Part shown: positions 1 to 54,215 of the stretch, in pieces | Position numbering within the stretch: position 1 is the stretch's first letter | Layout: each line of letters starts with the position of its first letter | Assembly (NCBI GenBank): GCA_026989455.1 | Contig: JALSJH010000094.1 | Coordinates: 1-54,215, forward strand | DNA from: Chromatiales bacterium | Lineage (GTDB): Bacteria; Pseudomonadota; Gammaproteobacteria; RBG-16-57-12 | DNA length: 54,215 nt | Direction: 5' to 3' | The notes under the pieces: model-generated | What the model saw: only the letters and a program-made list of their open reading frames with translations | Databases searched by the model: none | What the model was told of the DNA's origin: nothing | Translations under genes and position numbers: made by a program

Positions 1-519
1 CAGGGTCGCGTACAGAAAAAATCACTTTATAGCTCAACTGAGCGAGGCAGATTCTACAAAACGGATCGGCGCGGCAAAGTCATAAATGCCGAGAGCGAGC
101 GCTGGTTTTGTGTAAAAGATAATACCCAAAATGCGCTATGGGAGGCGAAAACCACAGGCAAACAGCGCCATACACAGCACACTCATACAGTTGAAGGCAA
201 TGGCGGGCGGTGCAATCAAAAGTCGTGTTCAACCCAGCAATATATTCAATACCTCAACAAGATAGCGCTGTGTGGCCGAAGCAACTGGCGTTTACCCAAG
301 AAAACCGAGTTAAAATCACTGGCACAAAGCCACCATGCCGAGGGCGAGGCCGCCATTGATAGCCACTACTTCCCCAATACCCAACGGGGCTATTACTGGA
401 GCTCAACACCGTTTCAATACGCTAACAGCCGCGCCTGGACGGTAGATTTCTCATCTGGATTTGAAAAGTCACAGGCAAAAAATCAACCCTTCCATCTACG
501 ATTAATCAGTAGCGATTAA
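1..519 (+). CDS. DUF1566 (Lcl C-terminal) domain protein, 5' end outside window
   Basis: An open frame runs from the first base to a TAA at 517-519, giving 172 residues with no start codon needed. The second half carries the pattern of the DUF1566/Lcl C-terminal fold: CGRSNWRLPKKTEL, then a phrase ending YYWSSTPF, then AWTVDFSSG and HLRLI. Such domains are found in secreted or surface proteins of proteobacteria, often repeated and with formylglycine-enzyme or C-type-lectin resemblance; no catalytic role is established. Several cysteines (FCVKD, RCNQKSC, LCGRS) suggest an exported disulfide-bonded protein, but the signal peptide would lie outside the window. Convergent with the next gene, 28 bp away. 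Confidence 0.75.
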   Translation, partial: QGRVQKKSLYSSTERGRFYKTDRRGKVINAESERWFCVKDNTQNALWEAKTTGKQRHTQHTHTVEGNGGRCNQKSCSTQQYIQYLNKIALCGRSNWRLPKKTELKSLAQSHHAEGEAAIDSHYFPNTQRGYYWSSTPFQYANSRAWTVDFSSGFEKSQAKNQPFHLRLISSD

Positions 520-547
520 ACGGTTTACGCCCACGGGTAACAGCGCC

Positions 548-1267
548 TTAACATCCACAACATCGCTTGAATTTTTGTCCACTATGACAGGGACAAAGTT
601 CATTTTGTCCAATCTTCTGCGGAGCCTCATCTGGCTGTGGTGGTTGCGCGGCTATCTCTTGCAGCGCCACTAAGATTGAGCGACCCAATCCAGCATATCG
701 CTGTAGCGCCTCCGAGTGTAACGCCAACACCTGTTCAGCCATCTCCTCAAAGCAGTAGCTCTGATCTTTTAGTTCAGAGTAGTCGGCTCTCGCTAGGCTC
801 TCACTGGCAAAAAAGCCCAACAACCATACTGCAGTGTTTTGCTGATCCCGCATCGCTTCCGGCGTGTACTCTAGCCACAACTCATCCAGCCAGTCATGAG
901 CACCTAAAAAACCAACACACCACTGAGAGAAGGCGGCATCCGGCTGAAAATTATCCATAGTTGCTGCCACCGGCCTACACTCGGCGGGAATTTCGACCAG
1001 CCCATCCTCGACCAGTTGAGAGATAGAGGCCAGCAACTGGCGTATCAGCTCAATTTCAAACTGTTCTCTATTCGGGGCTTCATGTCCATCAACCTCAAAC
1101 ACCAGCGGTAACCACTCTGACTCCGCGATACTCTCTGGGGCACTCGCAATCGCAAACAAAAAACCACACAGCGCCGGATAAGATAAACACTGCTCCGACT
1201 CGTTATCTGCCAGTGAGCGGGATAATAGATGGACTTGCGATGCAGAGAGAGGGGCATTACTTTTCAT
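548..1267 (-). CDS. UPF0149/YecA family protein with C-terminal SEC-C zinc-binding motif
   Basis: About 239 residues. The N-terminal two thirds match the all-helical UPF0149 (YgfB/YecA) family, with the phrases LCGFLFAIASAP and FSQWCVGFLGAHDWLDE. The last 15 residues, CPCHSGQKFKRCCGC, form a SEC-C motif, the short zinc-binding tail also found at the end of SecA. YecA-type proteins with this tail have been linked to ribosome or SecA interaction, but the cellular role is not settled. I place the start at the ATG at 1267, because AGGA lies six bases before it; an in-frame ATG 15 bases upstream has no good ribosome-binding site. Divergent from rlmG, sharing an 83-bp promoter region. Confidence 0.8.
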   Translation of the reverse strand: MKSNAPLSASQVHLLSRSLADNESEQCLSYPALCGFLFAIASAPESIAESEWLPLVFEVDGHEAPNREQFEIELIRQLLASISQLVEDGLVEIPAECRPVAATMDNFQPDAAFSQWCVGFLGAHDWLDELWLEYTPEAMRDQQNTAVWLLGFFASESLARADYSELKDQSYCFEEMAEQVLALHSEALQRYAGLGRSILVALQEIAAQPPQPDEAPQKIGQNELCPCHSGQKFKRCCGC

Positions 1268-1312
1268 AGATAATCCTGTCATAAAAAATCGCTTACCGGG
1301 ATGCGAGATGAG

Positions 1313-1318
1313 TATAAT
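1313..1318 (+). promoter_or_regulatory. Candidate -10 box for rlmG
   Basis: A perfect TATAAT lies 32 bp before the rlmG ATG in the short divergent intergenic space. No convincing -35 hexamer stands 17 bp upstream, so the promoter call rests on the -10 box and position only. Confidence 0.4.
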
Positions 1319-1350
1319 AGCCCCTCGGCAACAACCAAAGTGGCCTTATT

Positions 1351-2481
1351 ATGGCAATGCTCAGGGTACCTCAGGGGCAGTTCCTGTTAAACCGATTCCC
1401 GAAACAAACTCAAGAGCCGCTGCGCGCCTGGGATGCTGCCGATGAGTACCTGTTGCATACCCTTACCGAGCAGCCGCTGAGCCAAGAGAAGCCACGCACG
1501 CTGCTGATCAACGATCACTTCGGCGCACTGGCCGTGGCACTGTCAGCGTACCAGCCCACTACGCTGAGTGACTCCTATCTATCCCAGCAAGGCACGCTTG
1601 CCAATCTACGTGGAAATGGCATTGACCCTGACACGATCACCCTCTGCGATAGCCTCTCTTGGCCGACAGAATCATTTGATTTGATCGTTATAAAAATACC
1701 CAAAAGTCTCGCAATGCTGGAAGATCAGCTCTACCGCTTGCGGCCTCTACTCAATGAAAAGAGCCAGATCATCGCATCAGCCATGTGCAAACAGATACAC
1801 CGCTCCACGCTAAAGCTGTTTGAGCGCATCATCGGCCCCACCCACACCTCTCTGGCGCAAAAAAAGGCACGACTGGTTTTTGCACAGCCCGATCACTCAC
1901 TCATAGCGGGAGAGACCCCCTACCCCAAACACTACACCCTTGAGGGTACCGACTTCACAATCATTAACCATGCCAATGTTTTTTCTCAGGCGAGCCTCGA
2001 TATCGGCAGTCGATTTTTCCTCGCCCACCTACCTAAAGATATTGGCCAGAAGAGGGTGATTGACCTGGGGTGTGGCAATGGCGTGGTGGGTCTGGTCGCA
2101 GCTCAATACAACCCCGAGGCGGAGCTGCTGTTTGTCGATGAGTCCTATATGGCGGTCAACTCTGCCAAAGCGAACTTTAAAGCCGCCTTCCCCGCACGAA
2201 AGGCTCAGTTCGAAGTCATGGACTCTCTGACAAAGGTGGCTAAAGCGAGCAGTGACATTATTCTTAATAATCCACCGTTCCATCAAAATAGCGCGGTGAG
2301 TGGTCATATCGCCTGGCAGATGTTTAGGCAGTCACTGGAGGTGCTTAGGGGTGGCGGCGAGCTGTGGGTTATTGGCAACCGCCACTTGGGTTATCACATA
2401 AGACTCAAGAAGCTATTTGGTAACTGCAAAGTAGTCAGTACCAACAAAAAGTTTGTCATACTGAAAAGCGTTAAAAATTAA
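1351..2481 (+). CDS. rlmG: 23S rRNA (guanine-1835-N2)-methyltransferase RlmG
   Basis: 376 residues, close to the E. coli protein (378). RlmG methylates G1835 of 23S rRNA with S-adenosylmethionine. It has the tandem layout of the RsmC/RlmG group: a degenerate N-terminal methyltransferase-like half containing LRAWDAADEYLL (about residues 24-35), and a catalytic C-terminal half with SAM motif I DLGCGNG (about 238-244) and the N2-guanine signature NNPPFHQ (about 306-312). RsmC is the paralogue to rule out; the N-terminal AWDAADEYLL phrase and the length favour RlmG. Single gene, followed after a few bases by a palindromic repeat. Confidence 0.9.
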   Translation: MAMLRVPQGQFLLNRFPKQTQEPLRAWDAADEYLLHTLTEQPLSQEKPRTLLINDHFGALAVALSAYQPTTLSDSYLSQQGTLANLRGNGIDPDTITLCDSLSWPTESFDLIVIKIPKSLAMLEDQLYRLRPLLNEKSQIIASAMCKQIHRSTLKLFERIIGPTHTSLAQKKARLVFAQPDHSLIAGETPYPKHYTLEGTDFTIINHANVFSQASLDIGSRFFLAHLPKDIGQKRVIDLGCGNGVVGLVAAQYNPEAELLFVDESYMAVNSAKANFKAAFPARKAQFEVMDSLTKVAKASSDIILNNPPFHQNSAVSGHIAWQMFRQSLEVLRGGGELWVIGNRHLGYHIRLKKLFGNCKVVSTNKKFVILKSVKN

Positions 2482-2484
2482 TTT

Positions 2485-2650
2485 CTAGGAGCTTGTCCGA
2501 GAATAGAAGTCGTAGCGAGGGAAAGCCATTTTGAGTCCATTTTTTCGTCATTTGAGGCAAATAGTTGTTCATATTTAGCAAAAATGAGCGTAAAAATGGG
2601 CCAAAGTGGCTTTTCCGCAGTAGGCTATCTACTCCCGGGCAGGCTCCTAG
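2485..2650. repeat. 166-bp palindromic MITE-like element (family A)
   Basis: The two ends are inverted copies: the left starts ctaggagcttgtccgagaat and the right, read in reverse complement, starts ctaggagcctgcccgggagt (18 of the outer 22 bases match). Similarity continues inward through gaaagccattttgag / gaaaagccactttgg and ccattttt on both sides, so the arms are about 60 nt and the whole unit can fold into one long hairpin. No protein is encoded. The arm end ctaggagcctgtc recurs at 25,391. The right arm supplies the final nine codons and the stop of the neighbouring membrane-protein gene. Confidence 0.75.
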
Positions 2651-3017
2651 GTGCCAGTCCGATACTCGCCTGCATCGAAGCGATCGCTGGGGATAGATTT
2701 GAGAGGTAGCCCATACCCCCCTCTGCGCTTGCAGAGGCGATATAGCCAGCTAGCGACAACATAAAGAATAGTGCCAAACTATAACCAAAAGGGGCAAACC
2801 AGATCCCCCGATCTTTGATATCGACCTCGTTGGGCTGCAAAGCGGCCACCATCCCCAACACCGTTAGCAGTGTTAGCGAAATCAGAAACATCCACATACC
2901 CATCGGTGCTAGGGCAAAAAAGAAGTCCGTGACCAGCATCAAAATAATAGCTGGAATTCCACCCGCCTTTAAGGCAAATATCAGCGAAGCTTTTCGCCGC
3001 GCACCGATCTCACTCAT
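2625..3017 (-). CDS. Small multi-spanning membrane protein of unknown function
   Basis: 130 residues; I do not recognise the family. Two clear hydrophobic stretches in the first half (around AIILMLVTDFFFALAPMG and MFLISLTLLTVLGMVAAL) and a third (FGYSLALFFMLSLAGYIA) make it an inner-membrane protein, with a short charged segment NEVDIKDR between segments two and three. The start is the ATG at 3017, preceded by AGGAG with a five-base gap; an in-frame codon further upstream lacks this. The last residues (about LAPRSLPGSR) and the stop codon lie in palindromic element A, so the native C-terminus may have been replaced. Downstream of the ssb terminator, so probably transcribed separately. Confidence 0.6.
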   Translation of the reverse strand: MSEIGARRKASLIFALKAGGIPAIILMLVTDFFFALAPMGMWMFLISLTLLTVLGMVAALQPNEVDIKDRGIWFAPFGYSLALFFMLSLAGYIASASAEGGMGYLSNLSPAIASMQASIGLAPRSLPGSR

Positions 3018-3045
3018 AACCACTCCTGCATACATATGTAAATAA

Positions 3046-3082
3046 CAAAACCCCCTGGAAGCCTTCGCTTGCAGGGGGCTTT
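3046..3082 (-). terminator. Rho-independent terminator of ssb
   Basis: Read on the minus strand, a stem CCCCCTG / CAGGGGG encloses an inner stem AAGC / GCTT with a GAAG loop and is followed by TTTTGTTATTT. It begins about 35 bases after the ssb stop and is a textbook intrinsic terminator. Confidence 0.85.
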
Positions 3083-3117
3083 AATAGACGATTCAACAGA
3101 CTTAATCAGAGACTCTT

Positions 3118-3699
3118 TTAAAAGGGGATGTCATCATCAAAGTCATCAAAGTTGCCGAAATCATTACCACTCTTCTGTGGAGCAGCTTGGCCACCCTGCT
3201 GAGGTGCTTGTTGCGGCGGAGCGCTCTGTTGTGCGGGTGCTTGAGTTTGTGGTTGCGACTGAGCAGGGGCCTGATTGTAGCCGCCTTGCGCTTGTTGTGC
3301 TGGAGCTTGATTGTAACCACCTTGCTGCTGAGCCTGGTTATCATAACCACCACTCGCACCACCACGACTACCTAGCATCTGCATCTCACTGGCAATAATC
3401 TCTGTGCTATAACGATCCTGACCGCTCTTATCCTGCCATTTGCGCGTGCGCAGGCTCCCTTCAATATAGGCTTGCGAACCTTTCCTTAGGTACTCACCAG
3501 CAATTTCAGCCAGGCGGTTATAAAAAACCACATTGTGCCATTCGGTGCGCTCTCGCTGTTCACCGGTCTGTTTATCCTTCCAGCTCTCGGAAGTTGCGAT
3601 GGTCACATTGGCAACGGCACCACCACTTGGCATATAACGTACCTCGGGGTCTTTTCCCAGGTTACCCACCAAAATAACCTTGTTAACACCTCTTGCCAT
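3118..3699 (-). CDS. ssb: Single-stranded DNA-binding protein SSB
   Basis: 193 residues. SSB coats single-stranded DNA as a tetramer during replication, repair and recombination. The first about 110 residues are the OB fold, opening [20 protein letters not shown] and containing [21 protein letters not shown] Gln/Ala/Pro/Gly-rich linker with repeated [10 protein letters not shown]-like units follows. The acidic tip ends DFDDDIPF, the peptide that recruits partner proteins. The start is the ATG at 3699 with GGGGAG eight bases upstream; a longer frame starting eight codons earlier is not needed. uvrA lies beyond the intervening MFS gene in the opposite direction, a common gammaproteobacterial arrangement. 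Confidence 0.95.
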
Positions 3700-3725
3700 T
3701 ACGCTATCTCCCCATTTTTGCAATT

Positions 3726-3768
3726 AGGGCCAGTGCCCGGATAACTCACAGGGCCAGTGCCCGAATAA
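3726..3768. repeat. Two direct copies of a 19-bp unit in the ssb leader
   Basis: The unit agggccagtgcccgnataa occurs at 3726-3744 and 3750-3768, 24 bp apart, with one mismatch. Each copy contains the short palindrome gggc-cagt-gccc. The pair sits 27 bp upstream of the ssb start codon, between it and the MFS gene, where an operator or leader structure would lie. No known regulator site is recognised. Confidence 0.55.
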
Positions 3769-3789
3769 TTTGCCATGATAATGCCTCGC

Positions 3790-5148
3790 TTACCCATCGT
3801 CTACGGCAAATTTTAATAACCCCTCACGATCCAGAGTATGCAGGTCTACCTTCAAGTAGGCAACACCTGTTTCCGTGAGAATATTAATCTCGGTAACCCC
3901 TTTGATCGCGGCCATCTGTTCGGTTAATTGCGCGGCACGGGCTTCATCCACATCCCCGACACGCACCATATAACTACTCAGATAGCTGGGGTTCTGCATG
4001 GTTGCGGCCGCAATCAGCCACAACACGCCCATTGTGGCACACATTGCAAAGACCGCTTCCATACCAAATGCACCGTGCAACCAACCGCCCAGCGCACCAC
4101 CGATAAAAGCGCCAAAAAATTGCGAACTGGAGTAAACCCCCATTGCCGTTCCCTTTCGGTCTGGTTTAACGGTTTTAGCCACCAGCGAAGGGAGTGATGC
4201 CTCCAGAGTATTAAAGGCGATAAAAAAGATCAGCAGCGCGGCGACAATGCCATAGAGGCTTTGATGGGCAAACACCAGCAGCAACTGGGCAACCACCAAC
4301 GCGGCCACCGCGCCGACGAACACCTGCTTCATCTTGCGCTTCTTCTCTGCGATGATGATAAACGGCACCATTAAACCCAGCGCCAGCACTAACACAGGGA
4401 AATAGACATACCAATGATCCGTGGATTCCAACCCACCAAAATCTCGTAGCGCCAACGGTGTGACCACAAACGTAGCCGTCAACATGGTGTGCAGAACCAA
4501 AATACCGAAGTCTAGACGCAACAGCTGCTTATCCTTCAGTACACTCTTGAATAGCGCGGGTACCGGCTCGGTATCGCGGTGAAAGCGGCTCTTGGCGGGC
4601 GTTGGCACAATCGCCAATAGCACCACAATCGCCAGAATCGCCATCACTCCAGTTAACCAGAAGATACCATCAACACCAATCCATTGATTCAGTACTGGGC
4701 CAAGCACCAAAGAGAAGGCAAATGACATGCCGATACTCATACCGATAACGGCCATGGCTCGCAGACGGTGCTCCTCGCGGGTCAAATCTGAGGTAAGCGC
4801 CATGATCACCGCCGCAATCGCCCCTGCACCCTGGATGGCTCGCCCTAGAATAACGCCATAGATCGAATCTGACATCGCCGCGATAACACTGCCTATCGCA
4901 AAAATCACCAGACCAAGAATGATCATCGGCTTGCGACCGAAGCGGTCTGAAAGCATACCAAAGGGAATCTGCAAAATAGCCTGGGTTAGACCATAAATAC
5001 CGATCGCCAGCCCCACCATAAACGGTGTAACGCCTTCAAGTTGCTCTGCATACAGCGCAAATACCGGCAAAATCATAAACAGACCCAGCATACGCAGTGC
5101 GTAAATACTGGCCAACGAGGAGACCGCCCTCTTTTCGAGAGAGGTCAT
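3790..5148 (-). CDS. MFS transporter, YajR-like with C-terminal YAM domain
   Basis: About 452 residues, with twelve predicted membrane segments. The opening phrase ALRMLGLFMILPVFALYAEQL and the loop motif GMLSDRFGRKPMI (MFS motif A) place it in the drug/H+ antiporter-type major facilitator superfamily. After the last helix there is a soluble tail of about 70 residues (VGDVDEARAAQL ... LKVDLHTLDREGLLKF) resembling the ferredoxin-like YAM domain of E. coli YajR. The substrate is unknown. I choose the ATG at 5148 because family homology begins there; an in-frame start 34 codons upstream would run into the uvrA promoter region. It precedes ssb on the same strand. Confidence 0.8.
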   Translation of the reverse strand: MTSLEKRAVSSLASIYALRMLGLFMILPVFALYAEQLEGVTPFMVGLAIGIYGLTQAILQIPFGMLSDRFGRKPMIILGLVIFAIGSVIAAMSDSIYGVILGRAIQGAGAIAAVIMALTSDLTREEHRLRAMAVIGMSIGMSFAFSLVLGPVLNQWIGVDGIFWLTGVMAILAIVVLLAIVPTPAKSRFHRDTEPVPALFKSVLKDKQLLRLDFGILVLHTMLTATFVVTPLALRDFGGLESTDHWYVYFPVLVLALGLMVPFIIIAEKKRKMKQVFVGAVAALVVAQLLLVFAHQSLYGIVAALLIFFIAFNTLEASLPSLVAKTVKPDRKGTAMGVYSSSQFFGAFIGGALGGWLHGAFGMEAVFAMCATMGVLWLIAAATMQNPSYLSSYMVRVGDVDEARAAQLTEQMAAIKGVTEINILTETGVAYLKVDLHTLDREGLLKFAVDDG

Positions 5149-5227
5149 GGCATCAATTTGTATCTCTTGTTCGTGCTTTTTCACAAAAATTCCAACTCTG
5201 AATTTACCCAAGGGCGTAAAAAAGCCG

Positions 5228-5233
5228 TATAGT
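5228..5233 (+). promoter_or_regulatory. Candidate -10 box for uvrA
   Basis: TATAGT stands 31 bp before the uvrA ATG, with a poor -35 (TTACCC) 18 bp upstream. I looked for a LexA box (CTG-N10-CAG) between the two divergent genes and found none, so SOS control of this uvrA is not supported by this sequence. Confidence 0.35.
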
Positions 5234-5264
5234 AGCAGGTTCTCCGACATTGCGAAAATAACCG

Positions 5265-8090
5265 ATGGAAATTATCAAGATTCAGGGTGCGCGCACTCAC
5301 AATTTGAAAAATATTGACCTAGAACTACCCCGCAACAAGCTGATTGTAATTACCGGGTTATCAGGCTCCGGCAAATCTTCCCTGGCATTTGACACCATCT
5401 ACGCCGAGGGGCAGCGCCGCTACGTGGAGTCACTTTCAAGTTATGCTCGCCAGTTTCTCTCGATGATGGAGAAGCCCGATGTGGACCATATCGAAGGTCT
5501 CTCACCGGCGATCTCCATAGAGCAGAAAACCACCTCGCATAATCCGCGCTCAACCGTGGGCACTGTGACCGAGATTTATGACTACCTACGCCTGCTGTTT
5601 GCACGGGCTGGCGAACCGCGCTGCCCGACACACGGCAATGTACTGGAGGCACAGACCGTCAGCCAGATGGTTGACCAAGCACTTACACTACCTGAGGGCG
5701 CTAAGTTAATGCTGCTCGCGCCGGTGGTTAAAGCCAGAAAAGGCGAACACCTTAATACCTTGGCCGAGCTGCGTGCCAACGGCTTTATTCGCGCCCGAAT
5801 CAATGGCGAAATTCTTGAACTCGACGATGTACCACCACTTGAGCTGCACAAAAAACATACCATTGAGGTGGTGGTTGATCGCTTCAAAGTGCGTGATGGC
5901 CTTAAGCAGCGCCTGGCTGAATCGTTCGAAACCGCACTGAATCTAGCCGATGGCCTGGCTCGTATCGCTTACATGGATGAGGATAAAGAGGAGATTCTCT
6001 TCTCTGCCAACTTCGCCTGCCCGCAGTGTGGCTTTAGCCTCACCGAGCTTGAACCGCGCATGTTCTCTTTCAACAACCCGGCGGGTGCCTGCCCCGATTG
6101 TGATGGCTTGGGTGTAAAGCAGTTTTTTGATCCCGCCAAAGTCGTTAGCTCTCCCACCCTCTCCCTGCCGGGGGGTGCTGTCCGTGGCTGGGATCGCCGC
6201 AATGGCTACTACTTCAGTATGCTGACCTCCCTTGCCGAGCACTTTGATTTTGATATTGAGCTTCCCTTTCAAGAGCTTCCCGAAAAGATACAAAATATTG
6301 TTTTATACGGCAGTAGTGATGAAATTATCAGCTTCAAATTCCAGGGCGAGCGCGGCAAAAAAACCATCCGTGAGCACCCTTTTGAAGGGGTGATTAACAA
6401 CATGGAGCGCCGTTATAAAGAGACCGACTCCAACGTAGTACGCGAAGAGCTTTCCAAATTCCTTAACAGCCACTCCTGCCCTGCGTGCAAGGGGAGCCGG
6501 TTATCGCTGGCCTCGCGGAATGTGTTTATTGCCCGCTCCACACTCCCTGAAGTGACTGAAATGCCCATTGGGGCTGCGCAAGATTTCTTCGAGCAGCTGA
6601 CACTCCCCGGGCGCAAAGGTGAAATTGCCGACAAAATCGTCAATGAGATCAATCTGCGCCTTAAGTTTCTGGTTAATGTTGGACTAGAGTATCTCTCGCT
6701 GGATCGCAGCGCCGATACCCTCTCCGGTGGCGAAGCGCAACGGATTCGCCTAGCCAGTCAAATCGGCGCGGGCCTGGTAGGGGTAATGTATGTATTGGAT
6801 GAGCCCTCCATCGGCCTGCACCAGCGGGATAACGAGCGACTGCTCAACACCCTCACCTATCTGCGTGACCTAGGTAATACTGTGATTGTGGTCGAGCATG
6901 ATGAGGAGGCGGTTCTGCTGGCAGACCACGTACTCGATATTGGACCGGGTGCCGGCGTACATGGCGGCAATATCATCGCCCAAGGCACACCACAAGAGGT
7001 GATGGATAACCCCAACTCCATCACCGGCCAATATCTCTCCGGAAAATTGAAAATTGCGATTCCAGAAGAGCGCAAACCTTTCGACCCCGATCGTTGCCTG
7101 CAACTGTTTGGTGCCCAGAGTCACAACCTTAAATCGGTTGACCTGGAGATTCCACTGGGCATCATGACCGCCATCACTGGAGTTTCCGGCTCAGGAAAAT
7201 CGACTCTGATTAACCGCACCCTCTATCCGCTCTTGGCTAACAGCCTCAACCGTGCCGAAATGACAGCGGCAAAATATAGCTCAATCGAAGGCCTGCATTA
7301 TCTCGACAAAGTGGTCGATATTGACCAGTCGCCCATTGGCCGCACCCCTCGCTCCAACCCGGCCACCTATACAGGACTCTTCACACCTATTCGCGAACTG
7401 CTGGCAGGCACTCAGGAGTCACGCGCCCGAGGCTATACGCCGGGACGCTTCAGCTTTAACGTTAAAGGGGGGCGCTGTGAGGCGTGCCAGGGGGATGGCA
7501 TGATCAAGGTGGAGATGCACTTCCTGCCCGATATCTACGTCCCTTGCGATGCCTGCAAAGGGAAGCGTTATAACCGCGAAACATTAGATATCACCTATAA
7601 AGGGAAAAACATCAACCAGATCCTCGAAATGACCGTTGAGGATGCCCGTGAATTTTTTGATGCCATCCCTTCCGTTGCACGAAAACTGCAAACCTTGATG
7701 GATGTGGGGCTAAGCTACATTCGACTGGGGCAGAGCGCCACCACCCTCTCAGGAGGTGAAGCGCAGCGGGTTAAGCTTTCACGTGAGCTATCTAAACGAG
7801 ATACCGGCAAAACAATTTATATTTTGGATGAACCCACCACAGGGCTGCACTTTCATGACATCGCCCAACTACTCAAGGTATTGGTACGACTCAAAGAGCA
7901 CGGCAACACCATCGTCGTTATCGAGCACAACCTCGATGTGATCAAAACAGCAGACTGGGTGATCGACCTCGGGCCAGAAGGGGGAGATAAGGGCGGAACC
8001 ATCATTGCTGCCGGCACACCAGAACAGGTAGCGGCACAAACGCACTCCCATACCGGGCGGTTTCTCGCTCCAGTACTGGATAACCGCTAA
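5265..8090 (+). CDS. uvrA: Excinuclease ABC subunit A
   Basis: 941 residues, the usual UvrA length. UvrA dimers scan DNA for bulky lesions and load UvrB at the start of nucleotide excision repair. Both ABC modules are intact: Walker A GLSGSGKS at about 31-38 and GVSGSGKST at about 640, with signature sequences [11 protein letters not shown] and [11 protein letters not shown]. Two zinc-binding modules are visible: CPQC...CPDC near residue 255-280 and CEAC...CDAC near 740-767. The ribosome-binding site before the ATG is weak. Divergent from the MFS-ssb pair. Confidence 0.97.
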
Positions 8091-8106
8091 ACCCACTCTC
8101 AGGCAG

Positions 8107-8135
8107 GGTGCGCACTCGTGTAAAACATGCGCACC
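8107..8135 (+). terminator. Hairpin after uvrA, possible terminator
   Basis: GGTGCGCA and TGCGCACC form a perfect 8-bp stem with a 13-base loop, 17 bases after the uvrA stop. No T-run follows, so it is either a factor-assisted terminator or an RNA-stabilising hairpin. Confidence 0.4.
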
Positions 8136-8205
8136 AAGCTATTGGTAAACACAATTAGAGAGTGGTAGACTCTTAATCCATAATCCCATGAGTTAATAGC
8201 CTAAG

Positions 8206-8625
8206 ATGATAAGCCGCACTGGAAAGCACGCCCTACAGATTCTCGGTCACCTGGTAAGAAACCAAGGCGAGTGGATTTCGGGTCAAGATATTGCCACCGC
8301 AACCGACATTCCCGCCAACTACCTGGGCAAAATCCTTAATAACCTCGCCAAACACGGGTTTGTCGAATCGCGCAAAGGCTGGGGCGGTGGATTTACCATT
8401 CGAGCCGAGGCGATGACACGCCCTATCAGTGAGGCGCTGGAAGTGGTCGAGGGACCCACTGCGGCCGAATCAAAAGAGTGTGTCTATGGCCTTGGGCAAT
8501 GCAATGATGACCAACCCTGCCCCCTGCACCAACACTTCAAGCCGATCCGTGCCGCCTTCGACGAGATGCTCACCAGTGTTACGGTACGCGACATCTGCTC
8601 GCTGGACGAGAAAGTTGATCTATAA
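8206..8625 (+). CDS. Rrf2-family transcriptional regulator with cysteine cluster
   Basis: 139 residues. The N-terminal winged helix shows the Rrf2 pattern: [46 protein letters not shown]. Family members (IscR, NsrR, RirA, RsrR) sense iron, nitric oxide or redox state through an Fe-S cluster. Three cysteines near residues 90-106 are arranged C-x6-C-x5-C (ECVYGLGQC...QPCPLHQ), which can hold such a cluster; IscR has C-x5-C-x5-C. The target genes are unknown. The 3' end overlaps the convergent queC stop by 6 bp. Confidence 0.85.
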
Positions 8626-9297
8626 CTCTTTATAACGCGTCGGATCACTGACACCCGCATCGAAAAAACCCTGTTTTCGCAGACGACATGAGTCACAGAC
8701 ACCACAAGCATCCCCACCCTCATCCGCCTGGTAACATGAAACCGTCACCCCATAATCAACACCTAGCGCCACCCCTTTACGAATAATATCGCCTTTACTC
8801 AACTCAAGCAGAGGTGTGTGAAGCGTTATAGGGTCGCCCTCTATCGCTCTTTTCGTCGCGAGGTTTGCCATCGCTGAAAATGCCGCCATAAACTCAGGCC
8901 GACAATCGGGATATCCCGAATAATCCACCGCATTCACACCGATAAAGATATCATCAGCCTCAAGCACCTCGGCCCACCCTAGGGCGTAAGAGAGAAAGAT
9001 GGTGTTGCGTGCGGGAACATAGGTAACGGGAATACCTTCTGACGAAGAGAGAGGCACCTCAATCGTATGATCAGTCAGCGCTGAACCACCAATACCGGCA
9101 AAATCGAGAGGAATAATAAGGTGTTGGACAACACCTTGTTGTTTGGCAATACCGGCTGCTGCCACTAGCTCGCTCTCATGACGCTGCCCATAGCGAAAGC
9201 TCAGCGCATAGCACTCATAACCCTGATCCTGTGCGATAGCCAAAACAGTGGCTGAATCCAGCCCTCCAGAAAGCAATATGACCGCTTTTTTACTCAT
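8620..9297 (-). CDS. queC: 7-cyano-7-deazaguanine synthase QueC
   Basis: 225 residues. QueC converts 7-carboxy-7-deazaguanine to preQ0 with ATP and ammonia, a step to queuosine in tRNA. The N-terminal ATP-pyrophosphatase loop is SGGLDSATV, and the C-terminal zinc-binding cysteines are in SCYQ and [23 protein letters not shown] is another family signature. Its ATG overlaps the queE stop by four bases, so the two are translationally coupled. Confidence 0.95.
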
Positions 9298-9935
9298 CGC
9301 CCCTCAGCCTCCCCCCAGAGAATTTTGTGCAGCTGCATTTGAAAGCGAACCGGAAGGTGGTCATCAATAATCCATTGCGCTAACTCAGCAGGCGGTTGCT
9401 GGGAAAAGCTGGGGGAAAAAAGTATTTCACAACAAGCAGGAAGGTCATGATGTAGCACAATCTCCTTTGCCCACTGGTAATCCTCACGGTTACAGATAAC
9501 AAACTTAACTTGGTCTTGGGGAGTCAGAAAGGAGATGTTTTCATAAAGGTTTTTCTCCATCTCACCGGAGGCGGGTGTTTTAAGGTCCATCACCTTGATC
9601 ACACGACGATCAACATCACTCACATCAATAGCACCGCTGGTCTCAAGAGAGACCTCATAGCCCTTGTCACACAACAGGCCTAACAGTGCCAGAACCCCTT
9701 TTTGTGCCAACGGCTCGCCGCCAGTCACACAGACGTGATGAACATGAGATGCCGCTACCCGCTCGACAATCTCACCCAGCGTTATCTGCTCACCACCCTG
9801 AAAAGCATATGGTGTATCACAGTAGTGGCAACGAAGTGGGCAACCGGTTAGGCGAATAAAAACCGTTGGAAAACCGATACTGCGGGATTCACCCTGTAGT
9901 GAAACAAAAATTTCACTGATGCGAAGAGAACTCAT
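9294..9935 (-). CDS. queE: 7-carboxy-7-deazaguanine synthase QueE
   Basis: 213 residues. This radical-SAM enzyme makes 7-carboxy-7-deazaguanine from 6-carboxy-tetrahydropterin, the step before QueC. The Fe-S motif is CPLRCHYC (CxxxCxxC), preceded by SLQGES and [11 protein letters not shown]. The downstream phrase VCVTGGEPL is the radical-SAM GGE motif. The ATG at 9935 is preferred over a TTG two codons upstream. queD and queF are not in the window. Confidence 0.94.
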
Positions 9936-9961
9936 ACACAATCACTCAATACGATGGAAAG

Positions 9962-9981
9962 ACACCCCAGAAGAGGGGTGT
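9962..9981 (-). terminator. Hairpin between cpoB and queE, probable terminator
   Basis: ACACCCC and GGGGTGT form a 7-bp stem with a six-base loop, followed on the minus strand by a short CTTT. It separates the tol-pal block from the que genes. The T-tract is weak. Confidence 0.55.
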
Positions 9982-9991
9982 AAGTTAGCTT

Positions 9992-10981
9992 TTACAAATT
10001 AGCCGCACGCAACATCTGCAAGCGCTGCTCAGCCAAGCCTGCGGCGCTGCTTTGTGGGTACTCATCAACCAACTGTTGCAGTATCTCGCGACACTCACTC
10101 CAGCGTTTTTGCTCATATAAACTGTAACCACTCTTGAGCATTGCGTCAGGACGTTTGCGGGCAGAGCTGTCTGCAATCACCTGAGAAAATGACTCAATCG
10201 CCTGATCAAAAAGGCGGCTTACATAGTAGGCCTCACCCAGCCAATATTGAGCATTCATCTGGTACTCGCCCTTGGGATAACGCTGCAAAAATGAGGAGAA
10301 TGCACTGATCGCCTGCTCATAATTGCCCGCCATCAGCAAGTCGAGTGCCTTCTGATAGTCAGACTGCTCTTGCAGTGGGTTGATCGGCTCCGGTGGCTTA
10401 GTGGCTGTTGAATCCACCACAGCGCCCCCTTCATCGACAACCTCTACACCATTTACCGGCACTGGCAGAGGTGCAATCACACCCACCCCCGCCTCCACAG
10501 AGAGCGTGTTGCCCGACACCGCATCCTGTTCAGTAACAGGATCAGCCGACACATCCGACGCATCTACAGGCAGCACTACCGCCGTGGCATCACCCACAGC
10601 TGCTGCTGGCAAAGACAACTGTTTGAGACTTTTTTGCAGGTTACTAATACGCTGATCAAGGTCGATATAGAGGCTCCGCTGGCGCTGTTTAATACCCTCA
10701 ATACCGTGCTGTTGCTGCTCCTGCTCACCACGAAGTTGTTGCACCTCGAGCTGCAAGGCATCTAGCCGCTGGTAAAGATCAATCAACGCATCATTATCCA
10801 GCTTGCGCTCAAGCAGGCTTAGTCGCTGCTCCATACTCAGCGGCTTTGCAACGTAGACAGCCGCTTGTTGCTGTGGCTTAGCGGTTAGATCAACCACTGG
10901 CACATCTGCAAACAGAGCGCCCGAAAAAACCACAGCAAGTAAAGCGCTTCCTGTTCGCAATCGACGTTTAAATAGATCCAC
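9992..10981 (-). CDS. cpoB: Cell division coordinator CpoB (YbgF), Tol-Pal associated
   Basis: About 329 residues. CpoB is a periplasmic protein that links peptidoglycan synthesis by PBP1B to Tol-driven outer-membrane constriction. A signal peptide (ALLAVVFSGALFA) is followed by a trimerising coiled coil (MEQRLSLLERKLDND ... GEQEQQQHGIEG), a Pro/Val-rich linker, and TPR repeats starting near DYQKALDLLMAGNYEQAISAF. The start is taken as a GTG at 10981 with GAGG six bases upstream; a TTG four codons earlier abuts the pal stop and is less likely. Last gene of the tol-pal block. Confidence 0.9.
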   Translation of the reverse strand: MDLFKRRLRTGSALLAVVFSGALFADVPVVDLTAKPQQQAAVYVAKPLSMEQRLSLLERKLDNDALIDLYQRLDALQLEVQQLRGEQEQQQHGIEGIKQRQRSLYIDLDQRISNLQKSLKQLSLPAAAVGDATAVVLPVDASDVSADPVTEQDAVSGNTLSVEAGVGVIAPLPVPVNGVEVVDEGGAVVDSTATKPPEPINPLQEQSDYQKALDLLMAGNYEQAISAFSSFLQRYPKGEYQMNAQYWLGEAYYVSRLFDQAIESFSQVIADSSARKRPDAMLKSGYSLYEQKRWSECREILQQLVDEYPQSSAAGLAEQRLQMLRAANL

Positions 10982-10993
10982 CCGCAACCTCAA

Positions 10994-11584
10994 TTAACGC
11001 TTGGTATAGACAAGTTCAACACGGCGGTTAAGCGCCCAAGAGCCTTCGTCATGCCCTCTTTTAGCAGGTCGCTCTTCACCATAGCTGATCATATTAAGCT
11101 GGGAAGCCGCAACACCCTTAAGGGTCAGGTAGCGTTTCACCGCACCAGCACGGCGCTCGCCCAATGCCACATTGTATTCACGAGTGCCGCGCTCATCAGC
11201 GTGCCCTTCTAGGCGAACATGGGCGGCAGGGTTAGCGATCAGGTAGTCTGCATGGGCATTCAAGGTCACTTTATCCTCGTCGTTGATGGCACTTTGATCA
11301 AAATCAAAATAGACCACTTTACGGACCAACGGGCTAGCAGGGTTATCAAGCGGATGACCCGTATAGGTGGCAACCGCCTTTTGAGCATTCAGTTTTTCGC
11401 TATCTGCACTATTTGCACGGCTCGCTGCCGATGTGGATGCATCGTCCACAACCTCTGGCTTCTCCTCTTCCATCACGATCAAATCTGGATTTACTGCCTC
11501 GTCCGAGGTATCACCCGTCGAGCTACAACCCACCAATCCACCAGACCCAACTAACAACAACCCCAACAACACACGCTTCATCAT
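10994..11584 (-). CDS. pal: Peptidoglycan-associated lipoprotein Pal
   Basis: 196 residues. Pal is an outer-membrane lipoprotein that binds peptidoglycan and TolB. The N-terminus has a short lipoprotein signal ending in the lipobox LVGC-SS. The C-terminal OmpA-like domain contains [25 protein letters not shown] and [14 protein letters not shown], the diaminopimelate-binding fold. Two consecutive ATG codons occur; the second (11581) has better spacing from the AGGAG box. Lies between tolB and cpoB. Confidence 0.96.
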
Positions 11585-11604
11585 ATTCTCCTCAAGCTTT
11601 CTAA

Positions 11605-12921
11605 TTAATTATTAAAGGGTGCCCATGCAGGCTCACGAATATCACCCTCCTGCATTGCCAAACGCTGTTTTACACTTCCATCAACTGAAACCGCTGCCAA
11701 CACACCACTATAGCGATCTTCTGTTGCATAGATAATCATGCTTCCATTCGGAGAAAAGCTGGGAGATTCATCCAATCGCCCATCACTTAAAATCTGTACT
11801 GCTCCGGTTGCCATCTCCATCACCGCCACATTAAATTTTTTATTAGGCCGGTGAATAAAGGTTAACAACTTACCATCTGGCGAAAATGAGGCACGCGCAT
11901 TATAGCGCCCTTCGAACGTCACGCGCTTGATGGTTTTATCGGAGAGGTGATATTGATAAATATGTGGATTCCCCCCGCGATCCGATGTAAAGACGATACT
12001 TTCCCCATCCGGTGCCCAACTCGGCTCCGTATCAATCGCATAGTTCTTTGTTATACGTTGTAATTTGTTCGATGCCAAGTCCAAGATGTAAATATCGGGG
12101 TTCGTCCCCTTGGAAAGGGTCAATGCCAACTGTTTGCCATCGGGGGACCACGCGGGGGCACCGTTAATCCCCTGCTGGTTGCTAACCATGCGCCGCTGGC
12201 CGGTGGCCACCTCCTGAACAAAAATGGCCGAACTTCCATTGCTCTCATACGAGACATAAGCGACCCACTCACCGTTGGGTGCCCATGAGGGTGACATGAT
12301 CGGTTCACTGGAGGTCAATATTTTTTGTGGGTCGTAGCCATCAATATCTGAAACCTGCAATGAGTATAAACTGCGATTACCCGGCTTAGGCTCTGCAACC
12401 ACATACATAATACGGGTACTAAAGGCCCCTTTTTCACCGGTCAACACCTCATAAACCAAATCGCTGATCTGGTGGGCGGCACCGCGCAAGCGATCCTCGG
12501 TCACATTACGCAGAATAACCCCCTCCATCTGCTCAGATTTGAAGACATCAAATAGCTGAAACTGAATATCAAAGTAACCTGCCTCGCGGCTACTCACCTT
12601 GCCGATAAGCAGATAGGGGACATCTAACAGCCGCCAGTCACCAAAGTTCACCTCATGCCCCTCGTGGGGGCGGGTGATAAAGTCCTTCTCACTCACCGAT
12701 TTAAAGCGGCCACTGCGAATCAGGTCGGCCTGCACAATAGCAGAGACATCCTGGGAGAGAACCACATTGGGTGCCAGACCGAAGGGAACCACGGCAATGG
12801 GCAGTGCGCCACTCACTCCCTGGGTAATTTCAATGGTCATGGCCGCACGAGCCTGCGAGGTGGCTACGAGCAGGAACGACATCAACGCCAGATAGGAAAA
12901 TACTTTTGTCAGACTATTCAT
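11605..12921 (-). CDS. tolB: Tol-Pal system periplasmic protein TolB
   Basis: 438 residues from the ATG at 12921 (a GTG stands one codon earlier). TolB is a periplasmic beta-propeller that shuttles between Pal and TolA. A signal peptide ends ATSQARA-A. The N-terminal alpha/beta domain is followed by WD-like propeller repeats with the recurring phrases [41 protein letters not shown] and [11 protein letters not shown]. Eleven bases downstream of tolA. Confidence 0.96.
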
Positions 12922-12935
12922 CACGGTAAATTTGG

Positions 12936-13919
12936 TTACTCTTGTGGGTCAAATAGAAAACGAATTTCACGAAAATGTTCAAACATGGTGGCATCAGCGG
13001 GTAACGGCAGCGGCTCGGCACTTCGCACCGCCACCTCAACGGAGCGGTCAAACACCAGATTACCACTGCTTTTTACAATCTGCACCATCGCCACACCACC
13101 GCCCGGTATCAGCTTAACCAACACTTCACAAGCCAGATTATCTGCAATACTGGCCGGTTTTCGCCATTTACTCTCAACTTTTTGAGCAATCAGCAGTTTA
13201 TAACGATCCACTTCATTTTGTACTTTTTTACTCCGCTCAGCAGCCAGAACCTGCTGCTCTGCTTCCAACTGTTGGCGCATGCGCTGCGCCTCAGCCGCGC
13301 GGCGCGCCTGCTCTTCTGCCTCACGACGTTGTTGCTCTTTTTGCTGCGCCGCTAGTTCGGCCTGGCGCTCGGCCTCCTCGGCGAGGCGGCGCTGTTCGGC
13401 TGCTCGCCTCTTTTCATCTTCAATACGCTGCGCTTCTTTGACTCGCTGCTGCTCCAGCGCCGCCTCTTTAGCGCGTAACGCCTCAGTATGGCGCTGCTGT
13501 TCGGCTGCTTTTCGAGCAGACTCCTCGGCCTGGCGCTTCTTCTCTGCCTCTTTGCGGCTCTGTTCTGCCTTGCGAGCCGCTTGCTGCTCTTGTTTGCGCT
13601 TGGCCTCAGCCTCTTTCAGGCGATGCTCTTCCACTTTTCGTTTCCGCTCTGCCTCATCTGCCAAGCGCTTCTGCTCTGCCAGCCGCTGCTCTGCCGCTTG
13701 CGCCTGCTGCTGTTTATCCTTATCAAACGCCTCAAGCTTACGTAACTCCTGTTGGATTTTTTCCTCATCAACCACCATCGCCTGAACCACCGTGACGGCC
13801 TCAGGCTTGGGCATTGGGCTTTCAATCTCGACACCGTAAAGTAGTAGCCCGGCAAGAACAAAATGCATCAACAGAGAGCCAATAAAAAGCAGCGGATGTT
13901 TTTTAATTTCACTCCACAT
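12936..13919 (-). CDS. tolA: Tol-Pal system protein TolA
   Basis: 327 residues. TolA is the inner-membrane protein that spans the periplasm and passes proton-motive energy from TolQR to TolB-Pal. One membrane segment lies near residues 13-30 (LFIGSLLMHFVLAGLLLYG). A very long Ala/Glu/Lys/Arg/Gln coiled helix runs from about 55 to 230. The C-terminal domain of about 95 residues (LACEVLVKLIPGGGV, FDRSVEVAVRSAEPLPLP) has the TonB-like fold. The antisense strand carries a long spurious frame because of the biased codons in the helix. Confidence 0.95.
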   Translation of the reverse strand: MWSEIKKHPLLFIGSLLMHFVLAGLLLYGVEIESPMPKPEAVTVVQAMVVDEEKIQQELRKLEAFDKDKQQQAQAAEQRLAEQKRLADEAERKRKVEEHRLKEAEAKRKQEQQAARKAEQSRKEAEKKRQAEESARKAAEQQRHTEALRAKEAALEQQRVKEAQRIEDEKRRAAEQRRLAEEAERQAELAAQQKEQQRREAEEQARRAAEAQRMRQQLEAEQQVLAAERSKKVQNEVDRYKLLIAQKVESKWRKPASIADNLACEVLVKLIPGGGVAMVQIVKSSGNLVFDRSVEVAVRSAEPLPLPADATMFEHFREIRFLFDPQE

Positions 13920-13921
13920 GG

Positions 13922-14353
13922 TTAATTATCTGACTCGGTTACAAGGCCAACGCTCGGTGCGCCCGCCGCTTGCAGGCGTGTCATGGCTCGCACCACATCA
14001 CCATAGCTGGCATCACGATCACCCCGTACCATAACCGGCGTTTGCGGATTGCGACGCAACACGGCGGCAACGCGAGCCATCATCACATCGGCATCCACCG
14101 CCTCCTCTTCGTCGCCCACACTCAGGTAGTACAACCCCTGATGATCAATGGTTAAAACCAGCGGCACACTCTCATCCGGCGGCAACGACTCCGCACTCGC
14201 CTGGGGAAGCTCAACCTTCACTCCCTGTGCAAGCAAGGGTGCGGTAATCATAAAAATGACCAGCAACACCAACATCACATCGATGTAGGGGACGATATTA
14301 ATTTCGGCCATCGCCCGACGTTTTATCGGTTTGCGAGAAGGGCCTGCATTCAT
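13922..14353 (-). CDS. tolR: Tol-Pal system protein TolR (ExbD-type)
   Basis: 143 residues. TolR forms the stator with TolQ. One membrane helix near residues 20-42 contains the essential aspartate in YIDVMLVLLVIFM, followed by the periplasmic ExbD/TolR domain ending VGLVTESDN. The start overlaps the tolQ stop by 4 bp. Confidence 0.95.
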   Translation of the reverse strand: MNAGPSRKPIKRRAMAEINIVPYIDVMLVLLVIFMITAPLLAQGVKVELPQASAESLPPDESVPLVLTIDHQGLYYLSVGDEEEAVDADVMMARVAAVLRRNPQTPVMVRGDRDASYGDVVRAMTRLQAAGAPSVGLVTESDN

Positions 14354-15024
14354 GAGTTATACGCCTGTCGATGCAACAGCGAGTAGAACTCCTCAAGGAA
14401 GTTTTCATACTGGTTATTGACACGATCAACCTGATTAACATAACGGTTGTATGCAATAACTGCCGGAATGGCAGCGAACAGCCCCAGTGCGGTGGCAATC
14501 AACGCCTCAGCGATACCCGGCGCAACCATCGCCAGCGTGGCATTATTGGCAGAACCCAGCGCCCGAAAGGAGTTCATTATCCCCCAGACGGTACCAAACA
14601 GGCCAACATAGGGGCTGGTTGAGGCGACCGTAGCTAGAAAGGGTAACTGCGACTCCAGCTCATCCAGCTCACGCGAGAGCACCACTCGCATACGGCGTTG
14701 GCACGCTTCAAGCTCTGCTTCGGGATTACTCCCTGATTGGCTTTTTTGGCGCATAAACTCACGGTAACCCACTTCAAAAATGGCCGCCATGCCGCTGTTT
14801 TTATCATTTTTACAGAGCTCTTTGTAGAGCTGGGTAATGTCACTACCCGACCAGAATTGATCTTCAAAACGCTTAGCTTCTCGCTGTGCATTCCGAATCG
14901 ACTGCCCCTTGCGAAAAATAATAAACCATGACATCACCGATGCCAGCAGCAGTAGCAACATAACCAGCTGCACCACCACACTGGCCTGGGTAATCAGGTG
15001 AACAAATGACATATCAGTTGCCAT
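14350..15024 (-). CDS. tolQ: Tol-Pal system protein TolQ (ExbB-type)
   Basis: 224 residues with three membrane segments. TolQ is the proton-channel subunit that powers TolA. The second and third helices lie in the conserved phrases FLATVASTSPYVGLFGTVWGIM and MVAPGIAEALIATALGLFAAIPAVIAYN. GGAG precedes the ATG. The thioesterase gene ybgC, which usually stands in front of tolQ, is absent; ruvB lies 60 bp upstream instead. Confidence 0.96.
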   Translation of the reverse strand: MATDMSFVHLITQASVVVQLVMLLLLLASVMSWFIIFRKGQSIRNAQREAKRFEDQFWSGSDITQLYKELCKNDKNSGMAAIFEVGYREFMRQKSQSGSNPEAELEACQRRMRVVLSRELDELESQLPFLATVASTSPYVGLFGTVWGIMNSFRALGSANNATLAMVAPGIAEALIATALGLFAAIPAVIAYNRYVNQVDRVNNQYENFLEEFYSLLHRQAYNS

Positions 15025-15084
15025 TAAAAATCTCCAAACTCATCTCGAAGAGTAAATTAACCCTTATCATATAGTGCTCTCTTT

Positions 15085-16125
15085 TTAGTTGCTACCATCA
15101 CGCCCATCCACCGCAAACTCTCGGTTCGGCAACAGGCCAAAATGGAGATAGGCCGCACGGCTAACAATACGCCCACGGGGTGTGCGCATAATAAAACCCT
15201 GCTGTATTAGATAGGGTTCCAAAACATCCTCAATCGTACCGCGCTCTTCGCCAATGGCCGCCGCTAGGTTGTCCAGCCCCACCGGGCCGCCTTCAAACTT
15301 TTCGATAATCGCCAGCATCAGCTTTCGATCCATCATATCAAAGCCCTCATCATCCACATCCAGCATACCCAAGGCCAGCTGCGCCACTGATTTATCGATG
15401 GTCCCATCACCCTTCACCTGAGCATAATCACGTACCCGGCGCAGTAGCCGATTGGCGATTCGAGGGGTTCCCCGGGAGCGTCTGGCAATTTCAGCCGCGC
15501 CTTCCGGGGCCATCTCAATGCCCAGAATAGCCGCCGAGCGACCCACAATGTGCGAGAGATCCTTAACCGAATAGAACTCTAAGCGCTGCACAATTCCAAA
15601 ACGATCCCGCAGTGGTGAAGTGAGCAGTCCTGCGCGGGTCGTTGCCCCCACCAGCGTAAAGGGCGGCAGATCCAGCTTAATTGAGCGCGCTGCTGGCCCT
15701 TCGCCGATCATAATATCGAGCTGAAAATCCTCCATAGCGGGGTAGAGAATCTCCTCCACAATGGGCGAAAGGCGATGAATCTCATCAATAAAGAGCACAT
15801 CATGGGGTTCAAGGTTTGTCAGCATCGCCGCCAGATCACCAGGGCGCTCCAGCACCGGCCCCGATGTTTGACGAATATGCACCCCCATCTCACTGGCAAT
15901 AATATTGGAGAGGGTGGTTTTTCCCAGCCCGGGTGGGCCAAAAATCAAAACATGATCGAGGGACTCTGCGCGCCCCTTGGCTGCGGAGATGAAAATCTCC
16001 ATCTGCTCACACACCACAGGCTGTCCCACATAATCGGCCAGCTTTACCGGGCGAATAGCGCGATCCACCCGCTCCTCTTCATTGACTTTTGGAGCCGCGC
16101 TAATCAGGCGATCGGTCTCAATCAT
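15085..16125 (-). CDS. ruvB: Holliday junction branch-migration ATPase RuvB
   Basis: 346 residues. RuvB hexamers drive branch migration of Holliday junctions bound by RuvA. The AAA+ core shows Walker [10 protein letters not shown], Walker B FIDEIHRL, sensor GATTRAG and arginine-finger region SPLRDRFGI; a C-terminal winged helix ends [13 protein letters not shown]. Six bases after ruvA. Confidence 0.97.
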
Positions 16126-16131
16126 GATGGA

Positions 16132-16749
16132 TCACTTCTTCACCGACGATTGCAGCGATGCTCGAATAATATCCTCACTGGACTTGCCATCGGTATCAAG
16201 TGATCGGATAAGGCGACTCGCCTCCTGAGGCTTGTAACCTAGCGCAATCAACGCCGAGAGCGCCTCTTTAGCCGGGTCTTCTACAGAGGGGGCAAGTGTG
16301 GCTGAATGAGCACCGTCGCCTGCCGACTCGAGGTCACCGCCATGCCAATCCTTAAAACGGTCTCGCATTTCAATAATCAGCCGCTCGGCGGTTTTTTTGC
16401 CGATGCCCGGCAAGCGCACCAGCGTGGCGGCATCTTCATCACGCACACAACACACAAAATCATCAGCCGCAATGCCCGAAAGAATAGTCAACGCCAATTT
16501 AGCACCGACACCGTTCACCTTGATCAACGCACGAAACAGTGCGCGCTCCTCAAGTGAGGCAAAACCATAGAGCAATTGGGCATCCTCACGAACCACCATA
16601 TGAGTATGCAGAACAACCGCTTGATCCAGAGCCGGAAGCTGATAAACCGTACTCATTGGCACGTTGACTTCATAACCCACACCCTGCACATCCAGCAACA
16701 ACTCGGGGGGTTGTTTTGCGATTAAAGTACCCTGTAATCGACCTATCAT
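16132..16749 (-). CDS. ruvA: Holliday junction-binding protein RuvA
   Basis: 205 residues. RuvA tetramers hold the junction in a square-planar form for RuvB. Domain I begins [10 protein letters not shown]; domain II contains the two helix-hairpin-helix motifs ([18 protein letters not shown] and [18 protein letters not shown]); the C-terminal three-helix domain III ([18 protein letters not shown]) contacts RuvB. The ATG overlaps the ruvC stop by one base. Confidence 0.96.
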
Positions 16750-17240
16750 TATCTGTTTTTTCCTAATCGTTGCAGCGCGCTGTGTGTATGCGCATGGCAG
16801 AGCGCCACCGCCAGTGCATCTGCGGCATCCTCTTGGGGCACACCGGGTAAGTTAAGCAACACCGTCACCATGTGTTGTACCTGATTTTTTGCTGCACGTC
16901 CTTTGCCTACAACTGACTTTTTGATCTCAGTGGGTGCATATTCATAAACATGCAACGCCTGCTCAAGTACCGCGCAGATCGCCGCACCCCGCGCCTGCCC
17001 TAGCTTCAGGGCACTATCGACATTTTTATGTACAAACACCTTTTCAATCGCCATGCAGTCGGGTTGATAGTGTTGGCTAATCTGCCGCACCCCATCAAAA
17101 ACCTCTTTAAGGCGCAGAGGAAAATCACTACCGGAGACTCTGACGCAACCGCTGGTCACATACTGAATACGCCCCTGCTTTACCTCAATCACCCCAAAGC
17201 CGGTAATACGCGAACCCGGATCTATCCCAAGAATACGCAT
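16749..17240 (-). CDS. ruvC: Holliday junction resolvase RuvC
   Basis: 163 residues. RuvC cuts Holliday junctions symmetrically. The four metal-binding acids line up exactly with the E. coli positions: D7 (GIDPGS), E66 (AIEKVF), D138 and D141 (EDAADALA). No LexA-type box is visible in front of it. Confidence 0.96.
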
Positions 17241-17329
17241 ACTAGCGTGGTGCCGAATAGTGTTTGATTATCGGGGCAGACAAGTGTGGCCTCACGCGGT
17301 GTAAAACGGTCATAAACTCCTCAACCGAC

Positions 17330-18079
17330 TCAACTTTCCAGCTGAGCCAGCACCTCTTGCGAAAAATCAGCATTAGTGTAGACATTTTGCACATCATCAA
17401 GCTCTTCGAGCATATCGATCAGCCCCATAATTTTTTCCGCCTCCGCCAGCTCAAGCACCACCGTCGTGCTGGGTGTCATGGTGATCCCTGAATTATCATC
17501 GATCAGATTTGCAGCGCGCATCGCCTCTTTCACATCAACAAAATCCTCCGGCGTGGTCACTACATCGATTGAGCCATCGTCGTGACTGAGCACATCCTCG
17601 GCACCCGACTCCAACGCAACCTCCATGATTTTATCTTCATCACTCCCCGCGGCGTAACTCAAAATACCTTGCTTAGTAAACAGGTAGGCAACAGAACCAT
17701 CAGTACCCAAATTGCCACCACGCTTGGTAAAGGCGTGGCGCACCTCAGCAACCGTTCGGTTACGATTATCGCTCAAGCACTCCACCATCACCGCCACACC
17801 GGAGATACCGTATCCTTCATAGAGAATCTCTTCGAAATCTTCACCATCCACATCACCACTGCCGCGTTTTGTGGCGCGATCAATCGTGTCACGGGTCATG
17901 TTTTGGCCCAGCGCTTTATCAATCGCAGTACGCAAACGGGGATTAGTTGCCGGGTCACCACCACCGGCCTTAGCCGCAACCGTGATTTCACGAATAAGTT
18001 TGGTAAAGATTTTACCGCGCTTGGCATCTTGAGCGCCCTTGCGGTGGCGAATATTCGCCCATTTACTATGACCTGCCAT
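17330..18079 (-). CDS. yebC: YebC/PmpR family protein (TACO1-like)
   Basis: 249 residues. The start [27 protein letters not shown] (residues 1-27) is diagnostic, as are [12 protein letters not shown] and [14 protein letters not shown]. Members were described as DNA-binding regulators; more recent work links the family to relief of ribosome stalling at proline stretches. It stands 89 bp upstream of ruvC, the usual yebC-ruvCAB order, and marks the left edge of the accessory island. Confidence 0.95.
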
Positions 18080-18183
18080 ATTCTACCCACCATCCAGTAA
18101 AAATGAATGGCGACAGTCTACCACTCCCGCGCAGCTCTCAAAAGAGTCAGAGTGTCACTTTGAATTATCCGCTGGAGCTATTT

Positions 18184-18345
18184 GTGTACGACCCGCATGG
18201 GCGTGAACTCATGAGGTGAAACTCCTCTGTAGGGAAATCACCGTCGAACACCGTTGAATTAGTAGATGATAACGACTAGTGAATGGCAAGGGCAATTCCG
18301 CGAGGGCTTGTCTGAAGGGCCGATAGGTTGCTCCTGCAATATCTG
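18184..18345 (+). mobile_element. Degraded 5' fragment of a group II intron (domain I)
   Basis: The stretch opens gtgtacgacccgcatgggcg and continues with gtgaactcatgaggtgaaac, ctagtgaatggcaagggc and gagggcttgtctgaag. These are in the order and style of group II intron domain I, where a GUGYG-like 5' end and blocks such as CAUGGGCG, AGGUGAAA, CUAGUGAA-GGCAAGGG and UCUGAAGG occur. No reverse transcriptase frame and no domain V hairpin follow, so it is a 5' remnant. The outer boundary on the right is approximate. A shorter relative lies at 23,576. The rest of the 18,080-18,447 gap shows no gene. Confidence 0.6.
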
Positions 18346-18447
18346 CATTTCCGCTGGAGCGTGGGAGATAAACTGTGAAGTAGTAAAATGTATGATTACA
18401 AGATCTGGCCCCTTCGACTAGACCCCATCGAGATTAGGCTTTTTGTA

Positions 18448-19212
18448 TCACTCTGCAATCTTCCAATTTTTCATAATGATAAGTTTGAATGAAAGTGCAA
18501 TGCAAGCAAGGCTCCACACGATAACGGCTCCACTGGGTAAATCCAGTAACGAAGATAAAATCAGGCCAAGGCCATAACCCGATCCGCCAATAACATACCC
18601 GGTCAATAATGCTTTTTTGTGTCCGACACTTCCCAGAGCAGGGATAATCAGGCTGGCAAACACCAGATAAACCCCAATTAACTGTACGGAGCTGGTAACA
18701 GCTAATGCAAACAGCAAGTAGAATCCTATATGGTTCAACCGCTGTCGAAAACCAAACCAAATCAATAAAACAAAACCGGTCACCAAAGCTGTTGGCAGGA
18801 GTTGATCCCAGGTGACCCAGAGAATTTGCCCCACCAATAAATCTTTGAGTGATTCGCCACCGTGCGGATTATTTGCCAGCAGTAAAATACTGGCCGTTGC
18901 TGCCAATATAAAAGTGACACCGATCAGGGCTTCCTGAAATTGCTGGTAGTGCTTCTCCAGCCAGCCTAATGCTAGTGCTGCAATCAGGGCGCTACTTAGC
19001 GCGACCAGTTGCACTTCCCAGCCGTGTGCTTCCCAGCCGAAGCGGTAGGCTACAATCACTCCAAGCCCTGCAATTTGAGCAATCGCCAGATCAATGAAAA
19101 TAATGCCGCGTTTAAGCACTTCTTGCCCTAGCGGCACATGGGTCGCCAGTATCAGCAGGCCGATAATAAATGCCGGCCCAAGGATGGAAAGCTCCAAACC
19201 TTCAAAGCTCAC
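18448..19212 (-). CDS. Metal ABC transporter permease, ABC-3 (ZnuB-like) family
   Basis: 254 residues with seven to eight hydrophobic segments. The pattern HVPLGQEVLKRGIIFIDLAIAQIAGLG, then IYLVFASLIIPAL-like text (GVYLVFASLIIPALGS) fits the ABC-3 permeases for zinc, manganese or iron. The ATG overlaps the stop of the binding-protein gene by 4 bp, so they are coupled. No ATPase gene follows: beyond the stop lies only the intron remnant. The pump would need an ATPase encoded elsewhere. Confidence 0.85.
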   Translation of the reverse strand: MSFEGLELSILGPAFIIGLLILATHVPLGQEVLKRGIIFIDLAIAQIAGLGVIVAYRFGWEAHGWEVQLVALSSALIAALALGWLEKHYQQFQEALIGVTFILAATASILLLANNPHGGESLKDLLVGQILWVTWDQLLPTALVTGFVLLIWFGFRQRLNHIGFYLLFALAVTSSVQLIGVYLVFASLIIPALGSVGHKKALLTGYVIGGSGYGLGLILSSLLDLPSGAVIVWSLACIALSFKLIIMKNWKIAE

Positions 19213-20114
19213 GGTACAGCCTCCAACAACTGATTCAAGAAGCGGTCAAACCACTGCATTAAACTCTCTTTTTCGGCAACACTAAAGGGCAAACCAACGA
19301 CAGGAAGTGCTGTTTTTTGCGCCAACCAACGGGCGGATTTATCACTCTGATAGTCCGCAACCAAAATCATCTCGGCTGGGTTTTGCTTTAGCTCGGCAAG
19401 CACTTTGCTCAAATGGGTACTACTTGGCGGAATACCCGGTTTGGGTTCCAGTGTTGCCACTTTTTTCAAGCCCAGCCACTGCTCCAGATAGACCCAGCTA
19501 TTATGGCTGACGACAATACGCCTGCCTCGCAATGCTCGAAATTGCTGCTCCCATTGTGTAATCGCCTGACTCCACTTGCGGGAAAAATCTAGCCCGTTTT
19601 TCTGGTAAAGGTCGTTGTTGGCAGGATCAATTTTTGCCATCCTAGTCGTGAGTGCCTTAGCAATTTGCAAGATGCGGTAGGGGTCAAAATGAAAGTGCGG
19701 ATTGCCCGCTGCGTGAATATCGCCAAGACTGCGATCCAGCACGGCTGGTTTTTCAAGCAGGGTTATATGATCAGCCGCCATGAAGTGGCCTGGGCGATTG
19801 GGCTGAATATTGCCATTGCCGGATCTACGCAATAACAAGGGCAACCAACCAACCTCCAACTCCGCTCCCGTACACACCAGCAGATCGGCACGGCGTACCT
19901 TGGCAATCAGACTGGGGCGTGCCTGTATATGATGCGGGTCTTGCTGGGCGGTGGTGGCACTGTAAACTTTGACCGCACTGCCACCCAACTCCTGAGTGAG
20001 TGCGGCCCATTCAGGCTCACAAGCGAATACATTGATTTGGGCATAAGCTGCATTGGAACACAGCGACAATAGCAAAACACCGAGCCAAACACTTTTTTCA
20101 CCTTGATAGAACAT
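19209..20114 (-). CDS. Metal ABC transporter substrate-binding protein (ZnuA-like)
   Basis: 301 residues. A signal peptide ends NAAYA-Q near residue 25. The cluster A-I fold of zinc/manganese binding proteins is indicated by INVFACEPEWAALTQELGG, by DPHHIQARPS (His61-62), by GNPHFHFDP (His140, His142), by VVSHNSWVYLEQWLGLK and by the late acid in LVADYQSDKS. These histidines and the aspartate are the expected metal ligands. It lacks the long His-rich loop of some ZnuA proteins. Encoded between an outer-membrane porin-like gene and the permease. Confidence 0.85.
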   Translation of the reverse strand: MFYQGEKSVWLGVLLLSLCSNAAYAQINVFACEPEWAALTQELGGSAVKVYSATTAQQDPHHIQARPSLIAKVRRADLLVCTGAELEVGWLPLLLRRSGNGNIQPNRPGHFMAADHITLLEKPAVLDRSLGDIHAAGNPHFHFDPYRILQIAKALTTRMAKIDPANNDLYQKNGLDFSRKWSQAITQWEQQFRALRGRRIVVSHNSWVYLEQWLGLKKVATLEPKPGIPPSSTHLSKVLAELKQNPAEMILVADYQSDKSARWLAQKTALPVVGLPFSVAEKESLMQWFDRFLNQLLEAVP

Positions 20115-20125
20115 GCTGTTTCCCC

Positions 20126-21496
20126 CTAAAACTGGTGTGCGCCGTGACTGCCAAGACTCATGGTGTATTGCAACAAAAGCTGATTATCGGTTTTTTCATA
20201 ACTATCATCCCGATTGTATTGCAGACGCACCCGACTAAACTCACTGGGCAACCACTCCAGCATGGCACTGGTTCGTTTGGGTGTATGGCCTTCATTATCC
20301 AGCCCTGCTTCGCCTAATACAGCAACGTCTGAACCTGTGCTATTACTGTCTAGCTGGTCATAACGCAATCCCGCTCTCCATTGCGGTTTAAACTGGTAAA
20401 TTGCTTGTGCATACCAGCCCTTTTGATGACCGTCATAGCTTGTTGTCTCTACAGGAGGCCCGCTATTAAGCATGGACACTGTTCCGTTTTCCTTGCGGTC
20501 AAAATATTCAAACTGTAATTTGAGACTCTGGTTCTTTGGATTGCCATTAGGTGCCCATTTATAGACCAGATCCAGTGCGTTTATTTTGCTATCACCGGTA
20601 AATGAGGGGGTCTCTGCCGCACCGCCATGAGCCGCATGACCACCACTTTCTCGACCCTCTATCTCATTTGCCTGCCAATGGCTCAAACCCAACTGCCAAC
20701 TGTGTTCAATGCCAATATCACCTCCTATATCCGCAAAGGCAGTCCATGCGCCTATGCCATTTGTCCTGCCTGATGCGGGGTGGCGACTGCCACTAAGGGC
20801 TTCTGCGCCCAATTGTAAAAAGGTATCGGTGGGGGCGATATAAGTAAATTGCAGGCCATCATCAATCAGTTGATTACCAAACAGACCACGGTAAATCAAC
20901 GGCGCATCGGCAAAATCCCAATAGTGCGCATGTTGCTTATTGAGATAACCTATTGCTGAAAAAAAGCGACCTGCTTTTACCGTCATGCCATTGCCTAGCC
21001 CTAGCGCCTGTATAAAGGCCTCTTCCAGCTCAACTTCTGTTGCCCCCTCATGTTCAGCAAGGGCGAGTGTCATTTTGCCGTAAAATTTATCATCAATGTT
21101 GGCACTTATAATCAGCTCGCTATGACCAATAGATAACCCTTTTTCACCTAAGCCTGCTTCACCAGCGAGGGCAAAACCTGGTAATTCATAGTTTTCTGGA
21201 CCGTTATCAAAACGGGCATAACGACCATCCAAAATCAAACTGATGGCCGGGTTAAATGTATTGCTGCCCGTAGACACAGGCCGCGAGGTGTTGGTCAGCG
21301 CCGATTTAACCTTAACTTTTTTTAGATTGCTGTCTCTCTTGAGCTGTCTGGCTTCTAATGCCTGAATGCGTTGCTCATAATCTTTTTTTAGTGCATCTAA
21401 TTGTTGTTTTATGGAGTCGGTTTCACTCTCGGCAAAGACCATATTTGAATTAAATAGTGTGGCTGTTATGGCAGCCATAAGTAATGTTTTATGCAT
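20126..21496 (-). CDS. Outer-membrane beta-barrel protein with N-terminal coiled coil, metal-uptake operon
   Basis: 456 residues. A signal peptide (LLMAAITATLFNSNMVFA) precedes a short coiled coil (SIKQQLDALKKDYEQRIQAL) like those of trimeric porins, then a barrel rich in alternating aromatic strands that ends in phenylalanine (HGAHQF), as outer-membrane proteins do. A surface-type loop is His-rich (ESGGHAAHGGAAE). Being 11 bp in front of the binding-protein gene, it is probably the outer-membrane entry route for the same metal. The ATG at 21496 with a GAGAGAG leader is preferred to a start 12 codons upstream, which would precede the signal peptide with charged residues. Confidence 0.75.
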   Translation of the reverse strand: MHKTLLMAAITATLFNSNMVFAESETDSIKQQLDALKKDYEQRIQALEARQLKRDSNLKKVKVKSALTNTSRPVSTGSNTFNPAISLILDGRYARFDNGPENYELPGFALAGEAGLGEKGLSIGHSELIISANIDDKFYGKMTLALAEHEGATEVELEEAFIQALGLGNGMTVKAGRFFSAIGYLNKQHAHYWDFADAPLIYRGLFGNQLIDDGLQFTYIAPTDTFLQLGAEALSGSRHPASGRTNGIGAWTAFADIGGDIGIEHSWQLGLSHWQANEIEGRESGGHAAHGGAAETPSFTGDSKINALDLVYKWAPNGNPKNQSLKLQFEYFDRKENGTVSMLNSGPPVETTSYDGHQKGWYAQAIYQFKPQWRAGLRYDQLDSNSTGSDVAVLGEAGLDNEGHTPKRTSAMLEWLPSEFSRVRLQYNRDDSYEKTDNQLLLQYTMSLGSHGAHQF

Positions 21497-21570
21497 GAGT
21501 ATCTCTCTCGTAAACGAAAATATTAGCCACAAGAAAAAGGCTTGTGGCGATTAAAAAAGTATTTATTTTC

Positions 21571-21858
21571 TTACGAGAAAGAGGGTGGCGCGCGTATATG
21601 ACAAGCCGTTTTCGGTGCGGATAAGCAGAGAGTGACTATCTGGGTGGAGGGTAGACTATGACCAGCAATAACCGAGAGTGGTAGGGCATGAAAAACCAGC
21701 CCATTTCCTGACTTCTCACACTGTAAAAACAGTTGACATGATTGCTCTTGAGCATGAAACGGATGCTCCGCAGAGTGAACAAGCACACCAAACTGACCGA
21801 TAAGCAAAAGTATGCCTATTAGTGCGATGTGTGTGTGAATGTGCTTTCGATTGATCAT
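21571..21858 (-). CDS. Small His/Cys-containing exported protein, DUF2946-like
   Basis: 95 residues. One N-terminal hydrophobic segment (IALIGILLLIGQFGVLVHSA) is followed by HPFHAQEQSCQLFLQCEKSGNG, a pattern seen in short proteins encoded with metal transport genes (DUF2946-like). The histidines and two cysteines could bind a metal. It is the first gene of the four-gene metal operon. I found no clear Zur box upstream. Confidence 0.55.
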   Translation of the reverse strand: MINRKHIHTHIALIGILLLIGQFGVLVHSAEHPFHAQEQSCQLFLQCEKSGNGLVFHALPLSVIAGHSLPSTQIVTLCLSAPKTACHIRAPPSFS

Positions 21859-22020
21859 TTATGTGATTTATTCTTTGTTTCTACGAAGCCTAGACATAAT
21901 AATTCCCCCTTCCCTGCAAAGGTGCCGACCTCCGTCCTAGTTGGGTTAGCGACAATACAGCCAGCGCCATAACTGAAGGGTTAGCTATCCATTAACAGGA
22001 TTGGAGATCAACATAACACA
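21859..22020. other. Upstream region of the metal operon
   Basis: About 160 bp between the small exported protein and the transposase remnant. It contains two gggttagc direct copies 40 bp apart and GC-rich blocks but no open frame. I see no Zur or Fur palindrome. A promoter for the operon must lie here or in the remnant, but I cannot point to it. Confidence 0.4.
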
Positions 22021-22388
22021 ACCCAATATACTTTTTGTCGGCATGAGTACCTACAAGGAGTCCATCGTTATTTTATTAGCCGATAATGATCGAAGCGAAG
22101 TGCGCCGCTATCGGCTCTATTGGCTGATGTATAGGGAAGTACGAATACCATGATTGCAGGGATGCAGCAGCGCGATTAACTACTTTAGTATCGCCAGTGG
22201 CTATCAACGCTGCGTTGATCTGGATCAGGCGCAAAGCTCGCATGGCCTACTGGCGACAATGCCGCAGTCTACGCACCAAAGTGAGAGGCATGACGAGGCT
22301 CAGAGCACACTTTAGATCAGTGATTGCCCGTAGCATCACCAGAAAAGACCCATGGCATAGCTCAAAAAACCTCAGCATTCAGCAGAGT
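22021..22388 (+). pseudogene. IS110-family transposase remnant (N-terminal half, frame-broken)
   Basis: Translated pieces in two frames recall the DEDD domain of IS110 transposases. The first, at 22,027-22,150, reads FVGMSTYKESIVILLADND then RSEVRRYR, against the usual VGxDVHKESI-like start; the catalytic Asp is replaced. A second piece reads DCRDAAARLTTL, recalling the TDRRDA motif, then ARMAYWRQCRSLRTKVRGMTR, recalling the arginine-rich helix. The part between is missing and the C-terminal half is absent. It is an old, inactive insertion at the edge of the nuclease gene. Confidence 0.55.
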
Positions 22389-22400
22389 GGGGGCCGAGGG

Positions 22401-23465
22401 TTAGAGACCCTTGGCTACCCGGTTATATTTTTCATGGCTCCACTCTGGAGTCATTGCTTGAAGCGCTTGTTTTACACCATGGCAGTCATAAACTGGGTAA
22501 TCATTTTTCAGTGCGGTTAAATTAAAATATGCGTAAAGTGTAAACTCTTCGTCTTCCTTCAGGTACACTCCATACCTCAATCCGTCGCTCACTATTAAGC
22601 GCTCACAATTCACTTTACCTTTTGCGTATGACTCTGCTTGTGACTTTGCAGTTAAACATGAACCACCCTTCTTCTTAGCTTCCACAACAATACTAAGATT
22701 GTTATCAGTTCTTGGTAATTGACTGAATAACGCAACATCTACATTACACCACTCAACGGCCATTTTCTGTGGTGTCCAGCCCAATGCCCTGAGAAGCGGA
22801 ACTACCAAATATGCAACCGTTTCAAATTCTGATGGACTCTCATATTTTGAATACCATTTAGCTATACGAATTAACTCACCTATTTCCCTTATGAGCATCT
22901 CAATAGAATTACTTGATACTCCTTGGTCGAATAGATACTCAGATATTTCTTCAAACTCTACATTTTGTTTATCTGATTTTGGCAATACAGCCAATGCGCC
23001 ATCAGCTTTATCTTTAGAGAGAGATTCAATCCATTTTTTTACTTCTAGAGAGTCTAAACGTTGTGTAGTATCACCAAACTTCAATGTATATGTATCAAAA
23101 ACTTTTGGCGACTCCAAGCCTGTCCAAAACCACCGCACTCGACGAACATGATGAAGATCCCATCCATCAATATCTGAAAACTCCTCAAGCCATTGGTACT
23201 CCCCAACAATAACCCCAACTCCAAGAATATCAGTTGTGCCAAGGCGAAGAACGACCAAATCACCTTTTTTCATTTCCTCTGAGAACCTTAGAAGATCTGT
23301 AACTTTCTTACTTGTCCACCCATCTTTTAATAGCAGATCTTTGCAATCAGGTAACCGCCCAGCGTACCCAGGGCCGCTCAGGATTACGCCCCATTTGAGA
23401 CAAATATCTGCATAGTTGCGATTCTTATCACCTGCTGCATGCTGCCAAATTATTTCTTCACTCAC
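22401..23465 (-). CDS. Putative restriction nuclease: PUA/EVE-like reader plus PD-(D/E)XK (RecB-like) domain
   Basis: 355 residues. The N-terminal domain (about 1-125) holds IIWQHAAGDKNRNYADICLKW, GVILSGPGYAG and MKKGDLVVLRLG followed by GVGVIVGEY, a beta-rich pattern resembling the PUA/EVE/YTH readers of modified nucleic acid. A helical linker follows. The C-terminal domain has the nuclease pattern: D243 in NVDVALF, E262-x-K264 in VVEAKKK, and the QxxxY element QAESY (276-280), as in type I HsdR N-terminal and RecB-like nucleases. I infer a modification-dependent or invader-DNA nuclease. No methyltransferase or ATPase accompanies it. Start: GTG at 23465 with AGAGG upstream; a longer frame reaches 23546. 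A-T-rich codon use differs from the core genes. Confidence 0.7.
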   Translation of the reverse strand: MSEEIIWQHAAGDKNRNYADICLKWGVILSGPGYAGRLPDCKDLLLKDGWTSKKVTDLLRFSEEMKKGDLVVLRLGTTDILGVGVIVGEYQWLEEFSDIDGWDLHHVRRVRWFWTGLESPKVFDTYTLKFGDTTQRLDSLEVKKWIESLSKDKADGALAVLPKSDKQNVEFEEISEYLFDQGVSSNSIEMLIREIGELIRIAKWYSKYESPSEFETVAYLVVPLLRALGWTPQKMAVEWCNVDVALFSQLPRTDNNLSIVVEAKKKGGSCLTAKSQAESYAKGKVNCERLIVSDGLRYGVYLKEDEEFTLYAYFNLTALKNDYPVYDCHGVKQALQAMTPEWSHEKYNRVAKGL

Positions 23466-23575
23466 ACCTATGACCTCTAATAAATTGAACGACAAAATCA
23501 GCGGTAGTTTAAAGTGGCGCAGTTTTTTGCGAATAACAAAAACCATGACATTTTAAACTGTCAGCTGGATTTTTT

Positions 23576-23624
23576 GTGTACGTCCAGCATGGGCGTGAAC
23601 TAATAAGGTGAAAGCCCTCTGATG
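23576..23624 (+). mobile_element. Short group II intron 5'-end scrap
   Basis: A 47-nt stretch starting gtgtacgtccagcatgggcg is closely similar (about 40 of 47 positions) to the 5' end of the fragment at 18,184, through gtgaactaataaggtgaaag. Both are preceded by gctgga and a short T-run. Nothing else of an intron follows. It lies between the nuclease start and the toxin gene. Confidence 0.5.
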
Positions 23625-23711
23625 TTATTTTTCGTCATCTGGTCTCTCCTAATATTTTTGTGTCGGAACATTAATATTACCCCGAACGTTAGGAGTGAGG
23701 GAGTCCAATTA

Positions 23712-23744
23712 TCTACTCAGCGTACTCATCTTTTGCCTCAACTT
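23712..23744. repeat. Half copy of palindromic element B
   Basis: tctactcagcgtactcatct and the following ttttgcctcaacttt match the terminal 33 bases of the 137-bp elements at 48,751 and 49,030 (read in reverse complement). It abuts the stop codon of the YoeB-type toxin gene. Confidence 0.6.
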
Positions 23745-24008
23745 TCACTCGTAGTGCGTCCACAACCGAATAATTTTTATGGCATGCTCTTCCTCATAAA
23801 TTTGATAAACAAGCCTATGTTGAATGTTGATTCTTCGTGAATACGCACCTGATAAATTACCCACTAGCTTTTCATATGGCGGTGGGATTTGGCATGGATC
23901 TTCTTTTATCACCTCTAGAAGTACCTGAGCCTTTTTCTTTAGCCCAGACGCGGATAGTTTTTTAGCGTCTTTTTGTGCTTGTTTGGTGTACAGTAATTCC
24001 CAACTCAC
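23745..24008 (-). CDS. yoeB: Toxin of the Txe/YoeB family
   Basis: 87 residues. YoeB is a ribosome-dependent mRNA endonuclease of the RelE fold. The sequence shows WELLYTKQAQKDAKKL, the conserved PPPYEKLVGNLSGAYSRRIN stretch, LVYQIYEE and the C-terminal RLWTHYE, with the usual late His-Tyr pair of the active site. The GTG at 24008 overlaps the antitoxin stop (GTGA), so translation is coupled. A TTG one codon earlier is also possible. Confidence 0.9.
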   Translation of the reverse strand: MSWELLYTKQAQKDAKKLSASGLKKKAQVLLEVIKEDPCQIPPPYEKLVGNLSGAYSRRINIQHRLVYQIYEEEHAIKIIRLWTHYE

Positions 24009-24247
24009 CAATCAAGATCCTTAGAAGATTCCGATAGGTCTTCCTTCATTCCCTCTTTTATTGACTCCCTCATTCCAGGAACAGAGAGCAAGTGGAGAGT
24101 TTCAGCAATAGAGTTCCAATCATCTTCTGAAACGAGGACTGCATTACCCCTTTTACCTGTAATTACAATGGGTTGATGAGTTTCAGTGGTCTCATCAATT
24201 AGGGTGTATAGCCTAGAACGAGCTTCTGTAGCATTCAAAATAGTCAT
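24005..24247 (-). CDS. yefM: Antitoxin of the Phd/YefM family
   Basis: 80 residues. YefM neutralises YoeB and represses its own operon. The N-terminal DNA-binding part reads ATEARSRLYTLIDE, then PIVITGKRGNAVLVSEDDWNSI, typical of Phd/YefM; the acidic C-terminal part (MKEDLSESSKDLDW) is the toxin-binding tail. First gene of the pair. Confidence 0.9.
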   Translation of the reverse strand: MTILNATEARSRLYTLIDETTETHQPIVITGKRGNAVLVSEDDWNSIAETLHLLSVPGMRESIKEGMKEDLSESSKDLDW

Positions 24248-24269
24248 TATAAGTACCTCCTTGACTAAG

Positions 24270-24287
24270 CGTACGACTAAGCGTACG
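24270..24287 (-). promoter_or_regulatory. YefM-type operator: two CGTACG hexamers 12 bp apart
   Basis: CGTACG occurs at 24270-24275 and 24282-24287 inside direct copies of actaagcgtacg, 23 bp upstream of the antitoxin start. E. coli YefM-YoeB binds TGTACA-core hexamers with 12-bp centre-to-centre spacing; the same geometry is seen here with a changed outer base. A third GTAC at 24253-24256 is off this spacing. Confidence 0.6.
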
Positions 24288-24410
24288 GAATATCAAGGGC
24301 TATTTTGAACATAACGAGGCTGTAGAAAAACCCATTTAACCGCTTGACTCTCTACTGCGTGATTGCAAGACCCCGCACATGTTCACACGATCTAACCTTA
24401 TCCCGCTTAG

Positions 24411-24568
24411 CCCTAATCCCCGGATAGAAATACAAGGCGATGTGTAGCACATTGATTTCACAGTGAAATAAAAAACACGAGTCGCACCCATTGGTTCGGT
24501 GCTATTTTTTGTTTTGCTGTGGAATCAAGAGCTTGTGCAGCATACGTGTTTCTATTCGGGGATTAGGG
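24411..24568. repeat. 158-bp palindromic MITE-like element (family C)
   Basis: The left end ccctaatccccggataga and the right end, read in reverse complement, ccctaatccccgaataga match at 21 of the outer 23 bases. Similarity continues inward (ttgatttcacag / ttgattccacag, then an A-rich block) for about 65 nt per arm, leaving a small centre near 24,485. No frame is encoded. It stands just after the DUF4399 gene. A half copy (tttctatctgcggattaggg) is found at 44,960. Otherwise the 24,288-24,577 gap is empty. Confidence 0.7.
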
Positions 24569-24577
24569 TTTAGGCCA

Positions 24578-25000
24578 TCACTTGACTGTTATCGTTATTT
24601 TTTCAGAGATAACGGGCGGGTTATGTGGCATGTGGAGGTGATCTCCTAATATTAGCTGAAGTGTGTGTTGCCCTGGGCTTAGGGTGAGGGTCTTTTCGGT
24701 TTGTCCACCACCAAAGTGCATAACACTCCCGCCTAACGGGGTTGTCATTGAGGGCAATGTCTCGCCGTTTATTATTAAATGATGATGACCTGTTTTAGGC
24801 TTCACCACCCCAGCAGGAGCCACACCCATCCCTTGCAAACCAAATTTAACAGTAAATGTTGTACTGACACTTTCTCCGTTAGAGGGTGAAATAATATAGA
24901 CGGAAGCGCCCTCTGGTGAGGGTGATAAAGGTGTGTCAGATGCCTGAGATAAGGGAGTAAAAAGTAATGCGGATACCAAGAGTACGCTAGATTTTTTCAT
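24578..25000 (-). CDS. DUF4399 domain exported protein
   Basis: 140 residues. A signal peptide (SSVLLVSALLFTPLSQA) is followed by a single DUF4399 beta-sandwich: VYIISPSNGESVSTTF, then VKFGLQGMGVAPAGV, TGHHHLIING, SPGQHTLQLILGDH. The family is periplasmic and of unknown function; the HHH and HLHMPH clusters suggest metal contact. It is not obviously in an operon: repeats flank it on both sides. Confidence 0.85.
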   Translation of the reverse strand: MKKSSVLLVSALLFTPLSQASDTPLSPSPEGASVYIISPSNGESVSTTFTVKFGLQGMGVAPAGVVKPKTGHHHLIINGETLPSMTTPLGGSVMHFGGGQTEKTLTLSPGQHTLQLILGDHLHMPHNPPVISEKITITVK

Positions 25001-25101
25001 TGTTGTCGCCTTTTTTAGTACAACCAGTGGAGTTATAGGGCTGGCTTCTCCATCCCGCGATAAAGATCACCTAACAGGGAAAGTCTACACTGATTTGCTG
25101 T

Positions 25102-25154
25102 GACTATTCAGCGTATTCACCTTTTTCCTCAACTCTTCGTTATTTTCGTACTCA
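25102..25154. repeat. Half copy of palindromic element B
   Basis: gactattcagcgtattcacc followed by ctcaactcttcgttattttc and gtactca matches the right half (reverse complement) of the 137-bp element at 49,030 nearly base for base. The other half is missing. Confidence 0.65.
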
Positions 25155-25251
25155 AGATGCTAACCAAATATTTCATGAAGTTGCGCGAAGGTCACCGGAA
25201 GCGTGTCGGCTTTACAGATAAATTCACGGAGCAAGTGCGACACCCGGGTTT

Positions 25252-25276
25252 ATCGCAAGCTAAAGCCTGCTCCTAC
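25252..25276 (-). repeat. REP-like hairpin
   Basis: Read on the minus strand the sequence is gtaggagcaggctttagctt followed by gcgat, with a GCAGGCT/AGCTTGC stem. This is the layout of the GTAGGAGC-type REP sequences common in Pseudomonas, Xanthomonas and related bacteria. Only one copy is seen in the window. Confidence 0.5.
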
Positions 25277-25390
25277 GTTTTCGTTTGAAACTTTTGGGGG
25301 CACGAGAAGGATGGTGCCTACTACCGCATTATCTTTGATCATCTGGGCAAGTATAGGCTTGCTGGTGGTGATAGTGCGGGAGTGGCACAG

Positions 25391-25410
25391 CTAGGAGCCT
25401 GTCGGACTAC
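25391..25410. repeat. Single arm of palindromic element A
   Basis: ctaggagcctgtcggactac matches the outer end of element A at 2,485-2,650. It contains the TAG stop of the DUF3365 gene on the minus strand and a TAG that ends a short plus-strand frame. Confidence 0.6.
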
Positions 25411-25967
25411 AACGGCTTAATAACACTAAAAGCACCGCGAATATCTCCCGCTGCAAAGCCTCGTGCCTGATCATTGGGGTAGGCTTTATCCAGCGCGGCT
25501 TTCAGCTCGGGACTTATGCTCTTGCCGTGACAGATAGTGCACGGTTTTTCGGCTGTTGGAATCGCCTTCATGTAGCGGAACACGGGCTTTCCCTCTATGA
25601 CCACCCGCTCATGGTGATCAATTTTTCGTACATCTTCACCGGCCGCTTTTCTTGCCTCAAAGCTTTCCAATATTTTACGCTCCCAAGCATCTGGAGCATT
25701 ATTTGGGTTACGCAGCTTTAGGCTGGTACGGCGTATTTCAACTCCGCGAGCATTGGACTGCTCTGCGGTAATGACCGGAGATACTTGTTTACACACCTCA
25801 ACGGCCTTGAGTGGCCCACCACTTTTCATCGCTGCCTGTAGGTTACCTTTAAGCTCCCCGACGAAGGCCTTAATCGCTTCGCGACTCTCTTTTACTAGTG
25901 GGTCACCCGCCGCACTCACCAGCATCGGCGTAGCCATGAGCAGTAAAAAAAGGATCTTCTTTTTCAT
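25407..25967 (-). CDS. DUF3365 (Tll0287-like) haem-binding exported protein
   Basis: 186 residues. A signal peptide (KILFLLLMATPMLVSAA) precedes a domain of the Tll0287/DUF3365 type, with AVEVCKQVSPVITAEQSNARGVEIRRTSLK in the first part and the single c-type haem motif CTICH at residues 143-147. The PAS-like fold binds haem and may sense redox state or gases; the role is not established. The two palindromes upstream could be control sites. The stop codon is provided by an arm of repeat A. Confidence 0.85.
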   Translation of the reverse strand: MKKKILFLLLMATPMLVSAAGDPLVKESREAIKAFVGELKGNLQAAMKSGGPLKAVEVCKQVSPVITAEQSNARGVEIRRTSLKLRNPNNAPDAWERKILESFEARKAAGEDVRKIDHHERVVIEGKPVFRYMKAIPTAEKPCTICHGKSISPELKAALDKAYPNDQARGFAAGDIRGAFSVIKPL

Positions 25968-26007
25968 TTGTGGTCTCCTCTCTGCAATCTATATTGCAAA
26001 TATTAGT

Positions 26008-26026
26008 AAATGCTAATTTAGCATTT
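26008..26026. promoter_or_regulatory. Perfect 19-bp palindrome, candidate operator
   Basis: AAATGCTAA-T-TTAGCATTT lies 41 bp upstream of the DUF3365 start. It has the size and AT-rich style of NsrR-type sites (AAGATGCATTT half-sites) but matches only in part, so the regulator is unknown. A second palindrome, GCGACAA-T-TTGTCGC at 26057-26071, is nearer to the end of lpxC. Confidence 0.45.
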
Positions 26027-26132
26027 ATCTTAAAGACTCAGCCGCAAGGTGGCAATGCGACAATTTGTCGCAGGCTGTTTTTCAATGGGGGCGATACCAA
26101 GCTATGATCGATAGCTTGGTTATAAGGGAAGG

Positions 26133-27047
26133 CTATTGCTGGAAGGCTAGGCTGGGTTCTGAGAAGGCGATGGGGGAGTCTTTTTTATCATCAAAGGTGA
26201 CGGTTTCCCAGCAGGATTCATTTTCTAGTAGTGTCAGCAGTAGTTTATTGTTCAGTGCGTGGCCTGATTTGTAGCCAGAGAATGCGCCGATCAAGCTGTG
26301 GCCAAGCAGGTAGAGATCACCAATCGCATCGAGCATTTTATGTTTTACAAACTCATCTTCGTAGCGCAGGCCATCTTCATTTAATACTCGATAATCATCC
26401 ACAACAATCGCATTATCCATGCTTCCACCGAGTGCTAGCTGGTTTTGACGCAGCAGTTCAATCTCGCGCATAAAGCCGAAGGTGCGCGCTCGACTCACCT
26501 CTTTCACAAATGAGGTAGTGGAAAAGTCGATGGAGGCCTCTTGGCATGCTTGAAAGGCGGGGTGTTTAAAGTCAATTTCGAAGTTTATTTTAAAGCCGTT
26601 GTAAGGCTCAAAACGTGCCCACTTATCACCCTCTTCAACTTGAACAGGCTGTGTGATCCGAATAAATTTCTTGGCCGCATCCTGCTCTGCTATACCCGCA
26701 GATTGCAATAGAAATACGAACGGCCCAGCACTGCCATCCATAATCGGCACCTCTGAGGCGCTCAACTCGATATAGATGTTATCGATGCCAAGCCCGGCTA
26801 AGGCTGACAGCAGGTGCTCTACCGTCGAAACACGCACATCACCCTTGACCAGGGTTGATGATAAGCGGGTATCACCCACATTATCGGCGCGTGCCTCTAT
26901 TTCAACTGGCTCGTCTAAGTCTACACGACGAAAAACAATGCCGCAGTCTACAGGGGCAGGCTTGAGGGTCAGGTAGACCTTCTTTCCTGTGTGCAGCCCG
27001 ACACCCGTTGCTCGGATGGTATTTTTAAGTGTTCGTTGTCTAATCAT
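26133..27047 (-). CDS. lpxC: UDP-3-O-acyl-N-acetylglucosamine deacetylase LpxC
   Basis: 304 residues (E. coli 305). LpxC catalyses the committed step of lipid A synthesis with a zinc ion. Zinc ligands are visible: the His in [14 protein letters not shown] and the HKMLDAIGD motif. [24 protein letters not shown] is the standard start. It follows ftsZ after about 200 bp, the usual position at the end of the dcw cluster. Confidence 0.97.
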
Positions 27048-27176
27048 TATTCGCGCAGTGTATGGAAGTTATCTTTATCGAACTGCGAACCATACCACAA
27101 TTTTATCATTCTTGCCTATTCCCCCAGCCGATAGATCCCGTTTTTTTTGCTGCTTCTGTGAGCTATTACGCCATCA

Positions 27177-27208
27177 CCCGTCTCCGGCACATACGGTGCC
27201 GGAACGGG
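27177..27208 (-). other. Strong hairpin between ftsZ and lpxC
   Basis: CCCGT-TCCGGCAC-CGTAT-GTGCCGGA-G-ACGGG on the minus strand is a 13-bp stem with one bulge, 40 bases after the ftsZ stop. There is no T-run, so it is not a simple intrinsic terminator. It may mark the ftsZ mRNA end or a processing point before lpxC. Confidence 0.5.
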
Positions 27209-27247
27209 ACGTTCGGTGTAACAGGACATCGCTAGCACCCCCCTTAA

Positions 27248-28429
27248 TTAATCCGCCTGACGACGCAGAAAAGCAGGAATGTCAAGGTAGTCCATATCGT
27301 CACCCACCGCCTTATTGCGCAGCTCATAACGCTCTGAGGCGATCTGATTTTTCCGATTAACCGCCGGACGATCCAGATCGCTGTAGTTGATCTCTACATC
27401 GGCCTTACGCTCAGCAACCGGCTCAGCCACCGGAACCGCAGCAACAATGCGAACATCAGCGGCCTTCTCTTCACCACGCCCGAGGCCAGTGGCCACCACG
27501 GTCACCCGCATCTCGTTGCTCAGCTCAGGATCGATTACTGTTCCCACCACCACCGTGGCACAATCTGAGGCGAACTGTTTGACGGTATTACCCACCTCTT
27601 CAAACTCACCAATCGACATATCAAAGCCGGCGGTAATATTCACCAAAATCCCCCGCGCACCTGAAAGGTCTACATCTTCCAGCAATGGACTGGAGATCGC
27701 TTTTTCAGCCGCCACTTGCGCCCGATCTTCACCACTGGCACTGCCGGTACCCATCACCGCCATGCCCATTTCAGACATCACTGTGCGCACATCTGCAAAA
27801 TCCACATTGATCAAGCCTTGGCGGGTGATCAGCTCCGAGATTCCCTGCACTGCACCGTAAAGCACATCATTCGCCGCTTTAAAGGCATCAAGCAGGGTGG
27901 TGGTTTTACCCAGCACTGAAAGCAACTTTTCATTGGGAATTGTGATCAGCGAGTCAACATTTTCACTCAGCTCTTTAATGCCAAGATCGGCCACTGCCAT
28001 GCGCTTTTTGCCTTCAAATGGAAACGGCTTAGTGACCACCGCGACGGTCAAAATATTCAGCTCTTTGGCAATTTGGGCAACCACTGGGGCGGCTCCTGTG
28101 CCAGTACCGCCACCCATTCCTGCGGTGATGAATATCATGTCGGCATCACTAATAGCATCGGCAATCCGCTCGCGATCATCCAGCGCGGCCTGTCGACCTA
28201 TATCGGGGTTTGCACCGGCACCCAACCCTTTAGTGGTATCGCCACCCAGTTGCAAAACCGTCTTTGCAGATGAGTTCCGCAACGCTTGCGCATCGGTATT
28301 TGCACAGATAAAGTCCACCCCATCGAGGGTCTGCACCACCATGTGCTCCACGGCGTTGCCGCCGCCACCACCAACACCAATAACCTTGATCACGGCATCT
28401 GATTCTACTGTATCCAATAATTCAAACAT
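27248..28429 (-). CDS. ftsZ: Cell division GTPase FtsZ
   Basis: 393 residues. FtsZ polymerises into the division ring. The tubulin signature [12 protein letters not shown], the N-terminal [15 protein letters not shown], and the synergy loop region [12 protein letters not shown] are all present. The conserved C-terminal peptide [14 protein letters not shown] binds FtsA, ZipA and SlmA. A strong AGGAGG ribosome-binding site precedes the ATG, as expected for a protein made in large amount. Confidence 0.98.
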
Positions 28430-28465
28430 TTCTATACCTCCTAATTTTCCTTACACTCAGAAAAA

Positions 28466-29710
28466 CTACAAATTCCCCTGAAACCAACTTTTCATTTTGT
28501 CCCACAACCCTTTCGTTCCCGAATCACTACTCAACTTGCGCTCACCGCCTACCCCCAAGTAGCAGTGATGAAAGCCATACTGCAATAAGCCAACGCCCGT
28601 TGCGTGAATCGGGTTGCGTACCACATCAACCAAACCACTTACATTTTTAGGAACACCGATCCGTACCGGCATGTGAAAAACCTCTTCTGCCAGCTCAATC
28701 AAACCTTCAACCTTTGAACTGCCACCGGTCAAAACCACGCCACCCGCCACCAGCTCTTCATAACCACTGCGCTGTAGCTCCGCATGAATAAGACTCAATA
28801 GCTCTTCATAGCGAGGTTCAATCACCTCGGCCAAGGTGTGTCGGGAGAGGCGGCGCGGTGGGCGATCACCAATACTCGGCACCTCAATTGTCTCATCCGC
28901 ACTGGCGAGTTGCGTCAATGAGCAGCCATATTTGATCTTTATCTCTTCTGCGTGGTGTGTCGGGGTACGCAGTGCCACTGCAATATCATTGGTCACCTGA
29001 TCACCAGCAATGGGGATCACTGCGGTATGCCTAATCGCACCCTCAGTAAAGATGGCTATATCTGCGGTGCCGCCACCAATATCCACCAAACAGACTCCCA
29101 GCTCTTTCTCATCTTCACTCAATACCGCATAGCTGGATGCAAACTGCTCAAGGATGACATCATTAACCTCCAGTCCACATCGACGTACACACTTGATAAT
29201 ATTTTGTGCTGCACTGACGGCTCCTGTCACCACATGCACCTTCGCCTCCAAGCGCACGCCCGACATGCCCACCGGCTCACGAATCCCCTCTTGGTTGTCG
29301 ATGATGAACTCCTGAGGAAGCACATGTAGAATTTTTTGATCCGCCGGAATCGCCACGGCACGGGCCGCATCCATCACGCGGTCGACATCAAAGTTGGTCA
29401 CCTCACCATCACAGATAGCCACAATGCCATGGGAGTTAAGGCTACGAATATGGCTCCCGGCAATCCCCGCATACACCGAGTGAATATGACACCCGGCCAT
29501 CAGCTCTGCCTCCTCGACCGCGCGCTGGATAGAGTGCACGGTGGATTCGATATTAACCACCACCCCTTTCTTAAGCCCCCGGGATGGATGAGAACCTAAG
29601 CCGATAATTTCAATCTCATTTTCCGGTGTAATTTCACACACCACAGCCACCACTTTCGAGGTGCCAATATCCAGCCCGACAATTAAGTTTTTTTCTCCCT
29701 GCTTTGCCAT
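28466..29710 (-). CDS. ftsA: Cell division protein FtsA
   Basis: 414 residues. FtsA is the actin-like membrane tether of the Z ring. Phosphate and adenosine loops are seen as VGLDIGTSKV, CLVDIGGGTADIAIF and VLTGGSSKVEGL. The C-terminal amphipathic membrane anchor is GLWDKMKSWFQGNL. The start is the ATG at 29710 with AAGAGG before it; a TTG one codon upstream is not needed. 12 bp after ftsQ. Confidence 0.97.
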   Translation of the reverse strand: MAKQGEKNLIVGLDIGTSKVVAVVCEITPENEIEIIGLGSHPSRGLKKGVVVNIESTVHSIQRAVEEAELMAGCHIHSVYAGIAGSHIRSLNSHGIVAICDGEVTNFDVDRVMDAARAVAIPADQKILHVLPQEFIIDNQEGIREPVGMSGVRLEAKVHVVTGAVSAAQNIIKCVRRCGLEVNDVILEQFASSYAVLSEDEKELGVCLVDIGGGTADIAIFTEGAIRHTAVIPIAGDQVTNDIAVALRTPTHHAEEIKIKYGCSLTQLASADETIEVPSIGDRPPRRLSRHTLAEVIEPRYEELLSLIHAELQRSGYEELVAGGVVLTGGSSKVEGLIELAEEVFHMPVRIGVPKNVSGLVDVVRNPIHATGVGLLQYGFHHCYLGVGGERKLSSDSGTKGLWDKMKSWFQGNL

Positions 29711-29722
29711 CAAATAAGCCTC

Positions 29723-30475
29723 TTACCCAACCTTGTTTTCTTTCCAGCGAATGGAAAACCCGTTGCTGTAGCGTAAATCTACCCGACTAATTTGTTTCGT
29801 TTTTTCAGCCAAATCAGTGCGGTAAACATTAATAAAGCGTTGTATCCGTTGGTCTTGTGGCTCGCGCCCCAGAACCAGTTCAATTTCATTATCCAGCTCA
29901 ACAACCCAAGCGTGTCGTTCGCTCACCCGGATGGCAACAATCGACAGGCCCACCTCGCTTAATATCTGCTGGTAGCGCTGATAGTGCTTTGCCATTTCAT
30001 GACTCAACCCATCGATCCCTTCAAACCGTGGCACGCTCGCATCCACTTCAATTTTCGCGGGATAAAACAGTTCGCCACCTAGATTGACCAATCCATCATC
30101 ATGCCAACGAGCCAATAGCCGCTGCTCTTCTACCTCCAGAGCCAACGTATCAGGCCATTGGCGACGAACCGTAACGCGACTGACCCAGGGCATCGCCTCT
30201 ACAGCATCCCGTACTTGCCGCACATCCATGCGAATGAACCCATCCTGAAGCAGTGGCTTGACCACATCGCGCAGCTCAGCACTGCTCACCTCTTGCAACG
30301 CGCCTGCTACCAAAATTTGCTTCACCGGCAGCCACACTGTGCTCTGTAACCAGAGCCAATATATGCCGGCGAACAAACCCAGCAGCAACGTGCCTTTTAC
30401 GCTTGCCCAAGCCAACTTGGGAAAGACCCGCTCTCTCCATGACAGTGCCTCAGCTTGAGCCGCCTTAGCCGTCAT
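29723..30475 (-). CDS. ftsQ: Cell division protein FtsQ
   Basis: 250 residues. FtsQ is a bitopic inner-membrane protein that links early and late division proteins. One membrane segment (LLLGLFAGIYWLWL, about residues 30-45) is followed by the POTRA domain (VKQILVAGALQEVSSAELRDVV) and the beta domain with VTVRRQWPDTLALEVEEQ and YSNGFSIRWK. It overlaps the end of ddl by 11 bp. Confidence 0.95.
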   Translation of the reverse strand: MTAKAAQAEALSWRERVFPKLAWASVKGTLLLGLFAGIYWLWLQSTVWLPVKQILVAGALQEVSSAELRDVVKPLLQDGFIRMDVRQVRDAVEAMPWVSRVTVRRQWPDTLALEVEEQRLLARWHDDGLVNLGGELFYPAKIEVDASVPRFEGIDGLSHEMAKHYQRYQQILSEVGLSIVAIRVSERHAWVVELDNEIELVLGREPQDQRIQRFINVYRTDLAEKTKQISRVDLRYSNGFSIRWKENKVG

Positions 30476-31409
30476 TTTTCACACCTTCAAGAGTCTGCGC
30501 TAAAATACGCTGCACCAACTCATCAAATTCAATACCCGCCGCCTTTGCCGCCATGGGCACCAGACTGTGATCCGTCATCCCCGGCACACTGTTAAACTCC
30601 AACAGCCAAAAATTACCTTTTTCATCAGTGAGCACGTCAACCCGCCCCCATCCTTTGGCATTCAGTGCTTCAAATGCACGCAGAGCCAGTGCTTTCAGTG
30701 CCGCCACTCGCTCATCACTCAAGCCACAGGGACAAAGATAACGGGTCGACTCTTCTTGGTACTTCGCCTCAAAGTCATAAAACTCACGGGGAGTCTCCAC
30801 CTTGATGGGGGGGAGTGCCTCGCCTTCCAAAATGGCAATGGTAAACTCTCCCCCGCTAATCCACGGTTCGGCAATGATGCAGTCGTCATACTGCTTGGCC
30901 AGTTGCCAGGCGGGTAGCAGCTGCTCCGCCGCCACCACCTTGCTCATACCGACACTTGATCCCTCATGGTTTGGCTTAACCACCAACGGCAGCCCCAACC
31001 GCTCAATCGCCACTGATAGATCACTCTCTTCCCGCAACTCGACCATGGCCGGTGTGGGTAACTCAAGCGCATGCCACAACTGCTTGCAGCGCATCTTGTC
31101 CATGCTAAGTGCCGATGAGAGCACCCCGCTGCCTGTATAGGGGATATCCAGTAGCTGCAATGCACCCTGAATAACGCCATCTTCGCCACCACGACCGTGC
31201 AGCAGGTTGAAGGCACGATCAAATTGCCCCTTAGCCAGTACTTCGAGAATATCGCCAGCCACATCAACGCCGTGAGCATCGATACCCAAACGCTGTAGCG
31301 AGGCTAAGACTGCCGCACCGCTTTTAAGCGATATTTCACGCTCCGCCGACAGCCCGCCCAACAGAACCGCTACCTTGCCAAATGCCTGATTTGATCGGCT
31401 GTTGCTCAC
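30465..31409 (-). CDS. ddl: D-alanine-D-alanine ligase
   Basis: 314 residues. Ddl joins two D-alanines for the peptidoglycan stem. The ATP-grasp pattern is clear: VLLGGLSAEREISLKSG at the start, NHEGSSVGMSKV, EPWISGGEFTIAIL, and WLLEFNSVPGMTDHSLVP with the metal-binding Glu and Asn. The start GTG at 31409 overlaps the murB stop (GTGA). In this position it is the DdlB type. Confidence 0.96.
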   Translation of the reverse strand: MSNSRSNQAFGKVAVLLGGLSAEREISLKSGAAVLASLQRLGIDAHGVDVAGDILEVLAKGQFDRAFNLLHGRGGEDGVIQGALQLLDIPYTGSGVLSSALSMDKMRCKQLWHALELPTPAMVELREESDLSVAIERLGLPLVVKPNHEGSSVGMSKVVAAEQLLPAWQLAKQYDDCIIAEPWISGGEFTIAILEGEALPPIKVETPREFYDFEAKYQEESTRYLCPCGLSDERVAALKALALRAFEALNAKGWGRVDVLTDEKGNFWLLEFNSVPGMTDHSLVPMAAKAAGIEFDELVQRILAQTLEGVKNDG

Positions 31410-32314
31410 TGTTCAACTCCAATCAGGTGCACCTCTTTTTTCAACTCAACACCTTGTTTCTGCTTTACTGTTTGCATCACTTCATTAATAAGTTGCTCAA
31501 TATCAGTTGCGCTTGCCTCGCCACTATTGACAATAAAGTTGGCGTGTTTCTCCGATACAACCGCACCGCCTATTGAGCGCCCTTTTAAACCGCAAGCCTC
31601 AATCAATCGAGCAGCGTAATCCGCTGGTGGGTTACGAAATACCGAACCCGCATTTGCCAACTGGGTGGGCTGCATCGCGCTGCGACGTGCCAGCAGCTGG
31701 CGAATATTATTCATTGTTTCGCTGCTATCTCCCTCGCGCAGCGACAACCAGGCGGCAACAAACCACTCATTATCTTCAGGCGCAACCACTGTGCGATAAC
31801 CCACTTCATACTCAGCGGCATCACGGATTAGGCGTTTGCCATCTCGCTGCATCACCTCTACTCGCTCAACCAAGCGCCAGGTTTCTCCGCCAAAAGCACC
31901 GGCATTCATCGCCAGCGCCCCGCCCACTGCACCCGGAATTCCACTCAGGAACTCAGCGCCCACTAATCCCTGTTTGGCACAGAAACGAGCAACCTTTGCA
32001 CAGGCGACACCCGCCTCGACCTTTACGCTCCCATCAGCCAACTGAGCAATCTCATTCAGCCCGCCAAAATAGGCAATCACGGTGCCGCGAAGGCCGCCAT
32101 CGCGTACCAACACATTGCTGCCTAGGCCGAGCCAAAACAGTGGTTCATCGGCGGGTAGTTGACTCAGAAAAACAGCCAAATCATCAATTCCCACCGGTTT
32201 GTAATAACAGTCAGCCGGGCCGCCTACTCGCCAGGTGGTGTGCGCTGACATCGGCTCGTTAAATCTCAACTCACCTTGCAAGCCGGTAAAGTAGTGTTTA
32301 CCCAACGCTACCAC
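31406..32314 (-). CDS. murB: UDP-N-acetylenolpyruvoylglucosamine reductase MurB
   Basis: 302 residues. MurB is the FAD enzyme that reduces UDP-GlcNAc-enolpyruvate to UDP-MurNAc. FAD-binding phrases are LGLGSNVLVRDGG and GIPGAVGGALAMNAGA; the type I catalytic serine lies in NAGSVFRNP. The start is taken as the GTG at 32314 with GGGAGG six bases upstream, sharing one base with the murC stop (TAGTG); an earlier GTG would overlap murC by 16 bases. Confidence 0.95.
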   Translation of the reverse strand: MVALGKHYFTGLQGELRFNEPMSAHTTWRVGGPADCYYKPVGIDDLAVFLSQLPADEPLFWLGLGSNVLVRDGGLRGTVIAYFGGLNEIAQLADGSVKVEAGVACAKVARFCAKQGLVGAEFLSGIPGAVGGALAMNAGAFGGETWRLVERVEVMQRDGKRLIRDAAEYEVGYRTVVAPEDNEWFVAAWLSLREGDSSETMNNIRQLLARRSAMQPTQLANAGSVFRNPPADYAARLIEACGLKGRSIGGAVVSEKHANFIVNSGEASATDIEQLINEVMQTVKQKQGVELKKEVHLIGVEQ

Positions 32315-33723
32315 TACTGACCTCCCCACTGCTCGGCCAGCGCCTGCGCACTGCGGCCAACATTGCCCGCACCGAGAATCAATAGAATATCGTCTGCTTG
32401 CAGCAGTGCGGGTAACAGCTCAACCAACGCTTCTCGTTGCTCAACAAAAACAGGGGTCACCTGACCTCGGGCACGAATCGCTTTACACAGCGAGCGACTA
32501 TCCGCACCCGCAATCGGCTCTTCACCCGCACCAAACACCTCCAGCAACAACAGAAGATCTGGCTCACTCAATTGCAGTACAAAATCTTCAAACAGCTCTT
32601 CAGTGCGGCTATATCGATGCGGTTGAAAAGCAACCACTAAACGCCGCTCTGGCCAGCTCTCACGTATCGCATTCACCGTGGCTTCGATCTCTGTGGGGTG
32701 ATGGCCATAATCATCAATCAACAACACCTCGCCCACCGGGGTTTTCAGCTCTCCATATATTTGAAAGCGCCGCGCAATTCCCTCGAAGTCGATCAATGCC
32801 TGTTTAATGGCATCGTCATCGACCCCCAGTTGATCCGCAACGGCAATCGCCGCCAAGGCGTTCTGAATATTGTGTCGCCCCGGTAAGTTCAATTCGATTT
32901 TCAGCAGCTGACTCTTATCAGGCCGCGAGACACTAAAGTGCGAGCGCCCTTGCTGGCACTTCACGTCGCTGGCCTGGTAGTCTGCATGCTCACTAAAGCC
33001 ATACGTCACCACTGGACGGCTCACCTCCTGCAACATGGCACTGATCACCGGATCATCCACACAGAGAACCGCTAGACCGTAAAATGGCAGATGGTGTAGA
33101 AACTCCAAAAATGTCTGGCGCAACTTCTCAAAATCACCGCCATAGGTGGCCATGTGGTCGGCTTCAATATTGGTGACAATGGCCGTCATCGGTTGCAGGT
33201 GCAAAAAAGAGGCATCGCTCTCATCCGCCTCTGCCACCAGATAGTGGCTGCGCCCTAGGCGAGCATTAGTACCGGCACTGTTCAAACGACCACCAATCAC
33301 AAAGGTCGGGTCAAGCCCGCCCTCGGCCAAAAGACTGGCTACAAAACTGGTGGTCGTGGTCTTGCCGTGTGTTCCAGCCACCGCAATGCCATGCCGAAAG
33401 CGCATCAGTTCCGCCAACATCTCAGCACGGGGAATAACCGGCACTCTCAGCTCTCGCGCTCGAGCCACTTCGACATTTGTTTCATCAATCGCACTGGAGA
33501 CCACCACCACATCCGCGTCATCGACCAAACCGGCATCATGGCCAATGACGACCTGCGCGCCAAGCTCGCTCAAACGCTGGGTCATCTGTCCTTGCAGCAG
33601 ATCCGAACCTGAGACTTTATAGCCCAGGTTTTTCAATACTTCCGCAATACCGCCCATGCCGACACCACCGATGCCCACAAAATGAATACGCTGTACTCGC
33701 CCCATACCCTGGTTATGCGCCAT
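32314..33723 (-). CDS. murC: UDP-N-acetylmuramate-L-alanine ligase MurC
   Basis: 469 residues. MurC adds the first L-alanine to UDP-MurNAc. [18 protein letters not shown] is the N-terminal Rossmann element; the ATP loop is [11 protein letters not shown]; the C-terminal lobe has [10 protein letters not shown] and FQPHRYSRT. The ATG at 33723 has GGAGG upstream and overlaps the murG end by 11 bp; a further 15 codons upstream in frame have no initiation signal. Confidence 0.96.
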
Positions 33724-34807
33724 GATTTGCAACCTCCAAACAGCGGTTCGCCACCGTGACCGTTGCACCCGGCTTACCTAGAGCGCGTGCCGCTTCTGCC
33801 ATTTTAAGAAGTTCGGCACGCCCGCTATCGGGTGATAGGTATCGCTTAATCATCTCTGCCAACTGCTCCGCATTAAGCTCATTTTGTGATACCACGGTTG
33901 CCGCCGCATTCTCCACCAAGTACGCGGCATTTTTAGTTTGGTGGTCATCCACCGCGTGCGGATAGGGCACTAAAATCGAGCCTACTCCGGCACACGCCAG
34001 CTCAGAAATGGTCAGTGCACCTGCCCGACAGATCACCAGATCGGCCCAGCCATAAGCCACTGCCATATCATCAATATAGGCATCGATACGCCCGTTAACG
34101 CCCGCCTGCTGATAGCCGTGTTTGGCATCAAAAATATTGCGTTTTCCCGCTTGGTGCCACACCTCATATTCATCTTCATCACTTAACAGCGCCAACGCTT
34201 CTGGCAATACATCATTCAACGCTTTTGCCCCCAAGCTGCCACCCAACACCAGCAGGTGCAGAGGCTGACCCTGGCGCGCCTGAAACCGCTCAGCAGGTGG
34301 CGCAAGATTTAGAATCGCCCCTCGAATCGGGTTACCCGTCAACTCTGATTTAGGCAGTACACTGGGGAAGGCCGCCATCACCTTGTCGGCCCAACGCGCC
34401 AACCAGCGGTTGGTCATCCCCGCCACTGCATTTTGCTCATGCACCAACAATTTTCTGCCGGTGATTGCGGCAACCAAACCCGCTGGCCCGGTAACAAAAC
34501 CACCCATCCCCAACACCGCAGAGGGGTTAAGTTGGCGTAATATTTTCCACGCCTGCCACATGGCACTGAGCAGCGTAAAGGGCATCATTAATTTACGCAT
34601 TAAACCCTTGCCCCTTACGCCACTGATACGAATATAGTCAATCGCAATATTCGCCTTAGGCACCACCTCGGCCTCAAGGCCGCTGCGGGTGCCTAACCAA
34701 CGCACCTCAACCCCCTGTTCGCGCAGCTGCTCAGCCACCGCCAACGCGGGATAGATGTGCCCACCGGTACCACCGGCCATAATCAGGATGGGTGCCATCG
34801 ACTTCAT
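33713..34807 (-). CDS. murG: Lipid II synthase (GlcNAc transferase) MurG
   Basis: 364 residues. MurG is a membrane-associated GT-B glycosyltransferase that turns lipid I to lipid [21 protein letters not shown] is the lipid-binding glycine loop, [13 protein letters not shown] the second, [12 protein letters not shown] the third, and [22 protein letters not shown] the UDP-GlcNAc-binding region. Its ATG overlaps the ftsW stop by 4 bp. Confidence 0.97.
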
Positions 34808-35976
34808 CGGCTCACCGCCTGGTCATAGTCAGCAAACTCGGCAAGCTTCGCTTCATGATAGACACGCAACAGCAGTGCTATCGCAACACAAGTCACCACG
34901 ATGCTCGATCCTCCATAGCTCATCAGTGGCAGCGTCAAACCCTTGGTTGGCAACACGCCCATATTCACGCCGATGTTGATAAAGGCCTGCATGCCTAGCC
35001 AAAGACCAATTCCAAAGGCAAGATAGCCACCAAACAGCTGGCCATTCAGTAGCGCCAGATTGCCAATGCGAAACGCTCGCCACACCAGCAAACCGAACAG
35101 AAATATGACAAAGGCACCGCCCACAAAACCAAGCTCCTCTGACAAGACCGAAAAGACAAAGTCGGTGTGCGCTTCGGGCAGGTAAAAGAGCTTCTGCACA
35201 CTCTCACCCAAACCGACACCAAACCACTCACCTCGGCCAAATGCGATCAGCGCTTGTGTTAACTGAAAGCCTTTACCAAAGGGGTCTGCCCAAGGATCCA
35301 TAAATGAGACAACCCGTGCCATGCGATAAGGCTCTACCACCACTAAAATTGCCAGCAGCCCGGCAACAGCTACCAACAGCGCCATAAAGCGACTTAACGG
35401 GACACCGGCCAGAAAAAGCATGCCCATGGCCGTCGCCATGATCACCACGGTTGCTCCAAAGTCAGGCTCTGCAATCAGCAGCGCACTCAGCAGCGCAAGA
35501 ATGAGAAAAGGCTTTGCAAAACCCGCAATGCGGGTGCGCACCTCATCAAGCCGCCGTACCAGATAGCCTGCCATAAAAATAATCACCAATAGCTTGAGCA
35601 GCTCAGATGCCTGAAAATTCGCAACACCCAGTGGCAACCAGCGTCGACTACCGTTTATCTCAATTCCAACACCTGGAATCAGCACCAAAATCAACAAAAT
35701 AAAGCCCATCAGCAGTAGTAGTGGGCTAAAGCGCTCCCAGTGCTCCAGTGACACTGCAAACATCAGCGCCCCACACACCAATCCGACAACAATAAATAGC
35801 GACTGTTTTTGCAGGTAGTGAAAAGGGGAGTTCATGCCTTCGTCTGCAATGCTGATTGATGCGGATGTCATCATCACCAAGCCGATAGAGAGTAGCGTCA
35901 ACACCGTTAGTAGCAATATATTATCAATGTTGAGGGTGCTCTCTTGCGCTTGAGCACTCATCGTCAGGCTAGCCAT
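34804..35976 (-). CDS. ftsW: Septal peptidoglycan glycosyltransferase FtsW
   Basis: 390 residues with about ten membrane segments. FtsW is the SEDS polymerase of septal wall synthesis, working with FtsI. Signature stretches are IEINGSRRWLPLGVANFQASELLKL, LTQALIAFGRGEWFGVGLGESVQKLFYLPEAHTDFVFSVLSEELG (given in parts: FGRGEWFGVGLG, PEAHTDFVFS) and LPLMSYGGSS. The ATG at 35976 lies seven bases after a GGAGG and overlaps murD by 8 bp. Confidence 0.96.
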   Translation of the reverse strand: MASLTMSAQAQESTLNIDNILLLTVLTLLSIGLVMMTSASISIADEGMNSPFHYLQKQSLFIVVGLVCGALMFAVSLEHWERFSPLLLLMGFILLILVLIPGVGIEINGSRRWLPLGVANFQASELLKLLVIIFMAGYLVRRLDEVRTRIAGFAKPFLILALLSALLIAEPDFGATVVIMATAMGMLFLAGVPLSRFMALLVAVAGLLAILVVVEPYRMARVVSFMDPWADPFGKGFQLTQALIAFGRGEWFGVGLGESVQKLFYLPEAHTDFVFSVLSEELGFVGGAFVIFLFGLLVWRAFRIGNLALLNGQLFGGYLAFGIGLWLGMQAFINIGVNMGVLPTKGLTLPLMSYGGSSIVVTCVAIALLLRVYHEAKLAEFADYDQAVSR

Positions 35977-37327
35977 TCGAAAGCCTCCTCACCGCATCAG
36001 CAAACTGCTCGCCACGCGCTTCAAAGCCTTCAAACATATCGAAGCTGGCACAGGCGGGTGAGAGCAACACCTGCTCACCCGGCTCCACCAGTATCGATGC
36101 CATCTCCACCGCCTCGCGCATGGTTGCGGCGTGTTGGCACGGCACACTCCCCTGTAACAGTGAGGCAATCTTGCCCCCATCTTCACCCATGACGACCATC
36201 GCTTTTAACTTGTCGCTTACCGTTTTCAGCGGTGTAAAATCAGCACCCTTCCCCTGCCCACCGGCAATCAGAACCAGTTTGCCATCAAAACCGTTGATCG
36301 CCGCAAGTGTGGCTCCTACATTGGTTGCCTTGGAGTCGTTATACCAATCCACACCCTTGCGGTTTGCAATAAACTGGCAACGATGTGGCAACCCGGTGAA
36401 TTCACGCAGTGCACCCATCATTGCACTGCGCTCCAAGCCCAGCGCATCACCCATGGCCAGCGCCGCCAATGCATTCGCCAGGTTTGCCCGCCCCACCATG
36501 CGAACATCCGCCGCAGGCATTAGCCGTTGTTGGCCACAGCACAGCCACTGCTCACCCGCCCATTCACACAGTCCATACTCACCCTCACTGGGGCTGTTCA
36601 AAGTAAACCAACGCACCTTTTCACACCCAGTGGCCATTGCGACCACTCGCGGGTCATCACGATTAAGCACCTGATTTTTTGCGCCGTTGAAGATCGCCTG
36701 TTTGGCTCTGCTGTAACTGACCAGATCATCATAGCGATCCATATGATCTTCAGAAATATTCAATACTGTTGCCACCGCCGCATTAACTTCCGTGGCCGTT
36801 TCAAGCTGGAAACTAGAGAGCTCCAGTACATAAAGATCAGGCACCGGCTGCGCCAATAGCGCTAAGGCGGGTATGCCGATATTGCCACCGACCAAAACCC
36901 GCTTTCCGCTAGCAGCGGCCATCTCTGTCAGCAGCATGGTCACAGTACTTTTGCCATTTGAACCGGTAATCGCCGCGATCGGTGCCTGAGCAGAGGAGGC
37001 AAACAGCGCAATATCGCCGATTACCTCAACCCCTCGAGCCAGCGCCTTCTGGATTAAAGGCTCTTGCAGTGAGACCCCCGGACTGACAATCAGACGCTGC
37101 GCCGCATCAAAAGCCGCCGCATCAAAGCCACCCACAAACACCGGCACATCGGGCAATGTATCGTGTAGAACCGCCAAGCCGGGTGGCGAAATCCGGCTAT
37201 CGGTCACCGCCACCGACTCACCTTGTTGAGCTAAAAACTGCGCGCAGGAGAGACCGCTCTTACCTAACCCAACAATCAAGGTGGGTAACGACGGTTGCTC
37301 TCTCTCTACTGTTGATTCCACACGCAT
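35969..37327 (-). CDS. murD: UDP-N-acetylmuramoylalanine-D-glutamate ligase MurD
   Basis: 452 residues. MurD adds D-glutamate to the stem peptide. The start is followed by LIVGLGKSGLSCAQFL; the ATP loop is AITGSNGKSTVTML; the Mg region is LNISEDHMDRYD; the C-terminal lobe has WYNDSKATNVGAT and LSPACASFDMFEGFEARGE. Six bases after mraY. Confidence 0.97.
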   Translation of the reverse strand: MRVESTVEREQPSLPTLIVGLGKSGLSCAQFLAQQGESVAVTDSRISPPGLAVLHDTLPDVPVFVGGFDAAAFDAAQRLIVSPGVSLQEPLIQKALARGVEVIGDIALFASSAQAPIAAITGSNGKSTVTMLLTEMAAASGKRVLVGGNIGIPALALLAQPVPDLYVLELSSFQLETATEVNAAVATVLNISEDHMDRYDDLVSYSRAKQAIFNGAKNQVLNRDDPRVVAMATGCEKVRWFTLNSPSEGEYGLCEWAGEQWLCCGQQRLMPAADVRMVGRANLANALAALAMGDALGLERSAMMGALREFTGLPHRCQFIANRKGVDWYNDSKATNVGATLAAINGFDGKLVLIAGGQGKGADFTPLKTVSDKLKAMVVMGEDGGKIASLLQGSVPCQHAATMREAVEMASILVEPGEQVLLSPACASFDMFEGFEARGEQFADAVRRLSNG

Positions 37328-37333
37328 GCTCCG

Positions 37334-38416
37334 TTAACGAATCTTCAATGAAGCTAAACCGATCAAAACAAGAATGATGGTTATAATCCAAAAACGCACA
37401 ATGACCCTTGGTTCGGGCCACCCTTTCAATTCAAAGTGGTGGTGTAGGGGGGCCATACGAAACACCCGCCGCCCGGTGGTCTTATAACTGACCACCTGAA
37501 TAATCACCGAGAGTGTCTCGATAACAAACACCCCGCCCATGATGAAGAGCACCACCTCTTGTCGTAACACCACCGCCACCACACCCAGCGCAGCGCCCAG
37601 TGCCAGCGCGCCTACATCGCCCATAAAGACCATCGCCGGGTAGGTGTTGAACCACAAAAAACCCAACCCGGCCCCGACGATGGCGGCACAGAAAATAGCC
37701 ACTTCACCCGCACCCGGCAGATGGGCAATGGAGAGATAATTGGCAAACCCTACATGGCCAGTCACATAAGCAAACAGTGCCAGCGCACCGGCCACCATCA
37801 CGGTAGGCAGAATCGCCAATCCATCCAGCCCATCCGTCAAGTTGACGGCATTACTCGAGCCGACGATCACGAAATAGCTCAGCACAATAAACATCGCGCC
37901 CAGGTTGATCACCACATCTTTGAAAAACGGCATATAAAATGCCGTCTCCGCAGGAATCACCGCCGTAAAATAGAGCGCTGAGGCACTCACCAAAGCAGCA
38001 ACAGATTGCCAAAAATATTTGTAGCGTCCGCTCAGGCCTCGTGGATCTTTCTTAACCAGCTTTTTCCAGTCATCCACCCAGCCAATGGCTCCAAACGCCA
38101 GGGTGGTCAGCAAGACCACCCAAACGTAGCGATTACTCAAGTCGGCCCACAGCAGTGTGCTGATGGCGATCGATACCAGAATCAACGCGCCGCCCATGGT
38201 GGGCGTTCCCTCTTTCACTAGGTGCGTTTCGGGACCATCATCACGAATCGGCTGCCCCATCTGGTACTCATTCAACTTACGAATCATTGTTGGGCCAACC
38301 ACGAGGCTGATCACCAACGCAGTAAGCACCCCCAAAATGATACGCAGCGTCAAGTATTGAAAAAGATTAAAACCGCTATGAAACTGAGTCAGATATTCGG
38401 CTAGCCAGAGCAGCAT
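37334..38416 (-). CDS. mraY: Phospho-N-acetylmuramoyl-pentapeptide transferase MraY
   Basis: 360 residues, ten membrane segments. MraY forms lipid I on undecaprenyl phosphate. The three acid-rich cytoplasmic signatures are [12 protein letters not shown], the aspartates in [20 protein letters not shown], and [15 protein letters not shown]; the late [14 protein letters not shown] loop binds UDP. Its start shares a base with the murF stop. Confidence 0.97.
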
Positions 38417-39762
38417 CAGACTTCCCCTTCGCCCAGCAGGGCCTCAACAACGCGCTCCATCGCCATTGAACGGGATCCTTTAACCAATAATGTATTTCCC
38501 ACTGCTTGCTCTTTTTTCAGTGCGGCAATCAACTCATGTTGATCAAGGAAATGATACGCCTCACCACCGAAAGCCTCAGCTGCACGCTGTGACTGCTCAC
38601 CCAGCGCGTAGAGCACTTCAATCCCTGCACTGGCAGCCAGCTCGCCAACCTTGCGGTGATCTTTTTCAGCCGACTCACCCAGTTCGGCCATATCCGCCAT
38701 CACTAATATACGTTTTCCTGAGCACCCCTTAAGAACCTCAATCGCGGCACTGTATGAGTTAAGATTAGCGTTGTAGCTGTCATCAATCACTGCAGCACCA
38801 CTTGCCGTATTGTAGTGTTTTAGCCGCCCTTTAACGGGGCTCACCGCTTCAATGCCCAGCTTGATCTTTTCGGCATCAATGCCCAGCGCAAATGCAGCCG
38901 CAGTAGCGGCCAGTGCATTACGAACATTATGCTCACCCCGCAGTGCCAAATGGCAATCAAAGTGCCCGTTTGGAGTCTTAATCACCAGCTGGCTACCCTG
39001 GGCATTTGCACACCAAGTTGCTTGAATATCTGCACGGTTATCGAGTGCAAAGCTTACTTTTTTTCTACCCTCGCAGAGGCCAGCCCAGTACTCTGCATAT
39101 TGATCATCACGATTTATAATGGCCACACCATCATCGGCAAGGCCGCTATATATTTCGCCCTTTGCAGTCGCCACCCCCTGCTCACTACCAAAGCCTTCAA
39201 GGTGGGCACGACCGGCATTGTTAACCACCGCCACATCAGGCCTAGTCAGTTGCGTCAAATAGGCGATTTCACCCCCATGATTCGCACCCATTTCAACCAC
39301 TGCGAATTGATGCGTTCGCTGTAGGCTAAGCAGCGTCAGTGGCACACCATAATCATTATTCAAATTACCCTTAGTTGCGAATACCGGCCCCGCTTGAGTA
39401 AGAATCGAGGCGAGTATCTCTTTCACGGTGGTCTTGCCATTGCTACCAGTAATACCAACCACGGTCAGAGCCAGCTCGGCGCGCCATTGACGGGCTAACT
39501 CACCCAGTGCTAGGCGACAATCACTCACCACCAGTTGTGGCAGATCTGTTGTTTGCACAGACTCCACCATCACACAGCAGGCACCCTGTTGCTCGGCCTG
39601 TGCTATAAAATGGTGGCCATCAAACTGCTCACCACGGATCGCCACATATAACGAACCCTCAGCTAAGGTGCGGGTATCAATGCTGACCGCATCAAAAGCG
39701 ACACCTTCACCACGGCACTCGCCTTTGGTGAATATTGCCGCTTGCTGGAGTGTCATCATCAC
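38416..39762 (-). CDS. murF: UDP-N-acetylmuramoyl-tripeptide-D-alanyl-D-alanine ligase MurF
   Basis: 448 residues. MurF adds D-Ala-D-Ala to complete the pentapeptide precursor. Landmarks are [20 protein letters not shown] (ATP loop), [16 protein letters not shown] and [18 protein letters not shown]. The ATG overlaps the murE stop by 4 bp. Confidence 0.96.
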
Positions 39763-41270
39763 GCCTGCCCCTGCCGTGCTGCCAACTGCTCTATCACCTG
39801 CTGGCCATCACTAAACGCCACTGTTTCACCCGCTACAATCTGGTAGTCTTCATGCCCTTTTCCCGCAATCAAAATCACATCGTCTGCTGAAACGCTGTCG
39901 ATGGCATAGCTAATCGCCTCTGCTCGGTCGGCAACCACCTTAATCCGCTCTTTCTGTTGAATGCCGCCCAGAATATCGACAATAATCCGCGCCGCATCTT
40001 CATCACGCGGATTATCATTTGTGAGAATAACTTGGTCGGCGTGGCACTCTGCAATGGCTCCCATCAGCGGTCGCTTACCGCTATCCCGATCACCACCACA
40101 ACCAAACAGACACCACAACTTTCCATCACAGTGTTCGCGAAGCGCTTCCAATGCCTGCTCCAAAGCATCTGGCGTGTGGGCATAATCCACCACCACCAGC
40201 GGCAAACCGGGGTGGGTAAAACACTCCATCCGACCGGGTACCGCAACACACTTTCCTATACGCGCAGCAATTAGGTTACGCGGCAGCCCAAGCCACAGCA
40301 AAACCCCATAAATTGCCAACAGATTAGCCGCATTAAAACGCCCCAGCAGTGCCGATTTAATCGTGACACTGCCGCCCGGATCACGTACCGACATCTGCAA
40401 TCCATTTCGCGTTAGCTTTAGTTCACTGCCTGAAATTAGTGGATTTTCAGGCAGCCCACTGGTTAACTCTAGGCTGTAGGCACTTAGGCCAATGTACCCT
40501 GTCAAATCACGCAGTAGCGCACGCCCGAAGGCATCATCGGTATTGATGACCGCGTATTTCAGCCCAGGCATTACAAACAGCCGCTGCTTTGCTCTGCCAT
40601 AACGCTGCATATCACCATGATAGTCGAGATGATCACGACTCAAATTAGTAAAGAGTGCAATATCAAAAACAACACCCTCAACCCGCCCCTGATCTAGGCC
40701 ATGGGATGAGACCTCCATCACCACATGTGTTGCACCCGCATCACGCAGATCAGCTAATATTCTATGTATTTCAATGGCATTGGGGGTGGTGTACCCACCC
40801 TGAGCCAGCTGTCCATATAAGCCATAGCCAAGCGTGCCTATCACCCCGCAAGGGTGTTTATTGCTCAACACCTGAGCCAACAACTGGGTACAGGTGGTCT
40901 TACCATTGGTGCCGGTCACGCCGACGAGGGTCATGGCGCGTGATGGATGGTCGTAAAAGCTGGAGGCAATCCACCCCAGCTGGTGGCTCAAATCGTCAAT
41001 AACAATGACCGGCACCGCATAACTCGACAGCTCACTCAGCGCATCCGATTGCTCACACAGCACCGCCACCGCACCGGCGGCAATCGCCTCGGGAATAAAC
41101 TCGGCTCCGTGGTGACGAATGCCTGACAACGCCACAAAAATCACACCTTCGGATACCTCTTTACTGTTTGAGGTGATCCCGGAGACTTCGCAATCCTGCT
41201 GTTGAGGCAGGTTCACAATGCCATTCAGAATGAGACTCAATCGAGGCCTTTTTTGCGTTTTTGACTTCAT
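39759..41270 (-). CDS. murE: UDP-N-acetylmuramoyl-tripeptide synthetase MurE (meso-DAP type)
   Basis: 503 residues from the ATG at 41270. MurE adds the third residue of the stem. The ATP loop is GVTGTNGKTTCTQLLA. The specificity motif DNPR occurs in LTNDNPRDEDA, which marks the meso-diaminopimelate enzyme; lysine-adding MurE has a different residue pattern. It starts 4 bp after the ftsI stop. A longer frame begins at a TTG well inside ftsI and is unlikely to be used. Confidence 0.96.
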   Translation of the reverse strand: MKSKTQKRPRLSLILNGIVNLPQQQDCEVSGITSNSKEVSEGVIFVALSGIRHHGAEFIPEAIAAGAVAVLCEQSDALSELSSYAVPVIVIDDLSHQLGWIASSFYDHPSRAMTLVGVTGTNGKTTCTQLLAQVLSNKHPCGVIGTLGYGLYGQLAQGGYTTPNAIEIHRILADLRDAGATHVVMEVSSHGLDQGRVEGVVFDIALFTNLSRDHLDYHGDMQRYGRAKQRLFVMPGLKYAVINTDDAFGRALLRDLTGYIGLSAYSLELTSGLPENPLISGSELKLTRNGLQMSVRDPGGSVTIKSALLGRFNAANLLAIYGVLLWLGLPRNLIAARIGKCVAVPGRMECFTHPGLPLVVVDYAHTPDALEQALEALREHCDGKLWCLFGCGGDRDSGKRPLMGAIAECHADQVILTNDNPRDEDAARIIVDILGGIQQKERIKVVADRAEAISYAIDSVSADDVILIAGKGHEDYQIVAGETVAFSDGQQVIEQLAARQGQA

Positions 41271-41274
41271 AGAA

Positions 41275-42981
41275 TCAGTGCACCCCCTGTGCTGCCTGAT
41301 GAAGACTCTCAACCGATATATTATCAGGCGCTATGTTCAGCAAACGCAGTGCACCTGCCATCACGGCACTAAAAACCGGTGCTGCCACCGCGCCGCCGTA
41401 ATACTCATCACCCTGTGGCTCATCAACCACGACCACCATCACTAACCGTGGGTCACTTGCAGGGGCCAAACCAGCGTAGAGCGCTACATAGCGATCTTCC
41501 ATGTAACCCGCTGCGCCCACCTTTCTAACGGTGCCCGTTTTAGCGGCAACCCGATAACCAGCAACCGCCCCTTTTTGGCCGGTACCGCCCACCTCTACCA
41601 CGCGCTCCATCATGGTTCGAACTTGATGTGCTACATCCGCAGAGAAAGCAGCTTGATGCGCCCGGCCAGGAAGGCTCTCTTGGTGCACAAAACGAGCAGG
41701 CACCAACACGCCATTATTGGCTAATGCGGTGTAAGACTGTGCAATTTGCAACGGTGATGCGGAGAGGCCATAACCATATGAGAGCGTCACCCGTCGCGCT
41801 TCATTCCAGTCAGTATAGTGAGGCAACTGACCCGCACGCTCACCCGGAAAACCCGTGCCGGGCAGTTCACCAAAACCCACATCTGATAGCACCTGCCACA
41901 GTGCCTCTGGTTCGGTCGCCTGCGCCAGCTTTGCGGCACCCACGTTGCTGGATTTCTGAATCAGTTTAGTCAGGTCGACCACGCCATAGTTACGAAAATC
42001 CTTCACCGTGTGTGTCCCCACCCGCAGATAACCAGGCCGGGTATCAATCATGATATCTTTGTTCACTGCGCCCGACTCAAGGGCGGCGGCCACGGTGAAG
42101 GGTTTGAGTATTGACCCAGGCTCTAGCAGATCAGTCACTGCCCGATTGCGATAGAGGTTGCCCCGTAATTCAGCGCGGTTATTTGGATTAAATGCCGGCT
42201 GATTCACCAGCGCCAACACCTCACCTGTTTTGGCATCCATTAGCACCGCGGAGCCCGCCAAGGCATCATGGTGCTGGATAGCCGCCTTCAACTCACGATA
42301 GGCGAGATACTGCAAACGTTTATCAATGGTCAAGGTCAAGTTTTCACCCGGTAGCGGCTGGCGAATACTTTTCACATCCTCAACAATCCGCCCATGCAGA
42401 TCACGAATAATCTGTTTTTCGCCGTGCTCTCCACGCAGCCACTCATCGTAGACCAGCTCCATTCCCTCTTGCCCCTGGTCATCGACATTGGTAAAACCGA
42501 CCAGATGTGCCGAGACCTCACCCGTTGGGTAGTAGCGCTTATATTCGCGCTGAAGATGCACACCTGTGATATTCAATGCCATAACACGCCTACCAAGGTC
42601 AGGATCAATCTGACGGCGAAGATATACAAAACCACGCCCCATACGCCCCTTTAGGGCCTTCTCCACATCAACCTGCAACAGCTGCCCCAGCGCCTGCCAT
42701 TCAGCACCGCTCCGGCTCAGTTTTTTAGGGTTAATCCATACCGAATCGACAGGTGTACTGATGGCCAGTGGCTCGCCATTGCGATCAACAATCATCCCGC
42801 GTGTCGCGCCAATCTCGATATTTCGCAGGTATCGGGCATCACCCTCACCCTGCAGAAAGTCACCCTCAACCACATGCAGGTAAGCCCCGCGAATAAGCAG
42901 TAAGACCATCACAGAACCAAGCAATAACAGGGCAAATCCTTGCCTAAGGGGATAGCTATTTTGATGCGCCTGGTCTGTCAC
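41275..42981 (-). CDS. ftsI: Septal transpeptidase FtsI (PBP3)
   Basis: 568 residues. FtsI cross-links septal peptidoglycan. An N-terminal membrane helix (FALLLLGSVMVLLLIRGAYL, about 16-35) anchors the pedestal domain (IEIGATRGMIVDRNGEPLA). The transpeptidase motifs are LLEPGSILKPF (SxxK), KSSNVG (SxN) and AAKTGTVRK (KTG). The ATG overlaps the ftsL stop by 4 bp. Confidence 0.97.
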   Translation of the reverse strand: MTDQAHQNSYPLRQGFALLLLGSVMVLLLIRGAYLHVVEGDFLQGEGDARYLRNIEIGATRGMIVDRNGEPLAISTPVDSVWINPKKLSRSGAEWQALGQLLQVDVEKALKGRMGRGFVYLRRQIDPDLGRRVMALNITGVHLQREYKRYYPTGEVSAHLVGFTNVDDQGQEGMELVYDEWLRGEHGEKQIIRDLHGRIVEDVKSIRQPLPGENLTLTIDKRLQYLAYRELKAAIQHHDALAGSAVLMDAKTGEVLALVNQPAFNPNNRAELRGNLYRNRAVTDLLEPGSILKPFTVAAALESGAVNKDIMIDTRPGYLRVGTHTVKDFRNYGVVDLTKLIQKSSNVGAAKLAQATEPEALWQVLSDVGFGELPGTGFPGERAGQLPHYTDWNEARRVTLSYGYGLSASPLQIAQSYTALANNGVLVPARFVHQESLPGRAHQAAFSADVAHQVRTMMERVVEVGGTGQKGAVAGYRVAAKTGTVRKVGAAGYMEDRYVALYAGLAPASDPRLVMVVVVDEPQGDEYYGGAVAAPVFSAVMAGALRLLNIAPDNISVESLHQAAQGVH

Positions 42982-43244
42982 GGCCTTACTATTACAACCT
43001 CGTTGTCATCGGGAAGCGCCATATTTAGGCGCTTAGCCGCTGTATTCTCAATACGCCAAGGTGTGGCCAGTGTGCCCTGCTCAAGCTGCAACCGCCCCCA
43101 CTCAATATCCAATTTATCCTGATCTTTACGCTGCTGCTCCAGCGCTACAAACAGCTTGCGACTCTGGTGCTGGGTATAGACCACACCTATTGCGCTCGAC
43201 AACACCGCTATTAGCAGTAAAAAAACCACGATACGAATCACCAT
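42978..43244 (-). CDS. ftsL: Cell division protein FtsL
   Basis: 88 residues. FtsL is a short bitopic protein that joins FtsB and FtsQ and helps activate FtsWI. A membrane helix (VVFLLLIAVLSSAIGVVYT) is followed by a leucine-zipper-like coil (RKLFVALEQQRKDQDKLDIE, WGRLQLEQGTL) and IENTAAKRLNM. Position between rsmH and ftsI supports the call; sequence alone is weakly conserved. Confidence 0.92.
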   Translation of the reverse strand: MVIRIVVFLLLIAVLSSAIGVVYTQHQSRKLFVALEQQRKDQDKLDIEWGRLQLEQGTLATPWRIENTAAKRLNMALPDDNEVVIVRP

Positions 43245-44173
43245 TACTGTTTCTCAGCACACCGCATAATGGCACTACGCGAGCGTACATTTTCCGCAAT
43301 CTCTTGTTTACTTGCCCGCACCGCCTTACCAATCGCTCGTAGTGGTGGTTTACGCATCTGATCCTCCCGCACCGGCAGACCACGCGGGTAAACATCAGCC
43401 GTCGAATGGGTTCGAATAAACTGCTTGACGATGCGATCCTCCAGAGAGTGAAAGCTGATCACACTCAAACGACCACCCACCGCCAACACTTCAAATATAT
43501 CTTCCAGACAATCCTTCAGATCATCCAACTCACGGTTAATGTGAATGCGAATTCCTTGAAAACTCCGTGTGGCTGCATCAATTCGATGTTCACGGGTCGG
43601 GCTAGCCGTGCGAATAATATTCGCCAGCTGCTCTGTAGTCTCAATCGGTGCCTCATCTCGCGCGGCCACAATCGCACCGGCAATTTTCCAAGCAAAGCGC
43701 TCCTCGCCATACTCGCGAATAACATCCGCCAGTGGCTGGCGCTCCACATCAGCAATCCACTCGGCTGCACTCATACCGGTCGAGGCCATACGCATATCTA
43801 GAGGACCATCCATGCGAAAACTAAAACCACGCCCGGCATCATCAATTTGTGGTGATGAAACCCCTAAATCGAGAAAAATTCCATTCACTCGACCCGCCAC
43901 TCCCCTCTCAGCAGCCCATTCACCCATAGAGGCAAAGCTCCCCTTCACCATGGTAAAGCGCGGGTCACCGCCAAAACGTGCCTCAGCCGCTGCAACCGCC
44001 TGGTCATCCTTATCGAAGCCAATCAAACGCCCCTCACTCCCCAGCGCCTTCAGAATTTCAGCCGAGTGTCCGCCTCGACCAAAAGTACCATCGATATAGA
44101 TTCCATCAGGCTGAATATTGAGTGATTCAACTGCCTCGTGGAGCAAAACTGGATAGTGCACATGCTCAGCCAT
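43244..44173 (-). CDS. rsmH: 16S rRNA (cytosine-1402-N4)-methyltransferase RsmH (MraW)
   Basis: 309 residues. RsmH methylates C1402 of 16S rRNA with SAM. Signatures are HYPVLLHEAVESL at the start, YIDGTFGRGGHSAEIL (SAM motif I), FLDLGVSSPQID and SFHSLEDRIVKQF. The ATG at 44173 shares one base with the mraZ stop (TAATG); a longer frame starting seven codons earlier lies inside mraZ. Confidence 0.96.
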   Translation of the reverse strand: MAEHVHYPVLLHEAVESLNIQPDGIYIDGTFGRGGHSAEILKALGSEGRLIGFDKDDQAVAAAEARFGGDPRFTMVKGSFASMGEWAAERGVAGRVNGIFLDLGVSSPQIDDAGRGFSFRMDGPLDMRMASTGMSAAEWIADVERQPLADVIREYGEERFAWKIAGAIVAARDEAPIETTEQLANIIRTASPTREHRIDAATRSFQGIRIHINRELDDLKDCLEDIFEVLAVGGRLSVISFHSLEDRIVKQFIRTHSTADVYPRGLPVREDQMRKPPLRAIGKAVRASKQEIAENVRSRSAIMRCAEKQ

Positions 44174-44625
44174 TAGAGTGATAGACCACCCCAACTCGCC
44201 AAGTTAATATTCTCTTCATCATCCTCTTCCAAATAGGATGCACAGAGTGCGTTCCAGCGCCCCTCATCCCAAATTTCAAACTTATTGCCCTGGCCGATCA
44301 TCACGATTTTCTTCTCAATTGCCGCAAACTCCCGTAACACGGATGGCAGTAAAATACGACCACTGCCATCCATCTCACAATCCGTTGCATGCCCCATAAT
44401 TAAACGCTGTAAACGACGCGCTTTAGGATCGAAAGTTGGCAGATCAAGCAGCTTGCGCTCAACACGCTCCCACTCGGGCAGCGGATACAACAACAGGTGG
44501 CGCTCACGATCCACTGTGACCACCAACTGCCTCTCACAAGACTCCTGGAGCTGCTCCCGATAACGGGAGGGCATCGCCATACGCCCCTTAGCATCCAGAT
44601 TAATTGTGTTAACGCCTCGTAACAA
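44173..44625 (-). CDS. mraZ: Transcriptional regulator MraZ
   Basis: 150 residues (E. coli 152). MraZ is a ring-forming protein that binds its own promoter and represses the dcw cluster. Two AbrB-like repeats are seen: INLDAKGRMAMPSRYRE and CEMDGSGRILLPSVLRE, each with the DxxGR pattern. I choose the TTG at 44625, giving MLRGVNTINLDAKGR, which aligns with the family start (MFRG-x-NSINLD), and has GGGGG four bases upstream. A GTG 13 codons earlier would place the MraZ boxes within the coding region. Confidence 0.93.
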   Translation of the reverse strand: MLRGVNTINLDAKGRMAMPSRYREQLQESCERQLVVTVDRERHLLLYPLPEWERVERKLLDLPTFDPKARRLQRLIMGHATDCEMDGSGRILLPSVLREFAAIEKKIVMIGQGNKFEIWDEGRWNALCASYLEEDDEENINLASWGGLSL

Positions 44626-44639
44626 AACACCCCCAAAAA

Positions 44640-44663
44640 ACCACTTTACACCACATTTACCCA
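44640..44663 (-). promoter_or_regulatory. MraZ boxes: three TGG(G/T) repeats with 10-bp period
   Basis: On the minus strand TGGG (44663-44660), TGGT (44653-44650) and TGGT (44643-44640) follow one another at exactly 10-bp steps, just upstream of the mraZ start. The known MraZ operator is a set of TGGGN units separated by 5 bp, that is, the same period. This supports autoregulation of the cluster. Confidence 0.7.
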
Positions 44664-44672
44664 CTTCCTGAC

Positions 44673-44702
44673 ACTATAGAACCCATAAGGAGTCCAAGTC
44701 AA
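44673..44702 (-). promoter_or_regulatory. Sigma-70 promoter of the dcw cluster
   Basis: TTGACT (44702-44697) and TATAGT (44678-44673) are separated by 18 bp, each one base from consensus. The start of transcription would be close to 44,665, directly followed by the MraZ boxes. Confidence 0.75.
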
Positions 44703-45020
44703 GGTAAAGTCCGGGGGTTTTTCTTATAAGACAATAACATAGAGGTTGTTTTTAGAAGGGAGTTGCGCAGATAATTACAGCTAAAAATCAGCCTGATAAC
44801 CGCGCAACTTAAAGTAAAACATTAAGGGGCACCCACTAAACCAGCAAAAATAAAAATCAGTGGGAGAAGAGATAGAAGTGGGTGCTTTTCACGGGAGATC
44901 ATTTTCGTTCCGGCAAGGCAAAAATAATCGCAACTATTCAGCGTGTTTACGCCTGTCTGTTTCTATCTGCGGATTAGGGTTGTACAATGGACGAATAACA
45001 ACAAAAACTCCTGGTCATTA
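44703..45020. other. Intergenic region between mraZ promoter and algC
   Basis: No gene. It holds an inverted pair gttgcgc / gcgcaac (44,763-44,815), another gcacccact / agtgggtgc (44,829-44,885), and, at 44,932-44,981, half copies of elements B and C joined end to end just before algC. I do not see a clear algC promoter outside this repeat junction. Confidence 0.5.
44932..44981. repeat. Joined half copies of palindromic elements B and C
   Basis: aactattcagcgtgttta (44,932-44,949) is the outer end of element B; tttctatctgcggattaggg (from about 44,959) is the outer end of element C. The junction is 39 bp from the algC start codon, so it forms part of the algC leader. Confidence 0.55.
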
Positions 45021-46415
45021 ATGAGCCAAGAAAACCTCACCACTGCTCCACCCGCCTCAATTTTCAAGACCTATGATATTCGTGGCATTGTCGGCCAGCA
45101 GCTAACCACGGATAACATCCGCTTAATTGGCTGCGCCTTGGGCAGTGAGGCGCGCGCACGCGGTGAGTCACACCTTTTCTGTGGCCGTGATGGCCGCCTC
45201 TCCAGTTATAAATTCCACCTCGCTTTAATCGATGGCCTGCTCTCCAGTGGATGTAATGTCACCGATATAGGGTGCGTGCCTACGCCAGTTGCTGGATTTG
45301 CAGCAGTCGCTTTGGGTGAGGGCAATATGGCGATGGTGACTGCAAGCCATAACCCACCTAACTATAACGGTGTGAAAATGATGTTGAACGCCGAGTCTCT
45401 CACACCGGAAGAGATTCAAGGGCTCTACCAACGTATTTTACGGCAGGATTTTTTTACCGGCAGCGGGCAGTGCCGGCCACAAGATGTACTACCCGACTAT
45501 TTATCTGCCATTACCCAGCGCATCCAGCTCAGCCGACCACTGCGTGTGGTGGTAGATTGTGGCAACGGTGTTGCCGCAAAAACCGCTCCCAAGCTGTTGA
45601 AACAGCTCGGCTGCCAAGTGATTGAGCTTTTTTGCAGTATTGATGGTCGCTTTCCACACCACCACCCCAATCCTAGCGACCCTAAAAACCTCACCAGTTT
45701 AATAGCTGCTGTCATCGATAATGAAGCCGATGTGGGTTTCGCATTTGATGGCGATGGTGACCGCCTCGGGGTTATCGCGCCAGATGGGCGTATTATCTGG
45801 GCGGATCTTCAGATGATCCTCTACGCGGAGGAGATCCTCGCGCACCAGCCCAACGCAACCGTTGTATTTGATGTCAAATCAACCCGCCATCTCGCGCAAC
45901 GTATCGATAGCGCAGGTGGACACCCGATACTCTGGCCTTCAGGTTACACCCTGATAAAAGCCAAGATGAAAGCAAGCCACGCGGTTCTGGCGGGGGAGAT
46001 GAGTGGGCACATTTTTTTTAATGACAACTGGTATGGTATAGATGACGGCTGCTATAGCGCCGCACGACTACTCTCCATCATTGCCAACCACCCGACCGGC
46101 TCACAAGCGTTATTTGATAGTTTACCAAAGCTCTGCATCACCCCAGAACTCTCACTCGGCATGCCCGAAGGCGATGCTGCGATCTTTATTAAGCGCCTTA
46201 TAAAGGCGAGCGACTTTAAGGGTGCCGCGCAAATTACCATTGATGGTTTACGGGTTGAGTTTTTTGATGGCTGGGGGTTGGTTCGCGCCTCAAATACCAC
46301 CCCCAGCCTGATCTTTCGCTTTGAGGGCGATAATGAATCCGCTTTAAAGCGGATTAAGCTACAGTTTCATGATTTAATATTGTCTCAAGATCCCAGCCTC
46401 GTCTTACCGTTTTAA
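45021..46415 (+). CDS. algC: Phosphomannomutase/phosphoglucomutase (AlgC type)
   Basis: 464 residues (P. aeruginosa AlgC 463). It interconverts hexose 1- and 6-phosphates for LPS and exopolysaccharide precursors. The four family motifs are visible: the active-site serine loop TASHNPPNYNGVKM, the magnesium loop FDGDGDRLGV, the sugar-binding GEMSGHIFF, and the phosphate-binding end RASNTTPSLIFRFEG. Start: ATG at 45021, where IFKTYDIRGIVG homology soon begins; an upstream in-frame ATG at 44943 lies within repeat sequence. Probably one operon with argB (21 bp gap). Confidence 0.94.
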   Translation: MSQENLTTAPPASIFKTYDIRGIVGQQLTTDNIRLIGCALGSEARARGESHLFCGRDGRLSSYKFHLALIDGLLSSGCNVTDIGCVPTPVAGFAAVALGEGNMAMVTASHNPPNYNGVKMMLNAESLTPEEIQGLYQRILRQDFFTGSGQCRPQDVLPDYLSAITQRIQLSRPLRVVVDCGNGVAAKTAPKLLKQLGCQVIELFCSIDGRFPHHHPNPSDPKNLTSLIAAVIDNEADVGFAFDGDGDRLGVIAPDGRIIWADLQMILYAEEILAHQPNATVVFDVKSTRHLAQRIDSAGGHPILWPSGYTLIKAKMKASHAVLAGEMSGHIFFNDNWYGIDDGCYSAARLLSIIANHPTGSQALFDSLPKLCITPELSLGMPEGDAAIFIKRLIKASDFKGAAQITIDGLRVEFFDGWGLVRASNTTPSLIFRFEGDNESALKRIKLQFHDLILSQDPSLVLPF

Positions 46416-46433
46416 CTTTTAAAAATGGATTGA

Positions 46434-47333
<900 letters not shown>

Positions 47334-47355
47334 TAGAACGACAACTGGAAAAAAA

Positions 47356-47937
47356 ATGAGTAATGGCACACGTAAACAACAGATTCTCGAAGCCCTCGCG
47401 CAGCAACTGGAAAGTAATTTAGGTGTACGCATCACCACTGCCGCACTGGCAAAAGAGGTGGGGGTTTCGGAGGCTGCGCTCTATCGCCACTTTCCCAGCA
47501 AGGCTAAAATTTTTGAAGGATTAATCGACTTTGCTGAAGAGGCGATCTTTTCACGGCTCACCCGCATTCTCGAAGAGGTTCAGAACCCGGTTCTACGCTG
47601 TGAAAAAATAATCACCGTGTTATTGGCGTTCTCGGCACGCAACCCTGGAATTACCCGCATCTTAATTGGTGATGCCATTATTGGTGAGAATGAGCGACTC
47701 CACAAACGCACTCACCAGTTCTTTGAGCGCCTGGAAACCCAGTTAAAGCAGATATTACGTGAAGGCGAACTCAGCGGCGAGCTAGCCGGAGGCCGAGGCC
47801 TCCCCTCCACCGCAAACCTATTAGTGTCCCTTGCCGAAGGGCGCATGCACCAATTTGTCCGCTCACGCTTTCAGCGCCTACCCACTGAGCAGTGGAACAA
47901 TCAGTGGCCGATGCTGGCCAAGGGACTGTTTGAGTAA
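47356..47937 (+). CDS. slmA: Nucleoid occlusion factor SlmA
   Basis: 193 residues. SlmA is a TetR-type protein that binds chromosomal sites and blocks FtsZ assembly over the nucleoid. The helix-turn-helix reads ITTAALAKEVGVSEAALYRHFPSKAKIFEGL in two parts (ITTAALAKEVGVSEAAL, YRHFPSKAKIFEGLIDF), with the family features ARNPGITRILIGDAIIGE and LAEGRMHQFVRSRF. This fits the FtsZ of this window, which carries the usual C-terminal peptide. Confidence 0.93.
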   Translation: MSNGTRKQQILEALAQQLESNLGVRITTAALAKEVGVSEAALYRHFPSKAKIFEGLIDFAEEAIFSRLTRILEEVQNPVLRCEKIITVLLAFSARNPGITRILIGDAIIGENERLHKRTHQFFERLETQLKQILREGELSGELAGGRGLPSTANLLVSLAEGRMHQFVRSRFQRLPTEQWNNQWPMLAKGLFE

Positions 47938-47990
47938 TTAGCCTACCCTACCTGCTCAACCCCTAAAACCCATGCAGAAGTGATCACCAC

Positions 47991-48746
47991 ATGGATTATC
48001 TGGATCAATTAATCCTCTTTATCATCTCACTTCTTGCCAACATCTTTTCGGCCTTTGCCGGTGGCGGCGCGGGACTACTACAATTTCCCGCACTGATCTT
48101 TCTTGGCCTCCCCTTCGGAGTTGCCCTCGCCACCCATAAAGTTGCCAGTGTCGCCCTCGGACTAGGGGCCACCATCCGCAACCTGCGGGAAGAGCCACTA
48201 GAGCGTAAACTAGCCCTCTGCATACTGGCCAGTGGCCTGCCCGGCGTGGTGCTGGGTGCCAATATCATTCTTAATGTACCTAGCCGCCACGCTGAAGTTG
48301 CGCTCGGTTTGCTCACCATCGGCCTTGGGGTCTATTCACTACTCAAAGCTGAGCTAGGGCAACAGAATCAGCCCCGACATCGAGACGCAATGGGCTACCT
48401 GACTGGTGGCGGCGTACTCTTTTTTATTGGTATTTTAAATGGTTCACTCACCTCAGGAACCGGGCTTTTTGTCACCCTGTGGCTGATACGCTGGTATGGA
48501 CTTGATTACCGCCGTGCCATTGCTTACACGCTAATCCTAGTGGGACTATTCTGGAATGGCAGTGGTGCCATCGCGCTAGGGATCTTGGGTGAAATTGCCT
48601 GGGACTGGCTGCCCGCACTATTAATCGGCTCTTTTTTGGGAGGGTACATTGGCGCGCACTTGGCGATCATCAAGGGCAATAAACTGATCAAACGGGTGTT
48701 TGAACTGGTCACCATTCTGATTGGCATTAAATTGTTGGTGGGATAA
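47991..48746 (+). CDS. Sulfite exporter TauE/SafE (TSUP) family permease
   Basis: 251 residues with about eight hydrophobic segments. The repeat-type N-terminal phrase NIFSAFAGGGAGLLQFPALIFLG, then ATHKVASVALGLGATIRN, and the second-half GILNGSLTSGTGLFVTLW are the TSUP (DUF81) pattern. Members move sulfite, sulfoacetate or other organosulfur anions; the substrate here is not defined. It stands 53 bp after slmA and just before two element B copies. Confidence 0.88.
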   Translation: MDYLDQLILFIISLLANIFSAFAGGGAGLLQFPALIFLGLPFGVALATHKVASVALGLGATIRNLREEPLERKLALCILASGLPGVVLGANIILNVPSRHAEVALGLLTIGLGVYSLLKAELGQQNQPRHRDAMGYLTGGGVLFFIGILNGSLTSGTGLFVTLWLIRWYGLDYRRAIAYTLILVGLFWNGSGAIALGILGEIAWDWLPALLIGSFLGGYIGAHLAIIKGNKLIKRVFELVTILIGIKLLVG

Positions 48747-48750
48747 ATAT

Positions 48751-48887
48751 AACCATTCAGCGTGTTTAGATTTTGCCTAGAATCGAGGGATTTTCACACA
48801 CAATGAGGGAGCATAGTGGAAATAGGTGACCGATTGAGTACCAAAATAACCAAGCGTTGGGGTAAAAGATGAATGCGCTGAGTAGTT
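48751..48887. repeat. MITE-like element B, copy 1 (137 bp)
   Basis: The ends aaccattcagcgtgttta and, reverse complemented, aactactcagcgcattca are inverted copies of each other. The unit has no coding frame, begins 5 bases after the TauE/SafE stop codon, and is 83 percent identical (114 of 137) to copy 2. Confidence 0.75.
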
Positions 48888-49029
48888 GCAAATAAATCTG
48901 CCTTGATTATAAGAGACCAGCGTCCATACTTCCATGCAACGCAGCAAATATCGAGAGCGTTTTTCACGAAAAACAGCTTTCATTCTCGCGAGACAAAGCA
49001 GCTGTCGCGGAAAATATAAATCTTGCGCT
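48888..49029. other. Spacer between the two element B copies
   Basis: 142 bp without a gene. It holds short purine- and pyrimidine-rich blocks (gtttttcacgaaaaac palindrome near 48,960) and a ctgtcgcgg tail. No promoter or RNA gene can be named. Confidence 0.4.
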
Positions 49030-49166
49030 AACTATTCAGCGTGTTTAGGTTTTGCTTCAAATCGAGGCATTTTTGCACGGAGAGAGGGAGCATATAGGGA
49101 ATATGTGACCGATTGAGTACGAAAATAACGAAGAGTTGAAGCAAAAGATGAATACGCTGAGTAGTT
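49030..49166. repeat. MITE-like element B, copy 2 (137 bp)
   Basis: Same length and orientation as copy 1. Terminal inverted repeats of about 30 bp: aactattcagcgtgttta / aactactcagcgtattca, then ttttgcttcaa on both arms. Half copies of this element occur at 23,712, 25,102 and 44,932. The DUF2934 gene starts 43 bp downstream. Confidence 0.75.
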
Positions 49167-49208
49167 ACATCTTGTGAAACACTTATTGACTCAAAAGGGA
49201 GCAGAACA

Positions 49209-49424
49209 ATGGCCAGCAAACGAAACCGCCGCACCAAGAGCGCAGCACGCACCCCACAACAATCAGCCGTCGAAATTACGACAAAACAGCGCCATCATAT
49301 GATCGAGGAGGCCGCCTATTTCCAGGCACTGAGCCGTGGCTTTGCTCAAGCGAACCCTGAAGAGGACTGGTTTTTTGCCGAGGCACGGGTTGATGCCATG
49401 CTGAGCGACAAAAAACCACACTAA
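49209..49424 (+). CDS. DUF2934 domain small protein
   Basis: 71 residues. A basic head (KRNRRTKSAARTPQ) is followed by the short DUF2934 helix pair: RHHMIEEAAYFQALSRGF and EEDWFFAEARVDAML. In this family the typical form is I-x-x-x-AY-x-x-x-x-x-RG-x-x-x-x-x-x-DW-x-x-AE. Function unknown. AAGGGAG lies shortly upstream of the ATG, supporting translation. It is convergent with the gene at 49,453. Confidence 0.8.
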   Translation: MASKRNRRTKSAARTPQQSAVEITTKQRHHMIEEAAYFQALSRGFAQANPEEDWFFAEARVDAMLSDKKPH

Positions 49425-49452
49425 TGAGCGCCTGGCTATGCCGGCGTTGCTA

Positions 49453-50163
49453 TCAACACCAGCTTGCTTGATTGTAAGGGCGGTGTATCACCTCATGTAC
49501 ATTGCTCTCTAATATCTTATAGCCAATATTTCCATACAACTTTTGGCGACCTTCATTGAGGATGAAAGTGGGACTCCCCTCAACCTTGTTCTGTTCACAC
49601 AGCTCCTTGTCGTGACAGAGATCAGCCATCGCCTCACCATTATTCAATAGCGCCGCTATCTGCTCACGCTCAAAGCCCAACGGCTCGGCCAAGCGGTATA
49701 ACAGCTGCCAATCCGCAATATTCTCTCCATCACGGAAAAAAGCAGTACGGGTACGCCAGATAAACTCCTCTACCGCATTGCGCCCGAAATAGTCACTACA
49801 ACAGCTCGCACTCACCACACCCTGCTTAACCAAGCGTTGCAATGCTTTAATGAATAAGTGTGTCTGCACGGAGCTAACTGGCCGCACCTTTAGCCATACC
49901 GCTGGATCAATATCCACATGAAGAAAATCCGCACAGACATCCAGAGTGTGTTTATTCATAAACTCAAAACCACCCTTATCTTTCATTCCCTCTGCAATCC
50001 GCTGCTGAGTGGTGCCGAACACGGGCATGAAGTAATAATTAATATCAATCACATCACCAAAATGGTGCCTCAGCTCATCTAGGCGAATTTGTGCGACATA
50101 AGCCCAAACACAGAGTACATCACTGTAATAATCAATCTTTACCCGCTGTTCATTTTGTTCCAC
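49453..50163 (-). CDS. DsbA/FrnE-like thioredoxin-fold protein lacking the second active-site Cys
   Basis: 236 residues. The DsbA-type thioredoxin fold is seen in KIDYYSDVLCVWAYVAQIRL, the helical insert, and the cis-proline end VEGSPTFILNEG. FrnE-like oxidoreductases have CxxC at the start of the first helix; here the site reads C-V-W-A, so it has one cysteine only. It may act as a monothiol or glutathione-dependent (HCCA isomerase-type) enzyme. Start: GTG at 50163, directly after the pyrE stop, with GGAG six bases upstream. An ATG four codons earlier overlaps pyrE and is possible. Confidence 0.8.
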   Translation of the reverse strand: MEQNEQRVKIDYYSDVLCVWAYVAQIRLDELRHHFGDVIDINYYFMPVFGTTQQRIAEGMKDKGGFEFMNKHTLDVCADFLHVDIDPAVWLKVRPVSSVQTHLFIKALQRLVKQGVVSASCCSDYFGRNAVEEFIWRTRTAFFRDGENIADWQLLYRLAEPLGFEREQIAALLNNGEAMADLCHDKELCEQNKVEGSPTFILNEGRQKLYGNIGYKILESNVHEVIHRPYNQASWC

Positions 50164-50164
50164 A

Positions 50165-50806
50165 TTAAGCTCCATATTTTTCACGATAAGCACTAATCGC
50201 TTCAAGTTGACGCTCCATACCCGGCTTTTCAGCTAGATACTCGATAATATCTGCCATGCTGGCAATGTTCACAACTTTAATATGATATTGAGTCTCAACC
50301 TCTTGAATCGCCGAAGTAGAACCCGTACCACGCTCTTGTCGATCCATAGCAATCGCCACCCCGGCCAACGTGGCGTTGGCATCCTCGATAATCTTTACCG
50401 ACTCACGCACCGACGTGCCGGCTGAAATCACATCATCGACCACCAATACCCTACCTGCCAAAGGCGCACCCACGATGCTACCGCCTTCCCCGTGATCTTT
50501 AGCCTCTTTACGGTTAAAGGCATAAGGAATATCTTTTCCATGCTTCTCAGCCAGCGCAATACTCATCGCCGCGACCAATGGAATACCCTTGTAGGCTGGC
50601 CCAAACAGCATGTCATATTCAACACCTGAGGCTTCAATGGATTCAGCATAGTACTGCCCCAAGCGAGCTAAACTAGCACCACTATTGAATAAGCCACTGT
50701 TAAAAAAGTAGGGACTGACGCGCCCTGATTTAAGAGTGAATTCGCCAAAACGTAAAACATCGATAGCAATTGCGAAATCAAGAAATTCCCGCTGATAATC
50801 TTGCAT
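50165..50806 (-). CDS. pyrE: Orotate phosphoribosyltransferase PyrE
   Basis: 213 residues, identical in length to E. coli PyrE. It joins orotate and PRPP to form OMP in pyrimidine synthesis. Landmarks: [28 protein letters not shown], the KE-type dimer loop [12 protein letters not shown] and the PRPP motif [13 protein letters not shown]. The ATG at 50806 fits the family start [13 protein letters not shown]; an 18-codon extension upstream does not. Likely cotranscribed with the DsbA-like gene. Confidence 0.96.
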
Positions 50807-51018
50807 GATAGAGCCTATGTTAATGATAACTTCCCGCCATTCTACTGCCTTTAACGCCAAGCTGCCACGCTACAACTCGGTTGAATGACATGAGTTTCAC
50901 AATGTAGTGACTGCTTTTTAAAATTGCAGTTGAATGTTATTTCGATGGATGTTGTTATGATTACCACAATAAGGGGTTTGATTCATTATTCTTCCCCTCA
51001 TAGCCACTTTACTCAACA

Positions 51019-52110
51019 ATGGGTTTATTTGTGTCGCCACTACAGCGTTACCTGCAAACATGCCAAAAAAAAGGGCTGCATACCGATGCAGTTCAGCAAC
51101 AAGCGGTTGTGCGTCTGGATGACCTTTACCAACGCCTGCTGACACCCCATAAGCCATCTTTACTACAGCGTTTATTGGGTCGGCCAATGGAACCCATCAC
51201 TGGGCTTTATCTGTGGGGTGGGGTGGGTCGTGGTAAAACATTTATTACCGACCTTTTTTATGATTGTCTTCCATTCGATGAAAAACGGCGCGTCCATTTT
51301 CACCGTTTTATGCAGCAGGTACATGCCGAGCTACAGGGGTTGCCCAAAACCCCTGACCCCCTAAAAATTGTTGCCAAAAACCTAGCCAAGCAGTTTCGCC
51401 TGCTGGTGCTGGATGAGTTTCATGTTTCAGATATTGCCGATGCCATGCTACTGGCCGGCCTGCTACGCGCACTGTTCGAAAATGGTGTGACGCTGGTAAC
51501 CAACTCTAACATCCCCCTTTCAAAGCTCTATCAAAATGGTCTGCAACGGGAGCGTTTTCTACCTGCCATCACCCTATTGCAACAACACACCGAGTCTATT
51601 GAGATGAACGGCACATCTGACTACCGCCTTAATCTTCTAGAGAAAGATGGAACCTATCACTGCCCAATAGAAGAGAGCACCGAAGTATTATTGGAGCAAC
51701 AGTTCAATACCCTGGTTAACGGAACAGCCGAGCAGCGACCACTAGCGGTTAATGGCCGAGAAATCATCACTCATAAAATAGCGGGTGATGTCGTGTGGTT
51801 TCGCTTCCCACAGATCTGCCAAACACCTCGATCTGCTAGCGATTACCTGGAGATTGCACGCTGTTTTCATACGGTGGTTATCAGTGATATTCCGCGCATT
51901 CACGTAGAAAATGATGGCGTTGCTAAGCGCTTTATTGATCTTATCGATGCGCTGTATGATCATCGCGTCAAGCTGGTAGTCAGTGCTGACCAAGAACCCG
52001 AGAGCCTCTATCTGGGTGAACGGCTCGCTTTCCCTTTTCAGCGCACCATTAGCCGACTACGTGAAATGCGCAGCCAGCGCTATTTAGTCGAACCACACAC
52101 TGTGGAGTAA
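51019..52110 (+). CDS. zapE: Cell division ATPase ZapE (AFG1 family)
   Basis: 363 residues. ZapE is a Z-ring-associated ATPase needed under low oxygen or high temperature in E. coli; the eukaryotic relative is AFG1/LACE1. Walker A GGVGRGKTFITDLFYD, the FHRFMQQVHAELQ helix, Walker B LLVLDEFHVSDIADAM and TLVTNSNIPLSKLYQNGLQRERFLP (parts) are all present. It ends one base before the convergent ligase gene stop. Confidence 0.93.
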   Translation: MGLFVSPLQRYLQTCQKKGLHTDAVQQQAVVRLDDLYQRLLTPHKPSLLQRLLGRPMEPITGLYLWGGVGRGKTFITDLFYDCLPFDEKRRVHFHRFMQQVHAELQGLPKTPDPLKIVAKNLAKQFRLLVLDEFHVSDIADAMLLAGLLRALFENGVTLVTNSNIPLSKLYQNGLQRERFLPAITLLQQHTESIEMNGTSDYRLNLLEKDGTYHCPIEESTEVLLEQQFNTLVNGTAEQRPLAVNGREIITHKIAGDVVWFRFPQICQTPRSASDYLEIARCFHTVVISDIPRIHVENDGVAKRFIDLIDALYDHRVKLVVSADQEPESLYLGERLAFPFQRTISRLREMRSQRYLVEPHTVE

Positions 52111-53670
52111 TTAACCGCCCTCCTGAGACGCCGCAATCAGCTGCTCCTTCAAAACCTTTTTACGTATTTTACCACTCGCCGTTTTGGGCAGTTCGTCTAC
52201 AAAAATAACCTCTTTAGGCAACTTGTAGGGTGGCAACTTTTCACGACAGTAGCGCTTAACCTCTCGATCAGAGCACGCACCCTGATCCGCCAACACAATA
52301 CACGCGAGTATACTCTCCCCCAAAATAACATCTGGCATTCCAATAACCGCAACCTCATGCACACCGGGCAGTTCATGAATAACCTCTTCAATCTCCTTGG
52401 GGCCAATACGATGAGCACCACTTTTAATCATGTCGCTTTTGCGGCTGACGATATAAAGAAACCCCTCTTCATCTATTTTCGCCAAATCCCCGGTCCATAG
52501 GAGACCATCACGCAGTACAGCAGATGTTTTTTCAGGATTATTCCAATATCCTCTCATAATATTTTTGCCCGCCGCTACAATCTCACCCACCTCATCGACG
52601 GCCACTGGGCTTCCATCATCCTTGAGCACCTTCAGGTCAACACCTGGAATTGCCTTACCAATCGAGCCCGCCTTACGAAAGAAGTCTGCTGGCTCTAGAT
52701 AAGAGAGGCGCGCAGATGCTTCTGTCTGCCCATACATAATATAGACATCTGTATTAGGTAAAATACCTTTAACTTCTTTGGCCAGAGCGGGCGCCATAGC
52801 ACCACCCGCTTGACAGACATAACGAAGGGACGGGAATTGATACTGCCTTATTGCAGAACGGTTCATGAAAATAGCAAAGGTTGATGGCACACCAGAGAAG
52901 CCAGTTACTTGCTCCTCTTTCATCATTTTCAAAATCACATTTGGATAGATAAAGCTTTGATTAACCACCAAGGAGCCGCCCACGCAAAAATGAGTCAGCA
53001 GTAGAGAGTTACCATAGGAGTAAAAAAACGGCAGCACCGCCATCGCCTTATCACGCTCTGTCAGTTGCAGGTACTCAACAATCGAGCGGGTATTTTCCAC
53101 TAGATTCGCGTGACTCAACATGACTCCGTTAGGATCACCAGTCGTACCAGAGGTATAGATAATTTGTGCTAAATCAGATGATTGGATCAATACATCTAAT
53201 ACGGTAGGATTTTCATTATTCTCTGACAACACCTCAAAGCTATCGCACTGAATCGCCAGCTCAGCCAATACCTCTTCATCGTTACGACTTACCAGTACCC
53301 CTTTCAAGGTAGTGGCACCCTTTAACAGTGGCTTAAAATACTTAATAAAGGGTATGTCAGATAAGACACAAGATGCCCCGCAATTTTTTACTTGATAGGC
53401 GACAGAGTCAGCAGAAGTTTGGCTATTCATCGCCACAACAACACCGCCGGCCATCAACACACCAAAATAGTAAGTAATATAATTAACAGGCTTATCTTCG
53501 AGGATAATAACCCTATCACCCAAAACCACACCTTGGCGATGCAGCCAGCTAGCAACAATTGAGGCATCCCTCAAAATCTCAGCATATGTTACCCGTCGAT
53601 CGGTTTCGATTACTGCCTCTTTTTCAGGGAAACTGGCCACAGACTGAACCAAAAAATCATGAACGAGCAT
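52111..53670 (-). CDS. AMP-forming acyl-CoA ligase / synthetase
   Basis: 519 residues. This adenylating enzyme activates a carboxylic acid to the acyl-AMP and then to the CoA (or carrier protein) ester. The ANL core shows IIYTSGTTGDPNGVMLSH, YIMYGQTEASARLSYL, WTGDLAKIDEEGFLYIVSRKS (in two parts) and the C-terminal lysine in LPKTASGKIRKK. The substrate is not readable; the sequence recalls exosortase-associated or medium-chain ligases, but no exosortase gene is here. Start: ATG at 53670 with AAGG seven bases upstream; 19 further in-frame codons upstream lack such a site. Confidence 0.88.
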   Translation of the reverse strand: MLVHDFLVQSVASFPEKEAVIETDRRVTYAEILRDASIVASWLHRQGVVLGDRVIILEDKPVNYITYYFGVLMAGGVVVAMNSQTSADSVAYQVKNCGASCVLSDIPFIKYFKPLLKGATTLKGVLVSRNDEEVLAELAIQCDSFEVLSENNENPTVLDVLIQSSDLAQIIYTSGTTGDPNGVMLSHANLVENTRSIVEYLQLTERDKAMAVLPFFYSYGNSLLLTHFCVGGSLVVNQSFIYPNVILKMMKEEQVTGFSGVPSTFAIFMNRSAIRQYQFPSLRYVCQAGGAMAPALAKEVKGILPNTDVYIMYGQTEASARLSYLEPADFFRKAGSIGKAIPGVDLKVLKDDGSPVAVDEVGEIVAAGKNIMRGYWNNPEKTSAVLRDGLLWTGDLAKIDEEGFLYIVSRKSDMIKSGAHRIGPKEIEEVIHELPGVHEVAVIGMPDVILGESILACIVLADQGACSDREVKRYCREKLPPYKLPKEVIFVDELPKTASGKIRKKVLKEQLIAASQEGG

Positions 53671-53776
53671 AAAGTACCTTCTATCTATTTTCTGAAGAAT
53701 TGCCTCACCGTAAAACAACACAACCAATATGTATATTTAATTCGTCCGAAAGAAGCTTTAAACCCTCGTTTCCAGC

Positions 53777-54034
53777 GCTGATCGCTATGGAGAGCGAAGC
53801 GGGGGCGATTAGCCGCCGATAGGCCACGCCGTCTGCATATTCGTAGTGCGAGGGACGAGCGGCGAAGAAGATGCAGCAGTGGCTTTAGTGGCCGTAGAGT
53901 CATTGAGGGGATTATGGCGTAGCACAACGAGGAACGATGTTGTGCGGAGCCGTAATGGACGCAGGACATTCGGGGCAAAAGGAATCAGTTGTCGCGTAGG
54001 CGAGTCAATTTTTGGCAGAGATGCCAGAAAATTG
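53777..54034. repeat. Array of four long hairpins with a recurring GA-rich loop motif
   Basis: No credible protein frame covers it. Stems: (1) gctgatcgc 53777-53785 with gcgattagc 53805-53813; (2) gccac 53823 and ctgcat 53833 with atgcag 53871 and gtggc 53879; (3) attatggc 53911 and gcacaac 53922 with gttgtgc 53939 and gccgtaat 53949; (4) caatttttggc 54006 with gccagaaaattg 54023. Loops 2 and 3 share cgagggacga / cgaggaacga; loop 1 has tggagagcga; and cgaggtagcga follows stem 4. It may be a structured RNA, a second Csr-type decoy (about seven GGA on the plus strand), or a folded mobile repeat. The rest of 53,671-54,121 is empty. Confidence 0.55.
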
Positions 54035-54121
54035 GTCACGAGGTAGCGACACATTCACGTTTCCAGTATAGGCTTCAACTTATCTCTGTTTAATACCCTC
54101 GTAAGATTATCAATCGGGCAT

Positions 54122-54151
54122 AAAAAAAGGCAACCTTTCGGCCGCCTTTAG
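54122..54151 (-). terminator. Terminator of the CsrB-like RNA
   Basis: Stem AAAGGC / GCCTTT closing a GAAA-capped inner stem, followed on the minus strand by seven T. It ends the RNA described above and isolates it from the hairpin array. Confidence 0.8.
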
Positions 54152-54215
54152 TACCACTACTACTCCAAACCGGACGTCCTGTCCGCAGCACCTCCCTGGT
54201 GCAAAGCTCATCCTT
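54122..54215 (-). ncRNA. 3' end of a CsrB/RsmZ-type regulatory RNA, 5' part outside window
   Basis: Read on the minus strand: AAGGATGAGC, then a hairpin GCACC-AGGGA-GGTGC (54202-54188), then CGGAC-AGGAC-GTCCG (54185-54171), a TTTGGAG, a small TAGTA/TACTA stem, and a terminator AAAGGC...GCCTTTTTTT with an inner CC-GAAA-GG (54151-54122). Repeated GGA exposed in short hairpin loops, then an intrinsic terminator, is the layout of RNAs that sequester CsrA/RsmA. The family call is by structure, as the RNA is cut by the window edge. Confidence 0.65.

Follow-up and report, generated by a model that had tools for sequence, protein, structure and literature searches.

A gene-less, strongly folded repeat family of Gammaproteobacteria that probably moves as single-stranded DNA at the replication fork

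Introduction

HEARO/IsrB omega-RNA elements are structured mobile sequences of about 300 nt, some copies of which carry no ORF. Among mobile sequences that use single-stranded DNA, IS200/IS605 elements insert into the lagging-strand template (PMC6006769), and a lagging-strand bias has also been reported for RmInt1, a group II intron of the endonuclease-free type (PMC8914252).

We analysed a 54,215-nt stretch of DNA from a Chromatiales bacterium (contig JALSJH010000094.1, positions 1 to 54,215; hereafter referred to as the window), near one end of which a first-pass annotation had noted a run of four hairpins. We report that this segment is almost certainly one copy of a mobile structured element, which joins RNA-like covariation with replication-strand-biased insertion.

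Results

A strongly folded segment with defined ends

The four-hairpin fold proposed by the first-pass annotation proved to be real, none of 100 to 200 shuffled sequences folding equally well. As RNA, the plus strand of 53768-54070 is predicted to fold at -111.1 kcal/mol (z = -3.5; 0 of 100 shuffles as good) and the minus strand at -86.6 kcal/mol (z = -3.3; all 100 shuffles fold worse). As DNA, positions 53776-54057 gave -52.6 (z = -4.2) for the plus strand and -45.8 (z = -4.1) for the minus strand, both beating their shuffles; the plus strand is the stabler of the two as either nucleic acid. The element is 282 bp long and gene-less: its ORFs have no Pfam match, in agreement with the annotation's view that no believable protein is encoded here.

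The segment itself stands, but the limits originally given to it (53777-54045) do not; the ends of other copies set them at 53776-54057 (Table 1). The motifs tggagagcga (53788), cgagggacga (53849), cgaggaacga (53928), cgaggtagcga (54039), attatggc (53911) and gccgtaat (53949) were all recovered where the annotation had put them, and some of what had been read into them needs revision. The sequence cgaggtagcga does not lie 3′ of stem 4, because its GCGA takes part in the closure of that stem, in which GTCGC (53991-53995) pairs with GCGAC (54046-54050). Domains 2 and 3 are branched rather than simple stem-loops. Loops 2 and 3, almost identical here, differ from each other in G037 (see below) and in other genomes, so their likeness does not characterise the family.

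Table 1. Features of the window copy and its flanks
Feature	Position	Strand	Basis
Presumed mobile structured element, full-length copy, 282 bp	53776-54057	+	Ends from alignment with copies of G001, G002, G083, G018, G037, NORP103, G250 and the Methylomonas plasmid
Target side of left junction, T-C-CAG, with conserved C four bases before CGCTG	53771-53775	+	C at -4 in other copies
5′ terminal hairpin, GCTGATCGC...GGCGATTAGC	53777-53813	+	RNAalifold pairs; two-sided changes in 6/12 pairs
GCGAAGC mini-hairpin motif within hairpin 1 loop	53794-53800	+	Stem covaries in some copies (GC/GC, GCC/GGC, GGC/GCC)
GCC-GATA-GGC mini-hairpin motif, alternative to or competitor of the domain 2 base	53815-53824	+	Excess of C-GNNA-G tetraloops
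Domain 2, branched hairpin, GGCCACGCCGTCTGC...GCAGCAGTGGC...GTGGCC	53822-53893	+	Two-sided change in 19/20 pairs, 53 distinct copies
Domain 3, enclosing the ATTATGGC/GCCGTAAT hairpin	53899-53967	+	Inverted repeat; covarying pairs
Domain 3 inner hairpin arms	53911-53928 and 53939-53956	+	Inverted repeat
3′ terminal hairpin, TGTCGC...GCGACA	53990-54051	+	RNAalifold pairs; found in almost every full-length copy read
3′ end AC-ATT-CA, right boundary motif (A/T/G)C-NNN-YR	54051-54057	+	Right end constant per genome
9-bp direct repeat CGTTTCCAG, left copy	53767-53775	+	Exact match
9-bp direct repeat CGTTTCCAG, right copy	54058-54066	+	Exact match

The last 146 bp of the window (54070-54215), beyond the element, recur with 96.6% identity at the end of another contig of the same genome (C45, L003) and are conserved in G002 (82%); this is a further repeated segment, possibly a structured one, that lies at a contig break.

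Copies and distribution

The covariance-model and copy-number search suggested by the annotation returned many copies within and between genomes. Besides the full-length copy, the window's own genome contains a truncated one (92% identity over 159 bp), along with several decayed fragments. In a sample of 94 genomes, copies were found in both genomes of the same genus (G001, Gammaproteobacteria bacterium MC-02, and G002) and in four other gammaproteobacterial genomes; bearers include G039 (WH4.bin33), and further copies occur in a Chromatiales MAG (354-166) and in Thiotrichaceae NORP103. A covariance model built from the first 137 positions matched 34 of 369 sampled Gammaproteobacteria genomes, and in a broader draw of 398 genomes of the phylum it matched the window's own genome only. 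Family members measure about 150-315 bp; at one extreme stand the 99% identical copies of G250, at the other a shortened form found in G315. Plasmids of Methylobacter and Methylomonas carry copies as well: a G037 copy used as query found two Methylococcaceae plasmids, the window and G130 copies found none, and neither a pattern search of IMG/VR nor a search of phage records gave a match.

The richest genome is the complete, 3.45-Mb genome G037, where a 20-base pattern was counted 348 times on the two strands together and the reversed-pattern control not at all. We read 1.2 Mb of it, about a third of its length, and obtained 120 full copies, with a median identity of 96.8% to one of them; few were truncated, and the 5′ end was missing in only 1 of 124 matches. 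With up to 348 copies per genome, this is a large mobile-sequence family outside Rfam, in which seven loci had no match either at the gathering threshold or up to E = 1. We found no earlier description in Rfam or in open-access papers; subscription literature lay mostly outside the search, so that a prior description is possible.

Repetition, strong structure and precise ends characterise the element. Every aligned copy starts with CGCTG and ends a few bases past the GCGAC stem, on a common plan: a flanking C-NNN, a 5′ hairpin from CGCTG, two branched domains, a terminal GTCGC...GCGAC hairpin and the right-boundary motif. The right end reads GCTTG in all six Methylomonas plasmid copies and all four G250 copies. 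The orthologous locus of G002 has the two flanks in conserved form but lacks the element, which identifies the window copy as a lineage-specific insertion. The G002 locus is not a clean empty site, because other sequence occupies the place; a 31-aa fragment of that sequence resembles an ISAs1 transposase by eye and has no Pfam match.

Several individual loci deserve separate mention. The copies and flanks at L013 and L014 (G018, contig C17, and G039, contig C10) are near-identical in genomes assigned to different families, which suggests horizontal transfer or a mis-binned contig. G083 contains several copies (L023, L026, L029, L032) of a shorter relative of about 210 bp with the GGACGCAGGACGTCCGCGGCAAAAGGAATCAACG segment in common; this genome apparently harbours two subfamilies. 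On contig C3 of the window's own genome (L005:71-565), a 164-aa ORF consisting mostly of tandem GDEPCDKKAAAAA repeats lies upstream of a translation-GTPase-like gene. On the Methylomonas sp. AM2-LC plasmid CP157006 (148634-150658; L266:48634 to L267:658), a group II intron that encodes its own reverse transcriptase interrupts an element copy within the domain-2 hairpin, and a second copy on this plasmid (start about 159514-159614) has the same intron sequence at the same point. On this plasmid the intron has targeted the element more than once; we rejected the intron as the element's own gene, as it is an insertion into the element. No autonomous, ORF-bearing version emerged from the other candidates: matches to the left end only in G000 (L004, L005, L007) were decayed fragments, and two divergent G037 copies, at 931863 and 1500659, contained no recognisable candidate gene.

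Covariation among lineages and decay of single copies

In 53 distinct copies, 25 of the 32 base pairs of the 5′ half showed two-sided changes. Standard pairs filled 94.4% of the cells, as compared with 77.8% in shuffles and at most 46% when the partners were slid, and the covariation value of 0.404 exceeded those of shuffles (0.144) and of the slid controls (0.05 at most); the alignment had been fitted to the structure and is hence biased in favour of pairing. An earlier MAFFT alignment of 14 copies, for which no covariance model was used, already had two-sided changes in 13 pairs. The annotation had taken near-identical copies without covariation as the mark of a mobile repeat. The copies are there and the covariation is not missing; the element is both repeated and covarying.

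Base changes within G037 tell how this structure is maintained. Rare changes fell on stems in 57 cases and on loops in 26, in proportion to size (176 and 106 positions, respectively). Variants common to at least five copies fell on stems in 11 cases and on loops in 16, including one T-A to C-G compensation, and the stem/loop split of the two classes differs (Fisher p = 0.012). Since rare changes strike stems as they do loops, single copies decay without their structure being spared; together with the loop-favouring lineage variants, this means that structure is kept in multiplying lineages and not for the host at each site. The sequences of single copies give no hint of a use to the host. Strong covariation in a bacterial intergenic region thus need not imply a functional host RNA.

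Insertion site and orientation

In G037 insertion takes place three nucleotides downstream of a C, and the direction of the replication fork determines the orientation. The C at -4 from CGCTG was present in 96% of the 120 copies; position -5 was A or T in 79%, and -3 to -1 were variable. The same flanking C preceded 37 of 38 copies from other genomes. No target-site duplication was detected among the 120 G037 copies, where no pair of flank positions agreed by more than about 0.10 beyond chance, and none was visible at the recent G250 and Methylomonas plasmid copies. The 9-bp repeat that flanks the window copy was likewise absent around the G037, G250 and Methylomonas copies tested; it is either a pre-existing repeat of the target, where it may have been present beforehand, or the product of a different insertion event.

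We separated the replication arms of G037, the one genome used for the orientation test, by GC skew. On the positive-skew arm, where the plus strand is leading, 66 copies were in plus and 10 in minus orientation (76 in all), and on the negative-skew arm 7 were in plus and 37 in minus orientation (44 in all; Fisher p = 6e-15). Overall, 103 of the 120 copies (86%) were co-oriented with the leading strand (p about 3e-16), so that the strand drawn in Table 1 lies on the lagging-strand template in 86% of cases. Neighbouring genes were co-oriented in only 56-59%, the bias of the copies held whatever the direction of the neighbouring gene, and only 4 of the 120 copies lay inside a longer ORF. IS200/IS605 elements show the same kind of strand bias, as do group II introns of the endonuclease-free type.

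DNA-like mini-hairpins

Most members carry GCGAAGC, or variants with covarying stems, in the loop of hairpin 1. Of 41 copies, 35 contained C-GNA-G mini-hairpins and 30 contained C-GNNA-G tetraloops, whereas mononucleotide shuffles gave 7.8 and 7.9, respectively. GNA and GNNA loops closed by two G-C pairs have been described as exceptionally stable in DNA (PMC4686876). The third base was a pyrimidine in 34 of 41 GNNA loops, by which the RNA rule GNRA is broken; only 7 of these 41 loops fit it. The conserved d(GCGAAGC) and GC-GNNA-GC mini-hairpins would therefore favour single-stranded DNA over RNA, short of proof.

Candidates for the moving enzyme

None of the genes at the loci examined was consistently linked to the element. 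Y1_Tnp genes (IS200/RAYT-type) were present in 18 of 20 bearers tested (7/7 at first, 11/13 further), and no Y1_Tnp match was obtained in G026 and G146. In the G026 assembly eight copies score identically, many of them lying at contig ends, and a Y1 gene could be absent from the assembly rather than from the genome. A RAYT profile gave strong matches (E < 1e-70) in 7 of 7 bearers and 18 of 87 other genomes; this co-occurrence is suggestive but circular, because the profile was made from the bearers, and its threshold was chosen after the matches had been seen. A RAYT gene of G037 lies about 200 bp from one element copy, which is unsurprising with a copy every 10 kb; around the other Y1 loci searched, all from the first seven genomes, no element was found. 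Two of the three Y1 (RAYT-type) genes of G037 look frameshifted (L142, L159), leaving one that is intact (L153) in this genome of 348 copies.

G037 had neither an RVT_1 nor an IS91-type gene, and DEDD_Tnp_IS110 genes were absent from G037, G026, G315 and G000. A TnpB gene (Cas12f1-like, OrfB_IS605) is located about 70 bp from a copy on the Methylobacter sp. YRD-M1 plasmid (L263:2652-3758) and directed away from it. We took this neighbourhood as chance, as no similar gene occurred at the other loci apart from a distant one carried by the Methylomonas plasmid. Our first candidate for the mover, and the likeliest kind, is an HUH/Y1-type (IS200/RAYT-like) nuclease, although we name a Y1-type enzyme only tentatively, at short of even odds.

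Discussion

We favour, with a probability of roughly 0.6, the interpretation that the element is non-autonomous and that, served in trans, it enters the lagging-strand template as folded single-stranded DNA, in the manner of IS200/IS605 or REP-like elements. That insertion is single-stranded and fork-dependent seems likely in itself. The plus strand, when exposed on the lagging-strand template, would fold as single-stranded DNA; a protein made elsewhere would recognise the two terminal hairpins and cut the strand, and the element would then be joined into another single-stranded stretch. We adopted insertion in trans, with Y1 as the first candidate, because no gene is consistently linked to the element. 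Several points count against this model: the interior domains are conserved more strongly than known single-strand transposons need; a single C three bases from the junction is unlike the IS200/IS605 tetranucleotide and the CT/CA sites used by RAYTs; the element has no transposase tied to it, G026 and G146 give no Y1_Tnp match, and two of the three Y1 genes of G037 look frameshifted; the exact 9-bp repeat at the window copy is not predicted; and the orientation bias comes from a single genome.

A narrower version, in which a REP/REPIN-like element is mobilised by the RAYT type common in these genomes, could appeal to the frequency of Y1_Tnp among bearers, to the strong profile matches and to the RAYT neighbouring a G037 copy. 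We regard it as rather unlikely, given the circular profile with its post hoc threshold, an adjacency that is unsurprising at this copy density and that recurs at none of the other Y1 loci searched in these first genomes, the two bearers without Y1, and a hairpin foot with no GTAG/CGTC tag and no inverted doublet. The elaborate, covarying and conserved interior would suit an RNA element, ribozyme-like or protein-bound, that enters single-stranded DNA at the fork by reverse splicing or reverse transcription, as group II introns without an endonuclease do, and so would the strand bias known from RmInt1 (PMC8914252) and the missing target-site duplication. The lack of RVT_1 in G037 despite its 348 copies, for which recent loss of the reverse transcriptase or an undetected class of it is possible, argues together with the rarity of 5′ truncation against present reverse transcription; the poor fit of the GNNA loops to GNRA and the absence of any group II or other Rfam match in the element further make this explanation distinctly improbable.

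A conventional MITE moved by a DDE transposase would likewise be short, gene-less and multicopy, and the 9-bp repeat at the window copy would agree with it, but there is no terminal inverted repeat beyond CGCTG/TAGCG, recent copies (the 120 of G037, those of G250 and Methylomonas) show no duplication, and the replication-strand bias is strong; this origin is very improbable. The first-pass annotation had left the choice between a folded repeat and a second CsrA-sequestering RNA beside a probable CsrB-type RNA. Its folded repeat is upheld by the many copies, the covariation and the absence at the orthologous locus. The CsrA decoy, which it based on GGA content and on nearness to that RNA, has virtually no chance of being correct and we reject it: some loops do hold GGA, with ATGGA in the loop of hairpin 1, but the count is at chance level (8, with 7.5 expected), the orthologous G002 locus is without the element, the decay of copies does not spare stems, and Rfam gives no match. 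There is also a possible, if on balance doubtful, reading as an undescribed class of element, in which the folded single strand is itself the substrate that is recognised and the mover, acting at replication forks, is not a Y1 enzyme, a reverse transcriptase or an IS110/IS91 enzyme, but possibly a host replication or recombination protein. The element offers a clean test case for the question of whether selection in a transposon can act on a folded single strand of DNA as its unit.

With IS200/IS605 elements and their derivatives (PATEs) the element shares terminal hairpins, the lack of target duplication, insertion after a fixed flank position, the bias for the lagging-strand template and, with the derivatives, gene-less copies moved in trans. 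It differs in its flank, where a single C is nearly fixed and not a whole tetra- or pentanucleotide directly 5′ of the left end, in its conserved and covarying interior domains, and in that no cognate TnpA was found and two bearers are without Y1. REP, BIME and REPIN sequences served by RAYT (TnpA_REP) resemble it as structured, extragenic sequences in hundreds of copies that are probably moved in trans, with a RAYT in most bearers. Unlike REPs, which are 20-50 nt long or form an inverted doublet and are species-specific, the element spans about 150-315 bp in four domains and is conserved across many families of a class; its terminal hairpins begin with CGCTG and GTCGCG, and its GTAG is internal, with no terminal GTAG/CGTC tag. 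QMITE1 and QMITE2 of Coxiella are likewise folded, gene-less repeats of a gammaproteobacterium, but they have terminal inverted repeats and direct repeats (PMC5896051), the latter of 7-9 bp in the QMITE2 entries examined.

Among RNA-related systems, HEARO/IsrB elements are similar in size, structure and ORF-less copies, but no Rfam HEARO match was obtained up to E = 1 at seven loci and no linked IscB/IsrB gene was seen. IS110 bridge-RNA elements also include a structured non-coding segment, but no DEDD gene was present in the four genomes named above and the target specificity of our element is a C only. Group II introns, with their domain V and intron-encoded reverse transcriptase, differ in that the element has no Rfam match and G037 no RVT_1. 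By analogy, the element would work like an IS200/IS605-derived or REP-like element, yet it fails the defining tests of both, having no tetranucleotide and no tag, a larger size and a conserved interior.
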